This document shows positions 1 through 64,000 of a stretch of DNA of 64,000 nucleotides, piece after piece (the first letter of the stretch is position 1; every line of letters starts with the position of its first letter). The stretch comes from Candidatus Hydrogenedentota bacterium. GTDB lineage: Bacteria; Hydrogenedentota; Hydrogenedentia; Hydrogenedentales; JAGMZX01. Location: contig JAKQEQ010000138.1 in the NCBI GenBank assembly GCA_029556545.1, forward strand, positions 1-64,000. The letters are read 5' to 3'. The position numbers were made by a program, and so were the translations under genes. A model generated the notes under the pieces. That model was not told the origin of the DNA and searched no databases. It was given only the letters and a program-made list of their open reading frames with translations.

Positions 1-84
1 CACCCTCGCCTTCACCCTCGCCTTCACCCTCGCCTTCACCCTCGCCTTCACCCTCGCCTTCACCCTCGCCTTCACCCTCGCCTT
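1..84. repeat. 12-bp tandem repeat, seven exact copies, coding for Gly-Glu
   Basis: The unit CACCCTCGCCTT is repeated exactly seven times from base 1 and may continue to the left. Read on the minus strand in the frame of the serine peptidase it encodes alternating Glu and Gly, so copy number changes lengthen or shorten a linker by four residues without a frameshift. Confidence 0.95.
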
Positions 85-931
85 CGCCGCCGCCTCCGTT
101 TCCAACCATGCTTACGCTTAGCGCGGACAGTGCGTCGCCGATTGGATTCGCGAGCGTCGAGGTGGAACTCCCGGCGAACAGCAGGCCCACCGCGCGCGGG
201 CGACCGTCCCCCGGATCGACCGTTCCCGATTCCACAATGAGCGACCCGGAATCCCCGCCCGCGCTGAAGGTTCCGGGTGATATGCGAATCTGGTTCACAA
301 ACCGCGCCACCTGGTTCGAGGCGCCGCCGCACTCCGCCGAGTACCCTACATCCACCGTCACATCCACGGCGGACACTGTTCCGGTGGTGTGTCCCGTGGT
401 GCGTCCGCTCTTTTGTACGGTCTGGTTCACGGACGCCGCCACCGTGTTGGAACTTACCGTTCCGATATCCAGAATCGCGCCGTCCGTGCGCACAGCGCCG
501 TCGGTCACGAGCGCAATCGCCGCATCCGCCAAGTTCGTCGGTCCCGCGCCGCCGCGCCCTTTTCGGAACTGCAGCGGGACGAAGTCCGCCAAGTGAGCCA
601 CGACCCCGCTTTGGCCGCACTGCTGATCAATTTGCCCCGGCTGGTTGACTTCCTCGCCGACACTCGCCTGGTTCGACCGGGCGAGCACGTGGTTGTTGCT
701 CAGGATGTACTGGTCGCCCGAGGCGTCCTGAACCAGCGCGCCAAGCGTGCCGCTGCAACAATACAGGCTACTCCGGTCATTGATGTTGCCGCCGCTCGTA
801 CCCAGTTGTATTGGCCGCGGCTGGACCGCCTGATGGTCCGCTCCCGAGTCGGCAGTGACCGTCGCGGCGCCGGCGAACAGCAACATTACGGTCAACGACG
901 CTACTTGGATGTTAGTACGATGGGTAGACAT
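1..931 (-). CDS. Secreted trypsin-like (S1 fold) serine peptidase with Gly-Glu linker; 3' end outside window
   Basis: No stop lies within the window, so the gene runs off the left edge; 310 codons are visible. It starts at ATG 931 with GGAAGG about 12 nt upstream. Residues 1-27 form a signal peptide (hydrophobic 12-26, cleavage near TVTA-D). The body carries a complete S1-type triad: His81 in LSNNHVLA, Asp136 in LADAAIAL and Ser228 in GGDSGSLIV. Cys58, Cys59, Cys105 and Cys201 could form disulfides. After about residue 277 the protein becomes Gly-rich and then pure Gly-Glu, encoded by a 12-bp tandem repeat, which in such lineages usually links a secreted catalytic domain to a C-terminal surface domain (inference; that domain is not visible). 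Fold and triad are well supported; the substrate is unknown. Confidence 0.85.
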   Translation of the reverse strand, partial: MSTHRTNIQVASLTVMLLFAGAATVTADSGADHQAVQPRPIQLGTSGGNINDRSSLYCCSGTLGALVQDASGDQYILSNNHVLARSNQASVGEEVNQPGQIDQQCGQSGVVAHLADFVPLQFRKGRGGAGPTNLADAAIALVTDGAVRTDGAILDIGTVSSNTVAASVNQTVQKSGRTTGHTTGTVSAVDVTVDVGYSAECGGASNQVARFVNQIRISPGTFSAGGDSGSLIVESGTVDPGDGRPRAVGLLFAGSSTSTLANPIGDALSALSVSMVGNGGGGEGEGEGEGEGEGEGEGEGEGEGEGEGEG

Positions 932-989
932 GTTCGTGGCCCTTCCAGTTGCCTTCCCTGCCCCAAGGGGATACCTTAGGAACATTATC

Positions 990-1019
990 ATTATACCTTT
1001 TTGTTCCCAGATGTGGCAA
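990..1019 (-). promoter_or_regulatory. Sigma-70 promoter of the S1 peptidase gene
   Basis: On the minus strand TTGCCA (1014-1019) and a perfect TATAAT (990-995) are separated by 18 bp. Transcription would start near 983, about 50 nt before the ATG at 931. Confidence 0.7.
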
Positions 1020-1179
1020 AAACCGGCATCTACCTACCGCCTGTTCGTAAGCACTTGGTAGCAAGTAACTTATGCCACAATTCCATATTGGCGATATCGG
1101 TCGGCAGCAATATGGCGCATCGGTCATGAACCCGGTGGCGCGCTCCGCGATTACGTAAGGGCAACGGCTCACTTGGCGC

Positions 1180-1620
1180 CTATTTCCCGTCCGGACGCCC
1201 GATCAGTTCGCCCACTTTGTCAAGCAGCGTGCGCGGGTCGATTGGTTTCGCCAGGAAGGCGTCGGCATGCATGGCGGCAAGATCTTCCGGGGTGCGGGGC
1301 CTAAAATCGAAGCCGCGCTGGCTCTCGACCGCCGTGATTAACATGACGGGCACGGCTTGGAGATTCGGGTCCTCCTTGATCCGTCGTGCGAGGGTGAAGC
1401 CGGCGTCGAGCGTCCCCATCATCAGGTCGGTGATCACGAGGTCCGGCAACGTCGTCTTCATGTGTTCGAGCGCGTTGTTGCCGTCCTGAAAACACGCCAC
1501 GTCGTACCCGGCGCCGCCGAGTACGAACCGGTGGAACTCGAGCAAGTCCGGGTCATCGTCAATCACGACGATGCGCCGCGCGCCTGTCTGCTCCGCCTTG
1601 TTGCCGCTGTGCGTGGACAC
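1180..1620 (-). CDS. Single-domain response regulator (CheY-like receiver)
   Basis: 146 residues from GTG 1620, chosen because GGAGGGG lies 7 nt upstream; a longer reading from 1794 would overlap the divergent promoter and has no ribosome site. The receiver is complete: acidic pocket in VVIDDDPDL, phospho-acceptor Asp in LVITDLMMG, Thr in MLITAVE and Lys in FLAKPID. There is no output domain, so it should act by protein-protein contact or phosphotransfer, like CheY, Spo0F or DivK. No histidine kinase is next to it. The loop between beta4 and beta5 (residues about 106-120, RPRTPEDLAAMHAD) is longer than in CheY, as in some DNA-binding-free receivers of environmental bacteria. Confidence 0.88.
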   Translation of the reverse strand: MSTHSGNKAEQTGARRIVVIDDDPDLLEFHRFVLGGAGYDVACFQDGNNALEHMKTTLPDLVITDLMMGTLDAGFTLARRIKEDPNLQAVPVMLITAVESQRGFDFRPRTPEDLAAMHADAFLAKPIDPRTLLDKVGELIGRPDGK

Positions 1621-1647
1621 AAGAGCCCCTCCAAACCATGCAAAGGC

Positions 1648-1676
1648 ACTATAGAATGTGCGCGCGGCGGATGCAA
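1648..1676 (-). promoter_or_regulatory. Sigma-70 promoter of the response regulator
   Basis: On the minus strand TTGCAT (1671-1676), a 17-bp spacer, then TATAGT (1648-1653). The predicted start near 1641 leaves a leader of about 20 nt that just holds the GGAGGGG ribosome site before GTG 1620, which supports that start codon. Confidence 0.7.
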
Positions 1677-1701
1677 GGCGGCCGGGACGGGCGCGCGCGG
1701 C

Positions 1702-1731
1702 TTGAAGAACGCGGGGCGTGTCGCATAGGAT
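1702..1731 (+). promoter_or_regulatory. Sigma-70 promoter of the Gfo/Idh/MocA gene
   Basis: TTGAAG (1702-1707), an 18-bp spacer, then TAGGAT (1726-1731). The start would be near 1738, about 60 nt before the ATG at 1797. It lies in the divergent region next to the response-regulator promoter. The same -10 hexamer and spacer length recur upstream of rpsD. Confidence 0.55.
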
Positions 1732-1796
1732 GCGGCACGGGGATGCAACCGCAACGATCGGGCACACCAACCGATACGGCATTCGAGGGAACACGC

Positions 1797-3062
1797 ATGA
1801 GTAGACTTCGCAAGGATCATCGGACCGTTGACCGGCGCCGCTTCCTCAAGACCGCGGCCGTGGCCGCGGGGAGTATCGTTGTCGCGCCGAACATCATTAC
1901 TTGGGCCGCGCCGGCGAACGAGCGCATCGGCGTGGGTGTCATCGGCGCGGGCGGGCGCGGGCGCGACGTGATGGGCGCGTTCATGGCGCAACCTGACGCG
2001 CGGGTGCTGGCCGTGTGCGACGTGATGCGCGAGCGTCGGGAACGCGCGCGCGACCTCGTGAATCAACGTTATGGCAACGAGGATTGCGCCGCTTATATCG
2101 ACATGCTCGAATTGCTGGATCGCCCGGACATCGACGTGGTGTTGATCGCGACGGGGGACAACTGGCACTCGGGGGCGTCCATCGTCGCGGCCCGCGCGGG
2201 CAAGGATATGTACTGCGAGAAGCCCATGAGCGTCGCCATCACCGAGTCGCGCGCGGTTTCGGACACGATGCGGCGTCTGGGCCGCATATACCAGTGCGGC
2301 ACGCAGCGGCGCAGTATCTCGAACTTTCAATTCGCGGTGAATCTCGCGCGGAGCGGCAAGCTCGGGCGTCTCAAGGAAGTACATGCGGAAGAAGCCGGGG
2401 GATTCAAGGAACTGTATGACACGATTCTTCCGGCGGAGCCGGAGCCGCCGCGCGAGGAATTTGACTGGGACCGCTGGCTCGGGCCGGCGCCGTGGCGGCC
2501 CTACAACGCGAAATACCCGACGCGCGGCTTCTGGAGTGCGCATCTCGATTTCAGCGGCGGCTCGATTACCGAGTGGGGCAGCCATACGGTGGACCTTTGC
2601 CAGTGGGCCAACGACGCGGATGATTCGGGCCCGGTCGAGTACTGGCAGGAAGGGGAACGTTTCATCGGGCGCTACGCCAACGGTGTGAAGCTGGTCATCC
2701 GCACCGGGCTCCGCTTCGGGTCCTGCCCGGTGCGCTTCGAGGGCGAGGAAGGCTGGGTCGAGACGGGCGACTCGGGCCAGGTCGAGGTCTATCCCGCGTC
2801 GCTCATGCACGAGCCGTGGTTTCCGGGCGGCTACCCGCCGGACAACCACGTGCGCGCGTTCCTGGACAGCGTGAAGACGCGCGAAGAGACGGTATCGAGC
2901 GCGGAGACGGCGCACCGCTCGATCTCCGCCTGTCACGTCGCGAACATCTGCAAACGACTCGGCCGCCCCATCACGTGGGACCCGGTGAAGGAAGCATGCA
3001 TCGACGACGAGGAAGGCAATCGCTTGCGGTCGCGGGCCTATCGCGAGCCCTGGTATCTGTGA
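1797..3062 (+). CDS. TAT-exported Gfo/Idh/MocA family NAD(P)-dependent oxidoreductase
   Basis: 421 residues from ATG 1797 (GAGGGA 7 nt upstream). The N-terminus is a twin-arginine signal, DRRRFLKTAAVAAG, followed by a hydrophobic stretch, so the folded protein with its cofactor should be exported. Next come a Rossmann domain (residues 43-160) with VIGAGGRGRD, the family motif YCEKPMS near residue 142, and the alpha/beta substrate domain ending at WYL. Members act on sugars, inositols or other polyols, and TAT-borne paralogues are abundant in planctomycete-like genomes. The actual substrate cannot be read from sequence. It appears monocistronic or weakly coupled to the HEAT protein downstream; the 110-bp gap holds a palindromic repeat. 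Confidence 0.9.
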   Translation: MSRLRKDHRTVDRRRFLKTAAVAAGSIVVAPNIITWAAPANERIGVGVIGAGGRGRDVMGAFMAQPDARVLAVCDVMRERRERARDLVNQRYGNEDCAAYIDMLELLDRPDIDVVLIATGDNWHSGASIVAARAGKDMYCEKPMSVAITESRAVSDTMRRLGRIYQCGTQRRSISNFQFAVNLARSGKLGRLKEVHAEEAGGFKELYDTILPAEPEPPREEFDWDRWLGPAPWRPYNAKYPTRGFWSAHLDFSGGSITEWGSHTVDLCQWANDADDSGPVEYWQEGERFIGRYANGVKLVIRTGLRFGSCPVRFEGEEGWVETGDSGQVEVYPASLMHEPWFPGGYPPDNHVRAFLDSVKTREETVSSAETAHRSISACHVANICKRLGRPITWDPVKEACIDDEEGNRLRSRAYREPWYL

Positions 3063-3073
3063 AGTTGAGCGAT

Positions 3074-3156
3074 TCGCGGGCGGGACGCCCGTGCCACGAG
3101 TGGCATGGGCATCTTGCGCATGGTCTTGATTCTCACGGGCGGGACGCCCGTGCCAC
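3074..3156. repeat. Dispersed palindromic repeat cluster (GGGCGGGACGCCC family)
   Basis: Two hairpins, CGGGCG-GGA-CGCCCG (3077-3091) and CACGGGCG-GGA-CGCCCGTG (3134-3152), flank the motif GTGGCATGGGCATCTTG. The same arrangement in inverted orientation occurs at 29924-29982, so this is a dispersed intergenic element rather than a gene-specific terminator. Such elements are REP-like; translated frames through them create spurious peptides. Confidence 0.85.
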
Positions 3157-3172
3157 GGAAGGAAAGTGATTC

Positions 3173-5170
3173 ATGAAGTGCGAAAGCTGGTACGTTGCCT
3201 CGTCACGCGCGGCGTGTCTTGCGGCGTTGTTGCTAATCGGACTCGGCGCGGCAAGCGCGGCGGAGCAATCGGCGGATGAGGCGCGGCTCATCGAGGTCTT
3301 GAAGAGTGACGCGGGTTGGCCGGAGAAGCAGGAAGCTTGTCGCGCGCTGCGTCAGCAGGGGACTACGAAGGCGGTTCCCACCCTCGCCGCCCTTCTCGGC
3401 GACGAACGGCTCTCGCATATGGCCCGCTATGCGCTGGAGCCCATGCCGTATCCCGAAGCCGGCAACGCCCTGCGCGACGCATTGCCCGGACTCGAAGGTT
3501 TGCCCAAGGCGGGCGTTATCATCTCGCTGGGTGCGCGCAGGGATGCGCAGGCGGCGTCGCTGATCGCGCCGCTGCTCAGTGATGAAAACCCGGAAGTCGC
3601 GCGCGCGGCCGCCGGCGCGCTCGGGCGCATCGCCACGCGGGAGGCCGTGGACGCGCTGCAAGAGGCCCTGAAGGGTGTGGAGACCTCCGGTCGGCGCGGT
3701 GGCGCGGTCGGGAGACCGGCCACAACGACGATTGGTCAGGGGCAGCGGGCCGCCATTGCGGAAGGGCTGCTGGCCGCGGGCGAATACCTCACGATAGACG
3801 GCAAGGTGCGCGCCGCCGCGTCGGTCTATGGAAAACTCATCGAGTCCGATGAGGCGGAGTACGTGCGCATGGGCGCGTTTCGCGGCCTCGTGGCCGCGCA
3901 GCCCGCGAAAGCGCCGCAGCGTCTGCTGCGCGCGCTCGACGGCGACGATCCCGCGTTCCGCGGTCTCGCGGCGCAATTAGTGGCGGAGACATCCGATGGC
4001 CGCAGCACGAGACATTACGCCGCGGCCTTGTCCAAGCTGCCGCCCGAGGGGCAGGTCGCGTTATTGCGCGGGTTGGCCGACCGGGGCGATTCGGGCGCGC
4101 GCGCGGCGGTGGTCAAGGCCATCGACCATCCCGATGTGGAAGTGCGGATAGCGGCGGTGAAAGCGCTCGGCGCATTGGGCGGCGCGGAGGATGTGCCGCG
4201 CCTGATCGCGCTGCTGAGCGCGGAGGAGGATGCCCTCGCGCAGGCCGCCGCCGTGAGCCTGACCCTGATGAAAGACGCCGAAGCCGACGATGCCATCGCC
4301 GGGGCCGTGCCGGGCGCGGAGCCGGGCTTGCACGTGCAACTGCTCGCGTTGCTGGCCGCGCGCCGCGCCGCGCAGGCGGTGCCGCTCGCGGTCGCGGCCC
4401 TCGGAGACAGCGAGGCGGCGGTCCGTATCGGCGCTCTCGACGTGCTCGCCAACAATGGCGGGAAGGATCAGGCCGCGGCGGTCGTCGTGGCGTTCCTGAA
4501 CGCCGGTGAGGCCGGCGAGCAATCCGCCGCGCAGAAGGCGTTGAACCGGGTCTGCTCGCGATACGGCGACGCCGTGCTGCCCGTGGTGTTGGACGCCATG
4601 CACGGTGCGGACGCCGAGGCACGGGCGAACCTGTTGGGCACGGTCGCGCTCGTGCGCGGCGCGAAGGCGCTCGAAACCGTGCTTGCCGCGCTGGACGACG
4701 CGGATGCGCAAGTGAGCGGCAAGGCGCTCAACCTCTTGTCGAACTGGCCCACCCTCGATGCCGCGCCGCACTTGCTTGCGCTCGCGAAGAGCGAGGATTC
4801 GAGCCGGTACGTGCTGGGGCTTCGCGGTTTCGTGCGTTTGGCGCAGACCGAGCCCGACTTGAGTAAGAGAACCGTCATGTTGAGCGACGCGACGAAGCTG
4901 GCGAAGCGGCCGGACGAGCAGAAGCTGCTGCTGGCCGCCTGGGGGAATACGCCGACGCTGAAGGCCCTTGATACGCTGCGCCCGTTCCTCGAGCAGCCGG
5001 CGGTGCGCAACGAGGCGGCGCTGGCCATCGTCAACGTGGCGGGCGAGTTGGCCGGGCAAAGCGACGAGGGCAAAGGGCGGGCCAAACCGGCGTTGCGCGC
5101 GGTGTTGCGGCGTTGCGAGAACGCCGCTATCCGCGAGAATGCGCAGGCGCTGTTGGCCGGCCTCGACTGA
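3173..5170 (+). CDS. Secreted HEAT/PBS-lyase-type repeat protein
   Basis: 665 residues from ATG 3173 (AAGGAAAG 6 nt upstream). Residues 1-29 form a Sec signal peptide (hydrophobic AACLAALLLIGLGAASA). The rest is a continuous alpha-solenoid of about 15-18 helix pairs with repeated patterns such as LLSDENPEVARAAAGALGRIA, characteristic of HEAT/PBS-lyase repeats. There is no catalytic motif; such solenoids are protein-binding scaffolds of the envelope. At about residues 169-188 the regular pattern is broken by an insertion, SGRRGGAVGRPATTTIG, encoded by a palindromic repeat-like DNA segment. It follows the oxidoreductase and ends 26 bp before the convergent EamA gene. No partner can be assigned. 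Confidence 0.85.
   Translation: MKCESWYVASSRAACLAALLLIGLGAASAAEQSADEARLIEVLKSDAGWPEKQEACRALRQQGTTKAVPTLAALLGDERLSHMARYALEPMPYPEAGNALRDALPGLEGLPKAGVIISLGARRDAQAASLIAPLLSDENPEVARAAAGALGRIATREAVDALQEALKGVETSGRRGGAVGRPATTTIGQGQRAAIAEGLLAAGEYLTIDGKVRAAASVYGKLIESDEAEYVRMGAFRGLVAAQPAKAPQRLLRALDGDDPAFRGLAAQLVAETSDGRSTRHYAAALSKLPPEGQVALLRGLADRGDSGARAAVVKAIDHPDVEVRIAAVKALGALGGAEDVPRLIALLSAEEDALAQAAAVSLTLMKDAEADDAIAGAVPGAEPGLHVQLLALLAARRAAQAVPLAVAALGDSEAAVRIGALDVLANNGGKDQAAAVVVAFLNAGEAGEQSAAQKALNRVCSRYGDAVLPVVLDAMHGADAEARANLLGTVALVRGAKALETVLAALDDADAQVSGKALNLLSNWPTLDAAPHLLALAKSEDSSRYVLGLRGFVRLAQTEPDLSKRTVMLSDATKLAKRPDEQKLLLAAWGNTPTLKALDTLRPFLEQPAVRNEAALAIVNVAGELAGQSDEGKGRAKPALRAVLRRCENAAIRENAQALLAGLD
3677..3736. 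repeat. Imperfect palindromic insertion inside the HEAT-repeat gene
   Basis: The stretch has arms resembling GTGGAGACCTCCGGTC and GTCGGGAGACCGGCCAC around a GGCGCGGTGGCGC core. It adds about 18 residues that interrupt an otherwise regular helix repeat (LQEALKGVE | QRAAIAEGLL), in frame. It resembles in style the intergenic palindromes elsewhere in the window, but no second copy was found here. Confidence 0.45.
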
Positions 5171-5195
5171 GGGGCTCGGGGGTCGCCGCGTCGGT

Positions 5196-6152
5196 TTAAC
5201 CTGCCGCGCCGGAGAGGGGCGGCGGCTGTATGCCGCGGGCGAAGCGAACCCGCGCGCGGACGACGAGTAGCACCCCGGCGATAAGGAGTAGTCCGCCGAG
5301 CCACTGGGCGGCGCTGAGAGGTTCTTCGGGCCAGAGGGCCATCGCGAAGAGGTGCGTGACAAAGGGGCTGAGGTGCAGCGCCACGGAGCAAAACGCCGCG
5401 CCCAGATACTTCTGCGCGTGGTTGTAGCTGGGGTGCGCCAGAGCGATTGAGAAGAGGCCGGACACGACAAGAATGCCCGTGGTGCGGGCGTCGGCGGTGA
5501 AGAAGCCGCCTTTCGACCCGAATCCCCACGCGACCGCCGCCGCGCCGAGGGTCGTGTATGCGGCCACGACGGTAAACATGGCGAAGGGGTGCAGTTTCAT
5601 GACCGCGTGCTTTGACCACACGTTGTAAACGGCGCCCAGGAAGGCGACGCCGAGCAAGAGCAACGAGATCAGGTCCATGCGCGGCAAGAGGGAGAGCCGC
5701 GGCTCCGGCATCAGCACGCCCGCGACGCCGACGAAGCTGAGCGCAACCCCGGCAAGGAAGAACGCGCTTCGGATAACGGCGCGTTCTTCGCGGAACGCGA
5801 GGTAGCTCAGGAGAATCACGAAGACAATGGACAGTCGCGAGATGAGTTGGACCACTGTTGGGTGGGCGACCGCGCCCGCGACCTGCCACATGGTCTGCAT
5901 CGCGAGATTCACCGCCGCGATGCCCAGCAGCGCCCGGGACGCGCGCAGCGCCTCGAACAGTTCGCGTCGAAACCAGGCGAGACTCACCGGTACGAGCAGC
6001 GCCGTTGCCCAGAAGTACCGCAGGAACGACATGGTGTACGGGTCATAGGCGTCGCTCAGCCAGCGGATGAAGACGGGGGACAGGCTCCACGCGAAGACGG
6101 AAAGCACGAGCGAGACGGACGCTTCGGCGCGGTGTGCGGCTTCCGGCTTCAT
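5196..6152 (-). CDS. EamA/DMT-family membrane transporter
   Basis: 318 residues with about ten hydrophobic segments in two EamA halves, the 10-TM drug/metabolite transporter architecture (RhaT/YdcZ/RarD superfamily). It begins MKPEAAHRAEASVSLVLSVFAWSL and ends with a hydrophobic helix and a short basic tail. Substrates of this family range from amino acids to sugars and dyes and are not predictable. It is the last gene of the long minus-strand run that begins at rpsB, 18 bp after leuB, so co-transcription with leuB is likely. A role in amino-acid export is conceivable from that neighbourhood but is only inference. Confidence 0.85.
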   Translation of the reverse strand: MKPEAAHRAEASVSLVLSVFAWSLSPVFIRWLSDAYDPYTMSFLRYFWATALLVPVSLAWFRRELFEALRASRALLGIAAVNLAMQTMWQVAGAVAHPTVVQLISRLSIVFVILLSYLAFREERAVIRSAFFLAGVALSFVGVAGVLMPEPRLSLLPRMDLISLLLLGVAFLGAVYNVWSKHAVMKLHPFAMFTVVAAYTTLGAAAVAWGFGSKGGFFTADARTTGILVVSGLFSIALAHPSYNHAQKYLGAAFCSVALHLSPFVTHLFAMALWPEEPLSAAQWLGGLLLIAGVLLVVRARVRFARGIQPPPLSGAAG

Positions 6153-6170
6153 GGCGGGACCCGCGCGCGC

Positions 6171-7265
6171 TCAGGCGCGCAGCGCCTCGACGACTTTGTC
6201 GCCGAATACCGCGGTGCTGACGGGTTCGAGCTTCCCCGCCGGGTCGCGGAGGTCGGCGGTGGTGTAGCCCCGCGCGAAGACGGCGCACATGGCGGCCCGA
6301 ATGCGATCGGCTTCGGCGTTCATGCCGAAACTTTTTTCGAGCATGAGCGCCAGCGAACCGATCATGCTGTAAGGATTTGCGATGCCCTTTCCCGCGATGT
6401 CGGGCGCGGAGCCGTGGGACGGTTCGTAGTAGGCTTTTTTGGCGCCGATGCAGGCGGACGGCATCAGTCCGAGCGAACCGACCAACCCGCCGCCGAGGTC
6501 GCTGAGAATGTCGCCGAACATGTTCTCCATGACCATGACGTCGAACTGGCGCGGGTTGAGCACGAGCGCCGTGGCAGCGGCATCGACGATGACGTGCCGG
6601 TGCTCGACGTCGGGATAGTCGACGGCGACCTCGTCGAGGATGTCGTTCCAGAGCACGCTGGACAGGAGCACGTTGCTCTTGTGAACGCTGTGCAGGAGTC
6701 TCTTTCGTTTGCGCGCTTCCTCGAACGCGACGACCAGGATGTTTCGGATTTCCGATTCTTCGTATTCGAGCGTCTCCTTCACGAACCGTTCGCCGGTCGC
6801 GGTCGTGCCCGTCGTCTTCTCGCCGAAGTAAAGGCCGCCCACGAGTTCGCGGATCATGACAATGTCGATGCCGCCCTCGATGCGCTCGGGCCGCAACGGC
6901 GAGAAGCGGACCAGTTCCGGGGGCAGGTACACGGGCCGGAAATTGGCGAAGGTATGGTAGCGCTGACGCAGCGGCAGCAACGCACCGCGCTCGGGCTGTT
7001 CCTCGACCGGTATCTTGCGCGATTCCTCGAGGCTGAGCCCGATCGGGCCCTTGAGGATGGCGTCCGCCGCGTCGCAGACGGCCTTTGTCTCCTCGGGGAA
7101 CGCGGCGCCGGTCTCGAAGTAAGCGCGGCCGCCGAAGGGGGCGACGCGGCGTTCGAAGCGCACGCCGCTCCGCGCCTCGATCACGTCGAGGACCTTGAGC
7201 GCCTCGCGCATGATCTCGGGGCCGATGCCATCGCCCTCGAGTATCGCTATGGTGTGCGTCTTCAT
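6171..7265 (-). CDS. leuB: 3-isopropylmalate dehydrogenase
   Basis: 364 residues, the normal length. It catalyses NAD-dependent oxidative decarboxylation of 3-isopropylmalate in leucine biosynthesis. Family hallmarks are the N-terminal [12 protein letters not shown], the Arg cluster around [13 protein letters not shown], the catalytic Tyr-containing VGGLYFGE, Lys in VHKSNVL and the metal/NAD signature [26 protein letters not shown], followed by [14 protein letters not shown]. The GLYFGE motif favours LeuB over isocitrate or tartrate dehydrogenases. GAAAGG lies upstream of the ATG. LeuA, LeuC and LeuD are not in the window, so the leucine genes are scattered here. Confidence 0.92.
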
Positions 7266-7333
7266 GAGCGCCTTTCTGAAGCAGGTTGTGTAAGAGCCGG
7301 GTTACAAGGCCGGCGGTCGATTACGAGTACGAG

Positions 7334-8446
7334 TTAGTGGACGGCTTGGGCGCCGCGGCGCCAGCGCAGATAGGCCTCGACGAAGAGGTCGAGGTCGCCA
7401 TCGAGCACGCGCTGCACGTTCGAGGTTTCGACGTTGGTGCGCAGGTCTTTCACCAGTTGGTACGGCTGGAGCACGTAGCTGCGAATCTGGCTGCCCCAGG
7501 CGACGTCTTTCTGGCCCTCGCGCTGCGCCGCGAGTTCCGCTTCCTTTTTCTTTATCTCCGTGTCGTAGAGTTTCGCTTTGAGCATCTGGAGCGCCATTGC
7601 GCGGTTGCGGTGCTGGGACCGCTCGACCTGGCAGGCAACGACGAATCCCGAGGGCAGATGCGTGAGGCGCACGGCGGAACTGGTCTTGTTCACCTTCTGG
7701 CCGCCGCAGCCGCTCGAGCGGAAGACGTCCATCTTGAGGTCTTCCTCCCGTACCTCGATGTTGATGTCGTCGTCGATTTCGGGGAGCACCTCGATGGCCG
7801 CGAACGAGGTATGGCGCCGTTTGTTCGCGTCGAACGGCGAGATGCGCACGAGCCGATGCACCCCTTCCTCGGACTTGAGCGTGCCGTATGCGTAGGGCCC
7901 TTTCACGGTAAGGGTGGCGCTCTTGAGTCCCGCCTCTTCGCCGGGCTGAAAATCGACGACTTCCGTCTCGAACTCGTGCAGTTCGCAGAACCGGGTGAAC
8001 ATGCGGAACAGCATGTCGGCCCAGTCGCAGGACTCCGTGCCGCCCGCCCCCGGGTGAATGTTCACGATGGCGTTCTTCTCGTCGCGGGGGTCCGTGAACA
8101 GGCTGGTGATTTCGAGGCGGCGCAGCTTGTGTTCGAGGTCGTCCTTCATCGTTGTGAGTTCGTGCGCCATGGAGATGTCGTTCTCTTCGGCGGCCATCTC
8201 GATGAGCGTGACTGCGTCGTCGAGCTCGCGCTGGAGTTCCTCCGGCGCGGCGACAAGGCCCTTGAGCGCCTTGAGTTCCTGGACGACTTTTTGCGCGGCC
8301 TCGGGCTTGTCCCAGAAGCCGGGGGCGGCCATGCGCGCCTCGAGTTCGCCGATCTTCTGTTTTACGGTGTCGATGTTGAGGCACGCGCGCAATTCGTCCA
8401 GACGCCGCCGGTAGTCCTGCACCTCTTCGACTTCCACTTCATACAT
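7334..8446 (-). CDS. prfB: Peptide chain release factor 2
   Basis: 370 residues. RF2 recognises UAA/UGA stops and triggers peptide release. The class-II codon-recognition tripeptide SPF is at 203-205 (RISPFDANKR) and the peptidyl-hydrolase motif GGQ at 248-250 (GCGGQKVNK). The protein reads through in a single frame: at the position of the E. coli programmed frameshift (codon about 26) the sequence is LNID with no in-frame UGA, so the autoregulatory frameshift is absent, as in a minority of bacteria. It lies 15 bp after cdsA. Just past its stop is a CGATTACGAGTACGAG simple-sequence tract. Confidence 0.96.
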   Translation of the reverse strand: MYEVEVEEVQDYRRRLDELRACLNIDTVKQKIGELEARMAAPGFWDKPEAAQKVVQELKALKGLVAAPEELQRELDDAVTLIEMAAEENDISMAHELTTMKDDLEHKLRRLEITSLFTDPRDEKNAIVNIHPGAGGTESCDWADMLFRMFTRFCELHEFETEVVDFQPGEEAGLKSATLTVKGPYAYGTLKSEEGVHRLVRISPFDANKRRHTSFAAIEVLPEIDDDINIEVREEDLKMDVFRSSGCGGQKVNKTSSAVRLTHLPSGFVVACQVERSQHRNRAMALQMLKAKLYDTEIKKKEAELAAQREGQKDVAWGSQIRSYVLQPYQLVKDLRTNVETSNVQRVLDGDLDLFVEAYLRWRRGAQAVH

Positions 8447-8461
8447 GAGAAGCGCCTTTGC

Positions 8462-9271
8462 TTACACGAACACCAACCAGTAATAGAGCACGGGGCCAGC
8501 GAACAGGTAGCCGTCGCAGCGGTCCAGCACGCCGCCGTGCCCGGGGAAAACAAAACCGGAGTCCTTCACGCCCGCGTCCCGCTTGAGCAGCGACTCGACC
8601 AGGTCGCCGATCTCGCCCACGAACGCGAGGGCGACGCCGGTGACCACGTAGGAGGCGACGCTCCAGTCCGGAAACGCGCGGCACGCGAAGGCGAACCGTA
8701 GACCGTAGCAGATCAGCGCGGCGAGCGCGCCGCCCGCGAGCCCGGCCACGGCGCCTTCCCAGGACTTGTTCGGGCTGGTCTGGGGCGCCAGTTTGTGGCG
8801 GCCATAGCGGGCGCCGATATACATGGCGGCGCTGTCCGAGAGCGCCACGGCGCCGAGCAGGAGCGTTAACAGCCCCGGGCCAGTCGGGTCTATGCCGCGC
8901 AGCAGCACAAAGTGCGCGGGCAGCCACCCGACGTACATAACACCGAAGAGGGCGGCGGTCATGCCGGCGATGGTATGCCAGCGGAAGAATAGATGGCAGA
9001 CCGTGACGAGCAGGAACCCTATCGTGAGCGCGAGGTTCATGTGCCGGAGCGAGCCCCAATGCGCCGTGAAGAGTAGCGCCACAATGACGAGACCCGCGCC
9101 GACCACCTCGGGCTCGATGCCGCGCCTGCGGACGAGCACGAAATACTCTCCGAGGCCGACCAGGACGAGCCCGACGATGAAGAAGGTAAAGCCGAGGCGA
9201 AGCTGGGGGACCCAGATTAGCAGGAGCGTTACCGGCAGGAGCACCAACGCCGTGCGGATGCGATTTAGCAT
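8462..9271 (-). CDS. cdsA: Phosphatidate cytidylyltransferase (CDP-diglyceride synthase)
   Basis: 269 residues with about eight membrane helices. It makes CDP-diacylglycerol from phosphatidate and CTP, the branch point for phospholipids. The C-terminal CDS signature is clear: SPNKSWEGAVAGLAGG, EIGDLVESLLKRD and KDSGFVFPGHGGVLDRCDGYL with the metal-binding aspartates. Its start overlaps the 3' end of uppS by 7 bp, which argues for translational coupling in the conserved order uppS-cdsA. Confidence 0.95.
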   Translation of the reverse strand: MLNRIRTALVLLPVTLLLIWVPQLRLGFTFFIVGLVLVGLGEYFVLVRRRGIEPEVVGAGLVIVALLFTAHWGSLRHMNLALTIGFLLVTVCHLFFRWHTIAGMTAALFGVMYVGWLPAHFVLLRGIDPTGPGLLTLLLGAVALSDSAAMYIGARYGRHKLAPQTSPNKSWEGAVAGLAGGALAALICYGLRFAFACRAFPDWSVASYVVTGVALAFVGEIGDLVESLLKRDAGVKDSGFVFPGHGGVLDRCDGYLFAGPVLYYWLVFV

Positions 9272-10044
9272 GACGCGCCCTTCCTTTTCGTCTCGGGGCG
9301 GCCCCCGAATCGCCGGGAGCGCCCCTGGTACGCGACGATGGCGTCACAGAGGGCCTGTTTGTCGAAATCGGGCCAGAGAATGGGCAGTACGACAATTTCG
9401 GCATAGGAAATCTGCCACAACATGAAGTTGCTGATGCGCATTTCGCCGCTGGTCCGGATCAGCAGGTCCACCTCGGGATGATCGGGCACGTACAAGCGCC
9501 GGGCGATCATCTGCTCATCCACGTCTTGGGGCCGCAAGCGCCCCGCCGCGGCGTCGTCCGCGATGGCCCGCGCGGCATCCGCGAGTTCGGCGCGACCGCC
9601 GTAGTTGATGGCGACGATGGCGTCCATGGCGCGGTTGTTTTGCGTGCGTTCTATACAGTAACGCAGGTCCTTCACCGCGCGGGCCGGCAGCCCTTCCCAA
9701 CGCCCCATGAAGCGCACGCGGATGCGGTGCTTGTCGATTTCGTCTATTTCCTTGTGAATGTACTTGCTCATGAGGCGGAACAGGGTGTTGACTTCCGTGG
9801 CGCTTCGCCGCCAGTTCTCGGTCGAGAAGGCGTAGAGGCTCAGCGCGTCCACGCCGAGTTCGCGGCACGCCTCGATGGCCAGACGCACGCCTCGCGCGCC
9901 CGCCTCGTGGCCCTGTGCGCGCGTCTTGCCGAGCCGGGCGGCCCAGCGCCCGTTCCCGTCCATGATAATGGCGATATGGCGGGGCAGGCGGTCCATGTCT
10001 ATGCGCGGGTCGAGGACGCGCTGCTCTTTCTTTGCCGTTTCCAT
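9265..10044 (-). CDS. uppS: Isoprenyl transferase (undecaprenyl diphosphate synthase)
   Basis: 259 residues. Cis-prenyltransferase that elongates FPP with IPP to undecaprenyl diphosphate, the lipid carrier for peptidoglycan. Asp29 in IIMDGNGRWA binds the diphosphate/Mg; other family motifs are GHEAGARGVR, LYAFSTENW and near the end DLLIRTSGEMRISNFMLWQ with SYAEI. The position between frr and cdsA is the textbook order. A 10-bp inverted repeat sits in the 101-bp gap from frr. Confidence 0.95.
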   Translation of the reverse strand: METAKKEQRVLDPRIDMDRLPRHIAIIMDGNGRWAARLGKTRAQGHEAGARGVRLAIEACRELGVDALSLYAFSTENWRRSATEVNTLFRLMSKYIHKEIDEIDKHRIRVRFMGRWEGLPARAVKDLRYCIERTQNNRAMDAIVAINYGGRAELADAARAIADDAAAGRLRPQDVDEQMIARRLYVPDHPEVDLLIRTSGEMRISNFMLWQISYAEIVVLPILWPDFDKQALCDAIVAYQGRSRRFGGRPETKRKGASC

Positions 10045-10074
10045 GATGCTGTCCCATGAGCGTGTACATAGGAA

Positions 10075-10109
10075 GACCGCGGACAGGCACAGCAGCCCCG
10101 TCCGCGGTC
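10075..10109. other. Perfect 10-bp inverted repeat between frr and uppS
   Basis: GACCGCGGAC (10075-10084) and GTCCGCGGTC (10100-10109) can form a 10-bp stem with a 15-nt loop. No T-tract follows on either strand, so it is not a typical intrinsic terminator. It could stabilise the frr transcript or modulate uppS expression within the operon. Confidence 0.6.
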
Positions 10110-10145
10110 TTGGAATTCGTCACATGTATTGCACAAACAGCACGA

Positions 10146-10703
10146 TTACACTTCCATGATGTCTTCTTCTTTGAGCTTGAAGATATCGTCGATTCTCTTG
10201 ATGTGTTCGTCGGTGACCTTGTCCATCGTTTCGGTGAGATGGTGGGCGTCGTCCTCGGGAATCTCACCGTCCTTCTGCGCCTTCTTGATTTCCTCGATGG
10301 CGTGGCGGCGTATGTTGCGCACGGCGACCTTGGCTTCCTCGCGCAGCTTTCCCGCGACCTTGACCAAGTCCTTGCGGCGTTCCTCGGTCAGCGGCGGAAA
10401 TGGGACGCGGATGACCCTGCCGTCGTTCGAGGGCGTGATCCCCAGCGGCGACTGCATAATCGCCTTCTCGACGATGGACATCTGGCTCTTGTCCCACAGG
10501 TCGATGACGATGAGATGCGGGTCCGGCACGCTGATGGTGCCCATCTGGTTGATCTTCATCTTTGCGCCGTAGGCATCCACGTCGACCACGTCGAGCAGCC
10601 CGGCGTTGGCCCGGCTGGTGCGTATGCCGGCGAGTTCGTGCTGGTAGGCTTCGACGCTCTTTCCCATTTTCGCGCGCGCGTCCGAGACTACAGGGTGTGG
10701 CAT
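10146..10703 (-). CDS. frr: Ribosome recycling factor
   Basis: 185 residues, the usual RRF length. It splits post-termination ribosomes together with EF-G. Typical features are the N-terminal GKSVEAYQHELAGIRTSRANAGLLD, NQMGTISVPDPHLIVIDLWDKS, and the charged three-helix C-terminal part with KDLVKVAGKLREEAKVAVRNIRR. It begins 3 bp after pyrH. It is part of the rpsB-tsf-pyrH-frr operon. Confidence 0.96.
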   Translation of the reverse strand: MPHPVVSDARAKMGKSVEAYQHELAGIRTSRANAGLLDVVDVDAYGAKMKINQMGTISVPDPHLIVIDLWDKSQMSIVEKAIMQSPLGITPSNDGRVIRVPFPPLTEERRKDLVKVAGKLREEAKVAVRNIRRHAIEEIKKAQKDGEIPEDDAHHLTETMDKVTDEHIKRIDDIFKLKEEDIMEV

Positions 10704-10706
10704 AGA

Positions 10707-11429
10707 TCACTCTCCCTTGACGATAGTACCGATGGATTCGCCGCGCAGGGCTCTAAGAATATTGCCCCGCCGCGTCAGGTTGAAGACGAGAATGGGCAAC
10801 CGATGCTCCCGGCACAGCGAGATGGCGGTTGCGTCCATAACCTTCAAGTCTTTCGCCAGGACCGTATTATAATCCACGGTTTCGTAGCGTTTCGCGGCCT
10901 TGTTCACAACCGGGTCTTCGTCGTAGACCCCGTCCACCTTCGTCGCCTTCATTAACACGTCCGCGCCGATTTCGTTCGCGCGCAGGGCGGCGGCGGTGTC
11001 GGTGGTGAAGAAGGGGTTTCCCGTGCCCGCGCCGAAGATGACGACGCGCCCCTTTTCGAGGTGGCGCGTCGCGCGCCGCCGGATGTAGGGCTCGGCGACG
11101 GGCCGCATGGCGATAGCCGTCATGACGCGGGTGGCCACGTTGCGCTTTTCGAGGCAGGCCTGTATCGCCAGCGCGTTGATGACCGTCGCGAGCATGCCCA
11201 TGTAGTCGCCGGTCGGCTTGTCGACGCCGTCCTCGAGCTTTTTGCCACCCCGGTAGATGTTGCCGCCGCCGACGACCAGCCCGATTTCGACGCCCAAGCG
11301 GTGCGCCTCGGCGACCTCGTCGCAGACCGCGCCCAAGGCATCGAAGTCGATACAGCCCGCCTCGCCGTCGCCCTCGAGGGCTTCGCCGCTGAGTTTCAAC
11401 AAGATGCGCTTGTATGCCGGACCTGCCAC
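10707..11429 (-). CDS. pyrH: Uridylate kinase (UMP kinase)
   Basis: 240 residues from GTG 11429, 7 bp after the tsf stop; AGGGG at the tsf 3' end serves as ribosome site. Longer readings run into tsf out of frame. It phosphorylates UMP to UDP; it belongs to the amino-acid kinase fold. Motifs: [13 protein letters not shown] at the N-terminus, [49 protein letters not shown] and [13 protein letters not shown]. Bacterial PyrH is hexameric and controlled by GTP and UTP. Confidence 0.96.
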
Positions 11430-11436
11430 TACGCGC

Positions 11437-12102
11437 TTACCCCTGGACCTTGGCCAGTTCGGCGGCCACCTCCTCGGCCAGGTTGGACTGCTTCTTTTCG
11501 ATTCCCTCGCCAAGCTCGAATCGCACGAAACGGCGCACGTCGATCTTCTCGCCGCACTTGCCGCTCAATTGAATCATCAAGTCCTGAATTGTCTTGCCGT
11601 CGTGTTCGGGCTTGACCGACGGCTGCTCGAGCAGGCAGACCTCACTATACCACTTGCCGAGCTTGCCCTGCGCGATCTTTTCGAGGATTTGCTCGGGCTT
11701 TCCGGTCTCCCGCGCTTGCTGCATGTAGAGCGCCTTTTCCGCCACGAGCTCGTCCGGCGTCACGTCCTCCCGGCGCACCCAACGCGGCGCCGCGGAGCAG
11801 ACTTGCAGGCATACGTCCTTCACGAAGGTCTGGAATTCCGCGCCGCGCGCCACGAAATCGGTCTCACAGTTGACCTCGACCAGCACGCCGACCTTGCCGC
11901 CCATATGGATGTACGAGGCGACGGCGCCTTCGCTGGCGGCGCGGTCCTGGCGCTTGGCGGCCTTCGCGATGCCGCGCTCGCGGAGCCACAACACGGCCTT
12001 CTCGAAGTCGCCGCCCGATTCACCGAGTGCCTTCTTGCAGTCCATCATGCCGGCGCCCGTGGCGTCGCGCAGTTCCTTTACGTCTTGTGCGGTGATTGCC
12101 AT
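11437..12102 (-). CDS. tsf: Elongation factor Ts
   Basis: 221 residues. It exchanges GDP for GTP on EF-Tu. Conserved parts are the UBA-like N-terminal [17 protein letters not shown], then [30 protein letters not shown], which contacts EF-Tu. It is shorter than E. coli EF-Ts (283) and closer to short EF-Ts such as Thermus, with one core dimerisation module. It ends with a Glu/Ala-rich helix. It is 9 bp after rpsB. Confidence 0.95.
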
Positions 12103-12111
12103 GATATTCGC

Positions 12112-13026
12112 TCACTCCTCGTAGTCTTCGGCCGCCGCCGTCGCCAGCGGAGTTGTGCTTTCCTCGTCCCCGGCTTCCGGCGCCTCTTCCTGTTCTTCCG
12201 CCTCGGTCGCTTCGTCCACCGCGGAGGCCGCCGCAAGCGTGGTCATGCGTCCGTCCTTCGCCATCGCCTCGCGTTCGGCGCGGGCCAGGGCATCGCGGTC
12301 CGTCTGCCGGTCCTTCTTGTGGTGTTCCTCACGGAGCTTCTCGGCCTTCATGCGCCCCTCGATGACGGCGTCGGCGACGATCGAACAGAACAAGTTGATC
12401 GCGCGCAGCGCGTCGTCATTGCCCGGAATGGGCACATCGACCACGTCCGGGTCGCAGTTTGTATCCACGATGCCGATGCACGGGATGCGCAGGCGGCGCG
12501 CCTCGGCGACGGCGATGTCCTCATTCTTGACGTCGATAACGAACAGGATGTTGGGGCGGTGCGGCATTTCGCGGACGCCCGAGAGGTTCTTCTCGAGCTT
12601 CTCGCGCTCCTTGCGCATTTTTGCCGCCTCTTTCTTCGTATACAGGTTGATCTTGCCCTGGTCTTCCAATTCCTGTATTCGGTTCAACTTCGCGATGCTG
12701 GACTTGATCGTCTGCCAGTTGGTCATCGTGCCGCCGAGCCAGCGGTTGTTGACGTAATACATGCCGCAGCGCAGGGCCTCGCGCTTGATCGTCTCCTGGG
12801 CCTGCCGCTTCGTGCCCACGAAGAGAACGACGCCGCCCTGCGCCACCGTGTCGCGCACGAGCGTGTACGCGCGCACCAACTGGCGCATGGTCTTTTGCAG
12901 GTCGATGATGTAGATGCCGTTGCGCTCGCCGAAGATGAAGCGCGCCATCTTCGGGTGCCAGCGGCGGGTTTGGTGGCCGAAATGGATTCCGGCCTCGAGG
13001 AGTTGTCGCATGGTAACGACAGCCAT
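12112..13026 (-). CDS. rpsB: 30S ribosomal protein S2
   Basis: 304 residues from ATG 13026, which has GGAGG 8 nt upstream. Core motifs: [41 protein letters not shown] and [15 protein letters not shown]. The last 60 or so residues form a Glu/Ala-rich acidic tail absent from E. coli S2 (241 residues). It is first gene of the translation operon, behind a good promoter at 13135-13164. Confidence 0.95.
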
Positions 13027-13134
13027 AGTACACCTCCATTCGGGTTGTTCCTCGGGGTCTTGGGCCGATCCGCGTAGAGCGGACACCCGAACCTGCCTTG
13101 GTGCATAGACCCCTGTGAAATAAGAAGTGGATGG

Positions 13135-13164
13135 AGTCTAGCACACGGTCGGCGGTATGCGCAA
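13135..13164 (-). promoter_or_regulatory. Sigma-70 promoter of the rpsB operon
   Basis: On the minus strand TTGCGC (13159-13164), 18-bp spacer, TAGACT (13135-13140), with TGC directly before the -10 (extended -10). The start near 13128 gives a leader of about 100 nt before rpsB. The same TGC-TAGACT form with an 18-bp spacer occurs before rimP. Confidence 0.65.
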
Positions 13165-13299
13165 ATCTGGAAGTCCGCGAATGAGCGCGATGTCGCAGGT
13201 TGCCCCGCGCGACGCCTTGCGGACAAGACTGTTGCGACGGAGGCGTCGACGCCGGTGTCTTCTCGTAATACCGAACCGGGATCGAGTACGATTGCGGGC

Positions 13300-16257
13300 A
13301 TGAACTGCGATAAGCTGACCATCATGGCGTGCAGAGGGTTCATCGCGACGGCGCTGTTGGCGTGCATGGCGGGGGTGTGCGGCGCGGAGGCGGCGCCGGG
13401 GCCCGTGGCGCATTGGGTCTTCGACCCGGAACACGTGGCGGGGAAGATCGTTGCGGACCTGGCGGGGGAAGTCCCCGCGACGGTCTCTGGTCCGGTTCGT
13501 TTCGGCGGTACCGGGGCGCGACCGGCGTTGCTGGTCAACAAAGCGGACAATCTGATGACGCTGCCGTATGAGCTGGAATCGCGCACGCTGCCGCGCGAGG
13601 CGGTCACCATCGAGGCGTGGGTCTGTATCGAACAGACCACGGAATGGGGCGGCATTCTGGGCGCGGTCCAGGACAACGGCGGTTACCAGAAAGGGTTCAT
13701 TCTCGGGTATCGGCAGTCGAACTTCAGTTTCGGAATCAGTACGGAGGGCGCGGATGACGGCGACGGGCGGCTCACCTATATCCGTGACCGGCACAGCTTT
13801 GAGTGGGGACGGTGGTATCACGTTGTGGGCGTGTACGACGGGGCGGTCCAACGGCTATACGTGGATGGCGGGCTCGTGGCGGAGGCGCGGGAGCAGTCCG
13901 GCCCGATCAATTATCCCGCGCGCGCGGCATATGTCATTGGCGCGTTCATCGACGACAACGAGAAGTTCTACTGGCGCGGCTGGCTGGGCGAGTTGCGTCT
14001 GTTCGATCGTGCTCTCGACGAAGCGGAAGTGCGGTCGGCCTACGAAGCGCGACGCGGCGAGTTTCCCGAACGGCTGCACGTGGCGGTCGGGCCCTATGTC
14101 GAGCGCCTGGCGCGCGACGCGATGCGCATCCGCTGGCGCACCGAGCATCCCTCGCCGACGCGCGTCCTCTTCGGCGATGCGCCCGCGGCGCTTGAGGTCA
14201 GGGAGCAGGAGGGACTTCGCACGGAGCACGAACTGGTTATCGATAGCATCGTGCCGAAGCGGATGTATTTCTACCGCATCCCGTTTCAGGACGAGAACGG
14301 CGCACAACACTGGACCCGCTTGCACGAGTACGACTCGACCTACGGATTCTCGGAATTGACGGTCACGCCCGGCCCGTTCGCTTATGAAAACGACGAGGAC
14401 CGCGCCTTTTTCTCGGAGGTCGCGGAAAAAATTCTGGCCGACAGCGATGTCGCGAAGGGCTATGCGCTGGTCGTGGGCAACGGCGAAGGGCGGCTTGCCT
14501 ACGAACTCGCGGCGCGTACGCAACTCCAGGTCGTCGCGCTCGACGACGACCCGGCGCGGATCGAGCGGGTCCGGCGCGCCTTGGACGAGACCGGGCTCTA
14601 CGGCGTGCGGGTGAAGGTGCATCACTGCGATTTTGAGTCGTTGCCCTACGGGCAGTACATGGCCAACCTGATCGTGTCGGAAAGCATGCTTTTCGATGGG
14701 CAGCCGCCGTGTACGAGGGCGGAATTGCGGCGGGTCCTGCGCCCGAACGGGGGGCGGGTACTGCTGGCCGGCCCGCGCGAGGCGACGGAGCGTTTAGAGG
14801 CGTGGCGCAACGTCGCGCGGGACGGGGGCGACTGGATTCCCGCTTCCGCGGAGATGACAGAGAAGGGCGCAGCGGACAACCTTGTCTGGCTTGCGTACAC
14901 GCGGCCGGCGCTACCGAAGAGCGGCGAGTGGACGCATCAGTATGCGAACGCGGCGAACACGGCGTGCAGTGAGGACCCGTATCCCGGATTGAACATGCGG
15001 CCGCTCTGGTTCGGCGATCCAGGGCCGCGTCCGATGGCGGACCGTGGCACGCGATCGCCCGCGCCGCTGTACACCGACGGGCGGATGTACGTGCAGGGCG
15101 ATTGCCGCCTCTTCGGCATGGACGCCTATAACGGGACCATGCTGTGGGAGTTGGATATCCCGGACTTGCGCCGCGCGAATGTGCCCCGGTGTTCGAGCAA
15201 TATGGCCGTGGCCGGCGACACGCTCTACGTCGCTGTTCGCGATCGCTGCTGGGTGATCGACGGGCAGACCGGCACGTTGCGCAGGACGTTGCAGGTTCCG
15301 GTCCCCGGCGACCCGCGGCGGCACGACTGGGGCTATGTCGCGGTGGTGGACGACATGCTCTACGGCACGGCGGTCAAGCGGGGCGGGCTGTATATCGGCG
15401 CGGACGGCGAGTGGTACGACAAACGGGGTCCGGAGTCGGAGAAGACGGTGTCGGATGTGCTTTTTGTGCTGAAGCCAAGCTTCAGCGGAAAAACGCGTTC
15501 CCAAGTACAACTTGGGAACGAGCGGGGGGAGGGACTTGGGAACGAGCGGGGGGAGCGGGGGATCGTGTGGAGCTACACGGGCGGGGCGGTACTGGATTCG
15601 ACGCTGACCGTCGGCGGGGGGCGCGTGTACTTCATCGAGAGCCGTAACCCCGCGATCGCGGCGTGGGATGCGGGGCGTTTCGGCGATGAACTCAACGTGA
15701 ACCGCTTTCTGGTCGGGCTCGACGCGAAGACAGGCGATAAGTTGTGGGAGCAGGCATACGATCATGCCCCCGCCGTGTTTGTCCATTATCTGATGTATGC
15801 GAACGAAACCCTGGTGTCCGTTACGTCGTCGGACCGTTGGGATGTGTACGCCTTCGACGCGCGCGACGGCGCGTTTCGCTGGGAGCGGCATAATCCGTGG
15901 AACCGCGACCACCACGGCGGCGCGATGCAGCACCCGGCGATCATCGGCGATATCGTTTACGCGGAACCAGCGATGATCCGCCTGGCCTCGGGCGATGTCA
16001 TTCGTGACGACGTGACGGGTCGCAGCGGCTGCGGCACGGTCGCGGCGTCGGCAAACGCGCTCGTGTTTCGGGACGGCGTACACGCCATATGGGACTTGAA
16101 GAAGAACAGGCGCGAACGATGGGCGGACCTGCGCCCGGGCTGCTGGCTCGGGATTATCCCGGCGGGCGGGCTCGTGCTGGCGCCGGAAAGCAGCGCGGGC
16201 TGTTGGTGCGCCGGGACCCCGATGCAGACGTCCATCGCGTTTGCGATGCCGGAGTAA
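13300..16257 (+). CDS. Secreted LamG / methyltransferase-fold / PQQ-propeller chimera
   Basis: About 985 residues. ATG 13300 is chosen because a signal peptide (GFIATALLACMAGVCGAEA) follows closely; ATG 13324 is also possible and neither has a strong ribosome site. Domains in order: a LamG/concanavalin lectin sandwich (about 25-245), a short fibronectin/phosphatase-N-like beta domain (260-350), a class-I SAM-methyltransferase-like Rossmann fold (360-515; GYALVVGNGEGRLAYELAA, VVALDDDPARIERVR, LRPNGGRVLLAGP), then a BamB/PQQ-like beta-propeller (530-985; repeated GTLYVAVRDRCWVIDGQTG-type blades). Two palindromic elements lie inside the coding sequence in frame. It is first of a four-gene cassette with an ABC transporter. 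Substrate and activity are unknown; SAM is not expected outside the cytoplasm. Confidence 0.8.
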   Translation: MNCDKLTIMACRGFIATALLACMAGVCGAEAAPGPVAHWVFDPEHVAGKIVADLAGEVPATVSGPVRFGGTGARPALLVNKADNLMTLPYELESRTLPREAVTIEAWVCIEQTTEWGGILGAVQDNGGYQKGFILGYRQSNFSFGISTEGADDGDGRLTYIRDRHSFEWGRWYHVVGVYDGAVQRLYVDGGLVAEAREQSGPINYPARAAYVIGAFIDDNEKFYWRGWLGELRLFDRALDEAEVRSAYEARRGEFPERLHVAVGPYVERLARDAMRIRWRTEHPSPTRVLFGDAPAALEVREQEGLRTEHELVIDSIVPKRMYFYRIPFQDENGAQHWTRLHEYDSTYGFSELTVTPGPFAYENDEDRAFFSEVAEKILADSDVAKGYALVVGNGEGRLAYELAARTQLQVVALDDDPARIERVRRALDETGLYGVRVKVHHCDFESLPYGQYMANLIVSESMLFDGQPPCTRAELRRVLRPNGGRVLLAGPREATERLEAWRNVARDGGDWIPASAEMTEKGAADNLVWLAYTRPALPKSGEWTHQYANAANTACSEDPYPGLNMRPLWFGDPGPRPMADRGTRSPAPLYTDGRMYVQGDCRLFGMDAYNGTMLWELDIPDLRRANVPRCSSNMAVAGDTLYVAVRDRCWVIDGQTGTLRRTLQVPVPGDPRRHDWGYVAVVDDMLYGTAVKRGGLYIGADGEWYDKRGPESEKTVSDVLFVLKPSFSGKTRSQVQLGNERGEGLGNERGERGIVWSYTGGAVLDSTLTVGGGRVYFIESRNPAIAAWDAGRFGDELNVNRFLVGLDAKTGDKLWEQAYDHAPAVFVHYLMYANETLVSVTSSDRWDVYAFDARDGAFRWERHNPWNRDHHGGAMQHPAIIGDIVYAEPAMIRLASGDVIRDDVTGRSGCGTVAASANALVFRDGVHAIWDLKKNRRERWADLRPGCWLGIIPAGGLVLAPESSAGCWCAGTPMQTSIAFAMPE
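14830..14860. repeat. REP-like palindrome in frame inside the LamG/PQQ gene
   Basis: The DNA reads CTGGATTCCCGCTTCCGCGG then AGATGAC, close to a palindromic repeat found between genes in many bacterial genomes (CTGGATTCCCGC...GCGGGAATGAC, from memory). Here it is translated as DWIPASAEMTEKG between the methyltransferase-like and propeller domains, without breaking the frame. Confidence 0.55.
15468..15555. repeat. Double-hairpin palindromic element in frame inside the propeller domain
   Basis: Two perfect hairpins follow each other: GCTGAAGC-CAA-GCTTCAGC (15468-15486) and CGTTCCCAAGT-ACA-ACTTGGGAACG (15496-15520). The right arm with its flank is then repeated: 22 bp at 15510-15531 recur at 15534-15555, offset by 24 bp, that is eight codons. 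It is translated as a low-complexity insert (KTRSQVQLGNERGEGLGNER) in a propeller loop between VLKPSF and GIVWSYTGG. Confidence 0.85.
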
Positions 16258-17585
16258 TGAAGGCGGTGCGAGTGAGCGAGCGATTACGATTACGATTACG
16301 ATTACGATTACGAGGACGAGAACGAGTACGAGTACGAGTACGAGGTGGGAGGGTGGGTTGCGTGGTGGCGGGGATCGTGCTTGTCTTGTTCGCTGCCCCG
16401 GCGGCGGACGCGTGCCGCTATTCCGTACGAGAAGTCGGCTTTGTCGACCTGGACCGGGGGAGTTATCGCCTGAATGTCTACGTGAACGACGAGACGCCGG
16501 AAGAGACGCTGGCCGCGTTGCGGCGCGCGACGGTGCTGCGCCTACGCGAGTCGTGCATCGAGGCGGAATTCATCAACGTGGACCGGGATTCGCAACATTC
16601 GGGACTCGCGCACCTGACCGACACCGGGGTCGCGACGTTTCCTCTTGCGGTCCTGGTTTCTCCCGAAGAGCGGGCGCGGCCCATGGCGCTTGCGGGGGAG
16701 GGCGTTGATTTCGACGCGGCCATCGAGGCGCTCGTGGATTCACCGATTCGGCGGAAACTGCTCGACGCCATGGTCGATGCGTATTGTGTTGTGCTCTTCG
16801 TCGAAGGGGCGCAGGACGAAGTGAACGCCAAGGCACGCACCGCCGCCGCGCAAGCGGTCGAGGTCATGACGCGCAACCTCGGCAGCGTCGAGAAGCCGAC
16901 GGACAAGCCGCCCCTGTTGCTCGAACTGCCGCACGCGGACCAAGCCGCCGAGGAGTGGCTGATCTGGTCGCTCGGGCTTGAGCCCGGCCCGCAGACGGAC
17001 CCCGGCATCGCGATCCTGTTTGGGCGCGGACGTCGGCTTGGGGCGACGCTGCGCGGCGACCGCGTAGACGCGGGGGAATTGACGCGGATTATGGCGTATA
17101 TTGGCGCATCTTGCGAGTGCGGCCTCGACCGATCATGGATGCAGGGTGTCATGGTCCCGCTGCGTTGGGACCGGCCCGTACGCGAGCGCCTGACGCGCCA
17201 TCTCGGTTTTGACCCGGACAGTCCGCTTGTTCGCATGGAGGTTAATCAGATACTTGCGCAAGGGGCGGTGGCGGGCTCGGGACTTCGGTTCGATGACCCG
17301 TTCTTCGGGTATCGCGAGTTCTCGACGGCGGCGGTCGTGGCCGAGGATACGGATGAACAAGAAGCGACGGCGGCGGGCGCGTCACAGGCAGGCGTGGCGG
17401 TGTTGAGCCAGGAGACCGTCTTGGACGACGCGGCCGTACCGGCGCCGCCGCAAACCGATGCGCCAGCGACGCACGAGCGCGGCGGCGGCTTGCCCGTGTT
17501 GGCGTGGGTGTTGGCGGCGGTGGCGCTCGTGAACGTGCTGGTGGTGCTCGGTCTGGTGGTCCGAGCGCGATGGAACGCATCATGA
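16257..17585 (+). CDS. Membrane-anchored secreted protein of unknown function, ABC-cassette linked
   Basis: 442 residues if it starts at ATG 16257, which overlaps the upstream stop (TAATG). Its first 35 residues are then an Arg-rich string coded by a hexanucleotide tract. GTG 16362, with GGGAGG about 9 nt upstream and directly before the signal peptide (VVAGIVLVLFAAPAADA), is an equally good start. The mature part begins CRYSVREVGFVDL; two similar alpha/beta segments follow, and the C-terminus has a Pro/Thr/Ala-rich linker and one membrane helix (LPVLAWVLAAVALVNVLVVLGLVV) with a short basic cytoplasmic tail. I do not recognise a catalytic motif. Its stop overlaps the permease start (ATGA), so it probably works with that transporter. 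Confidence 0.75.
   Translation: MKAVRVSERLRLRLRLRLRGRERVRVRVRGGRVGCVVAGIVLVLFAAPAADACRYSVREVGFVDLDRGSYRLNVYVNDETPEETLAALRRATVLRLRESCIEAEFINVDRDSQHSGLAHLTDTGVATFPLAVLVSPEERARPMALAGEGVDFDAAIEALVDSPIRRKLLDAMVDAYCVVLFVEGAQDEVNAKARTAAAQAVEVMTRNLGSVEKPTDKPPLLLELPHADQAAEEWLIWSLGLEPGPQTDPGIAILFGRGRRLGATLRGDRVDAGELTRIMAYIGASCECGLDRSWMQGVMVPLRWDRPVRERLTRHLGFDPDSPLVRMEVNQILAQGAVAGSGLRFDDPFFGYREFSTAAVVAEDTDEQEATAAGASQAGVAVLSQETVLDDAAVPAPPQTDAPATHERGGGLPVLAWVLAAVALVNVLVVLGLVVRARWNAS
16281..16344. repeat. Hexanucleotide simple-sequence tract at the start of a gene
   Basis: CGATTA is repeated about five times, followed by the variants CGAGGA, CGAGAA and CGAGTA (three copies). It codes for Leu-Arg and Val-Arg dipeptides if the ATG at 16257 is used. 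A shorter CGATTACGAGTACGAG tract lies at 7318-7333, between leuB and prfB. Confidence 0.9.
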
Positions 17586-18733
17586 ACACGTTGTCGTTAA
17601 TCTTGAAGGAGATCGCGCACCGCAAGTGGAATGCGCTGCTGGCGCTGTTGGCGATCACGGCCGCGGTGGCGCTGTACGTCGGCTTCGCGATGCTGGGCGC
17701 CGCCGCCGAGCGCGAGACCGTCATCCTCATGCGCGACCTCGGGTACAACCTGCGGATCATTCCGCGCGAAACCGACGAAACCGCCTTCTACGAACGCGGT
17801 TACGCGGTCGACACGATTCCGCAGGAATATGTCCGGCGGTTCGCCGGGAAACAGGGCATTTCATATCGTCACTTGCGGGCGTCGCTCAAGGAACGCATCC
17901 GCATCGGCGACGCGGACGTGCTGCTCGTGGGCGTGACCACCGAAGTGCACCCCGCCGGCGCGAAAGAGCGGCCCATGGCCCAGGCCTACGACGTGCCGCC
18001 GGGCCACGTCGTCGCCGGCTTCCATGCCGCGCGGCGGCTCGGGCTCGAGGACGGCGCCACGGTCGAGATCGCGGGCGCGTCGTTCGTCGTGGACCGTTGC
18101 CTGCTTGAATCGGGCACGGAAGAGGATGTGACGCTCTATGGCAACCTCGATGATGTGCAGCGCATTCTGGGCAAGGAGGGGCGTATCAACGAGATTCAGG
18201 CCCTCGAGTGTCTCTGCGTAAATCCGAAAGTCGACACGCTAGACAAGCTGCGCGCGGAGTTGATCGCCATCATGCCCGAGGCGAAAGTCATCAAGATGCG
18301 CGATATTGCCGAGGCGCGGCAGCGCCAGCGGTTCACGACGCAGTCGCACCTGGCGGTCACGCTCGATGCGGCTATCGTGGGCTGCGGCCTGTGGATTGCG
18401 GTGCTGGCGCTCCTGAACGTGCGCGAGCGGCGCTGCGAGATCGGCATTCTCCGTGCGCTCGGCTACGGGTCGGCGCGGATCGCGGCGCTGTTTCTGGGCA
18501 AGGCGGCACTGCTTGGCGCGCTGGGCGCGTGTATCGGGTTTGCGGCGGGGACATTGCTCTCGCTGCGCGTCGGGCCCGGCATCTTTCAGGTCACGGCGCA
18601 GGCCATCGTGCCGATGTACGGTCTGCTGGCGCAGGCCGTCGTGGTTGCGCCGGTTTTCGCGGCGGCGTGCAGCGTCGCGCCCACGGCCTTAGCCGTGACG
18701 CAGGACCCGGCGCACGTATTACGGGATGCCTGA
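17582..18733 (+). CDS. ABC transporter permease, FtsX/MacB type
   Basis: 383 residues from ATG 17582 (ATGA overlap with the upstream stop). Topology: one membrane helix near the N-terminus (NALLALLAITAAVALYVGFAML), a large extracytoplasmic domain (about 45-255), then three C-terminal helices. FtsX-type signatures are NVRERRCEIGILRALGYGSARIAALFLGKAALLGALG and the C-terminal ALAVTQDPAHVLRDA. Such permeases do not carry solutes through a channel but transmit ATPase motion to the periplasm (MacB, LolCE, FtsX). The neighbouring ATPase at 18736 completes the transporter. Confidence 0.9.
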   Translation: MNTLSLILKEIAHRKWNALLALLAITAAVALYVGFAMLGAAAERETVILMRDLGYNLRIIPRETDETAFYERGYAVDTIPQEYVRRFAGKQGISYRHLRASLKERIRIGDADVLLVGVTTEVHPAGAKERPMAQAYDVPPGHVVAGFHAARRLGLEDGATVEIAGASFVVDRCLLESGTEEDVTLYGNLDDVQRILGKEGRINEIQALECLCVNPKVDTLDKLRAELIAIMPEAKVIKMRDIAEARQRQRFTTQSHLAVTLDAAIVGCGLWIAVLALLNVRERRCEIGILRALGYGSARIAALFLGKAALLGALGACIGFAAGTLLSLRVGPGIFQVTAQAIVPMYGLLAQAVVVAPVFAAACSVAPTALAVTQDPAHVLRDA

Positions 18734-18735
18734 CC

Positions 18736-19383
18736 ATGATTCGCCTGGAGAACGTCACGAAAACCTACCGGACGCGGCGCGGCCCGGTGAACGCGCTGGA
18801 CAATGTGTCGATCGAGGTGGCGCGCGGCGAATTCGTCGTTGTGCGCGGACCGAGCGGCTGCGGCAAGAGCACGCTGCTCCTCATGATCGGCGGCATGCTG
18901 CGCCCATCTTCGGGCGCAGTATTGCTCGACGACGCCGACGTATACGCGTTGTCGCAGCGCGAGCGCAACCGGCTTCGCGCGACCCGCGTCGGCTTCGTGT
19001 TCCAGATGTTCCACCTCGTGCCGTACCTGACGGTGATCGAGAACGTCCTGCTGCCCAACGCCCGGGCCGTTGGTCGTGACCGCGCCCTCGCGTTGCTTGA
19101 ACAACTGGGCCTTGCCGACCGCGCGCTGCATCGTCCCGGCGAACTCAGCGCGGGCGAGAAACAGCGGGCGGCCCTGGCGCGCGCGCTTATTCATCGTCCG
19201 GCGATCGTGCTGGCCGATGAGCCGACGGGCAACCTCGACCCGGAAAACGCCGCCGGCGTGTTCGGTCATCTTGCCGACTATCACAAGAGCGGCGGTACCG
19301 TCGTCGTGGTTACCCACGGCGGGGACGGCGACGTCCATGCCGACCGCGTCATTTGTCTGCGCGCGGGGTGCATCGAGGCGTAA
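18736..19383 (+). CDS. ABC transporter ATPase, LolD/MacB type
   Basis: 215 residues, minimal ATPase size. Walker A GPSGCGKST, Q-loop FVFQMFHLVP, signature LSAGEKQRAALARAL (canonical LSGGQ changed to LSAGE), Walker B IVLADEPTGNLD and H-loop VVVTHG. The sequence belongs to the LolD/FtsE/MacB subfamily. It lies 2 bp after the permease stop. Its stop is 4 bp from the convergent GH2 gene. Confidence 0.93.
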   Translation: MIRLENVTKTYRTRRGPVNALDNVSIEVARGEFVVVRGPSGCGKSTLLLMIGGMLRPSSGAVLLDDADVYALSQRERNRLRATRVGFVFQMFHLVPYLTVIENVLLPNARAVGRDRALALLEQLGLADRALHRPGELSAGEKQRAALARALIHRPAIVLADEPTGNLDPENAAGVFGHLADYHKSGGTVVVVTHGGDGDVHADRVICLRAGCIEA

Positions 19384-19387
19384 TAGA

Positions 19388-21676
19388 TCACCGTTTGCGC
19401 CCAGTGAGCAGCGCCAGATCGATGAATTGTCCGCCGCGGTCTTGCCAGGTATGCACGCACAGCGTGTTTACGCCCGTGCGCACGGCGGCGCGGAACGCCT
19501 CGGTCACGTCAAAGCCGTCGTAACGGTCGTTCCAGCGGTCCTGCCGCCAGATCAGCGCGCCGTTCAGATAAGCCTCCGTCGCGTCGTCGTAATGGATGAC
19601 CAGCGCCGCGCGATCAAAGTCGGCTGCGTCAAGAGTGAAGCGCTGCCGCAGCCAGATATCCTTGCCCGTCCACTTCGTGCGAATCATCGGCATCCACGCC
19701 CCGCCCTTATGCCCGAAGGGCGCGAGCCCGGTCTTCCATCCGCCATCATCGAACGCCGCCTGTTCCCAGCCCGCGCCCGGGTCATCGGTCGTGTAGCGCC
19801 AAGGGCGGGCCAGGTCGCCATCGGCATGCGCGCCGACGAACACGGTCCAGTCGTGGGCCGCGATGGGCAGCGACAGGGGCGGGTCCTCCTCGTAGGCCGC
19901 TTTCCGCGTGAGGGCCTTGTGGAGGGGCGCAACATCGAACTTGGGGCTCCGGTCGTACATGTAGACGCCGTTCTGTTCCTGCTCGACGTTCGTGAGCTGG
20001 GTGTAGCACAGTCCGAAGAGGTGCCGGTTGTCCAGGGGCGCGGCGGCGAGTCCCGCGAACCGCTCGTAGAAGGCGTCGAGGCTCTCGGGGGTGTTGCCGT
20101 AGCCCCACGCTTCCTTATCGAGCGCCCAGCCGATGCCGCCGTATTCGCTGATCATGAAGGGCACGCGCGGCGCCGAGGTCACGCCGTAGCGGCGGGGCAG
20201 GGAGAGGTCAAACAGCTTGCCGTAGTCCTCGACCCAGCGCCTGTGGAACGACTCCGGGTTCTGATCGTAATCGTGTACGTCGAGGACTTCGGGGTCCTCT
20301 AGCATGTGCGTCCAGCCGCTGGTTTCGATGACCGGTCGCGAGGGATCGAGGCGGCGCGTCATCGTGACGACGGCGGCCTGAAGTACGCGTGCGTCGCCCG
20401 GCGTCTCGTTGAACGGGCACCAGCCGATGATGGACGGATGGTTGCGGTCGCGCGCCACAACCTCGACCCACTCCTGGACGATGGGCGCGTTTACGGCGGG
20501 ATTGGCGTAATTCGCGCCGAAACTCGGGTATTCGCCCCAGAGCAGGTAGCCCAGCTTGTCTGCCCAGTAGAGCAGGCGCGGCTCGAAGACCTTCTGGTGC
20601 AGGCGCGCGCCGTTGAAGCCCGCCGCCATCGAAAGATCGATGTCGCGCTTCAGGGCGTCGTCCGACGGCGCGGTCCAGACGCCGTCCGGGTAGAACCCCT
20701 GGTCGAGCACGAGCCGCTGGAATATCGCCTCGCCGTTGATAAGAATGGCCGCGCTCTCGATGGAGACGCGACGCACGCCGAAATAGCTCTGGACCTCGTC
20801 GACGACCGCGCCGTCCCGCGTTAGCCGCAGCGTCATGTCATAGAGATGCGGATCGCGCGGCGACCACAGGCGCGGCGCTTCGAGGGTGAGCACGAGCCGG
20901 TTGTCCCGCCAGACGGCGCGCGTTTCCGCGACGGCGACGGATTGGCCGTTATCGCGGGCTTCCGCCTGAAGCACGAGTCCTTCCGTCGGGCCGTCGAGGT
21001 CCACGCCGAGAACGATGTGCCGCAGGTCGGGTCCGGTATCGACGCGGAACTCGCGAATGAACGTGTTACCGACGCCTTCGAGCCAAACGGTCTGCCAGAT
21101 GCCCGTGGTGGGTGTGTAGAAGATGCCGAAGCTTTCGCCCTTTATCGACTGTTTCCCGAGGGGCTGCAAACCGCTTGCCGTATCGTCGAAGGCATGAATC
21201 ACCACCGTGTTTTCGCCCGCGCGCTGAACGTGCGGCGTAATATCGAAGGCGAACGGCGTGTTGCCCCCCACGTGTTTGCCCACGTACTCGCCGTTGATCC
21301 AGACGCGGCTCTCCCAATCGCACGCGCCCACGTGCAGGCGAATGCGCGGGGACCGCCACGCGGGCGGAACCGTGAAGGTCCGCCGATACCAAACGTTTTT
21401 CACGAAACCTTTTCGTTGGAGACCGGAGAGCGCGCTCTCGCGACAGAAGGGGACGAGAATCCGGTCGGGATACGCCCCGGTTTCGAGAAATCGCGCCGTT
21501 TCATCTTCGTCGCTTTCCGCAAAGTCCCATTCTCCGTTCAGATTCACCCATTCCGCGCGCACACAGTCCGGGCGCGGATGCTCCGGGCGCGGCGGCGCGG
21601 GCGACGCGTGGGCGGCCTGTACGCACATCACAAACAGGAACATAGTCGCCAATAACAGCAAGAGACCGTATTGCAT
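19388..21676 (-). CDS. Secreted glycoside hydrolase family 2 (beta-galactosidase/glucuronidase-like)
   Basis: 762 residues from ATG 21676 (GAGGAG 8 nt upstream; the reading frame is open further upstream without a site). A signal peptide (LLLLLATMFLFVMCVQAAHA) is followed by the GH2 sugar-binding sandwich (EWVNLNGEWDFAESDEDE; VWYRRTFTVPPAW), an Ig-like domain, the TIM barrel and a C-terminal beta-sandwich. Catalytic glutamates are expected in IIGWCPFNETPGD (acid/base, NE pair) and PFMISEYGGIGW (nucleophile). It hydrolyses terminal beta-galactosyl, glucuronosyl or mannosyl residues; the exact sugar cannot be told. It is a single-gene unit converging on the ABC cassette. Confidence 0.88.
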   Translation of the reverse strand: MQYGLLLLLATMFLFVMCVQAAHASPAPPRPEHPRPDCVRAEWVNLNGEWDFAESDEDETARFLETGAYPDRILVPFCRESALSGLQRKGFVKNVWYRRTFTVPPAWRSPRIRLHVGACDWESRVWINGEYVGKHVGGNTPFAFDITPHVQRAGENTVVIHAFDDTASGLQPLGKQSIKGESFGIFYTPTTGIWQTVWLEGVGNTFIREFRVDTGPDLRHIVLGVDLDGPTEGLVLQAEARDNGQSVAVAETRAVWRDNRLVLTLEAPRLWSPRDPHLYDMTLRLTRDGAVVDEVQSYFGVRRVSIESAAILINGEAIFQRLVLDQGFYPDGVWTAPSDDALKRDIDLSMAAGFNGARLHQKVFEPRLLYWADKLGYLLWGEYPSFGANYANPAVNAPIVQEWVEVVARDRNHPSIIGWCPFNETPGDARVLQAAVVTMTRRLDPSRPVIETSGWTHMLEDPEVLDVHDYDQNPESFHRRWVEDYGKLFDLSLPRRYGVTSAPRVPFMISEYGGIGWALDKEAWGYGNTPESLDAFYERFAGLAAAPLDNRHLFGLCYTQLTNVEQEQNGVYMYDRSPKFDVAPLHKALTRKAAYEEDPPLSLPIAAHDWTVFVGAHADGDLARPWRYTTDDPGAGWEQAAFDDGGWKTGLAPFGHKGGAWMPMIRTKWTGKDIWLRQRFTLDAADFDRAALVIHYDDATEAYLNGALIWRQDRWNDRYDGFDVTEAFRAAVRTGVNTLCVHTWQDRGGQFIDLALLTGRKR

Positions 21677-21893
21677 TGCCGTACTCCTCTTCCGTTGTGT
21701 ACGCCGATTCCGGCGGCGCATGGCGCGTCACCGCGCGTAAAGACAGCCTAAACCATGCGTGCGGTTTCGCGCCACTGGCGGGGGCGGCCGGGGCGCGCGC
21801 GGTGTATGGTTGAATGCGGCACGCGGAATTCAGAATGCGGAAACGAGGGTCGGGCCGGGTACGTCCATCAATCTCTTGATTGAAAGACCTGGG

Positions 21894-21922
21894 TTGACAC
21901 GGCGGGCGAAATATAGTAATTC
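21894..21922 (+). promoter_or_regulatory. Sigma-70 promoter of the Trp-rich small gene
   Basis: Perfect -35 TTGACA (21894-21899), 17-bp spacer, TAATTC (21917-21922), in a local AT-rich patch. The start near 21929 leaves about 65 nt before ATG 21996. Confidence 0.6.
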
Positions 21923-21995
21923 TAGACTTGGATTGGGGAAATTGTGGCGGTCCGATGGGCGGGCCGCTCGGGAAAATGTAGAAGGAGGAAGCAGG

Positions 21996-22115
21996 ATGAA
22001 GAACGCATTCGGACTGGACTGGGGCGACGATTGGTGGTGGTGGCTGCTGTTGCCCATCACGGCGCCGTTAACGCTGCTGGGCGACATCATCGACTGGATT
22101 TGGGACCTGTTCTAA
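21996..22115 (+). CDS. Tryptophan-rich 39-residue protein, function unknown
   Basis: 39 residues from ATG 21996. The start is fixed by GGAGGA 8 nt upstream, one of the best ribosome sites in the window. The N-terminal MKNAFGLDWGDD leads into WWWW, then a hydrophobic helix LLLPITAPLTLLGDII and an amphipathic tail ending DWIWDLF. It holds seven tryptophans and five or six acidic residues. It is probably a single-pass or membrane-surface peptide. It has its own promoter (21894-21922) and a hairpin right after the stop (22117-22168), so it looks like an independent gene rather than a chance frame. I do not recognise a family. Confidence 0.7.
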   Translation: MKNAFGLDWGDDWWWWLLLPITAPLTLLGDIIDWIWDLF

Positions 22116-22116
22116 T

Positions 22117-22168
22117 CGGGACGGTCCGCAAGCGGGATGGCTAGCCCTCGCGGGGGCTGGCCGTCCCG
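22117..22168 (+). terminator. Nested hairpin after the Trp-rich small gene
   Basis: CGGGACGG (22117-22124) pairs with CCGTCCCG (22161-22168), enclosing a second GC-rich stem around GGCTAGCCC and GGGCTGGCC. The first arm begins one base after the stop codon. A weak TTCCTTCC tract follows. It is probably a terminator or 3' stabiliser. Confidence 0.5.
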
Positions 22169-22357
22169 GTTCCTTCCCTGCGTTCTTCATAAGGCGCCGT
22201 CCTCACCCACACCTGCCGCGGACCGGCAGCGGCCAGCGCGAAATTCCCCAGTAGTCGTGGAATTTTCCCCATGTTCTGACCGCTCGCGGAATCGCTCGAT
22301 CGGCTCAAGTTCCTGGCAGGTCAGTAGTTGGGCGGGAATAAGGGGCAGGGGGGCTTC

Positions 22358-22374
22358 TTGGCATGGCCCTTGCC
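22358..22374 (+). promoter_or_regulatory. Sigma-54-like (-24/-12) promoter of the pilin-type operon
   Basis: TTGGCATGGCCCTTGCC has the invariant GG (22360-22361) and GC (22372-22373) exactly 10 bp apart, as required for RpoN promoters (consensus TTGGCACG-N4-TTGCW, two mismatches). The start would be near 22385, 34 nt before ATG 22419. About 100 bp upstream, GAAATTCCCC (22229-) and GGAATTTTCCCC (22259-) are near-direct repeats that could bind an enhancer protein. Type IV pilin genes are commonly RpoN-dependent. Confidence 0.55.
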
Positions 22375-22418
22375 TTCTTTGGAGCACGTGCGCAGTGCGC
22401 AAGAAGGAAACACGGCTT

Positions 22419-22889
22419 ATGAGACGACCAGACCGAGTACGCGGCGGCACAGCCGGCATGACGCTTATTGAACTGATGTTCGCGTGCGGCATCCTTGCGA
22501 TGGCGCTCGCGATGATCTTCGGATCTCTTATCAGCATTTCGGTTATCGGCCGCATTACAGAGAGCCGTACGGAGGCGGTGACGGTCCTCGCCAGTGTGCT
22601 TGAGGAAATCCGGGCGCTTCCTTACGAGCGCGTGCTCACGTACACGCCGCCGCCCAACATGGAGGGCCCCGGCGTCGCGCATGCCGTTTCGGTTGCATGT
22701 GTTTCCGGGGGCGCGCCGGTGGGGGAGACGGGAGACACGACGGGGACCCTGCCGACGTTGGCGCTGCCGTTGGCGCCGGATTTCGGCGGAAGCCTGCCGA
22801 ACCCCCTCGAAGTGCAAGTGACCGTACGGTGGCGAGAAAGCAGTGGGCATGTCTTCCAGGCTTCGGCGTCGGTATTGAAGGAGAAGTGA
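22419..22889 (+). CDS. Prepilin-type N-terminal methylation protein (PilV/GspI-like)
   Basis: 156 residues from ATG 22419. A short basic leader (RRPDRVRGGTAG) ends at the prepilin peptidase site G-MTLIEL, followed by the class-III hydrophobic helix MFACGILAMALAMIFGSLISISV. The glutamate at +5 is present. The C-terminal part is a small beta domain. It would be cleaved by PilD and incorporated as a minor pilin or pseudopilin. It is first gene of the operon 22419-25790, behind the sigma-54-like element. Confidence 0.85.
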   Translation: MRRPDRVRGGTAGMTLIELMFACGILAMALAMIFGSLISISVIGRITESRTEAVTVLASVLEEIRALPYERVLTYTPPPNMEGPGVAHAVSVACVSGGAPVGETGDTTGTLPTLALPLAPDFGGSLPNPLEVQVTVRWRESSGHVFQASASVLKEK

Positions 22890-22890
22890 T

Positions 22891-23508
22891 ATGCGAAACC
22901 GAGGCATGACCCTCATCGAAGTGATGTTCGCCACGGCTATCTTCACGGTGGTGATGGGGACGGTGTTCGGTCTGGCGTTGAGTTTTGGGGAGACGGCCAC
23001 CGTGCAGAACGCGAAGGCGACGGCCCATGATGAGGCGCGGCGCGCGCTACTTGTGCTAATTCCGGACCTGCACCAGGCGGCGCGTTTGTCCGTAAACTGG
23101 GCGGAACTTCCGGGCGAGAGGCTCAGCTATCGCGTGGCGACCGACCTTGATGGCAACGGCACGGCGGTGGACGTCAACGGTAACATCGAACTAACTTCAC
23201 CCCGCGTGGTCTCGCGGGACCTCGAGGACCTGAACGGGGACGGGCTGACGGCGGGCCAGCTCATTGTCGTCAGCGGCGGCGCCATGCGCGTGCTCGCCAA
23301 CGATGTTTCGCCCGAATCGGAGCAACCAAACGCGGAGGGCGTCTTCGGCGACGCGGAAGATACGAACGGTAACGGAAGAATGGACCGCGGCATCTGGTTC
23401 GAACCCTGGGGCCGCGGCTTACGCGTGACGATTCAAACGCAGGGGCTGGACCGGCGCGGTCGACCGATTCGCGCCACCTTGCAGGAGATCGTCTTCCCGA
23501 GGAACTAG
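22891..23508 (+). CDS. Prepilin-type minor pilin (PilW/GspJ-like) with Ca-binding-like loops
   Basis: 205 residues, one base after the preceding stop. The very short leader RNRG is followed by the site G-MTLIEVMFATAIFTVVMGTVFGLAL with Glu+5. The globular part has three acidic Gly/Asn loops, TDLDGNGTAVD, EDLNGDGLT and EDTNGNGRMD, that look like calcium-binding D-x-N-G-x-G loops. Calcium-stabilised pseudopilins are known (GspG type). It should be a minor component of a type IV pilus or type II secretion pseudopilus. Confidence 0.85.
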   Translation: MRNRGMTLIEVMFATAIFTVVMGTVFGLALSFGETATVQNAKATAHDEARRALLVLIPDLHQAARLSVNWAELPGERLSYRVATDLDGNGTAVDVNGNIELTSPRVVSRDLEDLNGDGLTAGQLIVVSGGAMRVLANDVSPESEQPNAEGVFGDAEDTNGNGRMDRGIWFEPWGRGLRVTIQTQGLDRRGRPIRATLQEIVFPRN

Positions 23509-23511
23509 TCT

Positions 23512-25248
23512 ATGAATACTTACACACGAACGGGCACGGACAAGGACGGACGCGAGCATTCGCAGCGGGGGATGGCCTTGCTGATGTCCTTGTTTTTCAT
23601 CGCGGTGGCGCTGGTGCTGTTGGGCGGGATCGCCGTCCGGTTGATCAACCAGCGCACGCATGTCAACCATTACGAGCAGTATAAGAACTGCTTCCTGGGT
23701 CTCGAGGCGGCGTATGCACAGTGTCTGTACGAGGTGAATCGCGGCGAGAGCGGCGTCGGCCTGGGTTCCTGGACGCCGCCCAGTCCCGGCGCGCTTCCCT
23801 CGTTTCATGACGACGTCGAGCCGGTGGCGCTCGCTTCGATGCCCGGCATCGAATACATCGCTTATGCCCAGAACTGGGGCAACGACGGGCTCGACAACAA
23901 CGGGAACGGCCAAGTCGACGAGGTCTCGGAACAGTTCATGTACACCATGTATGGTTGGGCGCGCGCGGGCGATAAGGAACGGCAGATGGAGGCCGTGGTT
24001 GCGGGCAGAGATGTGAACGTGTGGCGCAACGCGATTTTCGCCGGGGGCGGCATGGCGGGCGGCGTTATCAATGGCAACGTGAGCATTCACGGCTCGGTGC
24101 ATATCCTCGGGCACCATGTGCTCGCGGGCGGCACGAGCATTGCGGCCATCGACTTGAGCGGCACGAGCCTGATCCACAACAACTACGACGGCGTTCCGGC
24201 GGATTTGCAGGCGCGGGTGCCGCCGTTGCCCACGCGGGAGTGGAACGGCGAAGCGAATGTTGCGACGCTTGACGCCAACTTGCGGGTGAAGCACGGCCTG
24301 GTCGGGTTGTCGGGTAATTCCGAGGTGGGCTCGTCGGATATCTTCGGGAACGGTTTCAAGGAGACCATGGACGGCACTTACGTAAGCGACGGCTGGACCG
24401 GCACGGCGGTGATCCCGGACGGCGGCCGCGGCGACCCGAAGTGCGTGTGGAGCGATAACGGCTGGGACGAACTGTACGACCTCGGGGAGCGGGTGCCGTT
24501 TCCGCTGTTGACGGATGACTGGCGCACGCCGGTCACGGGGGCGCGGGTATGGAATGATACGACCGGCGCGTGGTACACGCACGAGGAGTATTTTGATCAG
24601 GTGCTCTTAGCGGACCCGGTGGACGCGAACGACGGTGTCTACGTGGGCGATATCGACTTGTTCACGCGCGGAAACCATTTCTATTGGAACGCGACAACCG
24701 GGCAGAAGCTGGTGGGGGCGCTGCCGGCGACGCCGCCGGGAGCGAACGACGATTATCTGCTGTTCAACAAGGACACGGACGTGCTGAAAGTGAACGGGCA
24801 GATAACCATCCAGGGGAATTTGATTATGCGCGGGCAGGGGAACGAGACAAAGATTCATTACAGCGGACGCGGCGCGTTTCTTGTTCATGGCAACGCTACG
24901 ATTAACACGAGCCTGCTGTCGTGCAACAACGGCAATCCGGCAAGTACGGCGAACAGCTTCCCGGTGAACAACATCATCGGCATCATGGCCAGTAACGACA
25001 TGATTGTCGGAGCGGTGGCGCAGGTGTCAATCATGGGCGCGTTCTACGCCCAGAACAGGATCACCACCGCGAAGCAGACGCACGTCATGGGCACGTTCGT
25101 GTCGAATTACTTCGACATGGGCACCAACGTGCCGAACATCTATCAGGTGCCCGCGCTCGCGGACAACCTGCCTCACGGCATGATCGGCAACTATCCCATC
25201 CTGGCGTTTCAACAGATTACGTGGCGAGAACCTGGAGTGGCGCTATGA
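23512..25248 (+). CDS. PilX-like pilus-associated protein with beta-rich passenger
   Basis: 578 residues, starting 3 bp after the previous stop. A leader of about 20 residues precedes a hydrophobic helix GMALLMSLFFIAVALVLLGGIAVRL that lacks Glu+5 (MALLMSL), as in the PilX family. A PilX-like N-terminal segment is followed by repeats rich in Gly, Asn and Val (GGVINGNVSIHGSVHILGHHVLAGG; KVNGQITIQGNLIMRGQGN; GAFLVHGNATINTS) that suggest a bactofilin-like or right-handed beta-helix. A DNNGNGQVDE loop (about residue 126) resembles the Ca-binding-like loops in the neighbouring pilin. Role as tip or minor pilus component is inferred from operon and fold. Confidence 0.75.
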   Translation: MNTYTRTGTDKDGREHSQRGMALLMSLFFIAVALVLLGGIAVRLINQRTHVNHYEQYKNCFLGLEAAYAQCLYEVNRGESGVGLGSWTPPSPGALPSFHDDVEPVALASMPGIEYIAYAQNWGNDGLDNNGNGQVDEVSEQFMYTMYGWARAGDKERQMEAVVAGRDVNVWRNAIFAGGGMAGGVINGNVSIHGSVHILGHHVLAGGTSIAAIDLSGTSLIHNNYDGVPADLQARVPPLPTREWNGEANVATLDANLRVKHGLVGLSGNSEVGSSDIFGNGFKETMDGTYVSDGWTGTAVIPDGGRGDPKCVWSDNGWDELYDLGERVPFPLLTDDWRTPVTGARVWNDTTGAWYTHEEYFDQVLLADPVDANDGVYVGDIDLFTRGNHFYWNATTGQKLVGALPATPPGANDDYLLFNKDTDVLKVNGQITIQGNLIMRGQGNETKIHYSGRGAFLVHGNATINTSLLSCNNGNPASTANSFPVNNIIGIMASNDMIVGAVAQVSIMGAFYAQNRITTAKQTHVMGTFVSNYFDMGTNVPNIYQVPALADNLPHGMIGNYPILAFQQITWREPGVAL

Positions 25249-25790
25249 ACGTATGGATGACGCGATATCCGGGCGTCCGCGGGGCGGCGGGCATCCTGGG
25301 GGTATTGCTCGTGCTTTCCGTGCTTGGCGGGTGCGGCGGCAAGTCGGATGAAGTACAAGGTAAGGCTGCGGAGGGCGGAGCCCAGGCGTTGTTGCCGCAG
25401 CGCGTGGACACGAAAGAGGTGGAAGTGGACTTCGCGCCCCCGCCGGAACGTCTTACGCCGCTGGACGAGGCGCGTAAGACTATCGAGACCTATGAGCAGC
25501 AGGTCGAAGCGGAACCGGACAACCCGGAAACGCCAGCGCGGCTCATGGCGCTGGCCAATCTTCATAAGCAGAAGCTTCTCGATTTCCAGCAGGCTGCTGT
25601 GTACTACCGCCAGGTAATCACTCAGTTCCCCGACTTCGAGCAATTGGGCCTCGCATACATTCAGTTGTCCGATTGCTATGAGTTGATGGAGGACTGGCGT
25701 TCGGCGCAAATGGTCTATCGCGAGATGACCGAGCGTTTTCCCGAGGACTCGCAGGAGTACCTCTATGCCGTGCACATGCAGGAGCGGTAG
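25245..25790 (+). CDS. Lipoprotein with TPR-like repeats, pilin-operon linked
   Basis: 181 residues from ATG 25245, overlapping the upstream stop by ATGA. Signal peptide and lipobox LSVLGGC-GGKS (Cys at about 30) make it a lipoprotein. Two to three tetratricopeptide-like units follow (NPETPARLMALANLHKQKLLDFQQAAVYYRQVITQFP; LAYIQLSDCYELMEDWRSAQMVYREMTERFP). TPR lipoproteins such as PilF/PilW assist secretin assembly in pilus systems; that role fits the operon but is inference. Confidence 0.8.
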   Translation: MNVWMTRYPGVRGAAGILGVLLVLSVLGGCGGKSDEVQGKAAEGGAQALLPQRVDTKEVEVDFAPPPERLTPLDEARKTIETYEQQVEAEPDNPETPARLMALANLHKQKLLDFQQAAVYYRQVITQFPDFEQLGLAYIQLSDCYELMEDWRSAQMVYREMTERFPEDSQEYLYAVHMQER

Positions 25791-25803
25791 GTCGCGGTCC
25801 TCG

Positions 25804-27108
25804 TCAAGCGTCCGGGGATGACTCGCGCGTTGCCGCCGGGTCGGCGGCTTCATCGGGGGTGTCCATTTCGGAAGGGGTTTCCGCCTGTTCGAGGCGGGGG
25901 GCGTCCGTGGTCGGTGTGTCTTGTTCACGTTGCGTGAGGCGCTCGAAGGAACTACCCGATAAGACGCCGAGGCGTTCGTGCGGCGCGAGGGCGGCGACGC
26001 CGACGAGGCGTCCGTTGGCGTCGCGGCGTTCCGTTGCCAGCCTGTGGGCGGGGTGCGCGGCGAGCCACGCGGCGATGGGCATGAACACCTCCTGGCGCGC
26101 GGCGCGGCTGAACGGCATTTCGACGTGATTGTAGTCCTCGATGCAGCCGTGATCCTTGCCAAGGACAATCATCTGTTTATCGCGCGTGGGCAAGGCGTCG
26201 AAAAAGCGCCAGCCGTACTCTAGGGAAACAAATGGGTCGCGCGGCGCGAGAAAGACCAGCAGTGGCGCGCGCAGCGCGGCCAGTCCCGCCTTCACGTCGA
26301 GCGCGCCGCCCTTCATGACGCACTTCTTCCCGCGCGCCCAGTCCGCGAGCGTGACGAAGACGTCCGGCAGCAGGTTGTCGAGCATCAGAAACAGGTGTTC
26401 GGTTGTGATGTTCGGGTGGAGGTTGCGAAGACTTATGGGGAAGAAGCCCAGCGGCAGATGGAGCGTCCGTCCGATGGGCACGTAGGCGTGGGCCAATGCC
26501 GTGACGAAGCGCGGATGCCGCGCGAAGAAGCGAACGAGGAAGTCGGGCGCGGCGACGTGCGTGCCGTCGAAGCCGATGGGCGCGCCCAGGGTGACGCAGC
26601 CGGCGAGGCCGCGGACGCCGAATTCCCGCGCGTAGGCATAGAGCAGGAGTCCGCCCAACGAATGGCCTATCCAATGCATCGTGTGATAGCCGGTCACGCG
26701 GCGGATGTGCTCGATGACGGCGGGGAGGTCCTGGAGCAGATAATCGTCGAGCTTGGCGTCGAAGCGTTTCTTGCCGTCCGGGGGCTGCGACGAGCGGCAG
26801 CCGCGCAGGTCGACGGCCCAACAGTCGTACCCCTTCGCGACCAGAAAGTCGATGAGGCTGTCGTTCCCGGGGAACGAGAAGTTGTGATGGTTCGCGCCCG
26901 CGCCGTGGCACAGCAGCACCGGCTCGCCGAGGGTGCGTCCGCGGCGGTAACGACAGACGCGGAGCTTCCATTCGTCCTGCGTGGAGACCAGGTAGACCTC
27001 GTCGGTGCGGAGCTTCTCGCGATACATCGAGCGGATGGCCAGCCCATAGACGAACGTGATCAGCAGCAAGCCGCCAATAACGCCGGATGCAATCCAGACT
27101 CCCAACAT
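25804..27108 (-). CDS. Membrane-anchored alpha/beta hydrolase
   Basis: 434 residues from ATG 27108 (AAGGAG upstream). One N-terminal membrane helix (VWIASGVIGGLLLITFVYGLAI) anchors an alpha/beta hydrolase: oxyanion region PVLLCHGAGANHHNFSF, nucleophile Ser in WIGHSLGG, acid Asp in LAPRDPFVS and His in YNHVEMPFS. The arrangement resembles lipase or PHA-synthase-like PhaC/AB-hydrolase-associated lipases. The final 90 residues are a disordered, Glu/Thr/Pro-rich tail. It is convergent with the pilin operon (14 bp). The substrate is probably an ester or lipid. Confidence 0.85.
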   Translation of the reverse strand: MLGVWIASGVIGGLLLITFVYGLAIRSMYREKLRTDEVYLVSTQDEWKLRVCRYRRGRTLGEPVLLCHGAGANHHNFSFPGNDSLIDFLVAKGYDCWAVDLRGCRSSQPPDGKKRFDAKLDDYLLQDLPAVIEHIRRVTGYHTMHWIGHSLGGLLLYAYAREFGVRGLAGCVTLGAPIGFDGTHVAAPDFLVRFFARHPRFVTALAHAYVPIGRTLHLPLGFFPISLRNLHPNITTEHLFLMLDNLLPDVFVTLADWARGKKCVMKGGALDVKAGLAALRAPLLVFLAPRDPFVSLEYGWRFFDALPTRDKQMIVLGKDHGCIEDYNHVEMPFSRAARQEVFMPIAAWLAAHPAHRLATERRDANGRLVGVAALAPHERLGVLSGSSFERLTQREQDTPTTDAPRLEQAETPSEMDTPDEAADPAATRESSPDA

Positions 27109-27168
27109 TCGACTGGTTCTCCTTGCGTCTCCGCGGCGTGGCGGGGGCATCCTGCCCGCAGTTCTCCG

Positions 27169-29079
27169 TCACGGGCGAGACGTCCGGTCCAGGTTCAAGT
27201 GCTCATGCACCGCACGGGCGAGTTCGACGCTGAATCCCGGCAGGGCGGCGATGGCATCGATGCTCGCCTCGCGTATTCTGGCAACGGAACCGAGCCGGGT
27301 CAAGAGCGTGCGTGCGCGTTTCGGGCCGACGCCCGGAATACCGGTCAACGCGGTGGCCAGCGTCGCTTTTCTTCGCCGTCCCCGGTGATAGTTTACGGCG
27401 AAGCGGTGCGCCTCGTCGCGCACGCGGGCGAGCAGCCGCACCACCGGCCCGGACTGTGGCGGTATGATCGGATTCGCGCGGCCCGGTACGAAGAACCGTT
27501 CGGGCGAATGGTCGCCGCCTTCGAGGGAGCGCGCCTTCGCGATGGCCACGAGTGGCACGTCCTCGATGCCGAGGTCCTTGAGGACGGCATGGGCGACGCC
27601 GAGTTGGCCCTTGCCGCCGTCGATAAGCACGAGGTCCGGCAAGTCGCGTTCCTCGACGGCTCTCTGGTAGCGGCGCATCAAGACCTCGCGCATAGCCGCG
27701 AAGTCGTCCTGGCCCGCCACGGACCGTATCGAGAAGCGCCGGTAGCGCTGCTTGTTCGGGACTCCGCCGTCGAAGGCGACCATCGAGCCCACCGTTGTGT
27801 CGCCCTGGCTGGTGGAGATATCGAAGCACTCGATGCGCTCGGGCGGGCGGGGAAGATGAAACGCGCCGCGCACCTGATCGAGGGCGTCGCGTTGCGCCTT
27901 ATCGGCGAGGCGTTTTTCCTCGAAATTGGCGCGCGCGTTGCGCTGCGCGAGGTCGACAAGGGCCCGTTTCTCGCCCCGTTGCGGGCAGAGCACGGTCACG
28001 CGCGCGCCCCGTTGATCGGAGAGCAGTTCCGCGAGCGCGCCACGCTCCTCGATTTCCAGGGGAATCAGCACTTCGGCGGGTATGACGGGGGCCTCGGCGT
28101 AGTACTGGAGCAGGAACGAGCCGAGCAATTCATCGAGCGGCATCTCGCTGCGCTCGAAGGAGCAGCCGCGCCCGCCCAGCAGGCGCCCCCCGCGATAATA
28201 GAGAACCTGAATTTCGGTGTAGCGGCCCTCGTTATGCAGGCCGACGACGTCTCGGTCCTCGACGCCGGGCACGGCCACGGCGCGCTGCCGTTCGAGGGTT
28301 TCGCGCAGGGCGTAGAGCCGATCGCGCACCTGGGCCGCCGCCTCGAATTCGAGCCGATCGGCGTGTTCCACAATCTTGCGGCGCAATTCCTTTTCGAGGT
28401 CGTCGTTGCGGCCCTCGAGGGCCAGCACGACCTGCGACACAAGGTCTTGATACCCGTCGTGGTCGATCAGGCGCACGCAGGGCGCGAGGCATTGCTTCAT
28501 CTGGTAGTAAAGGCAGGGCCGCGTGCGGTTGTGCAACACGTGGTCCGAGCACGTGCGCAGGGGGAAAACGCGGTGGAGGCCCCGGAGGGTCTGGCGCATT
28601 GCGCCGGCGCTCGCGTAGGGCCCGAAGTACCGCGCGCCGTCCTTGCGCCGTTTGCGGACGGTCGTCAACCGCGGAAACTCCTCGCCCGGGTGAATCCGCA
28701 GGCTGAGGTAGGTCTTGTCGTCCTTCAACTGCACGTTATAGCGCGGTTTGTACTGCTTGATCAGACTGTTCTCAAGGAGGAGGGCCTCCTTGTCATTTTC
28801 GGTGATCAGCAGGTCAATGCCCGCCACGCGCCGCATCAGAAACTTGACCGTGTACCGGCTGTCGCTCTCGTTGAGGTAACTGCGCAGGCGGGCGCGCAGG
28901 TCTTTCGCCTTGCCGACGTAGATCGGACGCCCTTTTTCGTCTTTCATGAGGTAGCAACCGGGCGCCTTCGGCACGCGCGCCAGGTCGAACGAGGCCAGGA
29001 ACGCCGCGGGGTCCTTGCGTTCCACGGGACGCCCCGCGAGGTCGATCCGCTCGATTATGGTGTGTGCGGGTGCTGCCAT
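27169..29079 (-). CDS. uvrC: Excinuclease ABC subunit C
   Basis: 636 residues, full length. It cuts DNA on both sides of lesions presented by UvrAB. Domains: GIY-YIG nuclease (about 36-118; GCYLMKDEKGRPIYVGKAKDLRARLRSYL), UvrB-binding UVR segment (about 225-260), RNase H-like 5'-nuclease domain (about 390-545; ECFDISTSQGDTTVGSMVAFDGG, DLVLIDGGKGQLG) and a C-terminal double helix-hairpin-helix (IPGVGPKRARTLLTRLGSV). All catalytic regions look intact. It has its own transcription unit, divergent from rpsD. Confidence 0.96.
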   Translation of the reverse strand: MAAPAHTIIERIDLAGRPVERKDPAAFLASFDLARVPKAPGCYLMKDEKGRPIYVGKAKDLRARLRSYLNESDSRYTVKFLMRRVAGIDLLITENDKEALLLENSLIKQYKPRYNVQLKDDKTYLSLRIHPGEEFPRLTTVRKRRKDGARYFGPYASAGAMRQTLRGLHRVFPLRTCSDHVLHNRTRPCLYYQMKQCLAPCVRLIDHDGYQDLVSQVVLALEGRNDDLEKELRRKIVEHADRLEFEAAAQVRDRLYALRETLERQRAVAVPGVEDRDVVGLHNEGRYTEIQVLYYRGGRLLGGRGCSFERSEMPLDELLGSFLLQYYAEAPVIPAEVLIPLEIEERGALAELLSDQRGARVTVLCPQRGEKRALVDLAQRNARANFEEKRLADKAQRDALDQVRGAFHLPRPPERIECFDISTSQGDTTVGSMVAFDGGVPNKQRYRRFSIRSVAGQDDFAAMREVLMRRYQRAVEERDLPDLVLIDGGKGQLGVAHAVLKDLGIEDVPLVAIAKARSLEGGDHSPERFFVPGRANPIIPPQSGPVVRLLARVRDEAHRFAVNYHRGRRRKATLATALTGIPGVGPKRARTLLTRLGSVARIREASIDAIAALPGFSVELARAVHEHLNLDRTSRP

Positions 29080-29141
29080 GGGGCTTCAGATTAGCACAAG
29101 TGAGCGTGGGATGGGTGGTCGTCGCTGCGCTCGCCGCGTAT

Positions 29142-29171
29142 TTGACACTCGCCGGGGGCATGTACTAGGAT
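29142..29171 (+). promoter_or_regulatory. Sigma-70 promoter of rpsD
   Basis: Consensus -35 TTGACA (29142-29147), 18-bp spacer, TAGGAT (29166-29171). The start near 29178 gives a 130-nt leader with a hairpin and T-tract before rpsD. Confidence 0.75.
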
Positions 29172-29179
29172 ATGGCGCT

Positions 29180-29208
29180 CGTGCCCGAGGGGCACGTGTG
29201 TCTTTTTT
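29180..29208 (+). promoter_or_regulatory. Leader hairpin plus T-tract before rpsD (attenuator-like)
   Basis: CGTGCCC-GAG-GGGCACG (29180-29196) forms a perfect 7-bp stem right at the predicted 5' end of the rpsD transcript; TTTTTT follows at 29203-29208 after a 6-nt spacer. The spacer makes termination less certain than at rimP. Alternatively it is a 5' stabilising stem or part of an S4 autoregulatory site. Confidence 0.4.
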
Positions 29209-29309
29209 CGCCAACCCGAATCGGCGCAGGCCGTTCCCGTGACGCGCGTGGCGCGCGGGGTGCGTCCTGAGACAATAACGACAACAAAAAAAGAGAGAGA
29301 ATCGCGTTC

Positions 29310-29918
29310 ATGGCCAGATATCTAGGACCGAAACACAAGCTTTGCCGACGTCTCGGATCGTGCATTTGGGGGAGCCCGAAGTGCCCGTCCGTCAAGCGGG
29401 CCTATGGGCCGGGCGTCCACGGCCCGAACCGGCGGGGCAAGCTGTCGGTGTACGGGCAGCAGTTGCAGGACAAGCAGAAGATCCGGTTGCACTACGGTCT
29501 GCTGGAGCGGCAGATGCGCAAGACCTTCGCGGAAGCACAGCGCATGGGCGGCGTCACGGGCACTAACCTGCTGATGCTGCTCGAATCGCGGCTGGACAGC
29601 GTGGTGTACCGCCTCGGCTACGCGCCGACGATCTTCGCCGCGAGACAGTTGGTCACGCACGGGCACGTTCTCGTGGACGGCAAGAAGTCCAGCAAGCCGA
29701 CGTTCTTGGTGAAGCCGGGCATGATGATCTCGGTCCGCGAGGGCAGCCGCAAGATGCCGATGATTGCCGAGGGTGTCGAGAATCCACCGGCGCAAATGCC
29801 GGAGTACCTTGAGCGCGCGGCGAAGTCCTTCGACGGACGCATGATTGCCGTGCCGAACCTGGAGACCATCCCGTTCAAGGCCGATACGGCGGGCGTGATC
29901 GGGTTCTATTCGCGATAG
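29310..29918 (+). CDS. rpsD: 30S ribosomal protein S4
   Basis: 202 residues. S4 nucleates 30S assembly by binding 16S rRNA and is a translational repressor in many bacteria. MARYLGPKHKLCRRLG and the S4 RNA-binding domain (LESRLDSVVYRLGYAPTIFAARQLVTHGHVLVDGKK) are canonical. Cys12, Cys18 and Cys25 suggest a zinc-binding N-terminus (C+ form). It stands alone here instead of in the alpha operon (rpsM-rpsK-rpsD-rpoA) and is followed by purA. Confidence 0.96.
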   Translation: MARYLGPKHKLCRRLGSCIWGSPKCPSVKRAYGPGVHGPNRRGKLSVYGQQLQDKQKIRLHYGLLERQMRKTFAEAQRMGGVTGTNLLMLLESRLDSVVYRLGYAPTIFAARQLVTHGHVLVDGKKSSKPTFLVKPGMMISVREGSRKMPMIAEGVENPPAQMPEYLERAAKSFDGRMIAVPNLETIPFKADTAGVIGFYSR

Positions 29919-29923
29919 TCATT

Positions 29924-29982
29924 GTGGCACGGGCGTCCCGCCCGTGTTTGAAGGTCATGGACAAGATGCCCATGCCACCAGG
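29924..29982. repeat. Dispersed palindromic repeat between rpsD and purA
   Basis: GTGGCACGGGCGTCCCGCCC with its stem CACGGGCG-TCC-CGCCCGTG (29928-29946), then CAAGATGCCCATGCCAC. In reverse complement it matches the repeat at 3100-3156 over about 55 bp with few changes. It starts five bases after the rpsD stop and could also act as a 3'-end hairpin of that transcript. Confidence 0.85.
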
Positions 29983-30076
29983 CGTCGCGCGCGGGATATC
30001 CGGCGGGCCGTTTGTTCATGCGGCCCGCCCGTTTTGTGTGGGCGCGCGGGCCGTTTGTCCGAGGAGGGGACATATT

Positions 30077-31354
30077 ATGAGTGTCGAAGTCGTCGTGGGC
30101 GCGAACTGGGGCGATGAAGGCAAGGGCCGGATGGTCGACTACCTCGCGCAGAACGCGGATATCGTGGCGCGGTATCAGGGGGGCAACAACGCGGGCCACA
30201 CGGTCGTCAACGAATTCGGCGAGTTCAAGCTGCATTTGTTGCCTTCCGGCGTGTTCAACCCGAAGGCCGTGAACATCCTCGGGCCGGGCATGGTCATCGA
30301 TATCGAGGCGCTCGCCGACGAGATCGACGGCATACGCAAGCGGGGGATCAAGCCGAATTTGCGCGTATCCGAGCGCGCCACCATCTGTTTCCCGTTTCAT
30401 CGGCTGCAGGACGGCTGGGAGGAGGAACGTCTGGGTAAGAAGGCCTATGGATCGACCCGACGCGGTATTGCGCCCGCCTACGGCGACCGCACCATGAAGA
30501 AGGCCATCCAAATCGGCGAGTTGCTTTACCCGGAGTGGCTGGAGCAGCGGCTGCGCGAACTCGTCGAATGGAAGAAACTCACGGCGCTGGGCGTCTACGG
30601 CAAGGACGACTCGTTCTCCTTCGAGGAGACCCTCGCATGGGCGCGGAAACATGGGGCGCGCATCCGAGACATCATTTGCGACACCTCGGCCATTCTCGAT
30701 GAGGCCGCGCGCGCGGGCAAGCACATTGTGTTCGAGGCGCAACTCGGCACGCTGCGCGACCTCAACTTCGGCATCTACCCCTTCACGACGTCGTCATGCG
30801 CACTCGCGGCCTACGCGCCCATCGGCGGCGGCCTCTTCGGCTTCGCGCCGGACCGCGTCATCGCCGTTATCAAAGCCTTCTCGACCTGCGTGGGCGAGGG
30901 CCCCTTTGTGACGCGCATGGACGAACAGGAGGCGAACGAACTGCGCGAGGTCGCGCACGAATACGGCGCCGCCACGGGCCGGCCCCGCACCATCGGGCAC
31001 TTCGACGCCGTCGCGTCGCGCTATGGGGCGTGGGCCCAGGGCGCCACGGAGATAGCCGTCACGAAACTCGACAGCCTCAGCGGGCGCAAAACGCTGAAGA
31101 TTTGCACCGACTACGCCTGGCGCGGCCAGCCCATGGGACGCTTCCCGCTGAACGCGGTGCTCGAAGAGGCGACGCCCATCTACCAGGAAATGCCGGGCTG
31201 GAGCGAAGACATCAGCGGCGTTCGCCGTTTCGAGGACCTGCCCCCGGCGGCTCAGTCCTACGTCCTCGAAATCGAGCATCGCGTCCAATGCCGCGTCCGC
31301 TATGTCTCGGTCGGTCCCGAGCGCGCCGCGCTGATCGACCGCGGCTTGGCGTGA
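30077..31354 (+). CDS. purA: Adenylosuccinate synthetase
   Basis: 425 residues from ATG 30077 (GAGGAGGGG upstream); the open frame before it only translates the palindromic repeat. It makes adenylosuccinate from IMP, aspartate and GTP, the first committed step to AMP. Motifs: GANWGDEGKGRMVD with catalytic Asp, GGNNAGHTVV with catalytic His, GSTRRGIAPAYGDR, FEAQLGTLRDLNFGIYPFTTSS and GEGPFVTR, IAVTKLDSLSG. In FEAQLGTLRD, Leu and Arg replace the usual Gly and Leu of EGAQGTLLD, a mild deviation. Confidence 0.95.
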   Translation: MSVEVVVGANWGDEGKGRMVDYLAQNADIVARYQGGNNAGHTVVNEFGEFKLHLLPSGVFNPKAVNILGPGMVIDIEALADEIDGIRKRGIKPNLRVSERATICFPFHRLQDGWEEERLGKKAYGSTRRGIAPAYGDRTMKKAIQIGELLYPEWLEQRLRELVEWKKLTALGVYGKDDSFSFEETLAWARKHGARIRDIICDTSAILDEAARAGKHIVFEAQLGTLRDLNFGIYPFTTSSCALAAYAPIGGGLFGFAPDRVIAVIKAFSTCVGEGPFVTRMDEQEANELREVAHEYGAATGRPRTIGHFDAVASRYGAWAQGATEIAVTKLDSLSGRKTLKICTDYAWRGQPMGRFPLNAVLEEATPIYQEMPGWSEDISGVRRFEDLPPAAQSYVLEIEHRVQCRVRYVSVGPERAALIDRGLA

Positions 31355-31452
31355 GCGCGAGGTAAGTAGTACCAGCCTCGATCGATGCCGAGAGGCAAGC
31401 GGCGCCCGCGTGGTATTATCGCGCACAAGACGCAACGCGGAACCGATTCCTC

Positions 31453-32505
31453 ATGGCCCAACGTTCGAGAGCGCGCCTGGGCGGCGATTACCGCTCGCTG
31501 CATCGGCAGAACCAGATGCTCGCGAAGCAGGTTGACCAATTGTCCATGCTGCGCGAGATCGGTTTGGTGATCAATCGCTCGCTTGAACTGGCGCAAACGT
31601 TGCCGGATATCGCGAACGTGGTCCAGGGCGCGCTCGAAGTGCGTCGGCTCACCATCTATGAACTGGACGAGAAGCAGAATCGCCTTCGTCCGATTATCGC
31701 GAAATATGGCGACGACCTGATCACCGCCGAACGTCTCGAGGAGGATTCCATGCCGTTTCGCGGCACGCCGTTCGAGGAGGCGGTGCGGTCGGGCGCGGTC
31801 CTGTTGGTGGCGGAGCCCCACCGGCGCGCGGCCTTTGTGCCGCTTATGGCCGAGTACAATGCGCTGGGCGTCCTCCTGCTCGAGGACCCGCGCGACGGCG
31901 AGCCGTTCGACCCCGAGGACCGGGCCTTCTTCCATCAGCTCGGCGCGCAAATCGCCCTGGCCATCCACAATGCGAAGCTGTACGCCATGGCCGTGACGGA
32001 CGGCCTGACCGGCCTCTATGTGCGGCGGTATTTCGACCTGCGCATGGAGGAGGAATTCGATCAGGCGCGGCGGTACCGGCGGTGCTTCTCGCTGCTGATG
32101 TTTGATATCGATCATTTCAAGCGGTTCAACGACGCGCACGGCCACCAGACCGGCGACGCGGTGCTCCAACAGTTCGCTCAATTGCTGCGCCGCAACACGC
32201 GTCGGGCCGACGTCTGCTGTCGTTACGGCGGCGAGGAAATGGCCGTCATCCTGCCTGAGACCGGCCTCGCGGAGGCCGCGCGGCTCGCCGAGAAGCTGCG
32301 GGGGCGTATCGCGGAGACGGTCTTCGAGGGCGCGGAAGGCGGCGCGCTTTCCGTGACCAGCAGCGTCGGCGTTGCGGCGTTCGGGCGGGCGATGACGCAA
32401 CCCGAGGACGTGGTGCGCGCGGCGGATAAGGCCCTGTACGCCGCGAAGGAAGGGGGGCGCAACCGCGTCGCCTTGGCGTCCGAGACCCCGGCGGGCGGGG
32501 AGTAA
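31453..32505 (+). CDS. GAF-GGDEF diguanylate cyclase
   Basis: 350 residues. A short coiled coil (about 12-45) leads into a GAF sensor domain (about 40-185) and a GGDEF domain (about 190-340). The active-site loop is GGEEM in CRYGGEEMAV, an accepted GG[DE]EF variant, with metal-binding Asp in FDIDHFKRFND. The inhibitory site RxxD (RRAD) lies five residues before GGEE, so the enzyme should be product-inhibited. It makes cyclic-di-GMP from two GTP. No EAL or PilZ protein lies close by. The TerB-like gene starts 3 bp downstream. Confidence 0.93.
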   Translation: MAQRSRARLGGDYRSLHRQNQMLAKQVDQLSMLREIGLVINRSLELAQTLPDIANVVQGALEVRRLTIYELDEKQNRLRPIIAKYGDDLITAERLEEDSMPFRGTPFEEAVRSGAVLLVAEPHRRAAFVPLMAEYNALGVLLLEDPRDGEPFDPEDRAFFHQLGAQIALAIHNAKLYAMAVTDGLTGLYVRRYFDLRMEEEFDQARRYRRCFSLLMFDIDHFKRFNDAHGHQTGDAVLQQFAQLLRRNTRRADVCCRYGGEEMAVILPETGLAEAARLAEKLRGRIAETVFEGAEGGALSVTSSVGVAAFGRAMTQPEDVVRAADKALYAAKEGGRNRVALASETPAGGE

Positions 32506-32508
32506 TTC

Positions 32509-32964
32509 ATGCTGGACAGACTGCGCGACCTGCTGATTTCACGGACGCCGTCCTCGGAGAATGCCCGCTTGGATCCTGCCCAAGTGGCTACGGGCGTGCT
32601 GCTGATCGAGGCGGCTTCCGTGGACGAAGACTTCACGGAAGTCGAGAAGCGGTTGGTCCGGCGCGTGATCCGCGAGCGGTTCGACCTGGACAGCGAGACG
32701 GTGGAAGCGGTGATTGCGGAGGCGAAGGCCGCGCATAGCGAGAGCTTCGACCTTTGGCAGTTCACACACGAATTGAACGAAAGCTGTACGCAGGCGGAGA
32801 AGATTGCGATCATGGAAGACGTCTGGCGGGTCTTGTACTCGGATGGTCATCTGGGCGGACACGAGGACCATCTCGCCCATAAGCTGCGCCACCTCCTGAA
32901 CCTAAGTCACCCCCAGTTCATCGAGGCGAAGATGAAGATCCTGCGCGAGGTGCGCAGTCAGTGA
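32509..32964 (+). CDS. TerB-like protein
   Basis: 151 residues, all helical. The central pattern VLLIEAASVDEDFTEVEKRLVRRVIRERFDLD ... IMEDVWRVLYSDGHLGGHEDHLAHKLRHLLNLS matches the TerB/DjlA-N fold, with acidic residues at helix ends thought to bind metal. TerB-like domains are linked to stress and envelope complexes; tellurite resistance should not be inferred. Co-transcribed with the diguanylate cyclase upstream. Confidence 0.8.
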   Translation: MLDRLRDLLISRTPSSENARLDPAQVATGVLLIEAASVDEDFTEVEKRLVRRVIRERFDLDSETVEAVIAEAKAAHSESFDLWQFTHELNESCTQAEKIAIMEDVWRVLYSDGHLGGHEDHLAHKLRHLLNLSHPQFIEAKMKILREVRSQ

Positions 32965-32980
32965 TGTTCAGTCCCGCCGG

Positions 32981-33499
32981 TTACAGCTTCGTGCGTTCGC
33001 CCTTGCCGCCGTCCCATCCGCCGCCGGAATTGAAGCGATAGCGGAAGACCTCGCGGCCCGTATCGCCCGTTGGGATGTTCGCGGACTCGGCGGCGGCCTC
33101 GACGCGGGTGGGCTTGCGGACGCCGCGAAGTATCCGATAGGAATACTCGATGTAACCGGTGTAACCGCCCTCGCGCTGCGTGCCCGCGGTGTCGGCGCGG
33201 GCATCGAGCGGGTGGAAATCCGTGTATTCCTTGACCTCCTTGTAGAACATGCCGCGCAAGCCGTCTTCCTCGAACTTGATTTCGCCCTCGCGGCCCTCGA
33301 AATTCATGCGCTGCATTTCCGACTCGCCGACGGATCGCAGGCGTGCGTAGACTTTGTCGCTGCCCGAGACGTAGCCCTCGTCGGGTTCGCGGATGCCGAA
33401 ATCCGTCAGTACCTTGTTGGCGACCTCGCCCGGCGACCGCTGGCAGCCGCCTACGGCGGCGGCAACCAGCAACAGACCCAGCAATAACCGCATGCTCAC
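32981..33499 (-). CDS. Predicted lipoprotein, unknown function
   Basis: 172 residues from GTG 33499, preferred over ATG 33493 because AGAGGAG is then at ideal spacing (7 nt). The signal MRLLLGLLLVAAAVGGC-QRS ends in a lipobox. The mature part is polar, with a beta-rich region (EGGYTGYIEYSYRILRG) and a Gly-rich end. No family recognised. A TGC-TATACT extended -10 lies upstream. It is convergent with the TerB-like gene and divergent from the glycosidase. Confidence 0.75.
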   Translation of the reverse strand: MSMRLLLGLLLVAAAVGGCQRSPGEVANKVLTDFGIREPDEGYVSGSDKVYARLRSVGESEMQRMNFEGREGEIKFEEDGLRGMFYKEVKEYTDFHPLDARADTAGTQREGGYTGYIEYSYRILRGVRKPTRVEAAAESANIPTGDTGREVFRYRFNSGGGWDGGKGERTKL

Positions 33500-33536
33500 G
33501 GGGATTCTCCTCTGATTCCGCATTTCACCGAGCGCG

Positions 33537-33545
33537 AGTATAGCA
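33537..33545 (-). promoter_or_regulatory. Extended -10 promoter of the lipoprotein gene
   Basis: On the minus strand TGC-TATACT, with no clear -35. The start near 33530 would give a leader of about 30 nt before GTG 33499. Confidence 0.4.
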
Positions 33546-33706
33546 CCGGAGTTGTTGAGAAGGAAAAATCCGTTCCGAGAGAACACGCCGCGCATGGAAT
33601 GGTCCGGCGTGTGCTCGTTGCCGAGTTGCCCGAATCCGACTCGGGCGGTGGTTCGTTCACGGTGCGTGTTTCTGGTACCCTTTGCGCTTCGCCGGAGAAG
33701 ACAACT

Positions 33707-36103
33707 ATGAAGTCATGTACTGATTGCGTTCCGCACGTAGTGCGACGTTCCGCCCGTCTTCCGCACCCCGAAGGATGCACTCCAAGCCAGATCCTGGGCG
33801 CACTGATGGTGGCGGGTCTGACGTGTTTCGTCGCGTTGCGGGCGAGCGCGCAGGAGCCCATGGCGTCATTCACCGTGGACGGGGCGGTCGGCGCCATTGC
33901 CCTGCTGAATCCGGGGGAGGCGCACGAGGAGACAATCGAGGGGCGGAGGTGTTTGTGCATCGCTCCGGACACCGACCCCTACGAGAAACGGCAATGGCTG
34001 TTCGATATACCGACGGCGGGCATCCGGAGCGACACGGAGTACACAATCGAAATCGGGTTTCTCGACAAGGGCGCGGGCGTCATCGAGACGGTAGTCTCAT
34101 CGGGCGGGGCGCCGCTCCCGATGCTTCGCAGCGAATCGTACACGCGGTTGAACACGCTGGGTGAACGAACGGCCTGCTTCGCGTTTCGGACGGGCGCGGC
34201 GTTGGGCGATACGTTACGGTTGTCGGTAGCGGGGCTGCAATACCTGCGCGCGGTGCGGGTCGCGCCGGCGTACTCGGAGGCGCAATGGCGGGCGGCGCAT
34301 AACGCCGTGCCGAAGGACGTGCGGCCGATGGTTGCGTTGCGGCGGCCGATGGACTTGGTGACGACCGCGGGCGTTTCGTCGCACGCGGACGCGCCGGACC
34401 TCGAAGCGGAGTTGCGGGCGGTGCATAATCTAGCGCCGCTGGCGAAGGTGCTTGGGTTCAACGCAATCGAGATGTACGTGCGCTGGCGTCTAATCGAGCC
34501 GGAACGGGAGGGCGCGTTTGATTTCACGTATTACGACCGGCTGGTGGCGAAGCTCGGGGAATATGGCCTGAAATGGTTCCCGCTGCTGGTCGTGGGATCG
34601 GCCTATGCGCTACCGGACTGGTTTGAGGCATCGGCGGAGAACATAGGCTTCAAGTGCCTGGAGCACGGGATAGAGAACCCGATCCAGAGCATCTGGAATC
34701 CGTATCATGGGCGGCACGTCGCGCGGGTGCTTGAGGCGTTCGGCAGGCATTACGAGCCCACGGGCACGCTGCTTGGCGTGCGCCTTGGGCCCTCGGGCAA
34801 CTATGGGGAGTCGCAGTATCCCGCGGGCGGCAACTGGCCGCTCAAGGGGCGGGAGATGCACATCCACATCGGCCTGTGGTGCGCGGACGAGTATGCCCGG
34901 GCCGCGTTTCGCGAGGCGATGCGGTCCCAGTACGGTGATATCAGCAAGCTCAATGGGGCTTGGAGCGCGCATCTGACCGCTTTCGAAGAGGTTCCGATGG
35001 TCTTGCCGGGTACGATAGCGTCAAAGCGTCAGCGCATCGACTTCCTGAGTTGGTACACCCGCGAGATGACGACGTGGTGTGAGTATTGGGCCGTCGCGGC
35101 GCGCAAAGCCATGCCGAACACGCCGATATATCAATCCAGCGGCGGCTGGGGCTTCGTCGAGGCCGGCACCAGTTACAGCGAACAGGCGAAGTCCATGGCG
35201 TTGGTGAACGGCGGCGTCCGGCTCACGAACGAGACCGACAGTTTCGAGCAGAACTTCTACGCGACACGCCTGGCCGCGACGGCGGCGCGTCTCTACGGCG
35301 TGGACCTGGGTTATGAGCCGGCCAGTTCGCATACGGCCCGGGGCGTTGCGGCGCGGATCTTCAACACGGCGACCACGAACGGCGACCACTTCTTTACCTA
35401 TCACTCGAACATCCTGCACCACCAGATGGCCATCGACCAGTGGCAGAAGTACCTGCCCGTGCTCGATGAGCGCGGGGACCCGGTAGTTGACGTCGCGGTC
35501 TATTATCCCGAGACGATGAATCAACTCGAAGATGCCGCGTTCCGTCACCTGTACGCCTGGGGCTTCAACCCGCGGGCGGCGGCGGTCCGCCGCGTCGTCG
35601 AGGTGGATTATCTTGATGAAACCCTCATCCGCGACGGGTTCCTGGACCGATACAAGGTCCTCGTATTCGCGTGGGGCAACGTCATCGAAGCGGATGTGTT
35701 GGCGAAGATTGACGCTTGGGTGCGCAATGGCGGAGCGGTGATTTATCCCTCGTTTCCGCGTGGTGGTTTGGCGACTGTGGACGGCGACACGTGGACCTTC
35801 AATCACTGGACTGAGGGCGACACCGGCCAAGGCCGATTTTTCCGCTTCCAAGGCGATATGGAGCCGCCGGGTGACTACGCGGCGTTCGTGAAGGATTCGC
35901 TGCCGGCGCTGAACACCCTGCACCCGTGGACCAAGACCGTCCTGGGGATCGCGCTGCCGGAAAGAGTCTTCCTCTCGATACGGGAAGACGGCCACGTCCT
36001 TGTCCTGAACTACAACACGAGGGAGACGCTCCTGACGCTTCCCGGCGGTGCGGAACTGCGCATCCCAGGCTACGGTATCGCGCGTTTTGCGTTGAAGGAA
36101 TAG
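33707..36103 (+). CDS. Secreted GH14/GH42-like glycosidase
   Basis: 798 residues from ATG 33707 (GGAGAA 9 nt upstream). A long polar leader precedes a hydrophobic segment ILGALMVAGLTCFVALRASA, so ATG 33806 is an alternative start. A jelly-roll-like domain (about 50-215) precedes a TIM barrel (about 235-620; VLGFNAIEMYVRWRLIEPEREGAFDFTYYDRLVAKLGEYGLKW). LGPSGNYGESQYP recalls the beta-amylase motif GPAGELRYP and holds a likely acid/base Glu; GWGFVEAGTSYSE and NETDSFEQN are nucleophile candidates. A trimerisation/GATase-like domain (about 620-740) as in GH42 follows. Substrate unknown. Confidence 0.75.
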   Translation: MKSCTDCVPHVVRRSARLPHPEGCTPSQILGALMVAGLTCFVALRASAQEPMASFTVDGAVGAIALLNPGEAHEETIEGRRCLCIAPDTDPYEKRQWLFDIPTAGIRSDTEYTIEIGFLDKGAGVIETVVSSGGAPLPMLRSESYTRLNTLGERTACFAFRTGAALGDTLRLSVAGLQYLRAVRVAPAYSEAQWRAAHNAVPKDVRPMVALRRPMDLVTTAGVSSHADAPDLEAELRAVHNLAPLAKVLGFNAIEMYVRWRLIEPEREGAFDFTYYDRLVAKLGEYGLKWFPLLVVGSAYALPDWFEASAENIGFKCLEHGIENPIQSIWNPYHGRHVARVLEAFGRHYEPTGTLLGVRLGPSGNYGESQYPAGGNWPLKGREMHIHIGLWCADEYARAAFREAMRSQYGDISKLNGAWSAHLTAFEEVPMVLPGTIASKRQRIDFLSWYTREMTTWCEYWAVAARKAMPNTPIYQSSGGWGFVEAGTSYSEQAKSMALVNGGVRLTNETDSFEQNFYATRLAATAARLYGVDLGYEPASSHTARGVAARIFNTATTNGDHFFTYHSNILHHQMAIDQWQKYLPVLDERGDPVVDVAVYYPETMNQLEDAAFRHLYAWGFNPRAAAVRRVVEVDYLDETLIRDGFLDRYKVLVFAWGNVIEADVLAKIDAWVRNGGAVIYPSFPRGGLATVDGDTWTFNHWTEGDTGQGRFFRFQGDMEPPGDYAAFVKDSLPALNTLHPWTKTVLGIALPERVFLSIREDGHVLVLNYNTRETLLTLPGGAELRIPGYGIARFALKE

Positions 36104-36191
36104 GGCCTATGGGTCCCATATGATCTATAGGCTCCGTGATCGCTCGCCAATCGTTCCGCCTAATCAGCAGCCACGCCTCGCCAAATATACG

Positions 36192-36200
36192 TGATATAAT
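36192..36200 (+). promoter_or_regulatory. Extended -10 (TGA-TATAAT) in the 519-bp gap before rimP
   Basis: TG at 36192-36193 and a perfect TATAAT at 36195-36200 lie in an AT-rich island of this GC-rich genome; there is no good -35. It points toward rimP. A transcript from here would run about 390 nt to the terminator hairpin at 36577, leaving room for a non-coding RNA; no known RNA family is recognisable. The rest of the gap (36104-36500) shows only a degenerate CCTATGGGTCCCATA tract and GC-rich DNA without credible genes. Confidence 0.4.
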
Positions 36201-36519
36201 CATAATTGTACGAAAATCACTGCATCTGTCAAGTAGGTCGGACATCGAAGCATCGACGATGCCAGGAACGAGAACTTTGGCGCCGCGCTGGACGGCGAAC
36301 CGGGGTGGTGCCGCACGGGACGATACACCCTGCGTCCGGGGAATACTGCCGCCGCGTGCGGGGGGACGTGGGGTAGTATCCGGTTGCAAATCGCGGTCAC
36401 CCCGGCGCGCTGGACCGCGTCACGCGGCGCGATCGGTCCGTCGGGGTCCGTTCGGCGGCGGCGCGCGTGGTTGCGGTGGCGGAAAGGCATTGAGACCATG
36501 ATCGGAGCGGTTCGCGCTA

Positions 36520-36549
36520 TTGCATCATGTCGAGTTCTTATGCTAGACT
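36520..36549 (+). promoter_or_regulatory. Sigma-70 promoter of the rimP-nusA-infB operon
   Basis: TTGCAT (36520-36525), 18-bp spacer, TAGACT (36544-36549) with TGC directly before the -10. The start near 36556 puts the intrinsic terminator at about +20 to +46 and the rimP GTG at about +68. Confidence 0.7.
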
Positions 36550-36576
36550 CAGCAAGCAGAAGTGTGGCTTGTCACG

Positions 36577-36601
36577 AGAGTGGGCATGTCCCACTCTTTT
36601 T
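36577..36601 (+). terminator. Intrinsic terminator hairpin in the rimP leader (candidate attenuator)
   Basis: AGAGTGGG (36577-36584), loop CATGT, CCCACTCT (36590-36597): a perfect 8-bp stem running directly into TTTTT (36597-36601) and ACTT. It has all features of a Rho-independent terminator, yet lies between the operon promoter and the first gene. Confidence 0.8.
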
Positions 36602-36622
36602 ACTTGATGCGAAAGGCGTATT

Positions 36623-37081
36623 GTGGAAAACCGGGCGCTGATTAAGCAGCTCTGGGAGCAGTTGGCCCCGGACTTGACCGAGCAAGGCTACGAATTGGTC
36701 GAACTCGAATACGCCCGGGGCGGACGTACCCCCGTGCTCCGGTTTTATGTGGACAAGGTCGGCGGTGGCGTGTCGTTGGACGATTGCGCGAAGGTCTCGC
36801 AACTATTGAGCGCACTGTTGGATAAATTGGACTTCATCGGCGGGCGATACGTGCTGGAAGTGTCATCGCCGGGCGTGGATCGTCCCTTGCGGCAGGCTGC
36901 GGATTTTCGGCGTTTTGCCGGGGAACCGGTGCGGTTGCAGAGCCTCGCGCCCGTCGAGGGGCGGTCGCGCTTTCGCGGGACGCTCGAAGGGATTGAGGAC
37001 GGGTTGATTCTGGTGGACTGCGACGGGAAACGGTGCGCGGTGCACATCGAGAATCTGAAGTCGGCGCGGTTGGATCGGTAG
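36623..37081 (+). CDS. rimP: Ribosome maturation factor RimP
   Basis: 152 residues from GTG 36623 (AAAGG 8 nt upstream). RimP binds pre-30S and promotes maturation. N-terminal alpha/beta domain with GYELVELEYARGGRTPVLRFYVDK and GGVSLDDCAKVSQLLSALLD, then YVLEVSSPGVDRPLR, and a C-terminal Sm-like domain (RFRGTLEGIEDGLILVDCDGK). It is first gene of rimP-nusA-infB-ylxP-rbfA/nrnA-truB-ribF and lies just downstream of the attenuator-like hairpin. Confidence 0.94.
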   Translation: MENRALIKQLWEQLAPDLTEQGYELVELEYARGGRTPVLRFYVDKVGGGVSLDDCAKVSQLLSALLDKLDFIGGRYVLEVSSPGVDRPLRQAADFRRFAGEPVRLQSLAPVEGRSRFRGTLEGIEDGLILVDCDGKRCAVHIENLKSARLDR

Positions 37082-37105
37082 CGTAACGTATTGAGGACAG
37101 GGAAG

Positions 37106-38284
37106 TTGGACCAGAATTTGCGCGTGATATTGCAGCAGCTCGAAGCGGAGAAGAGCATCGATCGGGCGACGCTCATCGAGGCAATCCGCAGTGCTATCGA
37201 GAGTGCCGCGCGGAAGAGTCTGAGTCAGGCCTCGAATATTGTGGTCGAGGTAGACGCGGACACCTTCGAATTCAAGGTTTACGAGATCCTGACGGTCGTG
37301 GATAAGGTGACGCACGCCGGGCAGGAGATGTTGATTGATGAGGCCCGCAAGTTGAATGCGGACGTCCAGGTGGGCAACCGGCTGAAAGTCCGCACCGAGC
37401 CGAAGGACTTTGGGCGCATCGCGGCCCAGACGGCGAAGCAGGTCATTATTCAGAAGATCAAGGATGCCGAACGCGACAAGATTTTTGATGAATTCAAGCA
37501 GCGGGAGGGCGAACTGGTCACCGGGATTGTGAAACGGATCAGCCACGGGAACATCATCGTTTCGATAGGCCGCGCGGAGGCGGTGCTGCCCTATCGCGAG
37601 CAGTCGCCGCGCGAGAATTTCAAGCCCGGCGACCGGATTCGGGCGTTTCTCTTCGAGGTGGAGAAGGGTCCCCGGGGCGCCCAGGTGATGCTGTCGCGGA
37701 GCGCGCCCGAGTTGGTTCGCGGGCTTTTTGAACTCGAAGTGCCGGAGATTTACGACGGCACGGTCGAGATACGGGCCATTGCGCGGGAACCGGGCGGTCG
37801 CACGAAGGTGGCAGTGTATTCGCATGACGCGAACGTGGACCCGGTGGGCGCGTGTGTGGGCATGAAGGGTTCGCGCGTGCGCGCGGTAGTGGAGGAATTG
37901 TGCGGCGAGAAGATTGATATTGTGCGTTGGAGCGACAATCCGATGGAGTTGTGCCGGAACGCGCTGAACCCGGCGGATATCCTTGACATGGAGCTTGATG
38001 AAGAGAACCGGTCGATCCACGTGATGGTGCCGCAGGACCAGCTTTCTCTGGCCATAGGCAAACGCGGTCAGAACGCGCGGCTGGCCTCGAAACTCATCGA
38101 ATGGAATATCGACATTCGCGGCGATGTGGAGCCGGGCGTGGCGGTCTATGCTCGCGAAGACAACGTGGAAGTGGTGGGGGACCCCGGCGAGGCTGCCCTG
38201 CTGCATGAGCCGGCGCCCGAAGAGGTCTCGGCGCCGGAGCGCCCAGAGGGTCCCGCGGAGGACGACGCTGCAACCGAGAGCTGA
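37106..38284 (+). CDS. nusA: Transcription termination/antitermination factor NusA
   Basis: 392 residues from TTG 37106 (GAGG 9 nt upstream), with TTG 37091 as alternative. The N-terminal RNA-polymerase-binding domain (about 1-125) is followed by S1 (GELVTGIVKRISHGNIIVSIGRAEAVLPYRE), KH1 (VGACVGMKGSRVRAVVEELCGEKIDIV) and KH2 (LSLAIGKRGQNARLASKLI). It lacks the C-terminal acidic repeats of E. coli NusA, and ends with a Pro/Glu-rich tail. NusA increases pausing at intrinsic terminators, so the hairpin before rimP could give autoregulation. Confidence 0.95.
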   Translation: MDQNLRVILQQLEAEKSIDRATLIEAIRSAIESAARKSLSQASNIVVEVDADTFEFKVYEILTVVDKVTHAGQEMLIDEARKLNADVQVGNRLKVRTEPKDFGRIAAQTAKQVIIQKIKDAERDKIFDEFKQREGELVTGIVKRISHGNIIVSIGRAEAVLPYREQSPRENFKPGDRIRAFLFEVEKGPRGAQVMLSRSAPELVRGLFELEVPEIYDGTVEIRAIAREPGGRTKVAVYSHDANVDPVGACVGMKGSRVRAVVEELCGEKIDIVRWSDNPMELCRNALNPADILDMELDEENRSIHVMVPQDQLSLAIGKRGQNARLASKLIEWNIDIRGDVEPGVAVYAREDNVEVVGDPGEAALLHEPAPEEVSAPERPEGPAEDDAATES

Positions 38285-38380
38285 GGAGTACAGTCCGGAT
38301 CGCGGTCGCGTCCGTTGCGCGGTTTCCAGTGAAGGTTGTACGACCGACCTAATGATGCATGCTTGGAGGTGAAAACCCGT

Positions 38381-41185
38381 ATGCCGACGATTGCCAAGGC
38401 GGCAGAGCGTCTCGACATGAGCGCGGAGGATGCCTTCGATGTCCTCCGACGGCTGCACTGCGACGTCGAGGGCGTCGAATCGGAGATCAGTGACGAACAA
38501 TGGGACATGCTCATCGAGATCGATGAGACCCCAGAGTCGTTCGAGCGCTATCAGAAGGAAATCGAGAAGAAGCTCGATCAGGACAAGAAGAAGAAGGAAA
38601 GATTGCAGAAAGCCGCGCAGAAACTGGCGGCGAAACGGAAGGCCGAGGCGAAGGCGAAAGCGAAGCCCAAGGCCAAAGCGAAGGCGAAGGCGAAGCCGAA
38701 GGCGGCGGCCAAGCGCCCGGCGCGCCGGAAGACAAAGGAAGAAGGGGAACCGGAAGAAGAGGCGGCGGCGGAAGGCGAGGAAGAAGGCGCCGAAGCAGCG
38801 CCCACCGCGGAAATCGTGCCTGACGAGGCGGTTTCCCCGCAGCCCGAGGGACTGGAGCCGCCTGCTTTGGTAATAGGCACGGCCATCGAGCGCGAAGTGT
38901 CGAAGGTGGAGGTATTGCGCGCCGACGGGACGTCTGTGGGTGCGCCGGACGTCGAGATCATCGAAGGATTGCTTCCCACGGAGAAGGAGGAGGAAGCGGA
39001 GGAGGAGGCGCACTTACCGGGACTGCTGGCGGAGGCGGAGCGACGTCAGGAACTGGAGGAACGCCGCAAGGCGAAACTGAAGCCGCTGCCGAAGCCGGAT
39101 CCCGAGGTTGTCGCGGAGGTGATTCGCCGCGCGAAGGAAAAGGACAAGAAGAAGGAAGCGCCGGGTGTGCTCACGGAGAAGCTGGAGCACAGCCTTGAGG
39201 AACTCGGGCGTTTCGGCAAGGGCAAGGGCGGCAAAGGGGGCAAGACCACCGCGCCCGGGAAGACGGCGCGGAAGAAGCAAAAGCGGATTGACCGCGCCCG
39301 GCTTGAAGAGGATATGCGGCGGGACGCCGCTGCGGTAATCCGGGATTTCCAGGCGGGTCTGCTGGATGGGCCGCGCAAGCGGCGGAAGAAACGCCCCCGG
39401 GAGGAGGCTGCAGTGCTTGATGAAACACCCGCGCCGGCGGTCATCGAAGTTCAGGAATCCATGACGGTCGAGCAGTTCGCGAACGCGGCCGGGTTGACGG
39501 TGAACGAGGTCATTCTCGAACTCATGGACGAGAATATGCTCGTCAATAAGAACTATAGCCTGGACATCGAGCTGATTCGAAAGCTGGCGAACAAGTATGG
39601 TTTCGACGTCCGAACGGTTATCCCGGAAGAAGAGGCGGTGATGACGGAGGAACCGGATGACCCGGCGGATTTGCGGCCGCGCCCGCCAGTGATTACCGTC
39701 ATGGGACATGTAGACCACGGCAAGACCACGCTGCTGGACGTGGTGCGGCGCTCAAGCGTAGCGGCGTCCGAGGTGGGCGGCATTACCCAGCACATCGCCG
39801 CGTACGACGTCCCGACAAGCACGGGGCGTCTGGTCTTTCTGGATACGCCGGGCCACGAAGCGTTCACGCAGATGCGCGCGCGCGGCGCGAAGGTCACGGA
39901 CATTGTGGTGCTTGTGGTCGCGGCGGACGATGGGGTGCGGCCGCAGACCGTCGAGGCAATCCATCATGCGAAGGCCGCCGAGGCGCCGATTGTGGTGGCG
40001 ATCAACAAGTGCGACAAGCCCGACGCGCAGCCGGACCGGGTGCGGCAGGAATTGACGCAATACGAATTGATTGACGAGAGTTGGGGGGGCAAGACGATCA
40101 TCAAGAGTATCTCAGCGAAGACGGGCGACGGCGTCGATGACCTGATGGAATTACTGGCGCTCCAGGCGGAGTCCCTCGAATTGAAGGCCAACCCGAACAA
40201 GCGCGCGCGGGGCGCCATTATCGAGTCGGAAATGAGCGTCGGCCAGGGGCCGGTAGCCTGGGTGCTCGTTCAGAACGGCACACTGCGCGTGCAGGACGAG
40301 TTCCTGGCCGGCGAGACCTTCGGCCGCGTGCGCACGTTGATGACCTCGGACGGGCGGCACGTGCGCGAAGCGGGACCGTCCACGCCCGTGCTGGTGACGG
40401 GCTTCAGCGAGCCGCCCAACGCGGGCGACATTTTCGTGGCGGTCGAGGACGAGCGCGCGGCCCGCAGCATCGTCGCCCAGCGCGCCACGTTGCGGCGGCA
40501 GAAGTCCGGCCCGGCGGTAAAGCGCGTGACGCTCGAGGACTTCCACGCGATGGTCGAGGCCGGCAAGGAGAAAGTGCTGAACGTTATCGTCAAGGCCGAC
40601 GTGCAGGGATCGGTGGACGTACTCCAATCCAGCCTTGCGCGGCTGGGCAACGAGGAGGTGCGCCTTGAGATCGTGCACGCGGCCGTGGGCGGCATCAACG
40701 AGTCCGACGTGCTGCTGGCGAGCGCGAGCGAGGCGGTGATTATCGGTTTCCACGTGACGGCGAACGCGCGGATTCGCAGGCTTGCCGAACAGGAAGGCGT
40801 GGAGATTCGCACGTATCGGATCATTTACGAAGTCATTGACGAGGTGCGTAACGCGCTCGAGGGGATGCTGGCCCCGGAGAAGCGGGAAGTCATCACCGGC
40901 CACCTCGAGATTCGACAGGTCTTCCGTTCTTCGGCTCACGGCAACATCGCGGGCTGCTACCAGACGGACGGCGAAACGGCGCGCGGGTCCCTCGTGCGTC
41001 TCCTGCGGGACGACGTGGTCATCCACGAGGGGCGCATCGAGTCTCTGCGGCGCGGCAAGGACGATGCGAGGTCTGTGTCCGCCGGATTCGAGTGCGGCAT
41101 CAAACTCGAGGGCTACGACGACATCCGGGAGGGAGACGTGGTCGAGGCGTACCGCGTCGAGGAGTTCGCGAAGACGTTCAATTGA
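38381..41185 (+). CDS. infB: Translation initiation factor IF-2
   Basis: 934 residues from ATG 38381 (GGAGGTG upstream). It brings initiator tRNA to the 30S subunit using GTP. A small N-terminal IF2_N-like domain (1-50) is followed by a highly charged Lys/Ala and Glu-rich linker (about 60-350), a second IF2_N (about 365-420) and the G domain from about 440 ([36 protein letters not shown]), then domains II-IV. YlxR and the L7Ae-like YlxQ genes, usual between nusA and infB in Gram-positives, are missing; only 96 bp separate the two genes. Confidence 0.96.
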
Positions 41186-41195
41186 GAGGCCGCGC

Positions 41196-41477
41196 GTGAC
41201 CATCGGTGTCCTGCACATCGACCTGATGATTCCCGGCGCCCGTTCGCTCAAGGACAAGCGGCGTGTCCTGAAGAGTCTCAAAGAACGGCTGCGCAACCGG
41301 TTCAACTGTTCGGTTGCGGAGACGGAGTATCAGGACCTGTGGGGCCGTGCGCGGCTGAGCGCGGCCGTGGTTTCCGCCGAGAGCCGTCACGCCAACGAGC
41401 AACTGAACGAGATTGTACGTTACGTATCGTTGGACCGCGCGGCCGTCATGGCTGACTACCGGATTGAGATGTTATGA
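41196..41477 (+). CDS. ylxP: DUF503/YlxP family protein
   Basis: 93 residues from GTG 41196, 10 bp after infB. The sequence (VTIGVLHIDLMIPGARSLKDKRRVLKSLKERLRNRF ... VAETEYQDLWGRARLSAAVVSAE) is typical of DUF503, the YlxP family found between infB and rbfA in Bacillus and other phyla. Suggested roles involve ribosome assembly; the exact function is not established. Its stop overlaps the next start by ATGA. Confidence 0.88.
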   Translation: MTIGVLHIDLMIPGARSLKDKRRVLKSLKERLRNRFNCSVAETEYQDLWGRARLSAAVVSAESRHANEQLNEIVRYVSLDRAAVMADYRIEML

Positions 41478-42814
41478 GGCAGAAAGTGAGACCGCAACGG
41501 GTGGCGGAGCTGATTCGCCACGAGATTGCGCAGTTGCTGACCAAGGGCTTGAAGGACCCTCGAATCGGCTTTGTGTCGGTCATGGGCGTGAAGCTCTCGC
41601 CGGACCTGCACTACGCGGACGTGTATGTGAGCCTGTACGGCACCGAGCAGGATCGGAAGAGCTCGCTCGTAGCCCTGCGCCGCTCGGCTGGCTGGGTGCG
41701 GCACGAGATCGGCAAGCACGTGCGGATGCGGTACACGCCGGAAATCCGCTTTTTCCCCGACGACTCGCTGGACCGCGTCTATCAACTCGAGGAGGTTTTC
41801 GAGCGGATTCACGATGAGGAGGGGCGGACACCGATGCGTAGGCTGGACCTCGACGAGATCGTCGCCGTATTACGCGAATGCAATTCCTTTGTACTGACGA
41901 CACACGTCGGCCCGGACGGCGACGCGGTCGGTTCGCTGCTGGGTTTGTGCCATCTGTTGCACGCGATGGGGAAATCGTCGGTGACGTGCGTCATGGCGGA
42001 CCCTGTGCCGCGTGCGTATGCGTTTCTGCCGGGCGCGGACCAGGTTCTCGCGGCGGACGCCGAACTGCCGGAGGCGGAATTGGCGGTGATCGTGGATGCG
42101 GCCCGATTCGATCGCATCGGCGCGGTTGCATTGCGCATTGAGCACACGCCTCGACTGCTGATCCTCGACCATCACCTTGAGGACGGGCCGCCGGGCGCGA
42201 TGGGCTTGGTCGATTCCTCGTATGCTGCGGTGGGTGAATTAGTGACGGAGTTGTTCGAGGCGTCGGGCATCCCGTTGAGCCGCGAGGCGGGCACGTGCCT
42301 GTATGTCGCGCAGGCGACGGATACGGGCGGTTATCGATTCTCGAACACGAATGCCCGATCCCACCGGATCGCGGCGCTGCTTCATGAAAGCGGTATCGAG
42401 GCCCACAGCCTCTGCGCCAGATTGTTCGAGGTCGTGTCGCCGCCGAAATTTCATCTCCTGCGCCGCATCCTTGACCGGATGGAATTCGCCGCTTCGGGCC
42501 GGGTGGCGTACACTTACGTGATGCCCGAGGACTTTGCGGAGTTGAACGCTCGGAAAGAAGACCTCGAGAATCTGGTCAATTACGCCCGCAATATCGAAGG
42601 CGTCGAAGTGGGCGTGTTGTTCTATGCGCTGAAACCCGGAGAAACCAAAGTGAGCTTACGCTCCGCGCCCGCGTTCAATGCTTCGGCTTTCCTGAACGGC
42701 TTCGGGGGCGGCGGGCATGCCGCGGCGGCGGGCGCGACGCTGCAACGCGCGTTGGAAGAGGTGCGCGGCGAAATCATAAGCGCTCTTGTGGGCGCGCTGG
42801 AACAGGATTCATGA
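41474..42814 (+). CDS. RbfA-NrnA fusion: ribosome-binding factor A joined to DHH phosphoesterase
   Basis: 446 residues in one open frame. Residues 1-118 are a complete RbfA (RPQRVAELIRHEIAQLLTKGLKDPRIGFVSVMGVKLSPDL ... TPEIRFFPDDSLDRVYQLEEVFERI), a KH-fold factor of 30S maturation. Residues 122-446 are NrnA, a DHH-DHHA1 nanoRNase/pAp phosphatase: HVGPDGDAVGS, VDAARFDRIG, ILDHHLE, YVAQATDTGGYRFSN and GFGGGGHAAAAGA are all intact. The two are usually adjacent separate genes. No stop lies between them, but GAGGAGGGG (41816-41824) and ATG 41834, codon 121, form a good internal start, so NrnA alone may also be made. ATGA overlaps on both sides. Confidence 0.9.
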   Translation: MRQKVRPQRVAELIRHEIAQLLTKGLKDPRIGFVSVMGVKLSPDLHYADVYVSLYGTEQDRKSSLVALRRSAGWVRHEIGKHVRMRYTPEIRFFPDDSLDRVYQLEEVFERIHDEEGRTPMRRLDLDEIVAVLRECNSFVLTTHVGPDGDAVGSLLGLCHLLHAMGKSSVTCVMADPVPRAYAFLPGADQVLAADAELPEAELAVIVDAARFDRIGAVALRIEHTPRLLILDHHLEDGPPGAMGLVDSSYAAVGELVTELFEASGIPLSREAGTCLYVAQATDTGGYRFSNTNARSHRIAALLHESGIEAHSLCARLFEVVSPPKFHLLRRILDRMEFAASGRVAYTYVMPEDFAELNARKEDLENLVNYARNIEGVEVGVLFYALKPGETKVSLRSAPAFNASAFLNGFGGGGHAAAAGATLQRALEEVRGEIISALVGALEQDS

Positions 42815-43701
42815 CCGGACTGCTGTTAGTGGACAAGCCCGTTGGAATGACTTCGCACGACGTGGTCGATCACATCCGCAGGGCGGCAGGCATCCGCCGG
42901 GTGGGGCACACGGGCACACTCGACCCCGGCGCCACGGGCCTGCTGATCCTGTGCCTCGGCAAGGCGACCCGACTGTCCGAGCACCTGACGGGTCTCGACA
43001 AGACCTATCAGGGCATCATGCGGCTGGGGGTGGTTACGGACTCCTACGACCTGGACGGGGCCGTCATCGCGGAAAACGCGGTGCCTCCGCTTTCGATGGA
43101 GGACATCCAGACGCGCTGTGACGCGTTCACGGGCGCGATCGAGCAGATGCCACCGATGGTGAGCGCCGTGAAGGTCGGCGGGCGGCGGTTGTACAAGGTT
43201 GCGCGGCGCGGCGAAGAGGTGGAGCGCAAACCCCGTCGCGTGACGGTTCGCGAGTTCAGCGTGCTTGCCTATGAACCGCCGGATGCGGAGATTCGTGTGG
43301 CGTGTTCGAGTGGGACCTACGTGCGCAGTCTATGTCATGAAGTGGGCCGGGCACTGGGCTGCGGCGCGGTGTTGGCGACGCTGCGGCGCACGTGGGTCGG
43401 CCGCTACGCCGTCGAGCAGGCAGCGCCGCTTTCGAGTTTCCAGAGTCCCGAAGACGTCACGGCCCGGCTCCTGCCCATGGGCGAGGCGCTGGATCTGCCC
43501 GCAGTGACCATCCACGATGCGGCGCGGGGCGCGTTGGGCGCGGGCGCGACGCTGGTCGGGTCGAATCTGCGAGGCGACTGCCCCGTGCACGAGGGTTGGG
43601 TGCAGATCAAGTCCGCGAAGGGAGAACTGCTGGCGCTGGGGACGGTGCAGCCGACGGCGATGGGCGTGTGCATTCACCCGAAGCGCGTGTTTACCGTATG
43701 A
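42811..43701 (+). CDS. truB: tRNA pseudouridine(55) synthase
   Basis: 296 residues from ATG 42811, overlapping the upstream stop. It makes the T-loop pseudouridine in tRNAs. Motifs: GLLLVDKPVGMTSHDVV, catalytic Asp in GHTGTLDPGATGLL, KTYQGIMRLG, QMPPMVSAVKVGGRRLYKVARRGEEVERKPRRV and CSSGTYVRSLCHEVG. The C-terminal PUA-like part has GNLRGD-like SNLRGDCPVHEGWVQI. Confidence 0.95.
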   Translation: MTGLLLVDKPVGMTSHDVVDHIRRAAGIRRVGHTGTLDPGATGLLILCLGKATRLSEHLTGLDKTYQGIMRLGVVTDSYDLDGAVIAENAVPPLSMEDIQTRCDAFTGAIEQMPPMVSAVKVGGRRLYKVARRGEEVERKPRRVTVREFSVLAYEPPDAEIRVACSSGTYVRSLCHEVGRALGCGAVLATLRRTWVGRYAVEQAAPLSSFQSPEDVTARLLPMGEALDLPAVTIHDAARGALGAGATLVGSNLRGDCPVHEGWVQIKSAKGELLALGTVQPTAMGVCIHPKRVFTV

Positions 43702-43745
43702 ATCGCGGCATGGGCATCGCACCTATGGCTTGGCTGGAGTTCTGA
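43698..43745 (+). CDS. Fifteen-codon relay ORF between truB and ribF
   Basis: ATG 43698 overlaps the truB stop (ATGA); the frame encodes MNRGMGIAPMAWLEF and ends one base before the ribF ATG. It fills the gap exactly. GGAG for ribF lies inside it. A role as translational bridge between truB and ribF is possible; expression as a stable peptide is unlikely. Confidence 0.3.
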   Translation: MNRGMGIAPMAWLEF

Positions 43746-43746
43746 G

Positions 43747-44679
43747 ATGCGTGTGATAGAGGACGTTCGCGCGGCGCGGGAGACGTTCGCGAACCCCGTC
43801 CTCACGATCGGCAGTTTCGACGGCGTACACTTGGGGCATCAACGGATTGTCGAGGAGTTGCGGCGGGCCGCCCGGGAAATCGACGGCACTGCCGCGCTGA
43901 TGACACTGCATCCCCATCCGCGCCAATTCTTTTGTCCCGAGACCGCACCGAATATCCTCACACCCTTGAAGAAGAAGACGGCCCTGCTTGAAGCGTTGGG
44001 CCTCGATGTGTTGTTTGTTTTGCCGTTCACGGCGGAGGTGGCCGACCTGGCGCCGGAAGCGTTCGTTGAAGAGGTTATCGTGGGCAAGTGTCGCGCCCGC
44101 ATGCTGGTGGTGGGGCATGATTTCGCATTCGGGAAGGGCGCGCGCGGCGACTATGAATTCCTGCAGGCTATCGCGCCGCGGTACGGGTTTGAGGTGCGCC
44201 AGGTGCCGGCGATCGTGATCCAGGGCGAGCGCGTCGGGAGCACAGGTATCCGCGAGCGGATTTTACAAGGCGAGGTGGACAAGGTTGAGCCGCTATTGGG
44301 ACGGAGGTACGCGATTGGCGGCGAGGTTGTGCGGGGCCGGGGCATCGGCGGCGCGCGGCTTGGTTTCCCGACCGCGAACGTCAAACCGCACAGCAATGCC
44401 GTGCCGGCTCATGGCGTGTACGCGGGGGAAGTGATCCTGGAAGACAAGCGCCTGCCCGCGGCTGTCAATATCGGCATTGCGCCGACTATTCTGCAGGAAG
44501 ACGTGACCATCGAGGCATATATCCTGGATTTTCATGAGAATATCGTGGGACGGGAGATCGAGGTGGAGTTTCACAAACGGCTGCGGCCCGAAAAGAAATT
44601 CAGTTCTCTCGATGAACTCATCCACGCCATCGAGCGTGACGTGGAAGCGGTCCGCACTTATTTTGGGCGTTCCGTATAG
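43747..44679 (+). CDS. ribF: Bifunctional riboflavin kinase / FAD synthetase
   Basis: 310 residues, normal length. N-terminal FMN adenylyltransferase domain (LTIGSFDGVHLGHQRIVEEL, VVGHDFAFGKGARGDYEFL, STGIRERILQGEVDKV) and C-terminal riboflavin kinase domain (GEVVRGRGIGGARLGFPTANV, PAHGVYAGEV, VNIGIAPTI, HKRLRPEKKFSSLDELIHAIERDV). It makes FMN and FAD. The position after truB is the conserved bacterial order. No FMN riboswitch is seen. Confidence 0.95.
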   Translation: MRVIEDVRAARETFANPVLTIGSFDGVHLGHQRIVEELRRAAREIDGTAALMTLHPHPRQFFCPETAPNILTPLKKKTALLEALGLDVLFVLPFTAEVADLAPEAFVEEVIVGKCRARMLVVGHDFAFGKGARGDYEFLQAIAPRYGFEVRQVPAIVIQGERVGSTGIRERILQGEVDKVEPLLGRRYAIGGEVVRGRGIGGARLGFPTANVKPHSNAVPAHGVYAGEVILEDKRLPAAVNIGIAPTILQEDVTIEAYILDFHENIVGREIEVEFHKRLRPEKKFSSLDELIHAIERDVEAVRTYFGRSV

Positions 44680-44950
44680 GAATGGACACCGGCGAACGAA
44701 GCGGCTGGTCCTATATACTGGGTGGGCGTGCCTCGTTTGCCGGGACTCCCTTGAAGTTCCTCCGAAACGAGGACGCGCCGGTGTGGAGATTGGAACCGAG
44801 CATGCCGCGGCGGGGTTTCATTGCACGGCCCGGCTGACGAGCGATACCGAGCAGTATTCCATGCGCTTCGTCCTAAATACACGCGACCGACGGCGTCCAT
44901 GCCGCACCGCAGGGCACGGTGATGGACGGGATGGACGATACGGACGCGAT

Positions 44951-46816
44951 GTGCGCCCAAGGCGTGCGTACGCGTCGTGCGCGGCTCTCTTTCTGCTGCT
45001 TTGCGTTGGGGGCGCATTGCTGCACTCTTGCACGCCGGCACGCATGAAGGCCGCCGCCGATGCCGAGGTCTACGGCGTTATTCAGGAGAAGACCCCCGAC
45101 GTGCCGGGGATGCACCCGGAATTCAGCATCGAGGAGAACAAGGAGTGGGAGGCGTCTGCGGGCTTGCCGCGGGTTGTGCAGCCGCGCGAGGAAATGGGCG
45201 AGTCCGCCGAGGCGGAGGTGGGCGCGTGGATCATCTCCCTTGAAAAGGCCCTCGAGATCGCCGTCAAGCGGAACCGGCAATACCAGAATCGCAAGGAGTC
45301 CGTCTATCTCCAGGCGCTGTCGCTTACCTTGGAACGGCACCGCTACACGCCAATTTTCTCCGCTGTTTTCGGCGGGCAGGTTGACCGCGACACGCGCGAC
45401 GTGAGCGAGGCTTCGACGTTCAGCCAGGCGACGGGCCTGACGGGGGACGTCCTCGGCGCGCTCGAAACGCTGACGGGGCAGCCCGCCGATCTGCTGAATC
45501 AGTATCAGGCCATCGTCGAGGAAGCGGGCGCGCTGGCGGGGCTCGATCGGCCGGAAACGCGGATCGAGGAGCGCTATCGGAGTTCCGGGCAGACGCGAGC
45601 GGGCGTAGACCTGCTGCTCAAGTCGGGCGGTCGGATTGCAGTCGACCTCACGAGTAATTTCCTGCGATTCCTGACGGGGGACCCGAGTACGAGCAGTTCG
45701 AGCGCCTTGGTGGGCAATCTGACCCAGCCCCTGCTGCGTGGTCGCGGCTCGCGGGTCGCGGCGGAGCGGCTTACGCAGGCGGAACGCGACCTTCTTTACG
45801 CTTTGCGGGATTTCACGCAGTACCGGAAGGATTTCTCGATCGAGATATGCACGGCGTACTACGGCGTGCTCGAAAACTTGGACGTGGTGCGCAACAATTG
45901 GCGCGGCCTGCAAAACTTCCGGCGCAGCGTCGCGCGCGAGCGCGCGCTCACCGTCGAGGGGCGCAGAACGCCAGCGGGCCTCGGTCGAATCGAGCAGGCG
46001 GAGTACAGCCGGGAGAACAGTTGGATCGAGTCCGTGCGGCGGTATCGCGAGAGCCTCGACCGGTTCAAGATTCAGTTGGGTCTCTCGACGGACGCGCCGA
46101 CTGTGTTGAACGAGCGCGAACTCGAGAGCCTGCGCGAGACGGGCCTGCGGCACCCCACGTTGAGCGCGGAGGAAGCGGTCGCGGTGGCGCTCGCCGCCCG
46201 GCTGGACCTGTACAACGAGCATGATCGCATCGCAGATGCGGAGCGACGCGTCGGCGTGGCGGCGGACGCGCTGAAGCCGAGTCTCGACTTTGTGATGAGC
46301 GGGAGTGTCGAGACGCCACCGGGCGGCAATTACACGGACTTGGACCTCGACCGCACACGTTGGAGCGCGGGTTTCGACACCGACCTCGATTTGGACAAGA
46401 AGGCGGAGCGCAATGCGTACCGGGCCGCGTTGATCGATTACGAACGCGCGTCGCGGGCCTTCACGCTCGCCGAGGACAACGTGAAGCTGGCCGTGCGCGA
46501 GCGGTGGCGCAGTCTCGAGCAGGCGAAACGGAACTATGAAATCGCCCTCAAGAGCGTGGGACTGAACCAGCGCCGCGTCGAGGAGCAGGACCTTCTGGCG
46601 GAACTGGGTCGCGCCACCGTGCTCGATCAGGTCGATGCGCAGAACGACTTGACGGCGTCCGAAAACGACCTGACAGCGGCACTGGTGCGCCACACGATCG
46701 CGCGTTTGGAATTCTGGCGCGATATGGGCATCCTGTACATCAAGGAAAACGGACAGTGGGAGGACGTCGTCGATGACGCAGTCGAACGACCGTCGGACGT
46801 CGCCGCCGCGCGCTAA
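44951..46816 (+). CDS. TolC-like outer-membrane efflux lipoprotein
   Basis: About 621 residues from GTG 44951; ATG 44861 is another option, and neither has a clear ribosome site. The signal ASCAALFLLLCVGGALLHSC-TPA ends in a probable lipobox. A coiled, Ala/Glu/Arg-rich body with two OEP domains (about 110-350 and 370-610) matches the TolC/OprM family: SLEKALEIAVKRNRQYQNRKESVYLQAL, GNLTQPLLRGRGSRVAAERLTQAERDLLYALRDF. Between them is a longer than usual periplasmic segment. It forms the outer-membrane duct for the adaptor and MacAB-like genes that follow. An 8-bp inverted repeat (CCTCGTTT at 44731, AAACGAGG at 44765) and a TATACT at 44714 lie in the leader. Confidence 0.82.
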   Translation: MRPRRAYASCAALFLLLCVGGALLHSCTPARMKAAADAEVYGVIQEKTPDVPGMHPEFSIEENKEWEASAGLPRVVQPREEMGESAEAEVGAWIISLEKALEIAVKRNRQYQNRKESVYLQALSLTLERHRYTPIFSAVFGGQVDRDTRDVSEASTFSQATGLTGDVLGALETLTGQPADLLNQYQAIVEEAGALAGLDRPETRIEERYRSSGQTRAGVDLLLKSGGRIAVDLTSNFLRFLTGDPSTSSSSALVGNLTQPLLRGRGSRVAAERLTQAERDLLYALRDFTQYRKDFSIEICTAYYGVLENLDVVRNNWRGLQNFRRSVARERALTVEGRRTPAGLGRIEQAEYSRENSWIESVRRYRESLDRFKIQLGLSTDAPTVLNERELESLRETGLRHPTLSAEEAVAVALAARLDLYNEHDRIADAERRVGVAADALKPSLDFVMSGSVETPPGGNYTDLDLDRTRWSAGFDTDLDLDKKAERNAYRAALIDYERASRAFTLAEDNVKLAVRERWRSLEQAKRNYEIALKSVGLNQRRVEEQDLLAELGRATVLDQVDAQNDLTASENDLTAALVRHTIARLEFWRDMGILYIKENGQWEDVVDDAVERPSDVAAAR

Positions 46817-48557
46817 GCGCGCCGGCGGGCGTGGATGGCTATGGAAGGCGCTGGTAGTTCTCGGCGTCGTTGCCGTGGCCTATTATCTCTTGCGCGACGG
46901 CGAGACGGGTGCGTCCGCGGGCACGACCTTTGTGGCGCGCCGCGGTCCCCTCGAGATCGTCGTGCTCGAAGGCGGCAGCATCGAGGCGCTCGAGTCCGTC
47001 GAGCTCAAGTCGGAAGTCAAGGGCGACACGAAGATCATCAGCATCGTGGAAGAAGGCTATTTCGTCACGGAGGAGGACGTGTCCAACGGCCTGGTGCTTG
47101 TCGAGCTTGAGACGACGAAACTGCGCGATGACCAGGTGCAACAGGAACTCGAGTACCAGAACGCCTCCGCGAGCTACACGGACGCGCGCGAGCAATTCGA
47201 AATCCAGCGGAACCAAAACGAGAGCGATATCCAGAAGTCGTTGTTGGACGTGAAATTTGCGCTTATGGATTTCGAGAAGTACCTCGGCGCGGTAATGGCG
47301 CGCGAAATCATCCGCGTCGTCGGGCTGGAGACAGTGGCGACGGATATCATGAAGAACCATGAGGCAAGCATGCTTGCCGATGCGACCGACCCGGCGGCGG
47401 CGTTAGCGGAGGCACCGCCGTTTCGACGCCAAGCCATTGATTTCACGGCATACGCGGATCCGGATCGCTTGGGAAACGGCGAAGCGGGCCAGCGGGTGCG
47501 CAAGCTCGAGGATGACTTGGTGCTTGCGGAGAAAGAGGTGGGCCTTGCGCAATCCAAGCTGCAGGGGACGCAGCGGCTTTTCGAGAAGGAGTTTGTCACG
47601 CGGGACGAACTCGAGAACGACGAGATGGCGCTGCGCCGCAGCGAAATCGCGCTCGAATCCGCGCGCACGAGCAAGGAACTCTTCATCAAGTACGAGTTTC
47701 CGAAGCAGGCGGAAAAACTGCTCTCCGATTACGAAGAGGCGCTGCGCAAGCTCGAACGGACCCGCAAGCAGGCCGTCTCGCAGATGGCACAGGCGGAGGC
47801 GAAGCTGAAGTCCGCCGAGGCCCGATTCACTTTGCAGACGCAGCGGCGCAAGGAAATTCAGGAGCAGATCGAGAAGTGCACCATTCGCGCGACGACGCCG
47901 GGACTCGTCGTCTACGGCGCGCGGGAGCGTCGCTCGTGGGAGGAAATTCGGATTGAGGAAGGCGCGTCGGTGCGGGAGCGCCAAGGTATCATCACCATCC
48001 CGAACACGCGACAAATGACCGCGAAGGTCAAGATTCACGAAGCGTACATCGAGCGGATCGCGCGGGGCCAGCAGGCGCGGATCAAGGTGGATGCGCATCC
48101 GGACCGCCCACTTACGGGCGTAGTCTCGCGTATCGGCGTGCTGCCGGACGCCCAGAACCGCTGGATGAACCCGGACCTGAAGGTTTACGACACCACAGTC
48201 ACGATCGACGGGACGCATGAGTGGCTGAAGCCGGGGTTGAGCGCGCAGGTCGAGATCATCGTGGACCGTCTCGACGACGTGCTGCAGGTGCCGCTCCAGG
48301 CGGTCTCCGAGGAGAATGGGCAGCGGATCTGCTACGTGGCCGGAGGCGGTGGCGCCGAGCGGCGCGTGGTGCAGACGGGATCCTTTAGCGACGTGTTCAT
48401 CGAGATCAAGAGCGGTATCACGGCCGGCGACCGGGTACTGCTGCGCGCCCCGTCGTCCGGCGCGGAGCGACCGGCCGCCGTTTCCGATTCCGAGCAGGAG
48501 GGGCGTCCGCGCAGGCGGGAACCCGCCGGCGAGCGTCGGGAAGAGGGCGGATCATGA
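46773..48557 (+). CDS. HlyD/MacA-type periplasmic adaptor protein
   Basis: 594 residues, start overlapping the TolC-like gene by 44 bp. One N-terminal membrane helix (WKALVVLGVVAVAYYLL), a lipoyl-like half (VARRGPLEIVVLEGGSIEALESVELKSEV), a long coiled-coil hairpin (about 115-365), the second lipoyl half (CTIRATTPGLVVYGARE) and beta-barrel/membrane-proximal domains (GQQARIKVDAHPDRPLTGVVSRIG; LKPGLSAQVEIIVDRLDDVLQVPLQAV). The adaptor is about 200 residues longer than MacA (371), largely through the hairpin. It links the ABC transporter to the outer-membrane duct. Confidence 0.9.
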   Translation: MTQSNDRRTSPPRAKRAGGRGWLWKALVVLGVVAVAYYLLRDGETGASAGTTFVARRGPLEIVVLEGGSIEALESVELKSEVKGDTKIISIVEEGYFVTEEDVSNGLVLVELETTKLRDDQVQQELEYQNASASYTDAREQFEIQRNQNESDIQKSLLDVKFALMDFEKYLGAVMAREIIRVVGLETVATDIMKNHEASMLADATDPAAALAEAPPFRRQAIDFTAYADPDRLGNGEAGQRVRKLEDDLVLAEKEVGLAQSKLQGTQRLFEKEFVTRDELENDEMALRRSEIALESARTSKELFIKYEFPKQAEKLLSDYEEALRKLERTRKQAVSQMAQAEAKLKSAEARFTLQTQRRKEIQEQIEKCTIRATTPGLVVYGARERRSWEEIRIEEGASVRERQGIITIPNTRQMTAKVKIHEAYIERIARGQQARIKVDAHPDRPLTGVVSRIGVLPDAQNRWMNPDLKVYDTTVTIDGTHEWLKPGLSAQVEIIVDRLDDVLQVPLQAVSEENGQRICYVAGGGGAERRVVQTGSFSDVFIEIKSGITAGDRVLLRAPSSGAERPAAVSDSEQEGRPRRREPAGERREEGGS

Positions 48558-49255
48558 GCGATGCGCCGCTGGCCGCGTTGCGCGACGTGCGCAAGACGTA
48601 CTTCATGGGGGCGGTGCAAGTGGACGCGCTCCGGGGCGTCGACATCGCGTTTCACCGGGGCGAGTACGTCAGCATCATGGGGCCGTCCGGCTGCGGCAAG
48701 AGCACGTTGCTCAACGTACTTGGCTGCCTCGACCGGCCGAGCGCGGGCGCCTATTTCCTCGATGGCGAGGACGTGGCCGGGCTCACGGACGACGACCTTT
48801 CCGAGATTCGCGGCGGGCGGCTGGGTTTCGTGTTTCAGTCCTATAATCTGATTCAGCAGCTTTCCGTTCTCGAAAACATTGTTGTGCCGCTGTATTACCA
48901 AGGCGTATCCGAGCGGCGCGCCCACGCGATCGGCGCGGAACTCGCCGAGCGGGTGGGGCTGAGCGACCGGCTGCGGCACCGCCCGTTCGAGTTGTCGGGC
49001 GGTCAGCAGCAGCGCGTCGCCATCGCGCGGGCGCTGGTGAACGATCCGCTGCTGATCCTGGCCGACGAGCCGACGGGCAACTTGGACTCGAAGTCGGGCG
49101 CGGAAATCATGCAGTTGTTCGACGATCTGCACGGGCAGGGCAAGACCATCATCATGGTGACGCACGATGCCTCGATCGGCGCGCGATCGGACCGGACCGT
49201 GCGCCTGCGCGACGGCGTGGTGGAGGAGGATACGCGCAATGAGCGCGTTGCCTAG
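48554..49255 (+). CDS. MacB-type ABC transporter ATPase
   Basis: 233 residues; ATG 48554 overlaps the adaptor stop (ATGA). Walker A GPSGCGKSTLLN, Q-loop FVFQSYNLIQQLS, signature LSGGQQQRVAIARALVNDP, Walker B LILADEPTGNLDSKSG, H-loop IMVTHD. In the E. coli protein MacB this domain is fused to the permease; here it is separate, as in LolD and YknY. It drives the mechanotransmission export system. Confidence 0.94.
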   Translation: MSDAPLAALRDVRKTYFMGAVQVDALRGVDIAFHRGEYVSIMGPSGCGKSTLLNVLGCLDRPSAGAYFLDGEDVAGLTDDDLSEIRGGRLGFVFQSYNLIQQLSVLENIVVPLYYQGVSERRAHAIGAELAERVGLSDRLRHRPFELSGGQQQRVAIARALVNDPLLILADEPTGNLDSKSGAEIMQLFDDLHGQGKTIIMVTHDASIGARSDRTVRLRDGVVEEDTRNERVA

Positions 49256-50579
49256 CGCGCGGCAACTTTACCGGGCGTTGACGCCGGCGCGGCTCAAGCG
49301 CACGGTGCAGCTTGGTTTCAAGAGTCTCTGGGTGCATCGGCTGCGTTCGCTGCTGACCGTGCTCGGGATCGTGTTCGGCGTGTGCTCCGTAATCGCCATG
49401 CTGGCGGTGGGCGAAGGCGCGAGCTACGAGGCGCAGGAGCAAATCCGGCGGCTCGGCAGCACGAACATCATCCTGCAAAGTCTCAAGCCGCTCGAGGACG
49501 AAAGTATCTCGCGGGAACAAAGCCACGTCCTCGAATATGGCTTGACCTACAAGGACATGACGCGCATCGCCGCGTCGATCCCCGGTATTCGCCTGATGAT
49601 GCCGGGCCGCATTATCCAGACCTTTGTGTGGAACGGCCCGTACCGCGTGGACGCGGAGATCATGGGCACCCTGCCGTTCTTTCCCGAGATACGCGGGCTA
49701 CGGCTGGCCTCGGGCCGCTTTTTCAGCGACATCGAGACGGAGACGGCCGCGAACGTTTGTATCCTCGGCGCCGCCGCGGCGGAGCGGCTCTTTCCCATCG
49801 ACGCGCCGGTGGGGCGGAGCGTGCGTATCGGCAGTGATTATTACCGCGTGGTGGGCGTCATCGAAGCGGAGAGCGCGGCGTCCATGGGTGGCGCGACGGC
49901 GTCGGGAAATGGGGCCGGCGACGCGCGACAGGCCGTCGCGCGACCCCGCGTCTATATCCCCCTGGGCGCGGCGAAGGCCCGCTTCGGCGAAGTGCTGATG
50001 AAGCGGAGCGCGGGCAGCTTCGAGGCGGAGCGGGTGCAACTGCACGAGGCGACGGTGCAGGTGGCGTCCGTCGAGGACGTCGAGGAGACGGCGCGCATCA
50101 TCGGCGACATTCTGCGGGAGACGCATAAGAAGCGGGACTACGCGGTCATCGTGCCGCTCGAATTGCTGCGGCAGGCGGAACAAACCAAGCGGATATTCAA
50201 CGTCGTACTCGGGGCGATTGCCGCGATCTCGCTATTGGTCGGCGGTATCGGCATCATGAACATCATGCTGGCGAGCGTCACCGAGCGGACACGCGAGATC
50301 GGGATTCGCCGTGCGCTAGGCGCGCGCAAACGCGACATCACCGTGCAGTTCCTGGTCGAAACGGTGATTCTGTCCGGCGCGGGCGGGATCATCGGCGTGG
50401 CCTTGGGCGTCGTCATCCCGTTCCTTATCACCGTGTTCGCCGGCATGCAGACGATCATCACGCCGTGGGCGCCGCTCGTGGCCTTCTCCATATCCGGGCT
50501 GGTCGGCGTCGTATTCGGCATCTACCCCGCGCGCCGCGCCGCCAATATGGACCCGGTCGAAGCGTTACGGCATGAGTAG
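49239..50579 (+). CDS. MacB-type ABC transporter permease
   Basis: 446 residues; ATG 49239 overlaps the ATPase by 17 bp. One N-terminal helix (LWVHRLRSLLTVLGIVFGVCSVIAML), a large periplasmic MacB-core domain (about 60-305) and three C-terminal helices with the FtsX signature NIMLASVTERTREIGIRRALGARKRDITVQFLVETVILSGAGGIIG and ARRAANMDPVEALRHE. With the adaptor and TolC-like protein it should form a tripartite exporter of peptides, siderophores, lipopeptides or lipoproteins. Confidence 0.93.
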   Translation: MSALPSARQLYRALTPARLKRTVQLGFKSLWVHRLRSLLTVLGIVFGVCSVIAMLAVGEGASYEAQEQIRRLGSTNIILQSLKPLEDESISREQSHVLEYGLTYKDMTRIAASIPGIRLMMPGRIIQTFVWNGPYRVDAEIMGTLPFFPEIRGLRLASGRFFSDIETETAANVCILGAAAAERLFPIDAPVGRSVRIGSDYYRVVGVIEAESAASMGGATASGNGAGDARQAVARPRVYIPLGAAKARFGEVLMKRSAGSFEAERVQLHEATVQVASVEDVEETARIIGDILRETHKKRDYAVIVPLELLRQAEQTKRIFNVVLGAIAAISLLVGGIGIMNIMLASVTERTREIGIRRALGARKRDITVQFLVETVILSGAGGIIGVALGVVIPFLITVFAGMQTIITPWAPLVAFSISGLVGVVFGIYPARRAANMDPVEALRHE

Positions 50580-50655
50580 GGATCAGGGATCAGGGACTAG
50601 GGATCAGGGACCAGGGACTAGGGATTAGGGATTAGGGATTAGGGATCAGGGATCA
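50579..50655. repeat. Degenerate 7-bp tandem repeat (GGGATYA)
   Basis: About eleven units of GGGATCA, GGGATTA and GGGACTA fill the gap between the convergent permease and NhaC genes. A GTTCGTGTTCGTTCGTG-like tract follows and is read as the last residues of NhaC. The unit is telomere-like but is a common simple repeat in bacterial intergenic DNA. Confidence 0.9.
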
Positions 50656-52137
50656 GGAACGTCTTGCGATCTGTTCGTGTTCGTTCGTGTTCGTCCGTGT
50701 GTGTTGTTCAGGGGCGGGGGGCATGTACTTGATGCCGATGCCGAGGCCGGCCATGGCGGTTGAAATGATGGGGGAGAGCCAGTTGAAGAGGCAGAAGGGG
50801 GCATAGGCCGTGGCGGAAACGTGCAGTACGGAGCTTGCGTAGGCGCCGCAGGTGTTCCAGGGCACGAGGACCGACGTGACCGTGCCGCCGTCCTCGAGGG
50901 CGCGGGACAGGTTGCGGGGTTCGAGGCCGCGCTGTTCGTAGGCATGGCGGAACATGCGCCCGGGCAGTACGATGGAGATGTACTGGTCGGGCGCGGCCAC
51001 GTTGCACACGATGCTGCTGGATATGGTCGCGCCGACGAGCGAGCCCGTGCCGCGCACGAAGCTCAGGATGGCCGCGGCAATGCGCGGCAGCATGCCGGTG
51101 GCCTCCATTGCCCCGCCGAAGAGCATGGCCGTGATGATGAGCAGGACCGTGGGCAGCATGTTCAACATGCCCCCCTGTTCGAACAACGCGTCGAGCATGC
51201 CGTTGCCGGAGTCTATCGAAAAGCCGGAGTGGGCCGTCCGTATAAGTACGGCGTAGGCGCCGCCCCAAGTCAGCGGTTCGCCGATCAATTGCGGCTGGAA
51301 GAGGACCGCCGCGCCCGCGCCGAGGAAGGCGCCCGCCATGAGCGCGGGCAGCGCGGGCACGCGGCGCGCGGCCAGGAAAATGACGATGAGGGCGGGCAGG
51401 GGCATGTACCAGGCGACGTTGAAGTGGTTCGAGATGGCCGTGCCCACCTCGTTGACAAAGGCGGGATCGTAGTTGTTCGATGTGAAGAAGAGCCCCATGC
51501 CGAGAAAGCCGGCCAGCGTCAGGCTGTACGCGGGGATCGTCGTATAGAACATGTGGCGGATGTGGGTGAAGAGGTCGGTGCCCGCGACGGCGGGGGCGAG
51601 GTTGGTGGTGTCCGAGAGGGGCGACATTTTGTCGCCGAAGTACGCGCCGGAAATGATGGATCCCGCCACCAGCGCCTCGGAAATGCCCAGGGTCTTCCCG
51701 ATGCCGATCAATGCGACGCCGACGGTGCCGATGGTGGACCAACTGCTGCCGATGGCGAGCGAGACAATCGAGCACGCGATACAGGCGACCAGGGGGAAGA
51801 CGCTCGGGTGAATGAGCTTGATCCCGAAGTAAATCATGGTGGGCACGATGCCGCTGAGAATCCACAGGCCGATGAGGACGCCGACCACGAGAAGGATCAC
51901 GATGGCCTGCATGGCGAGGATGACGGAGTGCAGGGCGCGGCGCTCCATATCCTTGTAGTCGACATTCAGCGCGAAATGTCCGAGGAGGAATGCAAAGGCG
52001 GCGCTGAGGAGCAGCGCCAACTGATTCGGTCCCGACGAGGCGTCGTCGGCGAACAGGGCCACGTTCAGCGCCAGCAGCGCCATGAGAAACATGAGGGGCA
52101 GCAGCGACAAGAACAGGGACGGTTGCTTCATACCCAT
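50653..52137 (-). CDS. NhaC-family Na+/H+ antiporter
   Basis: 494 residues from ATG 52137, or 492 from ATG 52131. About twelve membrane helices. NhaC hallmarks: GISEALVAGSIISGAYFGDKMSPLSDTTNLAPAVAGTDLFTHIRHMFYTT, and IGSSWSTIGTVGVALIGIG. It exchanges external protons or sodium for internal sodium (NhaC in Bacillus, MleN in malate/lactate). The last 20 residues (TRTNTNEHEQIARRS) are encoded by a simple GTTCGT-type repeat and are probably not conserved. Only gene of its unit. Confidence 0.9.
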   Translation of the reverse strand: MGMKQPSLFLSLLPLMFLMALLALNVALFADDASSGPNQLALLLSAAFAFLLGHFALNVDYKDMERRALHSVILAMQAIVILLVVGVLIGLWILSGIVPTMIYFGIKLIHPSVFPLVACIACSIVSLAIGSSWSTIGTVGVALIGIGKTLGISEALVAGSIISGAYFGDKMSPLSDTTNLAPAVAGTDLFTHIRHMFYTTIPAYSLTLAGFLGMGLFFTSNNYDPAFVNEVGTAISNHFNVAWYMPLPALIVIFLAARRVPALPALMAGAFLGAGAAVLFQPQLIGEPLTWGGAYAVLIRTAHSGFSIDSGNGMLDALFEQGGMLNMLPTVLLIITAMLFGGAMEATGMLPRIAAAILSFVRGTGSLVGATISSSIVCNVAAPDQYISIVLPGRMFRHAYEQRGLEPRNLSRALEDGGTVTSVLVPWNTCGAYASSVLHVSATAYAPFCLFNWLSPIISTAMAGLGIGIKYMPPAPEQHTRTNTNEHEQIARRS

Positions 52138-52235
52138 GCTTTCATTCGTGGTTCCCGTTATGGGCGGATTCGATTGTCGCGCCCGAGTGTACAGGAGGCG
52201 ATACGTGGAATCCACCGTTGACGCGGCGCGCGTCG

Positions 52236-52264
52236 TTGACACGCATCCGGCCCCTTGTTATAAC
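52236..52264 (+). promoter_or_regulatory. Sigma-70 promoter of the Eis-like acetyltransferase
   Basis: TTGACA (52236-52241), 17-bp spacer, TATAAC (52259-52264): one of the strongest matches in the window. The start near 52271 gives a 42-nt leader to ATG 52313. Confidence 0.8.
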
Positions 52265-52312
52265 GCGGGGAGTGTGCACGCATGAAGAAACATTGCGCGA
52301 TAGTGGACGATT

Positions 52313-53524
52313 ATGACGGACTTGGTGCTGAAAGGCGCGGAAACGGATGACGAGGTGCATCTCGCCAGCGACCTGATGGCGAAGGCGCACTGCCGCGATT
52401 ACTTCGCCGGGCTGGACTGGCTGCGCATGATCAGCGCGGGCTATCCGGGTTTCAGGCGGGAGCACGTGCGGATAGCGCTTTCGCACGGGGATTTGGCGGG
52501 CGCGCTTCGCGTCAATATGGAGACGATCCGCATCGGTGAAGCGCGCCTGCGCATGGGCGGATGCGGGTGGGTGACTACGGCGCCTCGCCACCGGGGGGGC
52601 AGCGTGGCGCGCGCGCTGATGGTGCACACGCTACGCTATCTCGCCGAGCAGCGCTGCCACGTGGCCATGCTCTTCGGCACTCCGAACTTTTACAGGCGTT
52701 TCGGTTTCGTGACCACGCTCGCGGAGTATGCCGTGCAGGCGCCGGTCGCCGAGGCGCTCGAAGCGCCCGGTCATGATTACCGGACGCGCCCCGGCAAGCC
52801 GGGCGACATCCGGGCCATCCAGCGCATGCACAACGCGAACGACGCCGACACGGCCTGTTCGGTCGTGCGCAGCGCCGCGCACATCAGCAACCAATGGGAC
52901 CGCTGGAAAGGCGTGCGCGTGGTCACTAACGCGCAAGGCAAGGTGCTCGGCTATTTCCTGTGCCGGTGCGAAGAGGAGGAAGCAGTGGTCGAGGAGACCG
53001 GCGTAGCGGACTTGGGCGCGTGCGCCGCCGTGTTGCGCGCGTGCGCGGGCGTCGCGCGGGAGGCGAGTCTGGCGCGGCTGCGATTCCGCGTTCCGCCGGA
53101 GCACCCGATGACCCATTTTCTCCTGCAATACAAGTCCCTGCACGAGACGCGTATCCTTCGGGACGCGGGCGGCATGATGGCCATCGTGAATCTTGAAGAG
53201 GCGCTTGAATCCATGATTCCGGAGTGGGAATATCGCTTGGCGGAGCATCCCGCCCGCGATTGGCGCGAGGAAGTGACGCTCCTGGTCGAGCGTGTCCCGT
53301 ACCGCGTCCGGGCGAATCGAGGCGCGATCGACGTGGCCGCCGCTAGCGGTACGAACAAAGTCAGCCTCGGCCGCGCGGATATGGTCCACATCCTCACCGG
53401 CTATCGCTACATCGAGGATATTCTCGCGACGCAGCACCGGGTGCTGACAAGGCGTGCGCGTGCGCTTCTTGCCCTGCTGTTTCCGAAGCGCCCGCCGTTT
53501 GTCTGGCCGATGGACCGGTTCTAG
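52313..53524 (+). CDS. Eis-like GNAT-family N-acetyltransferase
   Basis: 403 residues. N-terminal GNAT domain (1-150) with acetyl-CoA-binding PRHRGGSVARALMVHTLRYLAEQ, a second GNAT-like domain (about 155-290) and a C-terminal SCP2-like domain ending SLGRADMVHILTGYRYIEDILATQ ... PPFVWPMDRF. This three-part layout is the Eis architecture. Members acetylate amines, including aminoglycosides in mycobacteria; the substrate here is unknown. Single gene, its own promoter. Confidence 0.85.
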   Translation: MTDLVLKGAETDDEVHLASDLMAKAHCRDYFAGLDWLRMISAGYPGFRREHVRIALSHGDLAGALRVNMETIRIGEARLRMGGCGWVTTAPRHRGGSVARALMVHTLRYLAEQRCHVAMLFGTPNFYRRFGFVTTLAEYAVQAPVAEALEAPGHDYRTRPGKPGDIRAIQRMHNANDADTACSVVRSAAHISNQWDRWKGVRVVTNAQGKVLGYFLCRCEEEEAVVEETGVADLGACAAVLRACAGVAREASLARLRFRVPPEHPMTHFLLQYKSLHETRILRDAGGMMAIVNLEEALESMIPEWEYRLAEHPARDWREEVTLLVERVPYRVRANRGAIDVAAASGTNKVSLGRADMVHILTGYRYIEDILATQHRVLTRRARALLALLFPKRPPFVWPMDRF

Positions 53525-53673
53525 CTACGATGCCTCGCGGGTCGACGCGCCGCCTGGGGTGACCGCCACAATCGCTGTATCCGCTTGGTCCCGGGACCGT
53601 CGCTGTGAGATCATGGACCGCGTCAGAGAACGCGGGTGATTCCGGCATTCCGTGCCGGGAGGAGGGTCACACG

Positions 53674-54795
53674 ATGAGAGTCATCGTTTTTGGCGGTGCG
53701 GGAGACGTTGGAAGCCGCGCGGTCGAAGACTTGGCGCTGACGGAGGATGTGGAACAGGTCACCATTGCCGACCGCGCCGAGGCGAGCGCGCGGCGCGTGG
53801 CTGCGGCGCTCGGGAATCGGGGCGCGCGGGTGGACGTGGCGCGTGTCGATGCGAGGGACCATGAGGGGCTTGTGGCCGCCATGCGGGGATACGACGTGGC
53901 CGCGTCGGCGCTGGGGCCTTTCTACGAATATGAGACGCGGCTCGTGCGCGCGGCCATCGAGGCGGGCGTGGATTACGCAAGCGTCTGCGACGATTGGACC
54001 GCCGCCATGCAGGTGCTGGACGTCTACGACCAGCCCGCCCGCGAGCGGGGCCGCGTGATCCTGACAGGCTTGGGTACCAGTCCCGGCATCACGAACGTGT
54101 GTGTGAGCTTACTTACCCGGAGGATGGACACGCCACGGCGCGCGGATGTCTGTGTCTATCAGCCCCTGAACGGCGGGGGCGAAGCCGTCATTCGCCACGT
54201 GCTTTTCATCATGTCGGGGCAGGTGGCCGGGTTCAGAGACGGGCGGCAACAGATGGTCCGCGCCTGCGGCAGCAGCGTGCGCATCGAGTTTCCGCGTTTT
54301 GGACGTGTCCGGGTGTGGAACATGGGGCACAGCGAGCCGGTCACGCTTCACCGCTTCATCCCCGGTCTGGAAGAAGTTCGCTTCTACATGGGGTACGGGC
54401 GCGGGTCCCGGCTCTTTGTTTTGCCGTGCCGGACCAGCTTGTTCACTCATCCGCGAATGCTTGACGTGGTCAGCCGCTTGCTTGGCAAGATCGAACGCTT
54501 CCTGCCGGCACAGGGAATCGCGGAGGGTGCGGTGCGCGTGGATGTTTACGGGGAGCGGAACGGACGTGAAGTCCACGAGATGCTCTGTGGCATCGGGCGG
54601 ATGCGAGAGGCCACGGCGCTCTCTCTCTCCGTGGGGACGCTCATGCTCGCCCGAAGGGAACTGTGCGTCGAAGGGGGGGGGGCCTATGCGCCGGAGGGGT
54701 GTCTGGAGCCGGAGCTTTTCCTGGACCGGCTCCGGGAGAAGGGCATCTTCGCATATGGCGACCTTGAAATGACCACAAGACTCGGCAACGGCTGA
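53674..54795 (+). CDS. Saccharopine dehydrogenase-like NAD(P)-binding reductase
   Basis: 373 residues from ATG 53674 (GGAGGAGGG 8 nt upstream). Rossmann start MRVIVFGGAGDVGSRAVEDLALTEDVEQVTIADRAEASARRVAAAL and the saccharopine-type follow-on YDVAASALGPFYEYETRLVRAAIEAGVDYASVCDD, GTSPGITNVCVSLL. The C-terminal part is the Sacchrp_dh_C-like dimerisation domain. Relatives act in lysine, carboxynorspermidine or trans-acyl metabolism; function not resolvable. It has a GC-rich Gly tract near residue 330. Confidence 0.8.
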   Translation: MRVIVFGGAGDVGSRAVEDLALTEDVEQVTIADRAEASARRVAAALGNRGARVDVARVDARDHEGLVAAMRGYDVAASALGPFYEYETRLVRAAIEAGVDYASVCDDWTAAMQVLDVYDQPARERGRVILTGLGTSPGITNVCVSLLTRRMDTPRRADVCVYQPLNGGGEAVIRHVLFIMSGQVAGFRDGRQQMVRACGSSVRIEFPRFGRVRVWNMGHSEPVTLHRFIPGLEEVRFYMGYGRGSRLFVLPCRTSLFTHPRMLDVVSRLLGKIERFLPAQGIAEGAVRVDVYGERNGREVHEMLCGIGRMREATALSLSVGTLMLARRELCVEGGGAYAPEGCLEPELFLDRLREKGIFAYGDLEMTTRLGNG

Positions 54796-54890
54796 AGACC
54801 CGCACGCGCCGACATTTCCCCGGTGGCAATGTAATTGATAAAATACCGGCAGGTCGTGTGTGTGTTTCCCGCAAGGCGAGGGCTTCCTCC

Positions 54891-56081
54891 ATGCGTTTCG
54901 GTCCGGTTCTGCTGTTGCGTTTTGTTTGGCGCGCCTTCTTCGGTCGTGGGGATCGACGTGTTCCGTGGACAGCGCGTCGAGTGGTCGTGTTACTGGTGTT
55001 TTCGCCATTGCTGCTGCTGATTCAGACCTTGGTGTGGATCGGGCTACTGCTGGACGAGTTGCTGTTTCCCGGCTATCGGAAGGTCGGCATCAAGGAGCCC
55101 ATCTTCGTTGTCGGAATTCCTCGCAGCGGCACTACGCTGTTGCACCGGCTGTTGGCGCTCGACACGGACCGTTTTATCAGTTTTCGGCTCTGGGAAGTGA
55201 TTCTCGCTCCATCGATCACGGGTCGCTATTTTCTGACCTGGGTGGGGCGGGTGGACCGCGCGCTGGGCGGCCCCGGCAGGCGGCTTATCGGCGCTATCGA
55301 GAAGCGGTTGTTGCGTGACGTGAACAAGATGCACAAGATTGGGCTCTTCGAGACGGAGGAGGATTACCTGATCTTGACGCCGTACGCGGCGCATGCGTTG
55401 CTTCTTGCGCCGTTTCCCTATGAACCCGAGTTGGAGGCCGTGATGCGATTTGACGACGCGGTCCCCGAGGCGGAGCGTGCGCGGATCATGGCCTTTTACA
55501 AGCGCTGTGTCCAACGGCACCTCTACTTCCACGGACCGGACAAGCAGCTTCTCTCGAAGAACCCCGGCTTCAGTGCGATGGTCGCGTCGCTGGACACGAC
55601 GTTTCCGGACTGCAAGGTCGTGTGCTGCGCGCGAACGCCGCATGACGCCGTGCCGTCGTTTTGCAGTCTGATGAGCTACTTTTGCGGAGTCGTCGGGGTG
55701 GATGCCGGGCAGGAACAGTTCCGCGCGCTCATGCTAGACGCGTGCGGATACTTCTACCGGCATCCTCAGGACTGTCTGGCCGGCTGGCCGGCGAATCGAC
55801 GGGCCTTCGTGCTTTACGACGCGCTGACGAGCGACCTTCGCGGCACGGTGACCGCGCTGTATGCCGCATTGGGTCTCGACATGAACCCGGCGTTCGCCGA
55901 GGCTCTCGCGGAGGAAGCCGCCCGTGCGCGCACGTACAAGAGCAGGCATAGCTACGATCCGGCGGATTTCGGCCTCACGCGGGAAAACATCCGCGAGAAA
56001 TACGGCGATGTGTTCTTATCTTATGGCATTCCCGAGGACTTATCGGCTGGCGAAGAAGTGCGCGCGGAAGCGGCAAGCTGA
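54891..56081 (+). CDS. Membrane-linked sulfotransferase family protein
   Basis: 396 residues from ATG 54891 (GAGGG 9 nt upstream). Two hydrophobic stretches (FGPVLLLRFVWRAFF; RVVVLLVFSPLLLLIQTLVWIGLLL) precede the PAPS-binding 5'-PSB loop FVVGIPRSGTTLLHRLLALD and a 3'-PB-like CKVVCCARTPHDAVPSF. It transfers sulfate from PAPS to a carbohydrate, lipid or other hydroxyl. Planctomycete-like genomes are rich in such genes. No clear operon partner. Confidence 0.85.
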   Translation: MRFGPVLLLRFVWRAFFGRGDRRVPWTARRVVVLLVFSPLLLLIQTLVWIGLLLDELLFPGYRKVGIKEPIFVVGIPRSGTTLLHRLLALDTDRFISFRLWEVILAPSITGRYFLTWVGRVDRALGGPGRRLIGAIEKRLLRDVNKMHKIGLFETEEDYLILTPYAAHALLLAPFPYEPELEAVMRFDDAVPEAERARIMAFYKRCVQRHLYFHGPDKQLLSKNPGFSAMVASLDTTFPDCKVVCCARTPHDAVPSFCSLMSYFCGVVGVDAGQEQFRALMLDACGYFYRHPQDCLAGWPANRRAFVLYDALTSDLRGTVTALYAALGLDMNPAFAEALAEEAARARTYKSRHSYDPADFGLTRENIREKYGDVFLSYGIPEDLSAGEEVRAEAAS

Positions 56082-56119
56082 GGCCCCATCGGCTTTCCTC
56101 GTGATACCGGCCCTGCACG

Positions 56120-56149
56120 TTGCCCGTCATGCCCGCGATAGGCTATCTT
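56120..56149 (+). promoter_or_regulatory. Sigma-70 promoter of the ankyrin lipoprotein
   Basis: TTGCCC (56120-56125), 18-bp spacer, TATCTT (56144-56149). The start near 56156 leaves 37 nt to ATG 56193. Confidence 0.5.
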
Positions 56150-56192
56150 GCCCGCCGTCGGTGTATCTGCGTCGAGACCGGCCAAAGGAAAC

Positions 56193-56759
56193 ATGAATCC
56201 AGTCATGCGGACACTTCTCTGGGCGTCGTGCCTGTTGTTTATGGGCGGCCTGTGCGGCTGTACCGCCAGTCTTCACGACGTGGTCGCGCGCGGCGACCTC
56301 GATCGCGCCGCCGCACTGATCGAACGTGACGCGACGCTGGTCCATGCCCGAGACCGCCTTGGTAAGACCGCGTTGCACCACGCCGTTACGTTTCAGCGCG
56401 CGGAGGCTGTGGATTTCCTTGTCGGGCGCGGCGCGGACGTGAACGCGCGCGATGTAACGGGTATGACGCCGCTGCACGTGGCGGCGATGTTGGGTCGGGA
56501 CGAGGAAGCGCGGCTCCTGCTCGAATGGGGCGCGGACGTAAACGCGGCGGACGTGTTCGGCGATATGCCGTTGCATACCGCGGCGCTCTTTGGCGTGGCG
56601 GGCGCAATCGAGGTGCTTATAGCGCGGGGCGCTGCGTCGGACGCGCGAAACGGCGCAGGCAAGACGCCTTTCGAGTTGGCGTTGGCGCGTGGGAACCGTC
56701 GTGTTGCGCTGCGGCTTCGCGCGTTAGAGCGCGCGACGGACGCCCGGCCCGGCGCGTAG
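56193..56759 (+). CDS. Ankyrin-repeat lipoprotein
   Basis: 188 residues from ATG 56193 (AAAGGAA upstream). Signal with lipobox MGGLCGC-TAS. Four ankyrin repeats follow: GKTALHHAVTFQRAEAVDFLVGRGADVNARD, GMTPLHVAAMLGRDEEARLLLEWGADVNAAD, GDMPLHTAALFGVAGAIEVLIARGA and GKTPFELALARGNRRVALRLR. Such proteins are binding scaffolds without catalysis. It precedes rnhA by 45 bp and may be co-transcribed with it. Confidence 0.88.
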   Translation: MNPVMRTLLWASCLLFMGGLCGCTASLHDVVARGDLDRAAALIERDATLVHARDRLGKTALHHAVTFQRAEAVDFLVGRGADVNARDVTGMTPLHVAAMLGRDEEARLLLEWGADVNAADVFGDMPLHTAALFGVAGAIEVLIARGAASDARNGAGKTPFELALARGNRRVALRLRALERATDARPGA

Positions 56760-56804
56760 CCCGGAAGGCGAGGACCTGGAGACAGAACTGTAAGATCGGC
56801 CTGC

Positions 56805-57299
56805 ATGAGCGAGCGTGCGGAACCAGTGATAATCTATACGGACGGCGGCTGCGACCCGAATCCGGGCGTGGGCGGCTGGGCGGCCGTGTTGCAGTACAAG
56901 GGGCGCGTCAGGGAGTTGTCCGGTGGTGCGATGGAAACCACCAATAATCGCATGGAGTTGACGGCCGTCATCGAAGCGCTGGCGGCGCTCAAGCGGCCCT
57001 GTAAGGTGGTGGTCCACACCGACTCGGAGTACGTGAAGCGGGGCGTTACTGAATGGCTTCCGACGTGGAAGCGACGGGGCTGGCGGCGCAAGGGCGGGGC
57101 GTTGAAGAACGAGGAACTCTGGCGCCGACTCGACGAACTGGGCGGGCGGCACGAGATTCAGTGGCGGTGGGTGCCGGGGCACGCCGGCGTGGCGTTGAAT
57201 GAACGCTGCGACGCGCTGGCTTCGGCGATGATCGCCGCGCGCAAGAATGGTCGAGACGGCGGTTTGCGCCCGGATGGGCGCGGGCTCCGCAAGCGATGA
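56805..57299 (+). CDS. rnhA: Ribonuclease HI
   Basis: 164 residues. It degrades RNA in RNA-DNA hybrids. The DEDD active site is present: Asp in IYTDGGCDPNPG, Glu in NNRMELTAVIEAL, Asp in VHTDSEYV, and Asp in GHAGVALNERCDALA. Basic handle region EWLPTWKRRGWRRKGG. The tail after about residue 148 is basic and not conserved. Its stop is a few bases from the histidine kinase start. Confidence 0.95.
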   Translation: MSERAEPVIIYTDGGCDPNPGVGGWAAVLQYKGRVRELSGGAMETTNNRMELTAVIEALAALKRPCKVVVHTDSEYVKRGVTEWLPTWKRRGWRRKGGALKNEELWRRLDELGGRHEIQWRWVPGHAGVALNERCDALASAMIAARKNGRDGGLRPDGRGLRKR

Positions 57300-57305
57300 G
57301 CGGTA

Positions 57306-60092
57306 ATGAAGGGCATGTCAGAACGCGGACTGCATACGAGACGGCAATTGCCGCTATACCTGATTGCCATCCTGATTGGCATGGGCGGCGTTCTGTTCTC
57401 GCGTCAACTCGACAACGTTGGGTTGCGGGTCGCGGTCGTGTTCGTGTCCGTCGCGGTGCCGTTGTTCGCCACGGGAAACGTGCTGGCGCGGCCGAGTCTG
57501 GGCCGGATCGAGCGGCTCGCCCTGCTGGCTGGGGTGATTATGTTGATCAGCGGGGCCGGGTTCAGCATGTCCGGGCTGCCCGACTCGCTCATGGAGGAGG
57601 AGATGCTGTCGCCGGAGGTGGCGAACGCCTCACGGCTGATCGGGTTGCTTAGTCTTGTTCTTGGGCTGCTGGTGGTCCTGTACTCCGTTGTGCGCACAGG
57701 CGAAGACATCGAGGAGGTGGGCGACCGGTTCTGGCTGCTTGCGGAGCAAATGAACGAGGGGCTGTTGCTGTCTTCGGCTGAGGGACGCATCGTACTCGCG
57801 AATCGCCGCCTGCTCGAAATGTTCGGCGTCAAGGAAGAAGACATCATCGGCGAGAGCACGACGGCGTTGGCGCGCGAGTTCCAAATGGACCCGGTGTTGC
57901 GGCATTTCGAGAGGCGGGCGGAGGGCATTGCCAGCGAGTACGAGTTGAGCTGTGAGATTCGCGGCGAGGAACGGCGTCTCGCCATCAGCGGCAACCCGAT
58001 TTTCGACCGGCAGGGGCGCCACACGGGCACCATCGGCCTGGTGCGCGACATCACGGATCAGTACCGGCTGGCGCAGCGACTCGAACGGTACAACCAGGGG
58101 CTGAAACAACTGGTCGAGGAACAGACGGAGAAGCTGCTCCAGTCTGAAGAGCGTTTTCGTCAATTGCTCGTGACGATGAACGAAGGCTTCCTGACGCTGA
58201 ACGCGACCTACCGCATTCGTTTTGCGAACGACCGGATATGCGAGATGCTGGGCCTGCTGCATCAGCGCGTCGTGGGCCGGGACATCTTCGAGTTCCTGGA
58301 TGCGTCGGGTCGAGTGCATCTCCTCAACCTGCTGGCGCAGAGCGCGGGCCAGCCGCGCGGCGAACTGCGCCGCGAAATGAATTTTGTTGCGAGCGACGGA
58401 ACCGCGGTTCCGGCGGTGGTGGCGGTGTCCTATATCGGCGAGGGCGCCGCCTCGGAGACGCGGCATTCGTTGGTCGTCACCAGCGTGGCAGAACAGAAGA
58501 AGATGCGGCACCAACTTGAGATGCGGGCGCGCGAACTCGAAAGAGTGAACGAGGAACTGCGGCTTCATGACCGCGCAAAGGACAGTTTCCTGTCGAACGT
58601 GAGCCACGAACTGCGGACGCCGTTGAGCACGATTCAAGGGTACCTCGACATGTTCGAGTCGGGCGGGCTGGGCGCCCTCAAGGGAGCGCAAGACAGCGCC
58701 ATCAAGGTGATGCGGCGCAACGTGGACCGCCTGGTCGCGCAGATCAACGAAATCATCGAGTTCAGCCGGATGGAAATCCGCGGCGTACATTTGAGCATGA
58801 ACCTTTTCTCTCCGACGCGCCTGATACAGGAATGCGTGGCCTCGCTTCAGCCGCACGCCTTGCCCAAGGACCTGAGCATCAACACGTTCACGGAGGAAGG
58901 GATTGGGCCGGTCTGGGCGGACCGGGAGAAGATCGGCCAGGTGATCGGCATCTTGCTCAGCAACGCGGTGAAGTTCTCGGACCCGGGCGGGTTGGTCCAG
59001 GTGCGTCTCGAAGCGCGCGGGCCGCGCGACGTGGCGATCGCTGTTTCGGACACGGGCATCGGGATCAGCCCCTCGCACCATGAACGGATTTTCATGAAGT
59101 TCTTTCAGGTGGATGCCTCGCGCTCGCGGCGTCACGGGGGAACAGGCATCGGGCTCTCCATCGCGAAGAGCATTGTCGAGGCGCACGGCGGCCGGATCGA
59201 ACTTGAGAGCGCGCGCGGCGAAGGCAGCACGTTCACGGTCGTCCTACCCGGCGCGCTGTTTGACGCGACGGTCGATGCGGCTGCCGTGCGCGACCTGGAC
59301 CGGCTGCATGTCGTGTTGATCGCTTCCGGCCATGCGTTTCCCGAGACGCTCGAATCGGTGCTGCGGCGCGCGGGATGTCGCGTGACCGTTGTCGAGAACG
59401 CCTTCCGCGGCGTTCGCGCCGCGGCGGAGATCAAACCGGACGCGGTGGTGTTCGTGGATACGCCGCACATCGAGTCGGGCGAGGCCACGCTGACCGCGCT
59501 GCGACAACAAAGCCTCACCGCGCACGCGCCGATAATTGTTTGTTCGGACGCAGACGCCGCGCGCGTGAAGGAATCCTGCGATGCCGATTCCGATATGCAT
59601 TTCCTGGCCATGCCGTTCTCGGCCCGGACGTTACTCAATCTGCTTCGCCACGCCTGTTTTGACGAGCCGCTGACCGTCGCGGGCGGGCTTGTCCCGGCGC
59701 GAGAAGGCCGTGGCGTGCCGCTGGTAATGGTGCTCGATTCGGACCTCAGTCTGCTGGAGTGGGTCGAGACGGCGTTGCGGCAGCGGGGCCTGCCGTGCTG
59801 CTGCGCGCCGGACTGGCGTCGGGGCCTGGACTTGCTGGGGCAAGAGTCGCCGGACATTGTCTTCGTGGACGACGATCTCCCGGAAGGGGCGTCGGAAGAA
59901 GAGCGCGCAGCATTTTACGAGGCGGCGGCGGTGCGCGGGACGCCGGTTTGTGCGTTAACCGGCTTTGGGAGCACGACCCCGGTCGGAGAGGACCTGATCG
60001 GCGTGCTGCGCAAGCCGTTTACAATCGAGAAGATGCTGGAGATTGTCGAAACCGCCGCGCGACGCGGGAAACCTGAGCAAACACACGCGTAA
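57306..60092 (+). CDS. Membrane hybrid histidine kinase with two PAS and two receiver-like domains
   Basis: 928 residues from ATG 57306 or ATG 57315. Four N-terminal helices (about 14-135), PAS1 (about 140-255), a coiled coil, PAS2 (about 285-385), coiled coil, HisKA with phospho-His in SNVSHELRTPLS (about 434), HATPase_c (N box LLSNAVKFS, DTGIGIS, GGTGIGLSIAKS) and two C-terminal receiver-like domains. The first (about 660-780) lacks the acidic pair (VVLIASGHA), so it is degenerate; the second (about 800-915) has VMVLDSD, VFVDDDLP and RKPF, near canonical. It overlaps dacA by one base (TAATG). Confidence 0.9.
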   Translation: MKGMSERGLHTRRQLPLYLIAILIGMGGVLFSRQLDNVGLRVAVVFVSVAVPLFATGNVLARPSLGRIERLALLAGVIMLISGAGFSMSGLPDSLMEEEMLSPEVANASRLIGLLSLVLGLLVVLYSVVRTGEDIEEVGDRFWLLAEQMNEGLLLSSAEGRIVLANRRLLEMFGVKEEDIIGESTTALAREFQMDPVLRHFERRAEGIASEYELSCEIRGEERRLAISGNPIFDRQGRHTGTIGLVRDITDQYRLAQRLERYNQGLKQLVEEQTEKLLQSEERFRQLLVTMNEGFLTLNATYRIRFANDRICEMLGLLHQRVVGRDIFEFLDASGRVHLLNLLAQSAGQPRGELRREMNFVASDGTAVPAVVAVSYIGEGAASETRHSLVVTSVAEQKKMRHQLEMRARELERVNEELRLHDRAKDSFLSNVSHELRTPLSTIQGYLDMFESGGLGALKGAQDSAIKVMRRNVDRLVAQINEIIEFSRMEIRGVHLSMNLFSPTRLIQECVASLQPHALPKDLSINTFTEEGIGPVWADREKIGQVIGILLSNAVKFSDPGGLVQVRLEARGPRDVAIAVSDTGIGISPSHHERIFMKFFQVDASRSRRHGGTGIGLSIAKSIVEAHGGRIELESARGEGSTFTVVLPGALFDATVDAAAVRDLDRLHVVLIASGHAFPETLESVLRRAGCRVTVVENAFRGVRAAAEIKPDAVVFVDTPHIESGEATLTALRQQSLTAHAPIIVCSDADAARVKESCDADSDMHFLAMPFSARTLLNLLRHACFDEPLTVAGGLVPAREGRGVPLVMVLDSDLSLLEWVETALRQRGLPCCCAPDWRRGLDLLGQESPDIVFVDDDLPEGASEEERAAFYEAAAVRGTPVCALTGFGSTTPVGEDLIGVLRKPFTIEKMLEIVETAARRGKPEQTHA

Positions 60093-61264
60093 TGGAGATT
60101 CGAGAACGCATGACGGTACATGAGAAGGTACGCCGAGTTAGTCTTCTGATTTTGGCGGCGCTGTGGGCGGGCATGTGCCCTCGCAGTGACGCTGTGGACG
60201 CGGAGACGCCCGAGAGCCGTATTTGCGTCGAGGCGTCAACGGGGCTTGTGGTAGCGGAGCAGCACGCGGATATCAAACGACCGCCAGCGAGCATGGTGAA
60301 GCTGGTGATGATGCTTCTGGTGGCGGAGGGGTTGGACGCGGGTGTCTGGCGTGAGGACATGGAGATCGGCGTGTCCGCTCACGCGCAGCACATGGGCGGG
60401 ACCCAGGTCTACCTCGAAGCGGGGCAGGTGTGGCCGCTGGACCGTTTGATGCAGGCGGTGGCGATCGCCTCAGCGAATGACGCGGCGATGGCGGTGGCCG
60501 AGGGCCTCTGGGGAAGCAAGGAGCAATATCTCGAGGCGGCGAACCGGCGCGCGGCGGAACTAGGCATGGTCGACTCAACGTTCAACAGCGTCCACGGACT
60601 GCCACCGGACCGAGGGATGCCGTTCGACGAGACGACGGCGCGCGATATGGCGACCCTGGCTCGTGAATGCGTGAAGCATCCCCGCCTGCTCGCCTGGACG
60701 CGGGAGAAGGAACTTGAGTTCAAGCCGGGGCAGGCGATCTCGTACAACACGAACAAGATGCTGTGGCGCATGCCCGAGTGCGACGGGCTCAAGACGGGTT
60801 ACATCCGCGCGTCAGGCTATTGTGTCACCGCTACGGCTGCCCGGGGCGACACCCGGATCATCGCGATAGTCATGGGTTCCCCGCGTTTCAACGAGCGATT
60901 TCAAACGGCGAAGACGCTCCTCGAAACGGGCTTCGCGCAGGTGCGGCGGGTCAAGGTGGCGGACATCGGACAGCCGGTCGCGACCGGTGCCGCGGTCGAG
61001 CATGGCATGGTGGCGCGGACGCCGCTGTATCCCCTCGAATCGGTGTGGGTCGTCGTGCCTCCGGACCGGGAACAAGACCTTCGGGTTATCCTGGATTATC
61101 CCCCGCGCCTCGCGGCGCCTCTCAAGGCCGGCGACGTCGTCGGCGAACTCTGGGTCGAATTGGACGATAAACGTCTCGGCGACACACTGCTGTACGTGGC
61201 TGAGGCCGCGCCGTTGGATTTGTGGTCGGCGGTGACTGCGGGGGGCGCGGGCGAGGCCGAATAG
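60092..61264 (+). CDS. D-alanyl-D-alanine carboxypeptidase (PBP5/DacA family)
   Basis: 390 residues from ATG 60092 (or 60110). Signal peptide (VSLLILAALWAGM). All three penicillin-binding motifs: SMVK (Ser67-Lys70), SAN (127-129) and KTG (234-236). The C-terminal about 110 residues match PBP5_C, the membrane-proximal beta domain. It removes the terminal D-Ala of peptidoglycan peptides. It directly overlaps the histidine kinase stop and may be regulated with it. Confidence 0.92.
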   Translation: MEIRERMTVHEKVRRVSLLILAALWAGMCPRSDAVDAETPESRICVEASTGLVVAEQHADIKRPPASMVKLVMMLLVAEGLDAGVWREDMEIGVSAHAQHMGGTQVYLEAGQVWPLDRLMQAVAIASANDAAMAVAEGLWGSKEQYLEAANRRAAELGMVDSTFNSVHGLPPDRGMPFDETTARDMATLARECVKHPRLLAWTREKELEFKPGQAISYNTNKMLWRMPECDGLKTGYIRASGYCVTATAARGDTRIIAIVMGSPRFNERFQTAKTLLETGFAQVRRVKVADIGQPVATGAAVEHGMVARTPLYPLESVWVVVPPDREQDLRVILDYPPRLAAPLKAGDVVGELWVELDDKRLGDTLLYVAEAAPLDLWSAVTAGGAGEAE

Positions 61265-61286
61265 GGTCGATGGGGACCCGCCGGGC

Positions 61287-61940
61287 TCAGGCGTCGGGAC
61301 TGGAGACGCGCAGGGTCTTAATGGCTTCCGCGTAGGAACTGTGGCGAAAGATATAGGAACCCGCGACGAGCACGTTCGCCCCCGCCCGGATGACTTCGCC
61401 GGCGGTCCGGTCATCGATTCCGCCGTCCACTTCGACGTCGCGGTCTCCCATCATCATGCGCACGTTTCTGATCTTGCGCAGCATCTCGGGGATGAACGCC
61501 TGCCCGCCGAAGCCAGGATTCACCGTCATGACCAGCACGACGTCGAGGAACTCGGCAAGGTACTCGAGGGTATCCTCGGGCGTGCCGGGGTTGAGCACCA
61601 TGCCGGCCCGGCATCCGCGTTCCTTGATGTGCATGATAGTGCGGTGCGGGTGGGGGCCCGCCTCGGCGTGGAATGTGATGATGTCCGCGCCCGCCTCGGC
61701 GAAGTCCTCGATGTAGTCCTCGGGATTCTCGATCATCAGGTGGACATCCATCGGTGCGGTGCAGTGCGCACGCAAGGCGGCCACGACCGGCGGGCCGATG
61801 GTGAGATTCGGCGTGAAGTGGCCGTCCATGACGTCGACGTGGATCATGTCGGCGCCGGCGGCGATAACGGCGCGGATTTCCTCGCCGAGGCGGCTGAAGT
61901 CGCTGGCGAGCAGGGAAGGCGCGATCTTGATGTCGTACAC
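61287..61940 (-). CDS. rpe: Ribulose-phosphate 3-epimerase
   Basis: 217 residues. It interconverts ribulose-5-P and xylulose-5-P in the pentose phosphate pathway. TIM-barrel motifs: IAPSLLASDFSRLGEE, MIHVDVMDGHFTPNLTIGP, DVHLMIENPEDYI, VNPGFGGQAFIPEMLRKI, EVDGGIDDRTAG. It follows the PASTA protein by 8 bp, in an rsmB-PASTA-rpe run. Confidence 0.95.
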   Translation of the reverse strand: MYDIKIAPSLLASDFSRLGEEIRAVIAAGADMIHVDVMDGHFTPNLTIGPPVVAALRAHCTAPMDVHLMIENPEDYIEDFAEAGADIITFHAEAGPHPHRTIMHIKERGCRAGMVLNPGTPEDTLEYLAEFLDVVLVMTVNPGFGGQAFIPEMLRKIRNVRMMMGDRDVEVDGGIDDRTAGEVIRAGANVLVAGSYIFRHSSYAEAIKTLRVSSPDA

Positions 61941-61948
61941 GGGGGCGA

Positions 61949-63097
61949 TTATCTCCGTTCCGCGGCATGGCCGGGGGTCGGCGCAGCGCCGTTTTTCAGA
62001 ATGTAAGCTTCTTCGAGTTGTCTGTCCACGTATATCTCGACCGTGGCTTCGCCGATATAGGACACCAGCACGCGGATGGTGCTTCCGGCGACACGGGTCC
62101 GGCGGCTTTCTTCGTCCGCGGCGGGAAGATAGGTTGCCTTCGTTTCGCGGTTGCCGTGGAGGTCGACCACGTCAATCTTCACTTCTTTTTGGTGGTAATC
62201 GTAAAGCATCTGGTGCCGGACCTCGGCTTGATGTTGGTCGTTGGGCAGCGTCAGCCTTCCCGACGGCTTGACATCATAGGTGACGATGTCTCCGGGGCGG
62301 ATCAAGGTGTTCGGCGCGGGAGACTGGTTGAGCACCACGTCCTCGCGCGCGTTCTGGATATCGAGTTCGTTCGGGACCAGATACACGCGGAAGGAGGCGA
62401 GTATATTGCGGATATCCAGGATCGACTTGTCCTGGATGTCAGGCATATAGGCTCCCTCCTGCTGCGAGCCGGCGCTCAAGAGCAGGTTGATGCTGCTTTG
62501 ACGCGGCACATTCGCGCCCTGGGGCGGGTCCTGGGCCAGGACGGTGTCGCGGGGGCTGCCATCGGCGATGCGCGCGACCGCGCCGATGCGGAACCGGGCC
62601 TTCTTGATCTCCCGCTCGGCCTCCTCGCGCGTTTTTCGCACGACATCCGGCGCAATTTCGGCGTCCGCGCCGAGACTCACGGTCGGCACGACCTTGCGCC
62701 CGGTTCGGACCACCTTGCCGGCCTCGGGTCGCTGCGCGATGATATGGTACTTGGGCACGACGTCATGGGGCGTCTGGAGTTGTTTGCCCATTTCGAGGCC
62801 GACCTCGGCGAGCATGGCCGAGGCCTCCGTGATCGGGAGGTCCACAATGCTCGGCACGGTGACGTACTCGCCGCCGGCGAGCGCCTCCATGAAGACGAAA
62901 TAACCGGTCCCGGCCATAACCAGCAGGAACACGAGCAAGGCCGCGCTCCAGCGGATACACCAGCCGACAAAGCCCAGAATGAAGAAGACGACGTTCAGGA
63001 CCGTTTCCGAAAACGCATCAAGAAGAAACCGTCCAGGGCCGCGTCTTGCGGCAAGGTCCGATATTGTCCTGTTGTCACGCGCCACGGTTCCAACCAC
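61949..63097 (-). CDS. PASTA-domain membrane protein without a kinase domain
   Basis: 382 residues from GTG 63097 (GAGG about 10 nt upstream), overlapping the rsmB 3' end by about 100 bp. One membrane helix (SAALLVFLLVMAGTGYFVFME, about residue 40) and then three PASTA domains: YVTVPSIVDLPITEASAMLAEVGL ..., APDVVRKTREEAEREIKKARFRI ..., MPDIQDKSILDIRNILASFRVYL .... PASTA domains bind peptidoglycan or beta-lactams in PrkC/StkP and PBP2x. No Ser/Thr kinase residues are present. A beta-rich domain follows (REDLLY-like TVEIYVDRQLEEAYIL). The order rsmB-PASTA-rpe recalls the rsmB-prkC-rpe context of Firmicutes. Confidence 0.85.
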   Translation of the reverse strand: MVGTVARDNRTISDLAARRGPGRFLLDAFSETVLNVVFFILGFVGWCIRWSAALLVFLLVMAGTGYFVFMEALAGGEYVTVPSIVDLPITEASAMLAEVGLEMGKQLQTPHDVVPKYHIIAQRPEAGKVVRTGRKVVPTVSLGADAEIAPDVVRKTREEAEREIKKARFRIGAVARIADGSPRDTVLAQDPPQGANVPRQSSINLLLSAGSQQEGAYMPDIQDKSILDIRNILASFRVYLVPNELDIQNAREDVVLNQSPAPNTLIRPGDIVTYDVKPSGRLTLPNDQHQAEVRHQMLYDYHQKEVKIDVVDLHGNRETKATYLPAADEESRRTRVAGSTIRVLVSYIGEATVEIYVDRQLEEAYILKNGAAPTPGHAAERR

Positions 63098-64000
63098 GCT
63101 GGGCCGTCCTCGGCCGCGACCGCGCCTTCCGCAAGCACGGCCTTCGCCACGTCCCACGTTTCTTCAGGGGTGATGGTGCACACGGTGTACACGACGAGGC
63201 CCCCATTCTTACAGAGCGCCGCCGCCGTTCGCAACAAGTCCCGCTGCGTCCGCGCCAGTCTGTGTATGGTCTCCGGCGTCACGCGCCATTTCAGATCAGG
63301 ATGCCGCCGCAGCGTGCCGAGGCCCGAGCAGGGCGCGTCCACGAGCACGCGGTCGAAAGGACCGCGGAGCGGGGACCGCCGCCCGTCGCCGCATATGGGC
63401 GCGATGCCCGGCAGTTCGAGCCGCTCGGCGTTTTCGAGAACGGCCTGGAGCCTGCCCGGCGACTCATCCATCGCGACGATGCGCGCCGTCGGCCCGGCCA
63501 ACTGTGCGAGATGGGTCGTTTTCCCGCCCGGCGCAGCACACATATCTAATATCCGTTCCCCCGGCTGAGGTTCCACGAGATGAGCCGCCAACATGGATGC
63601 GGGGTCCTGGGGCATGAAATAGCCGCGCAGAAACCACTTCGAGCGGAGCAGCGCGCCGATTTCGGGGAGGGTCAGTTCCTCGGGTACGGGCGTGCCGTGG
63701 GTCACCTGAAACCCGGCCTTGAGCAGGTAGCGCGCCACTTGGTCACGGGTGGCTTTCGCCGTATTGACGCGAATTGTCGCCGGCGCGGGCGTATTCAGGG
63801 CGACGCAGAGGCGCTCCGCGTCCGCCGCGCCGTATTCCGCAATCCAGCGCTCGACGAGCCACGGGGGCATCGAGTGCCGCAGGCTCAGATGGTCCGCGGG
63901 CCGGGCGTCGCGCGCGGGCAAATCCAGCGCATCGAACGCCTGCGGCGCGCGGCGGAGCACGGCGTTTACAAGCCGCGCCGTACCGGCGTGGCCTCGCTTC
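62995..64000 (-). CDS. rsmB: 16S rRNA m5C967 methyltransferase; 5' end outside window
   Basis: 335 codons visible, running off the right edge with no start inside the window. The visible N-terminal part is a NusB-like domain end (GHAGTARLVNAVLRRAP). The catalytic domain has the SAM motif LDMCAAPGGKTTHLAQLAG, VAMDESPGRL, the cysteines DAPCSGLGTLRRHPDLKW and YTVCTITPEE, and MPQDPASMLAAHLVEPQPG. It methylates C967 of 16S rRNA. Its 3' end overlaps the PASTA gene. Confidence 0.93.
   Translation of the reverse strand, partial: KRGHAGTARLVNAVLRRAPQAFDALDLPARDARPADHLSLRHSMPPWLVERWIAEYGAADAERLCVALNTPAPATIRVNTAKATRDQVARYLLKAGFQVTHGTPVPEELTLPEIGALLRSKWFLRGYFMPQDPASMLAAHLVEPQPGERILDMCAAPGGKTTHLAQLAGPTARIVAMDESPGRLQAVLENAERLELPGIAPICGDGRRSPLRGPFDRVLVDAPCSGLGTLRRHPDLKWRVTPETIHRLARTQRDLLRTAAALCKNGGLVVYTVCTITPEETWDVAKAVLAEGAVAAEDGPAWLEPWRVTTGQYRTLPQDAALDGFFLMRFRKRS

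Follow-up and report, generated by a model that had tools for sequence, protein, structure and literature searches.

In the 64,000-nt stretch of a Candidatus Hydrogenedentota bacterium genome analysed here (the window; positions 1 to 64,000 of contig JAKQEQ010000138.1), rbfA and nrnA form one gene. A single open frame (41474-42814) runs from a complete RbfA into a DHH-DHHA1 phosphoesterase with intact motifs, as a preliminary description of the window had proposed, and this is confirmed by the open reading frame, by Pfam and by the invariance of the motifs in 33 fused genes. RbfA takes part in building the small ribosomal subunit, whereas enzymes of the NrnA type degrade the shortest RNA fragments. 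Their joining is genuine and of long standing, and it has come about on more than one occasion. On our best explanation, the gene would encode one bifunctional RbfA-NrnA protein that arose through an ancestral 1-nt deletion, has been kept since and docks on the 30S subunit; taken as a whole, we give this reading a probability of about 0.6. The finding of the fusion is solid, and the mechanism is less so. A search of the literature returned no report of an RbfA-NrnA fusion; domain-architecture databases (InterPro, UniProt) lay outside that search, and an unpublished annotation is possible. Both domains are known, while their joined architecture was not found in the searched literature. The features of the gene and its neighbours are listed in Table 1.

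Table 1. Coordinates of the fusion gene, its parts and the adjoining genes in the window
Feature	Position	Strand	Basis
rbfA::nrnA fusion gene, 446 aa	41474..42814	+	Single ATG-started open frame; Pfam RBFA, DHH and DHHA1; same fusion in 32 other Hydrogenedentota genomes
RbfA KH domain, residues 6-108	41489..41797	+	PF02033 and TIGR00082 over cut-off; sole RbfA match in the genome
C-terminal RbfA helix, residues 98-115 of the model	41765..41818	+	AlphaFold2; counterpart of the S7-directed helix in the S. aureus map of 30S with RbfA (PMC9917171)
Junction/linker, residues 116-125	41819..41848	+	Alignment of 33 fused genes; pN/pS; pLDDT about 71
SD-like GAGGAGGGG and in-frame ATG (codon 121), possible lineage-specific internal start of free NrnA	41816..41836	+	Energy -12.8 kcal/mol
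DHH catalytic domain, residues 140-279; motifs HxxPDGD, D208, DHH, TDT	41891..42310	+	Pfam PF01368
DHHA1 substrate domain, residues 343-437; SxR and GGGH motifs	42500..42784	+	Pfam PF02272
DUF503-type gene, stop overlaps fusion start (ATGA)	41197..41477	+	Sequence
truB, start overlaps fusion stop (ATGA)	42811..43701	+	Named from sequence and synteny

The N-terminal half matches the Pfam RBFA family at residues 6-108 (E 3e-32; PF02033, 111 bits against a cut-off of 34.7). It also scores 102 bits against TIGR00082, whose cut-off is 51, and therefore counts as a whole RbfA domain; the KDPRxGF and DLxYA motifs of this half are conserved. In the C-terminal half, the DHH (140-279) and DHHA1 (343-437) domains both exceed their Pfam cut-offs (PF02272, 50 bits against 25.9), and the motifs HVGPDGD (144-150), D208, DHH (232-234), TDT (282-284) and GGGH (412-415) are all intact. 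Across the 33 fused homologues, H144, D148, D150, D208, DHH 232-234 and D283 are invariant, so that motifs I-IV are complete, and GGGH and R396 of DHHA1 are likewise invariant. On the other hand, the score against NF053633, the NCBIfam NrnA equivalog, is 119.7 bits, below the cut-off of 350; consequently, the enzyme half is called NrnA-type and is not assigned to that equivalog.

In the AlphaFold2 model of the fusion (mean pLDDT 93.7, pTM 0.75), both domains are confidently folded and are joined by a short linker with a pLDDT of about 71, the linker and the inter-domain orientation being uncertain. The RbfA half is modelled as H-E-E-H-H-E-H, that is, a KH fold with a C-terminal helix, with pLDDT 88-95 over residues 11-100. 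The fold search ranks T. maritima TM1595, whose structure was determined with pApA, at the top (E 1e-32, 31-32% identity), along with M. tuberculosis Rv2837c. The enzyme half shares its fold and motifs with these and other NrnA/DhhP-type DHH-DHHA1 phosphodiesterases, including B. subtilis NrnA, but differs from them in having RbfA fused N-terminally. Similarly, the RbfA half resembles the RbfA described by TIGR00082/PF02033 in its full-length KH domain, its single copy and its infB-rbfA-truB operon, whereas a 330-residue enzyme takes the C-terminal place that is occupied in stand-alone RbfA by a short, variable tail. Through its DHH part, the fusion also gives weak matches to NF011110 (DHH protein/ribosomal protein L9) and NF041569 (A-adding tRNA nucleotidyltransferase), which likewise combine a DHH-DHHA1 part with a ribosome or tRNA protein; according to their family descriptions, they are set apart by a different partner and a different DHH subfamily.

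The source genome is a draft of 6.1 Mb in 195 contigs and is 96% complete. RbfA is present there in a single copy (one genomic match), together with one diadenylate cyclase; a family search, positive in ten control genomes, found no RNase_T-family exonuclease such as Orn in this genome. Two further DHH proteins are encoded, namely, a 594-aa frame that is probably RecJ, judged by its length, and a 345-aa DHH-DHHA1 protein (L144:979-2016, minus strand, contig C19) that is weakly like manganese-dependent pyrophosphatases and might act beside the fusion in turning over dinucleotides or pAp. Given the single RbfA, the lack of an Orn-type exonuclease, and the motifs and fold of the enzyme half, the fusion is the best candidate for the nanoRNase or pApA phosphodiesterase of the cell. 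The gene order is nusA-infB-DUF503-[rbfA::nrnA]-truB-ribF, the neighbours being named from sequence and synteny; the upstream neighbour is a presumed member of the DUF503 family, so named from the usual make-up of the operon. Genes for TolC-like and HlyD-like proteins, an ABC ATPase and a MacB-like permease stand right after ribF (44534-50579 of the window, read by eye from the translations). Antisense open reading frames of 716, 234 and 384 aa lie opposite nusA and infB (36863-41305, minus strand) and are probably by-products of high-G+C coding.

A search of relatives for frames covering both domains, which the preliminary description had called for, showed the fusion in 33 of the 59 readable Hydrogenedentota genomes and separate adjacent rbfA and nrnA genes in the other 26; nine more of the 68 genomes could not be judged owing to no match, a partial match or a contig break. 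The fusion is present in most families of the phylum, the 32 main fused genes spanning nine of them (f1, f2 and f5-f11), whereas genomes of f3 and f4 live without it, as do the Bacillota loci examined. Separate genes in relatives had been named beforehand as grounds for discarding the fusion; such relatives exist, but the 26 split genomes stand apart within the phylum, and the fusion is not refuted by them. Among the 78 Bacillota loci, all chosen by similarity to the fusion, none is fused. Within the loci examined, which are no measure of bacteria in general, rbfA and nrnA adjoin each other, whether as two genes or as one, at 78 of 78 Bacillota loci and at 14 of 20 from other phyla. At least three single-frame, three-domain fusions occur among 223 genomes of other phyla. 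G098 (L145) is the sole genome examined of its phylum; G200 (L146) shares the fusion with G293, the only other genome of its phylum, at 57% identity, so that the fusion has been kept in two genera; and G101 (L147) is fused while its three mates in a small phylum are split. The linkers differ among these fusions, which points to independent origins. Fusing is particular to the rbfA-nrnA junction within the infB-DUF503-rbfA-nrnA-truB operon: the 55-58 infB-DUF503, DUF503-rbfA and nrnA-truB junctions of Hydrogenedentota include no fusion, and neither do those in the loci examined from Bacillota or other phyla.

The junction itself is constrained. Aligned with one another, the 33 fused proteins show no gap over residues 109-139, and pairwise placement puts codon 121 at 120 codons, free of gaps, in 32 of them; Pro120 is found in 31 of 33, and residue 121 is Met, Leu or Phe. 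In twelve related pairs, pN/pS is 0.18 over codons 109-125, compared with 0.23 for NrnA and 0.10 for RbfA, values of which only the contrast between regions is meaningful because synonymous sites are near saturation. The low linker ratio and the gap-free alignment show that the junction is translated as protein and is under purifying selection. This bears on the possibility that the fusion is near-neutral, a tolerated frameshift in an overlapping gene pair, with the phosphoesterase serving soluble substrates and gaining nothing from RbfA. Both domains carry ordinary motifs, their relatives work separately, and the gene overlap places a fusion one mutation away, all of which would fit such drift. 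Against it, one old event has been kept in nine families and recurs elsewhere, the flanking ATGA junctions have never fused, and the linker is constrained, although none of these points demonstrates that the join has a function. We regard a near-neutral origin as possible but doubtful.

The preliminary description also drew attention to a ribosome site and an ATG at 41834 in the same frame, from which free NrnA might be made. The site is present: the ATG (41834-41836) is codon 121, AGGAGG lies 11 nt upstream, and the anti-SD duplex energy of -12.8 kcal/mol is unsurpassed among the 1,721 ATGs that the window contains over its two strands (a fraction of 0.0006, that is, this one ATG, is at or below it), where sampled real genes make only moderate use of SD sequences. 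In this genome and in a congener (-9.5) the site is a strong one, but an internal ribosome site is not supported as a general feature, since the median energy at the internal ATG of the fused homologues is -4.4, compared with -5.8 at split nrnA starts and -3.1 at other internal ATGs; the energy is near zero in four fused genes of f10, and Met121 is lost in five genes.

It is conceivable that the gene has two products, with initiation at codon 121 yielding free NrnA beside the fusion. The exceptional SD-like context in the window, the presence of Met121 in 28 of the 33 fused homologues and energies better than those at other internal ATGs (P 0.0008) are consistent with this, yet we consider it unlikely. 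Residue 121 is Phe in three genes and Leu in two, these losses spanning three families; one of these genes (L018) lacks any ATG, GTG or TTG between codons 96 and 140, and another (L028) has only a GTG at codon 102. Pro120 is retained in all five genes without Met121, which makes the site look structural. Compared with synonymous-codon resampling, the SD energies of the fused homologues are barely better than the null (mean z -0.40, SE 0.16), and the null for the window reaches -12.8 in 8% of synonymous draws. Nor is synonymous divergence reduced over the SD zone (codons 114-120), where pS is 0.64, like the surroundings. Conservation in relatives of an internal ATG with a ribosome site, which the preliminary description had suggested looking for, is not supported by the loss of the start codon in 5 of 33 fused orthologues, by the SD energies against the synonymous null or by the undiminished synonymous divergence. 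Met121 seems to be a remnant of the former nrnA start, kept as a hydrophobic linker residue. Codon 121 may still start translation in the genus of the window and add some free NrnA, which would be neither needed by the fusion nor conserved, and the fusion would not depend on it.

The split relatives may explain how the single frame arose. In all but one of the 26, a partial match, nrnA lies in the +1 frame relative to rbfA, and it typically begins about 14 nt before the rbfA stop, out of frame. From a conserved Ile codon to the nrnA ATG, the distance is 25 nt in split genes (L112, L130) and 24 nt in a fused one (L003); consequently, a net 1-nt deletion turns the split arrangement into the fused one. 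The 32 main fused genomes form one clade (SH-aLRT 99) in a tree that was built from InfB, TruB, DUF503, RbfA and NrnA, omitting the linker, and that included ten nearer outgroups. The preferred, though provisional, interpretation is one early fusion in the ancestor of the nine families, most simply by such a deletion in a short out-of-frame stop/start overlap. The reverse direction, in which the ancestor of the phylum already had the fusion and f3 and f4 were split again by frameshift, is hinted at by a three-marker tree rooted on Bacillota alone, which nests the split clade inside the fused set with support of 81 at the key node. This is not upheld with nearer outgroups: five markers return the fused clade at the support given above, and with three markers, constraining the fused clade raises the likelihood. 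Fission is therefore quite improbable as the direction of change. One fused genome (G017, locus L020) is placed among the split genomes of f3, and its linker is three codons shorter by pairwise placement; it looks independent, being either a second fusion event or an indel error in that one draft genome. For the gene in the window, an assembly or sequencing error near 41830 that removed a stop or shifted the frame might be entertained, as the genome is a draft and 1 nt separates fused from split, but it is excluded for practical purposes by the 32 other fused genomes, the gap-free linker and a pN/pS far below 1.

Returning to the reading of one bifunctional protein, an ordinary RbfA would form the N-terminal half and an ordinary NrnA/TmPDE-type DHH-DHHA1 phosphoesterase the C-terminal half. 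The latter would convert pApA/pGpG-type dinucleotides, RNAs of 2-5 nt and perhaps pAp to mononucleotides. In the map of the S. aureus 30S-RbfA complex, the C-terminal RbfA helix reaches towards S7 (PMC9917171). Because the enzyme follows directly on this helix, it is natural to suppose that the enzyme is brought to maturing 30S subunits by the RbfA half, with the helix near S7 and the mRNA channel; the clearance of short RNA and dinucleotides would then be tied physically and stoichiometrically to 30S assembly. Tethering of the phosphoesterase to the ribosome is plausible. Mitochondrial RBFA also carries a functional C-terminal extension, which lies close to S7 and to the path of the mRNA (PMC9917171); it is not an enzyme, and the likeness drawn here is one of position. 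Several NrnA enzymes are reported to be dimeric (PMC5593865), and dimerization of this type might clash with 30S binding. A more specific proposal, which we hold to be rather remote, places the phosphoesterase on immature 30S subunits, kept close to S7 and the mRNA channel by the C-terminal helix of RbfA. There it would clear short RNA or dinucleotides, or else sense the turnover of pApA/c-di-AMP, and so couple 30S release to the status of nanoRNA or nucleotide signals.

We know of no established reason for the neighbourhood of rbfA and nrnA, which is seen in many of the genomes examined. An old, recurrent and junction-specific fusion suggests an advantage in having RbfA and NrnA at one site or in a fixed ratio. 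The fusion provides one polypeptide with which to ask whether 30S maturation and the clearance of short RNA and dinucleotides are linked, as well as an example of an out-of-frame gene overlap turning into a fusion in a single step.
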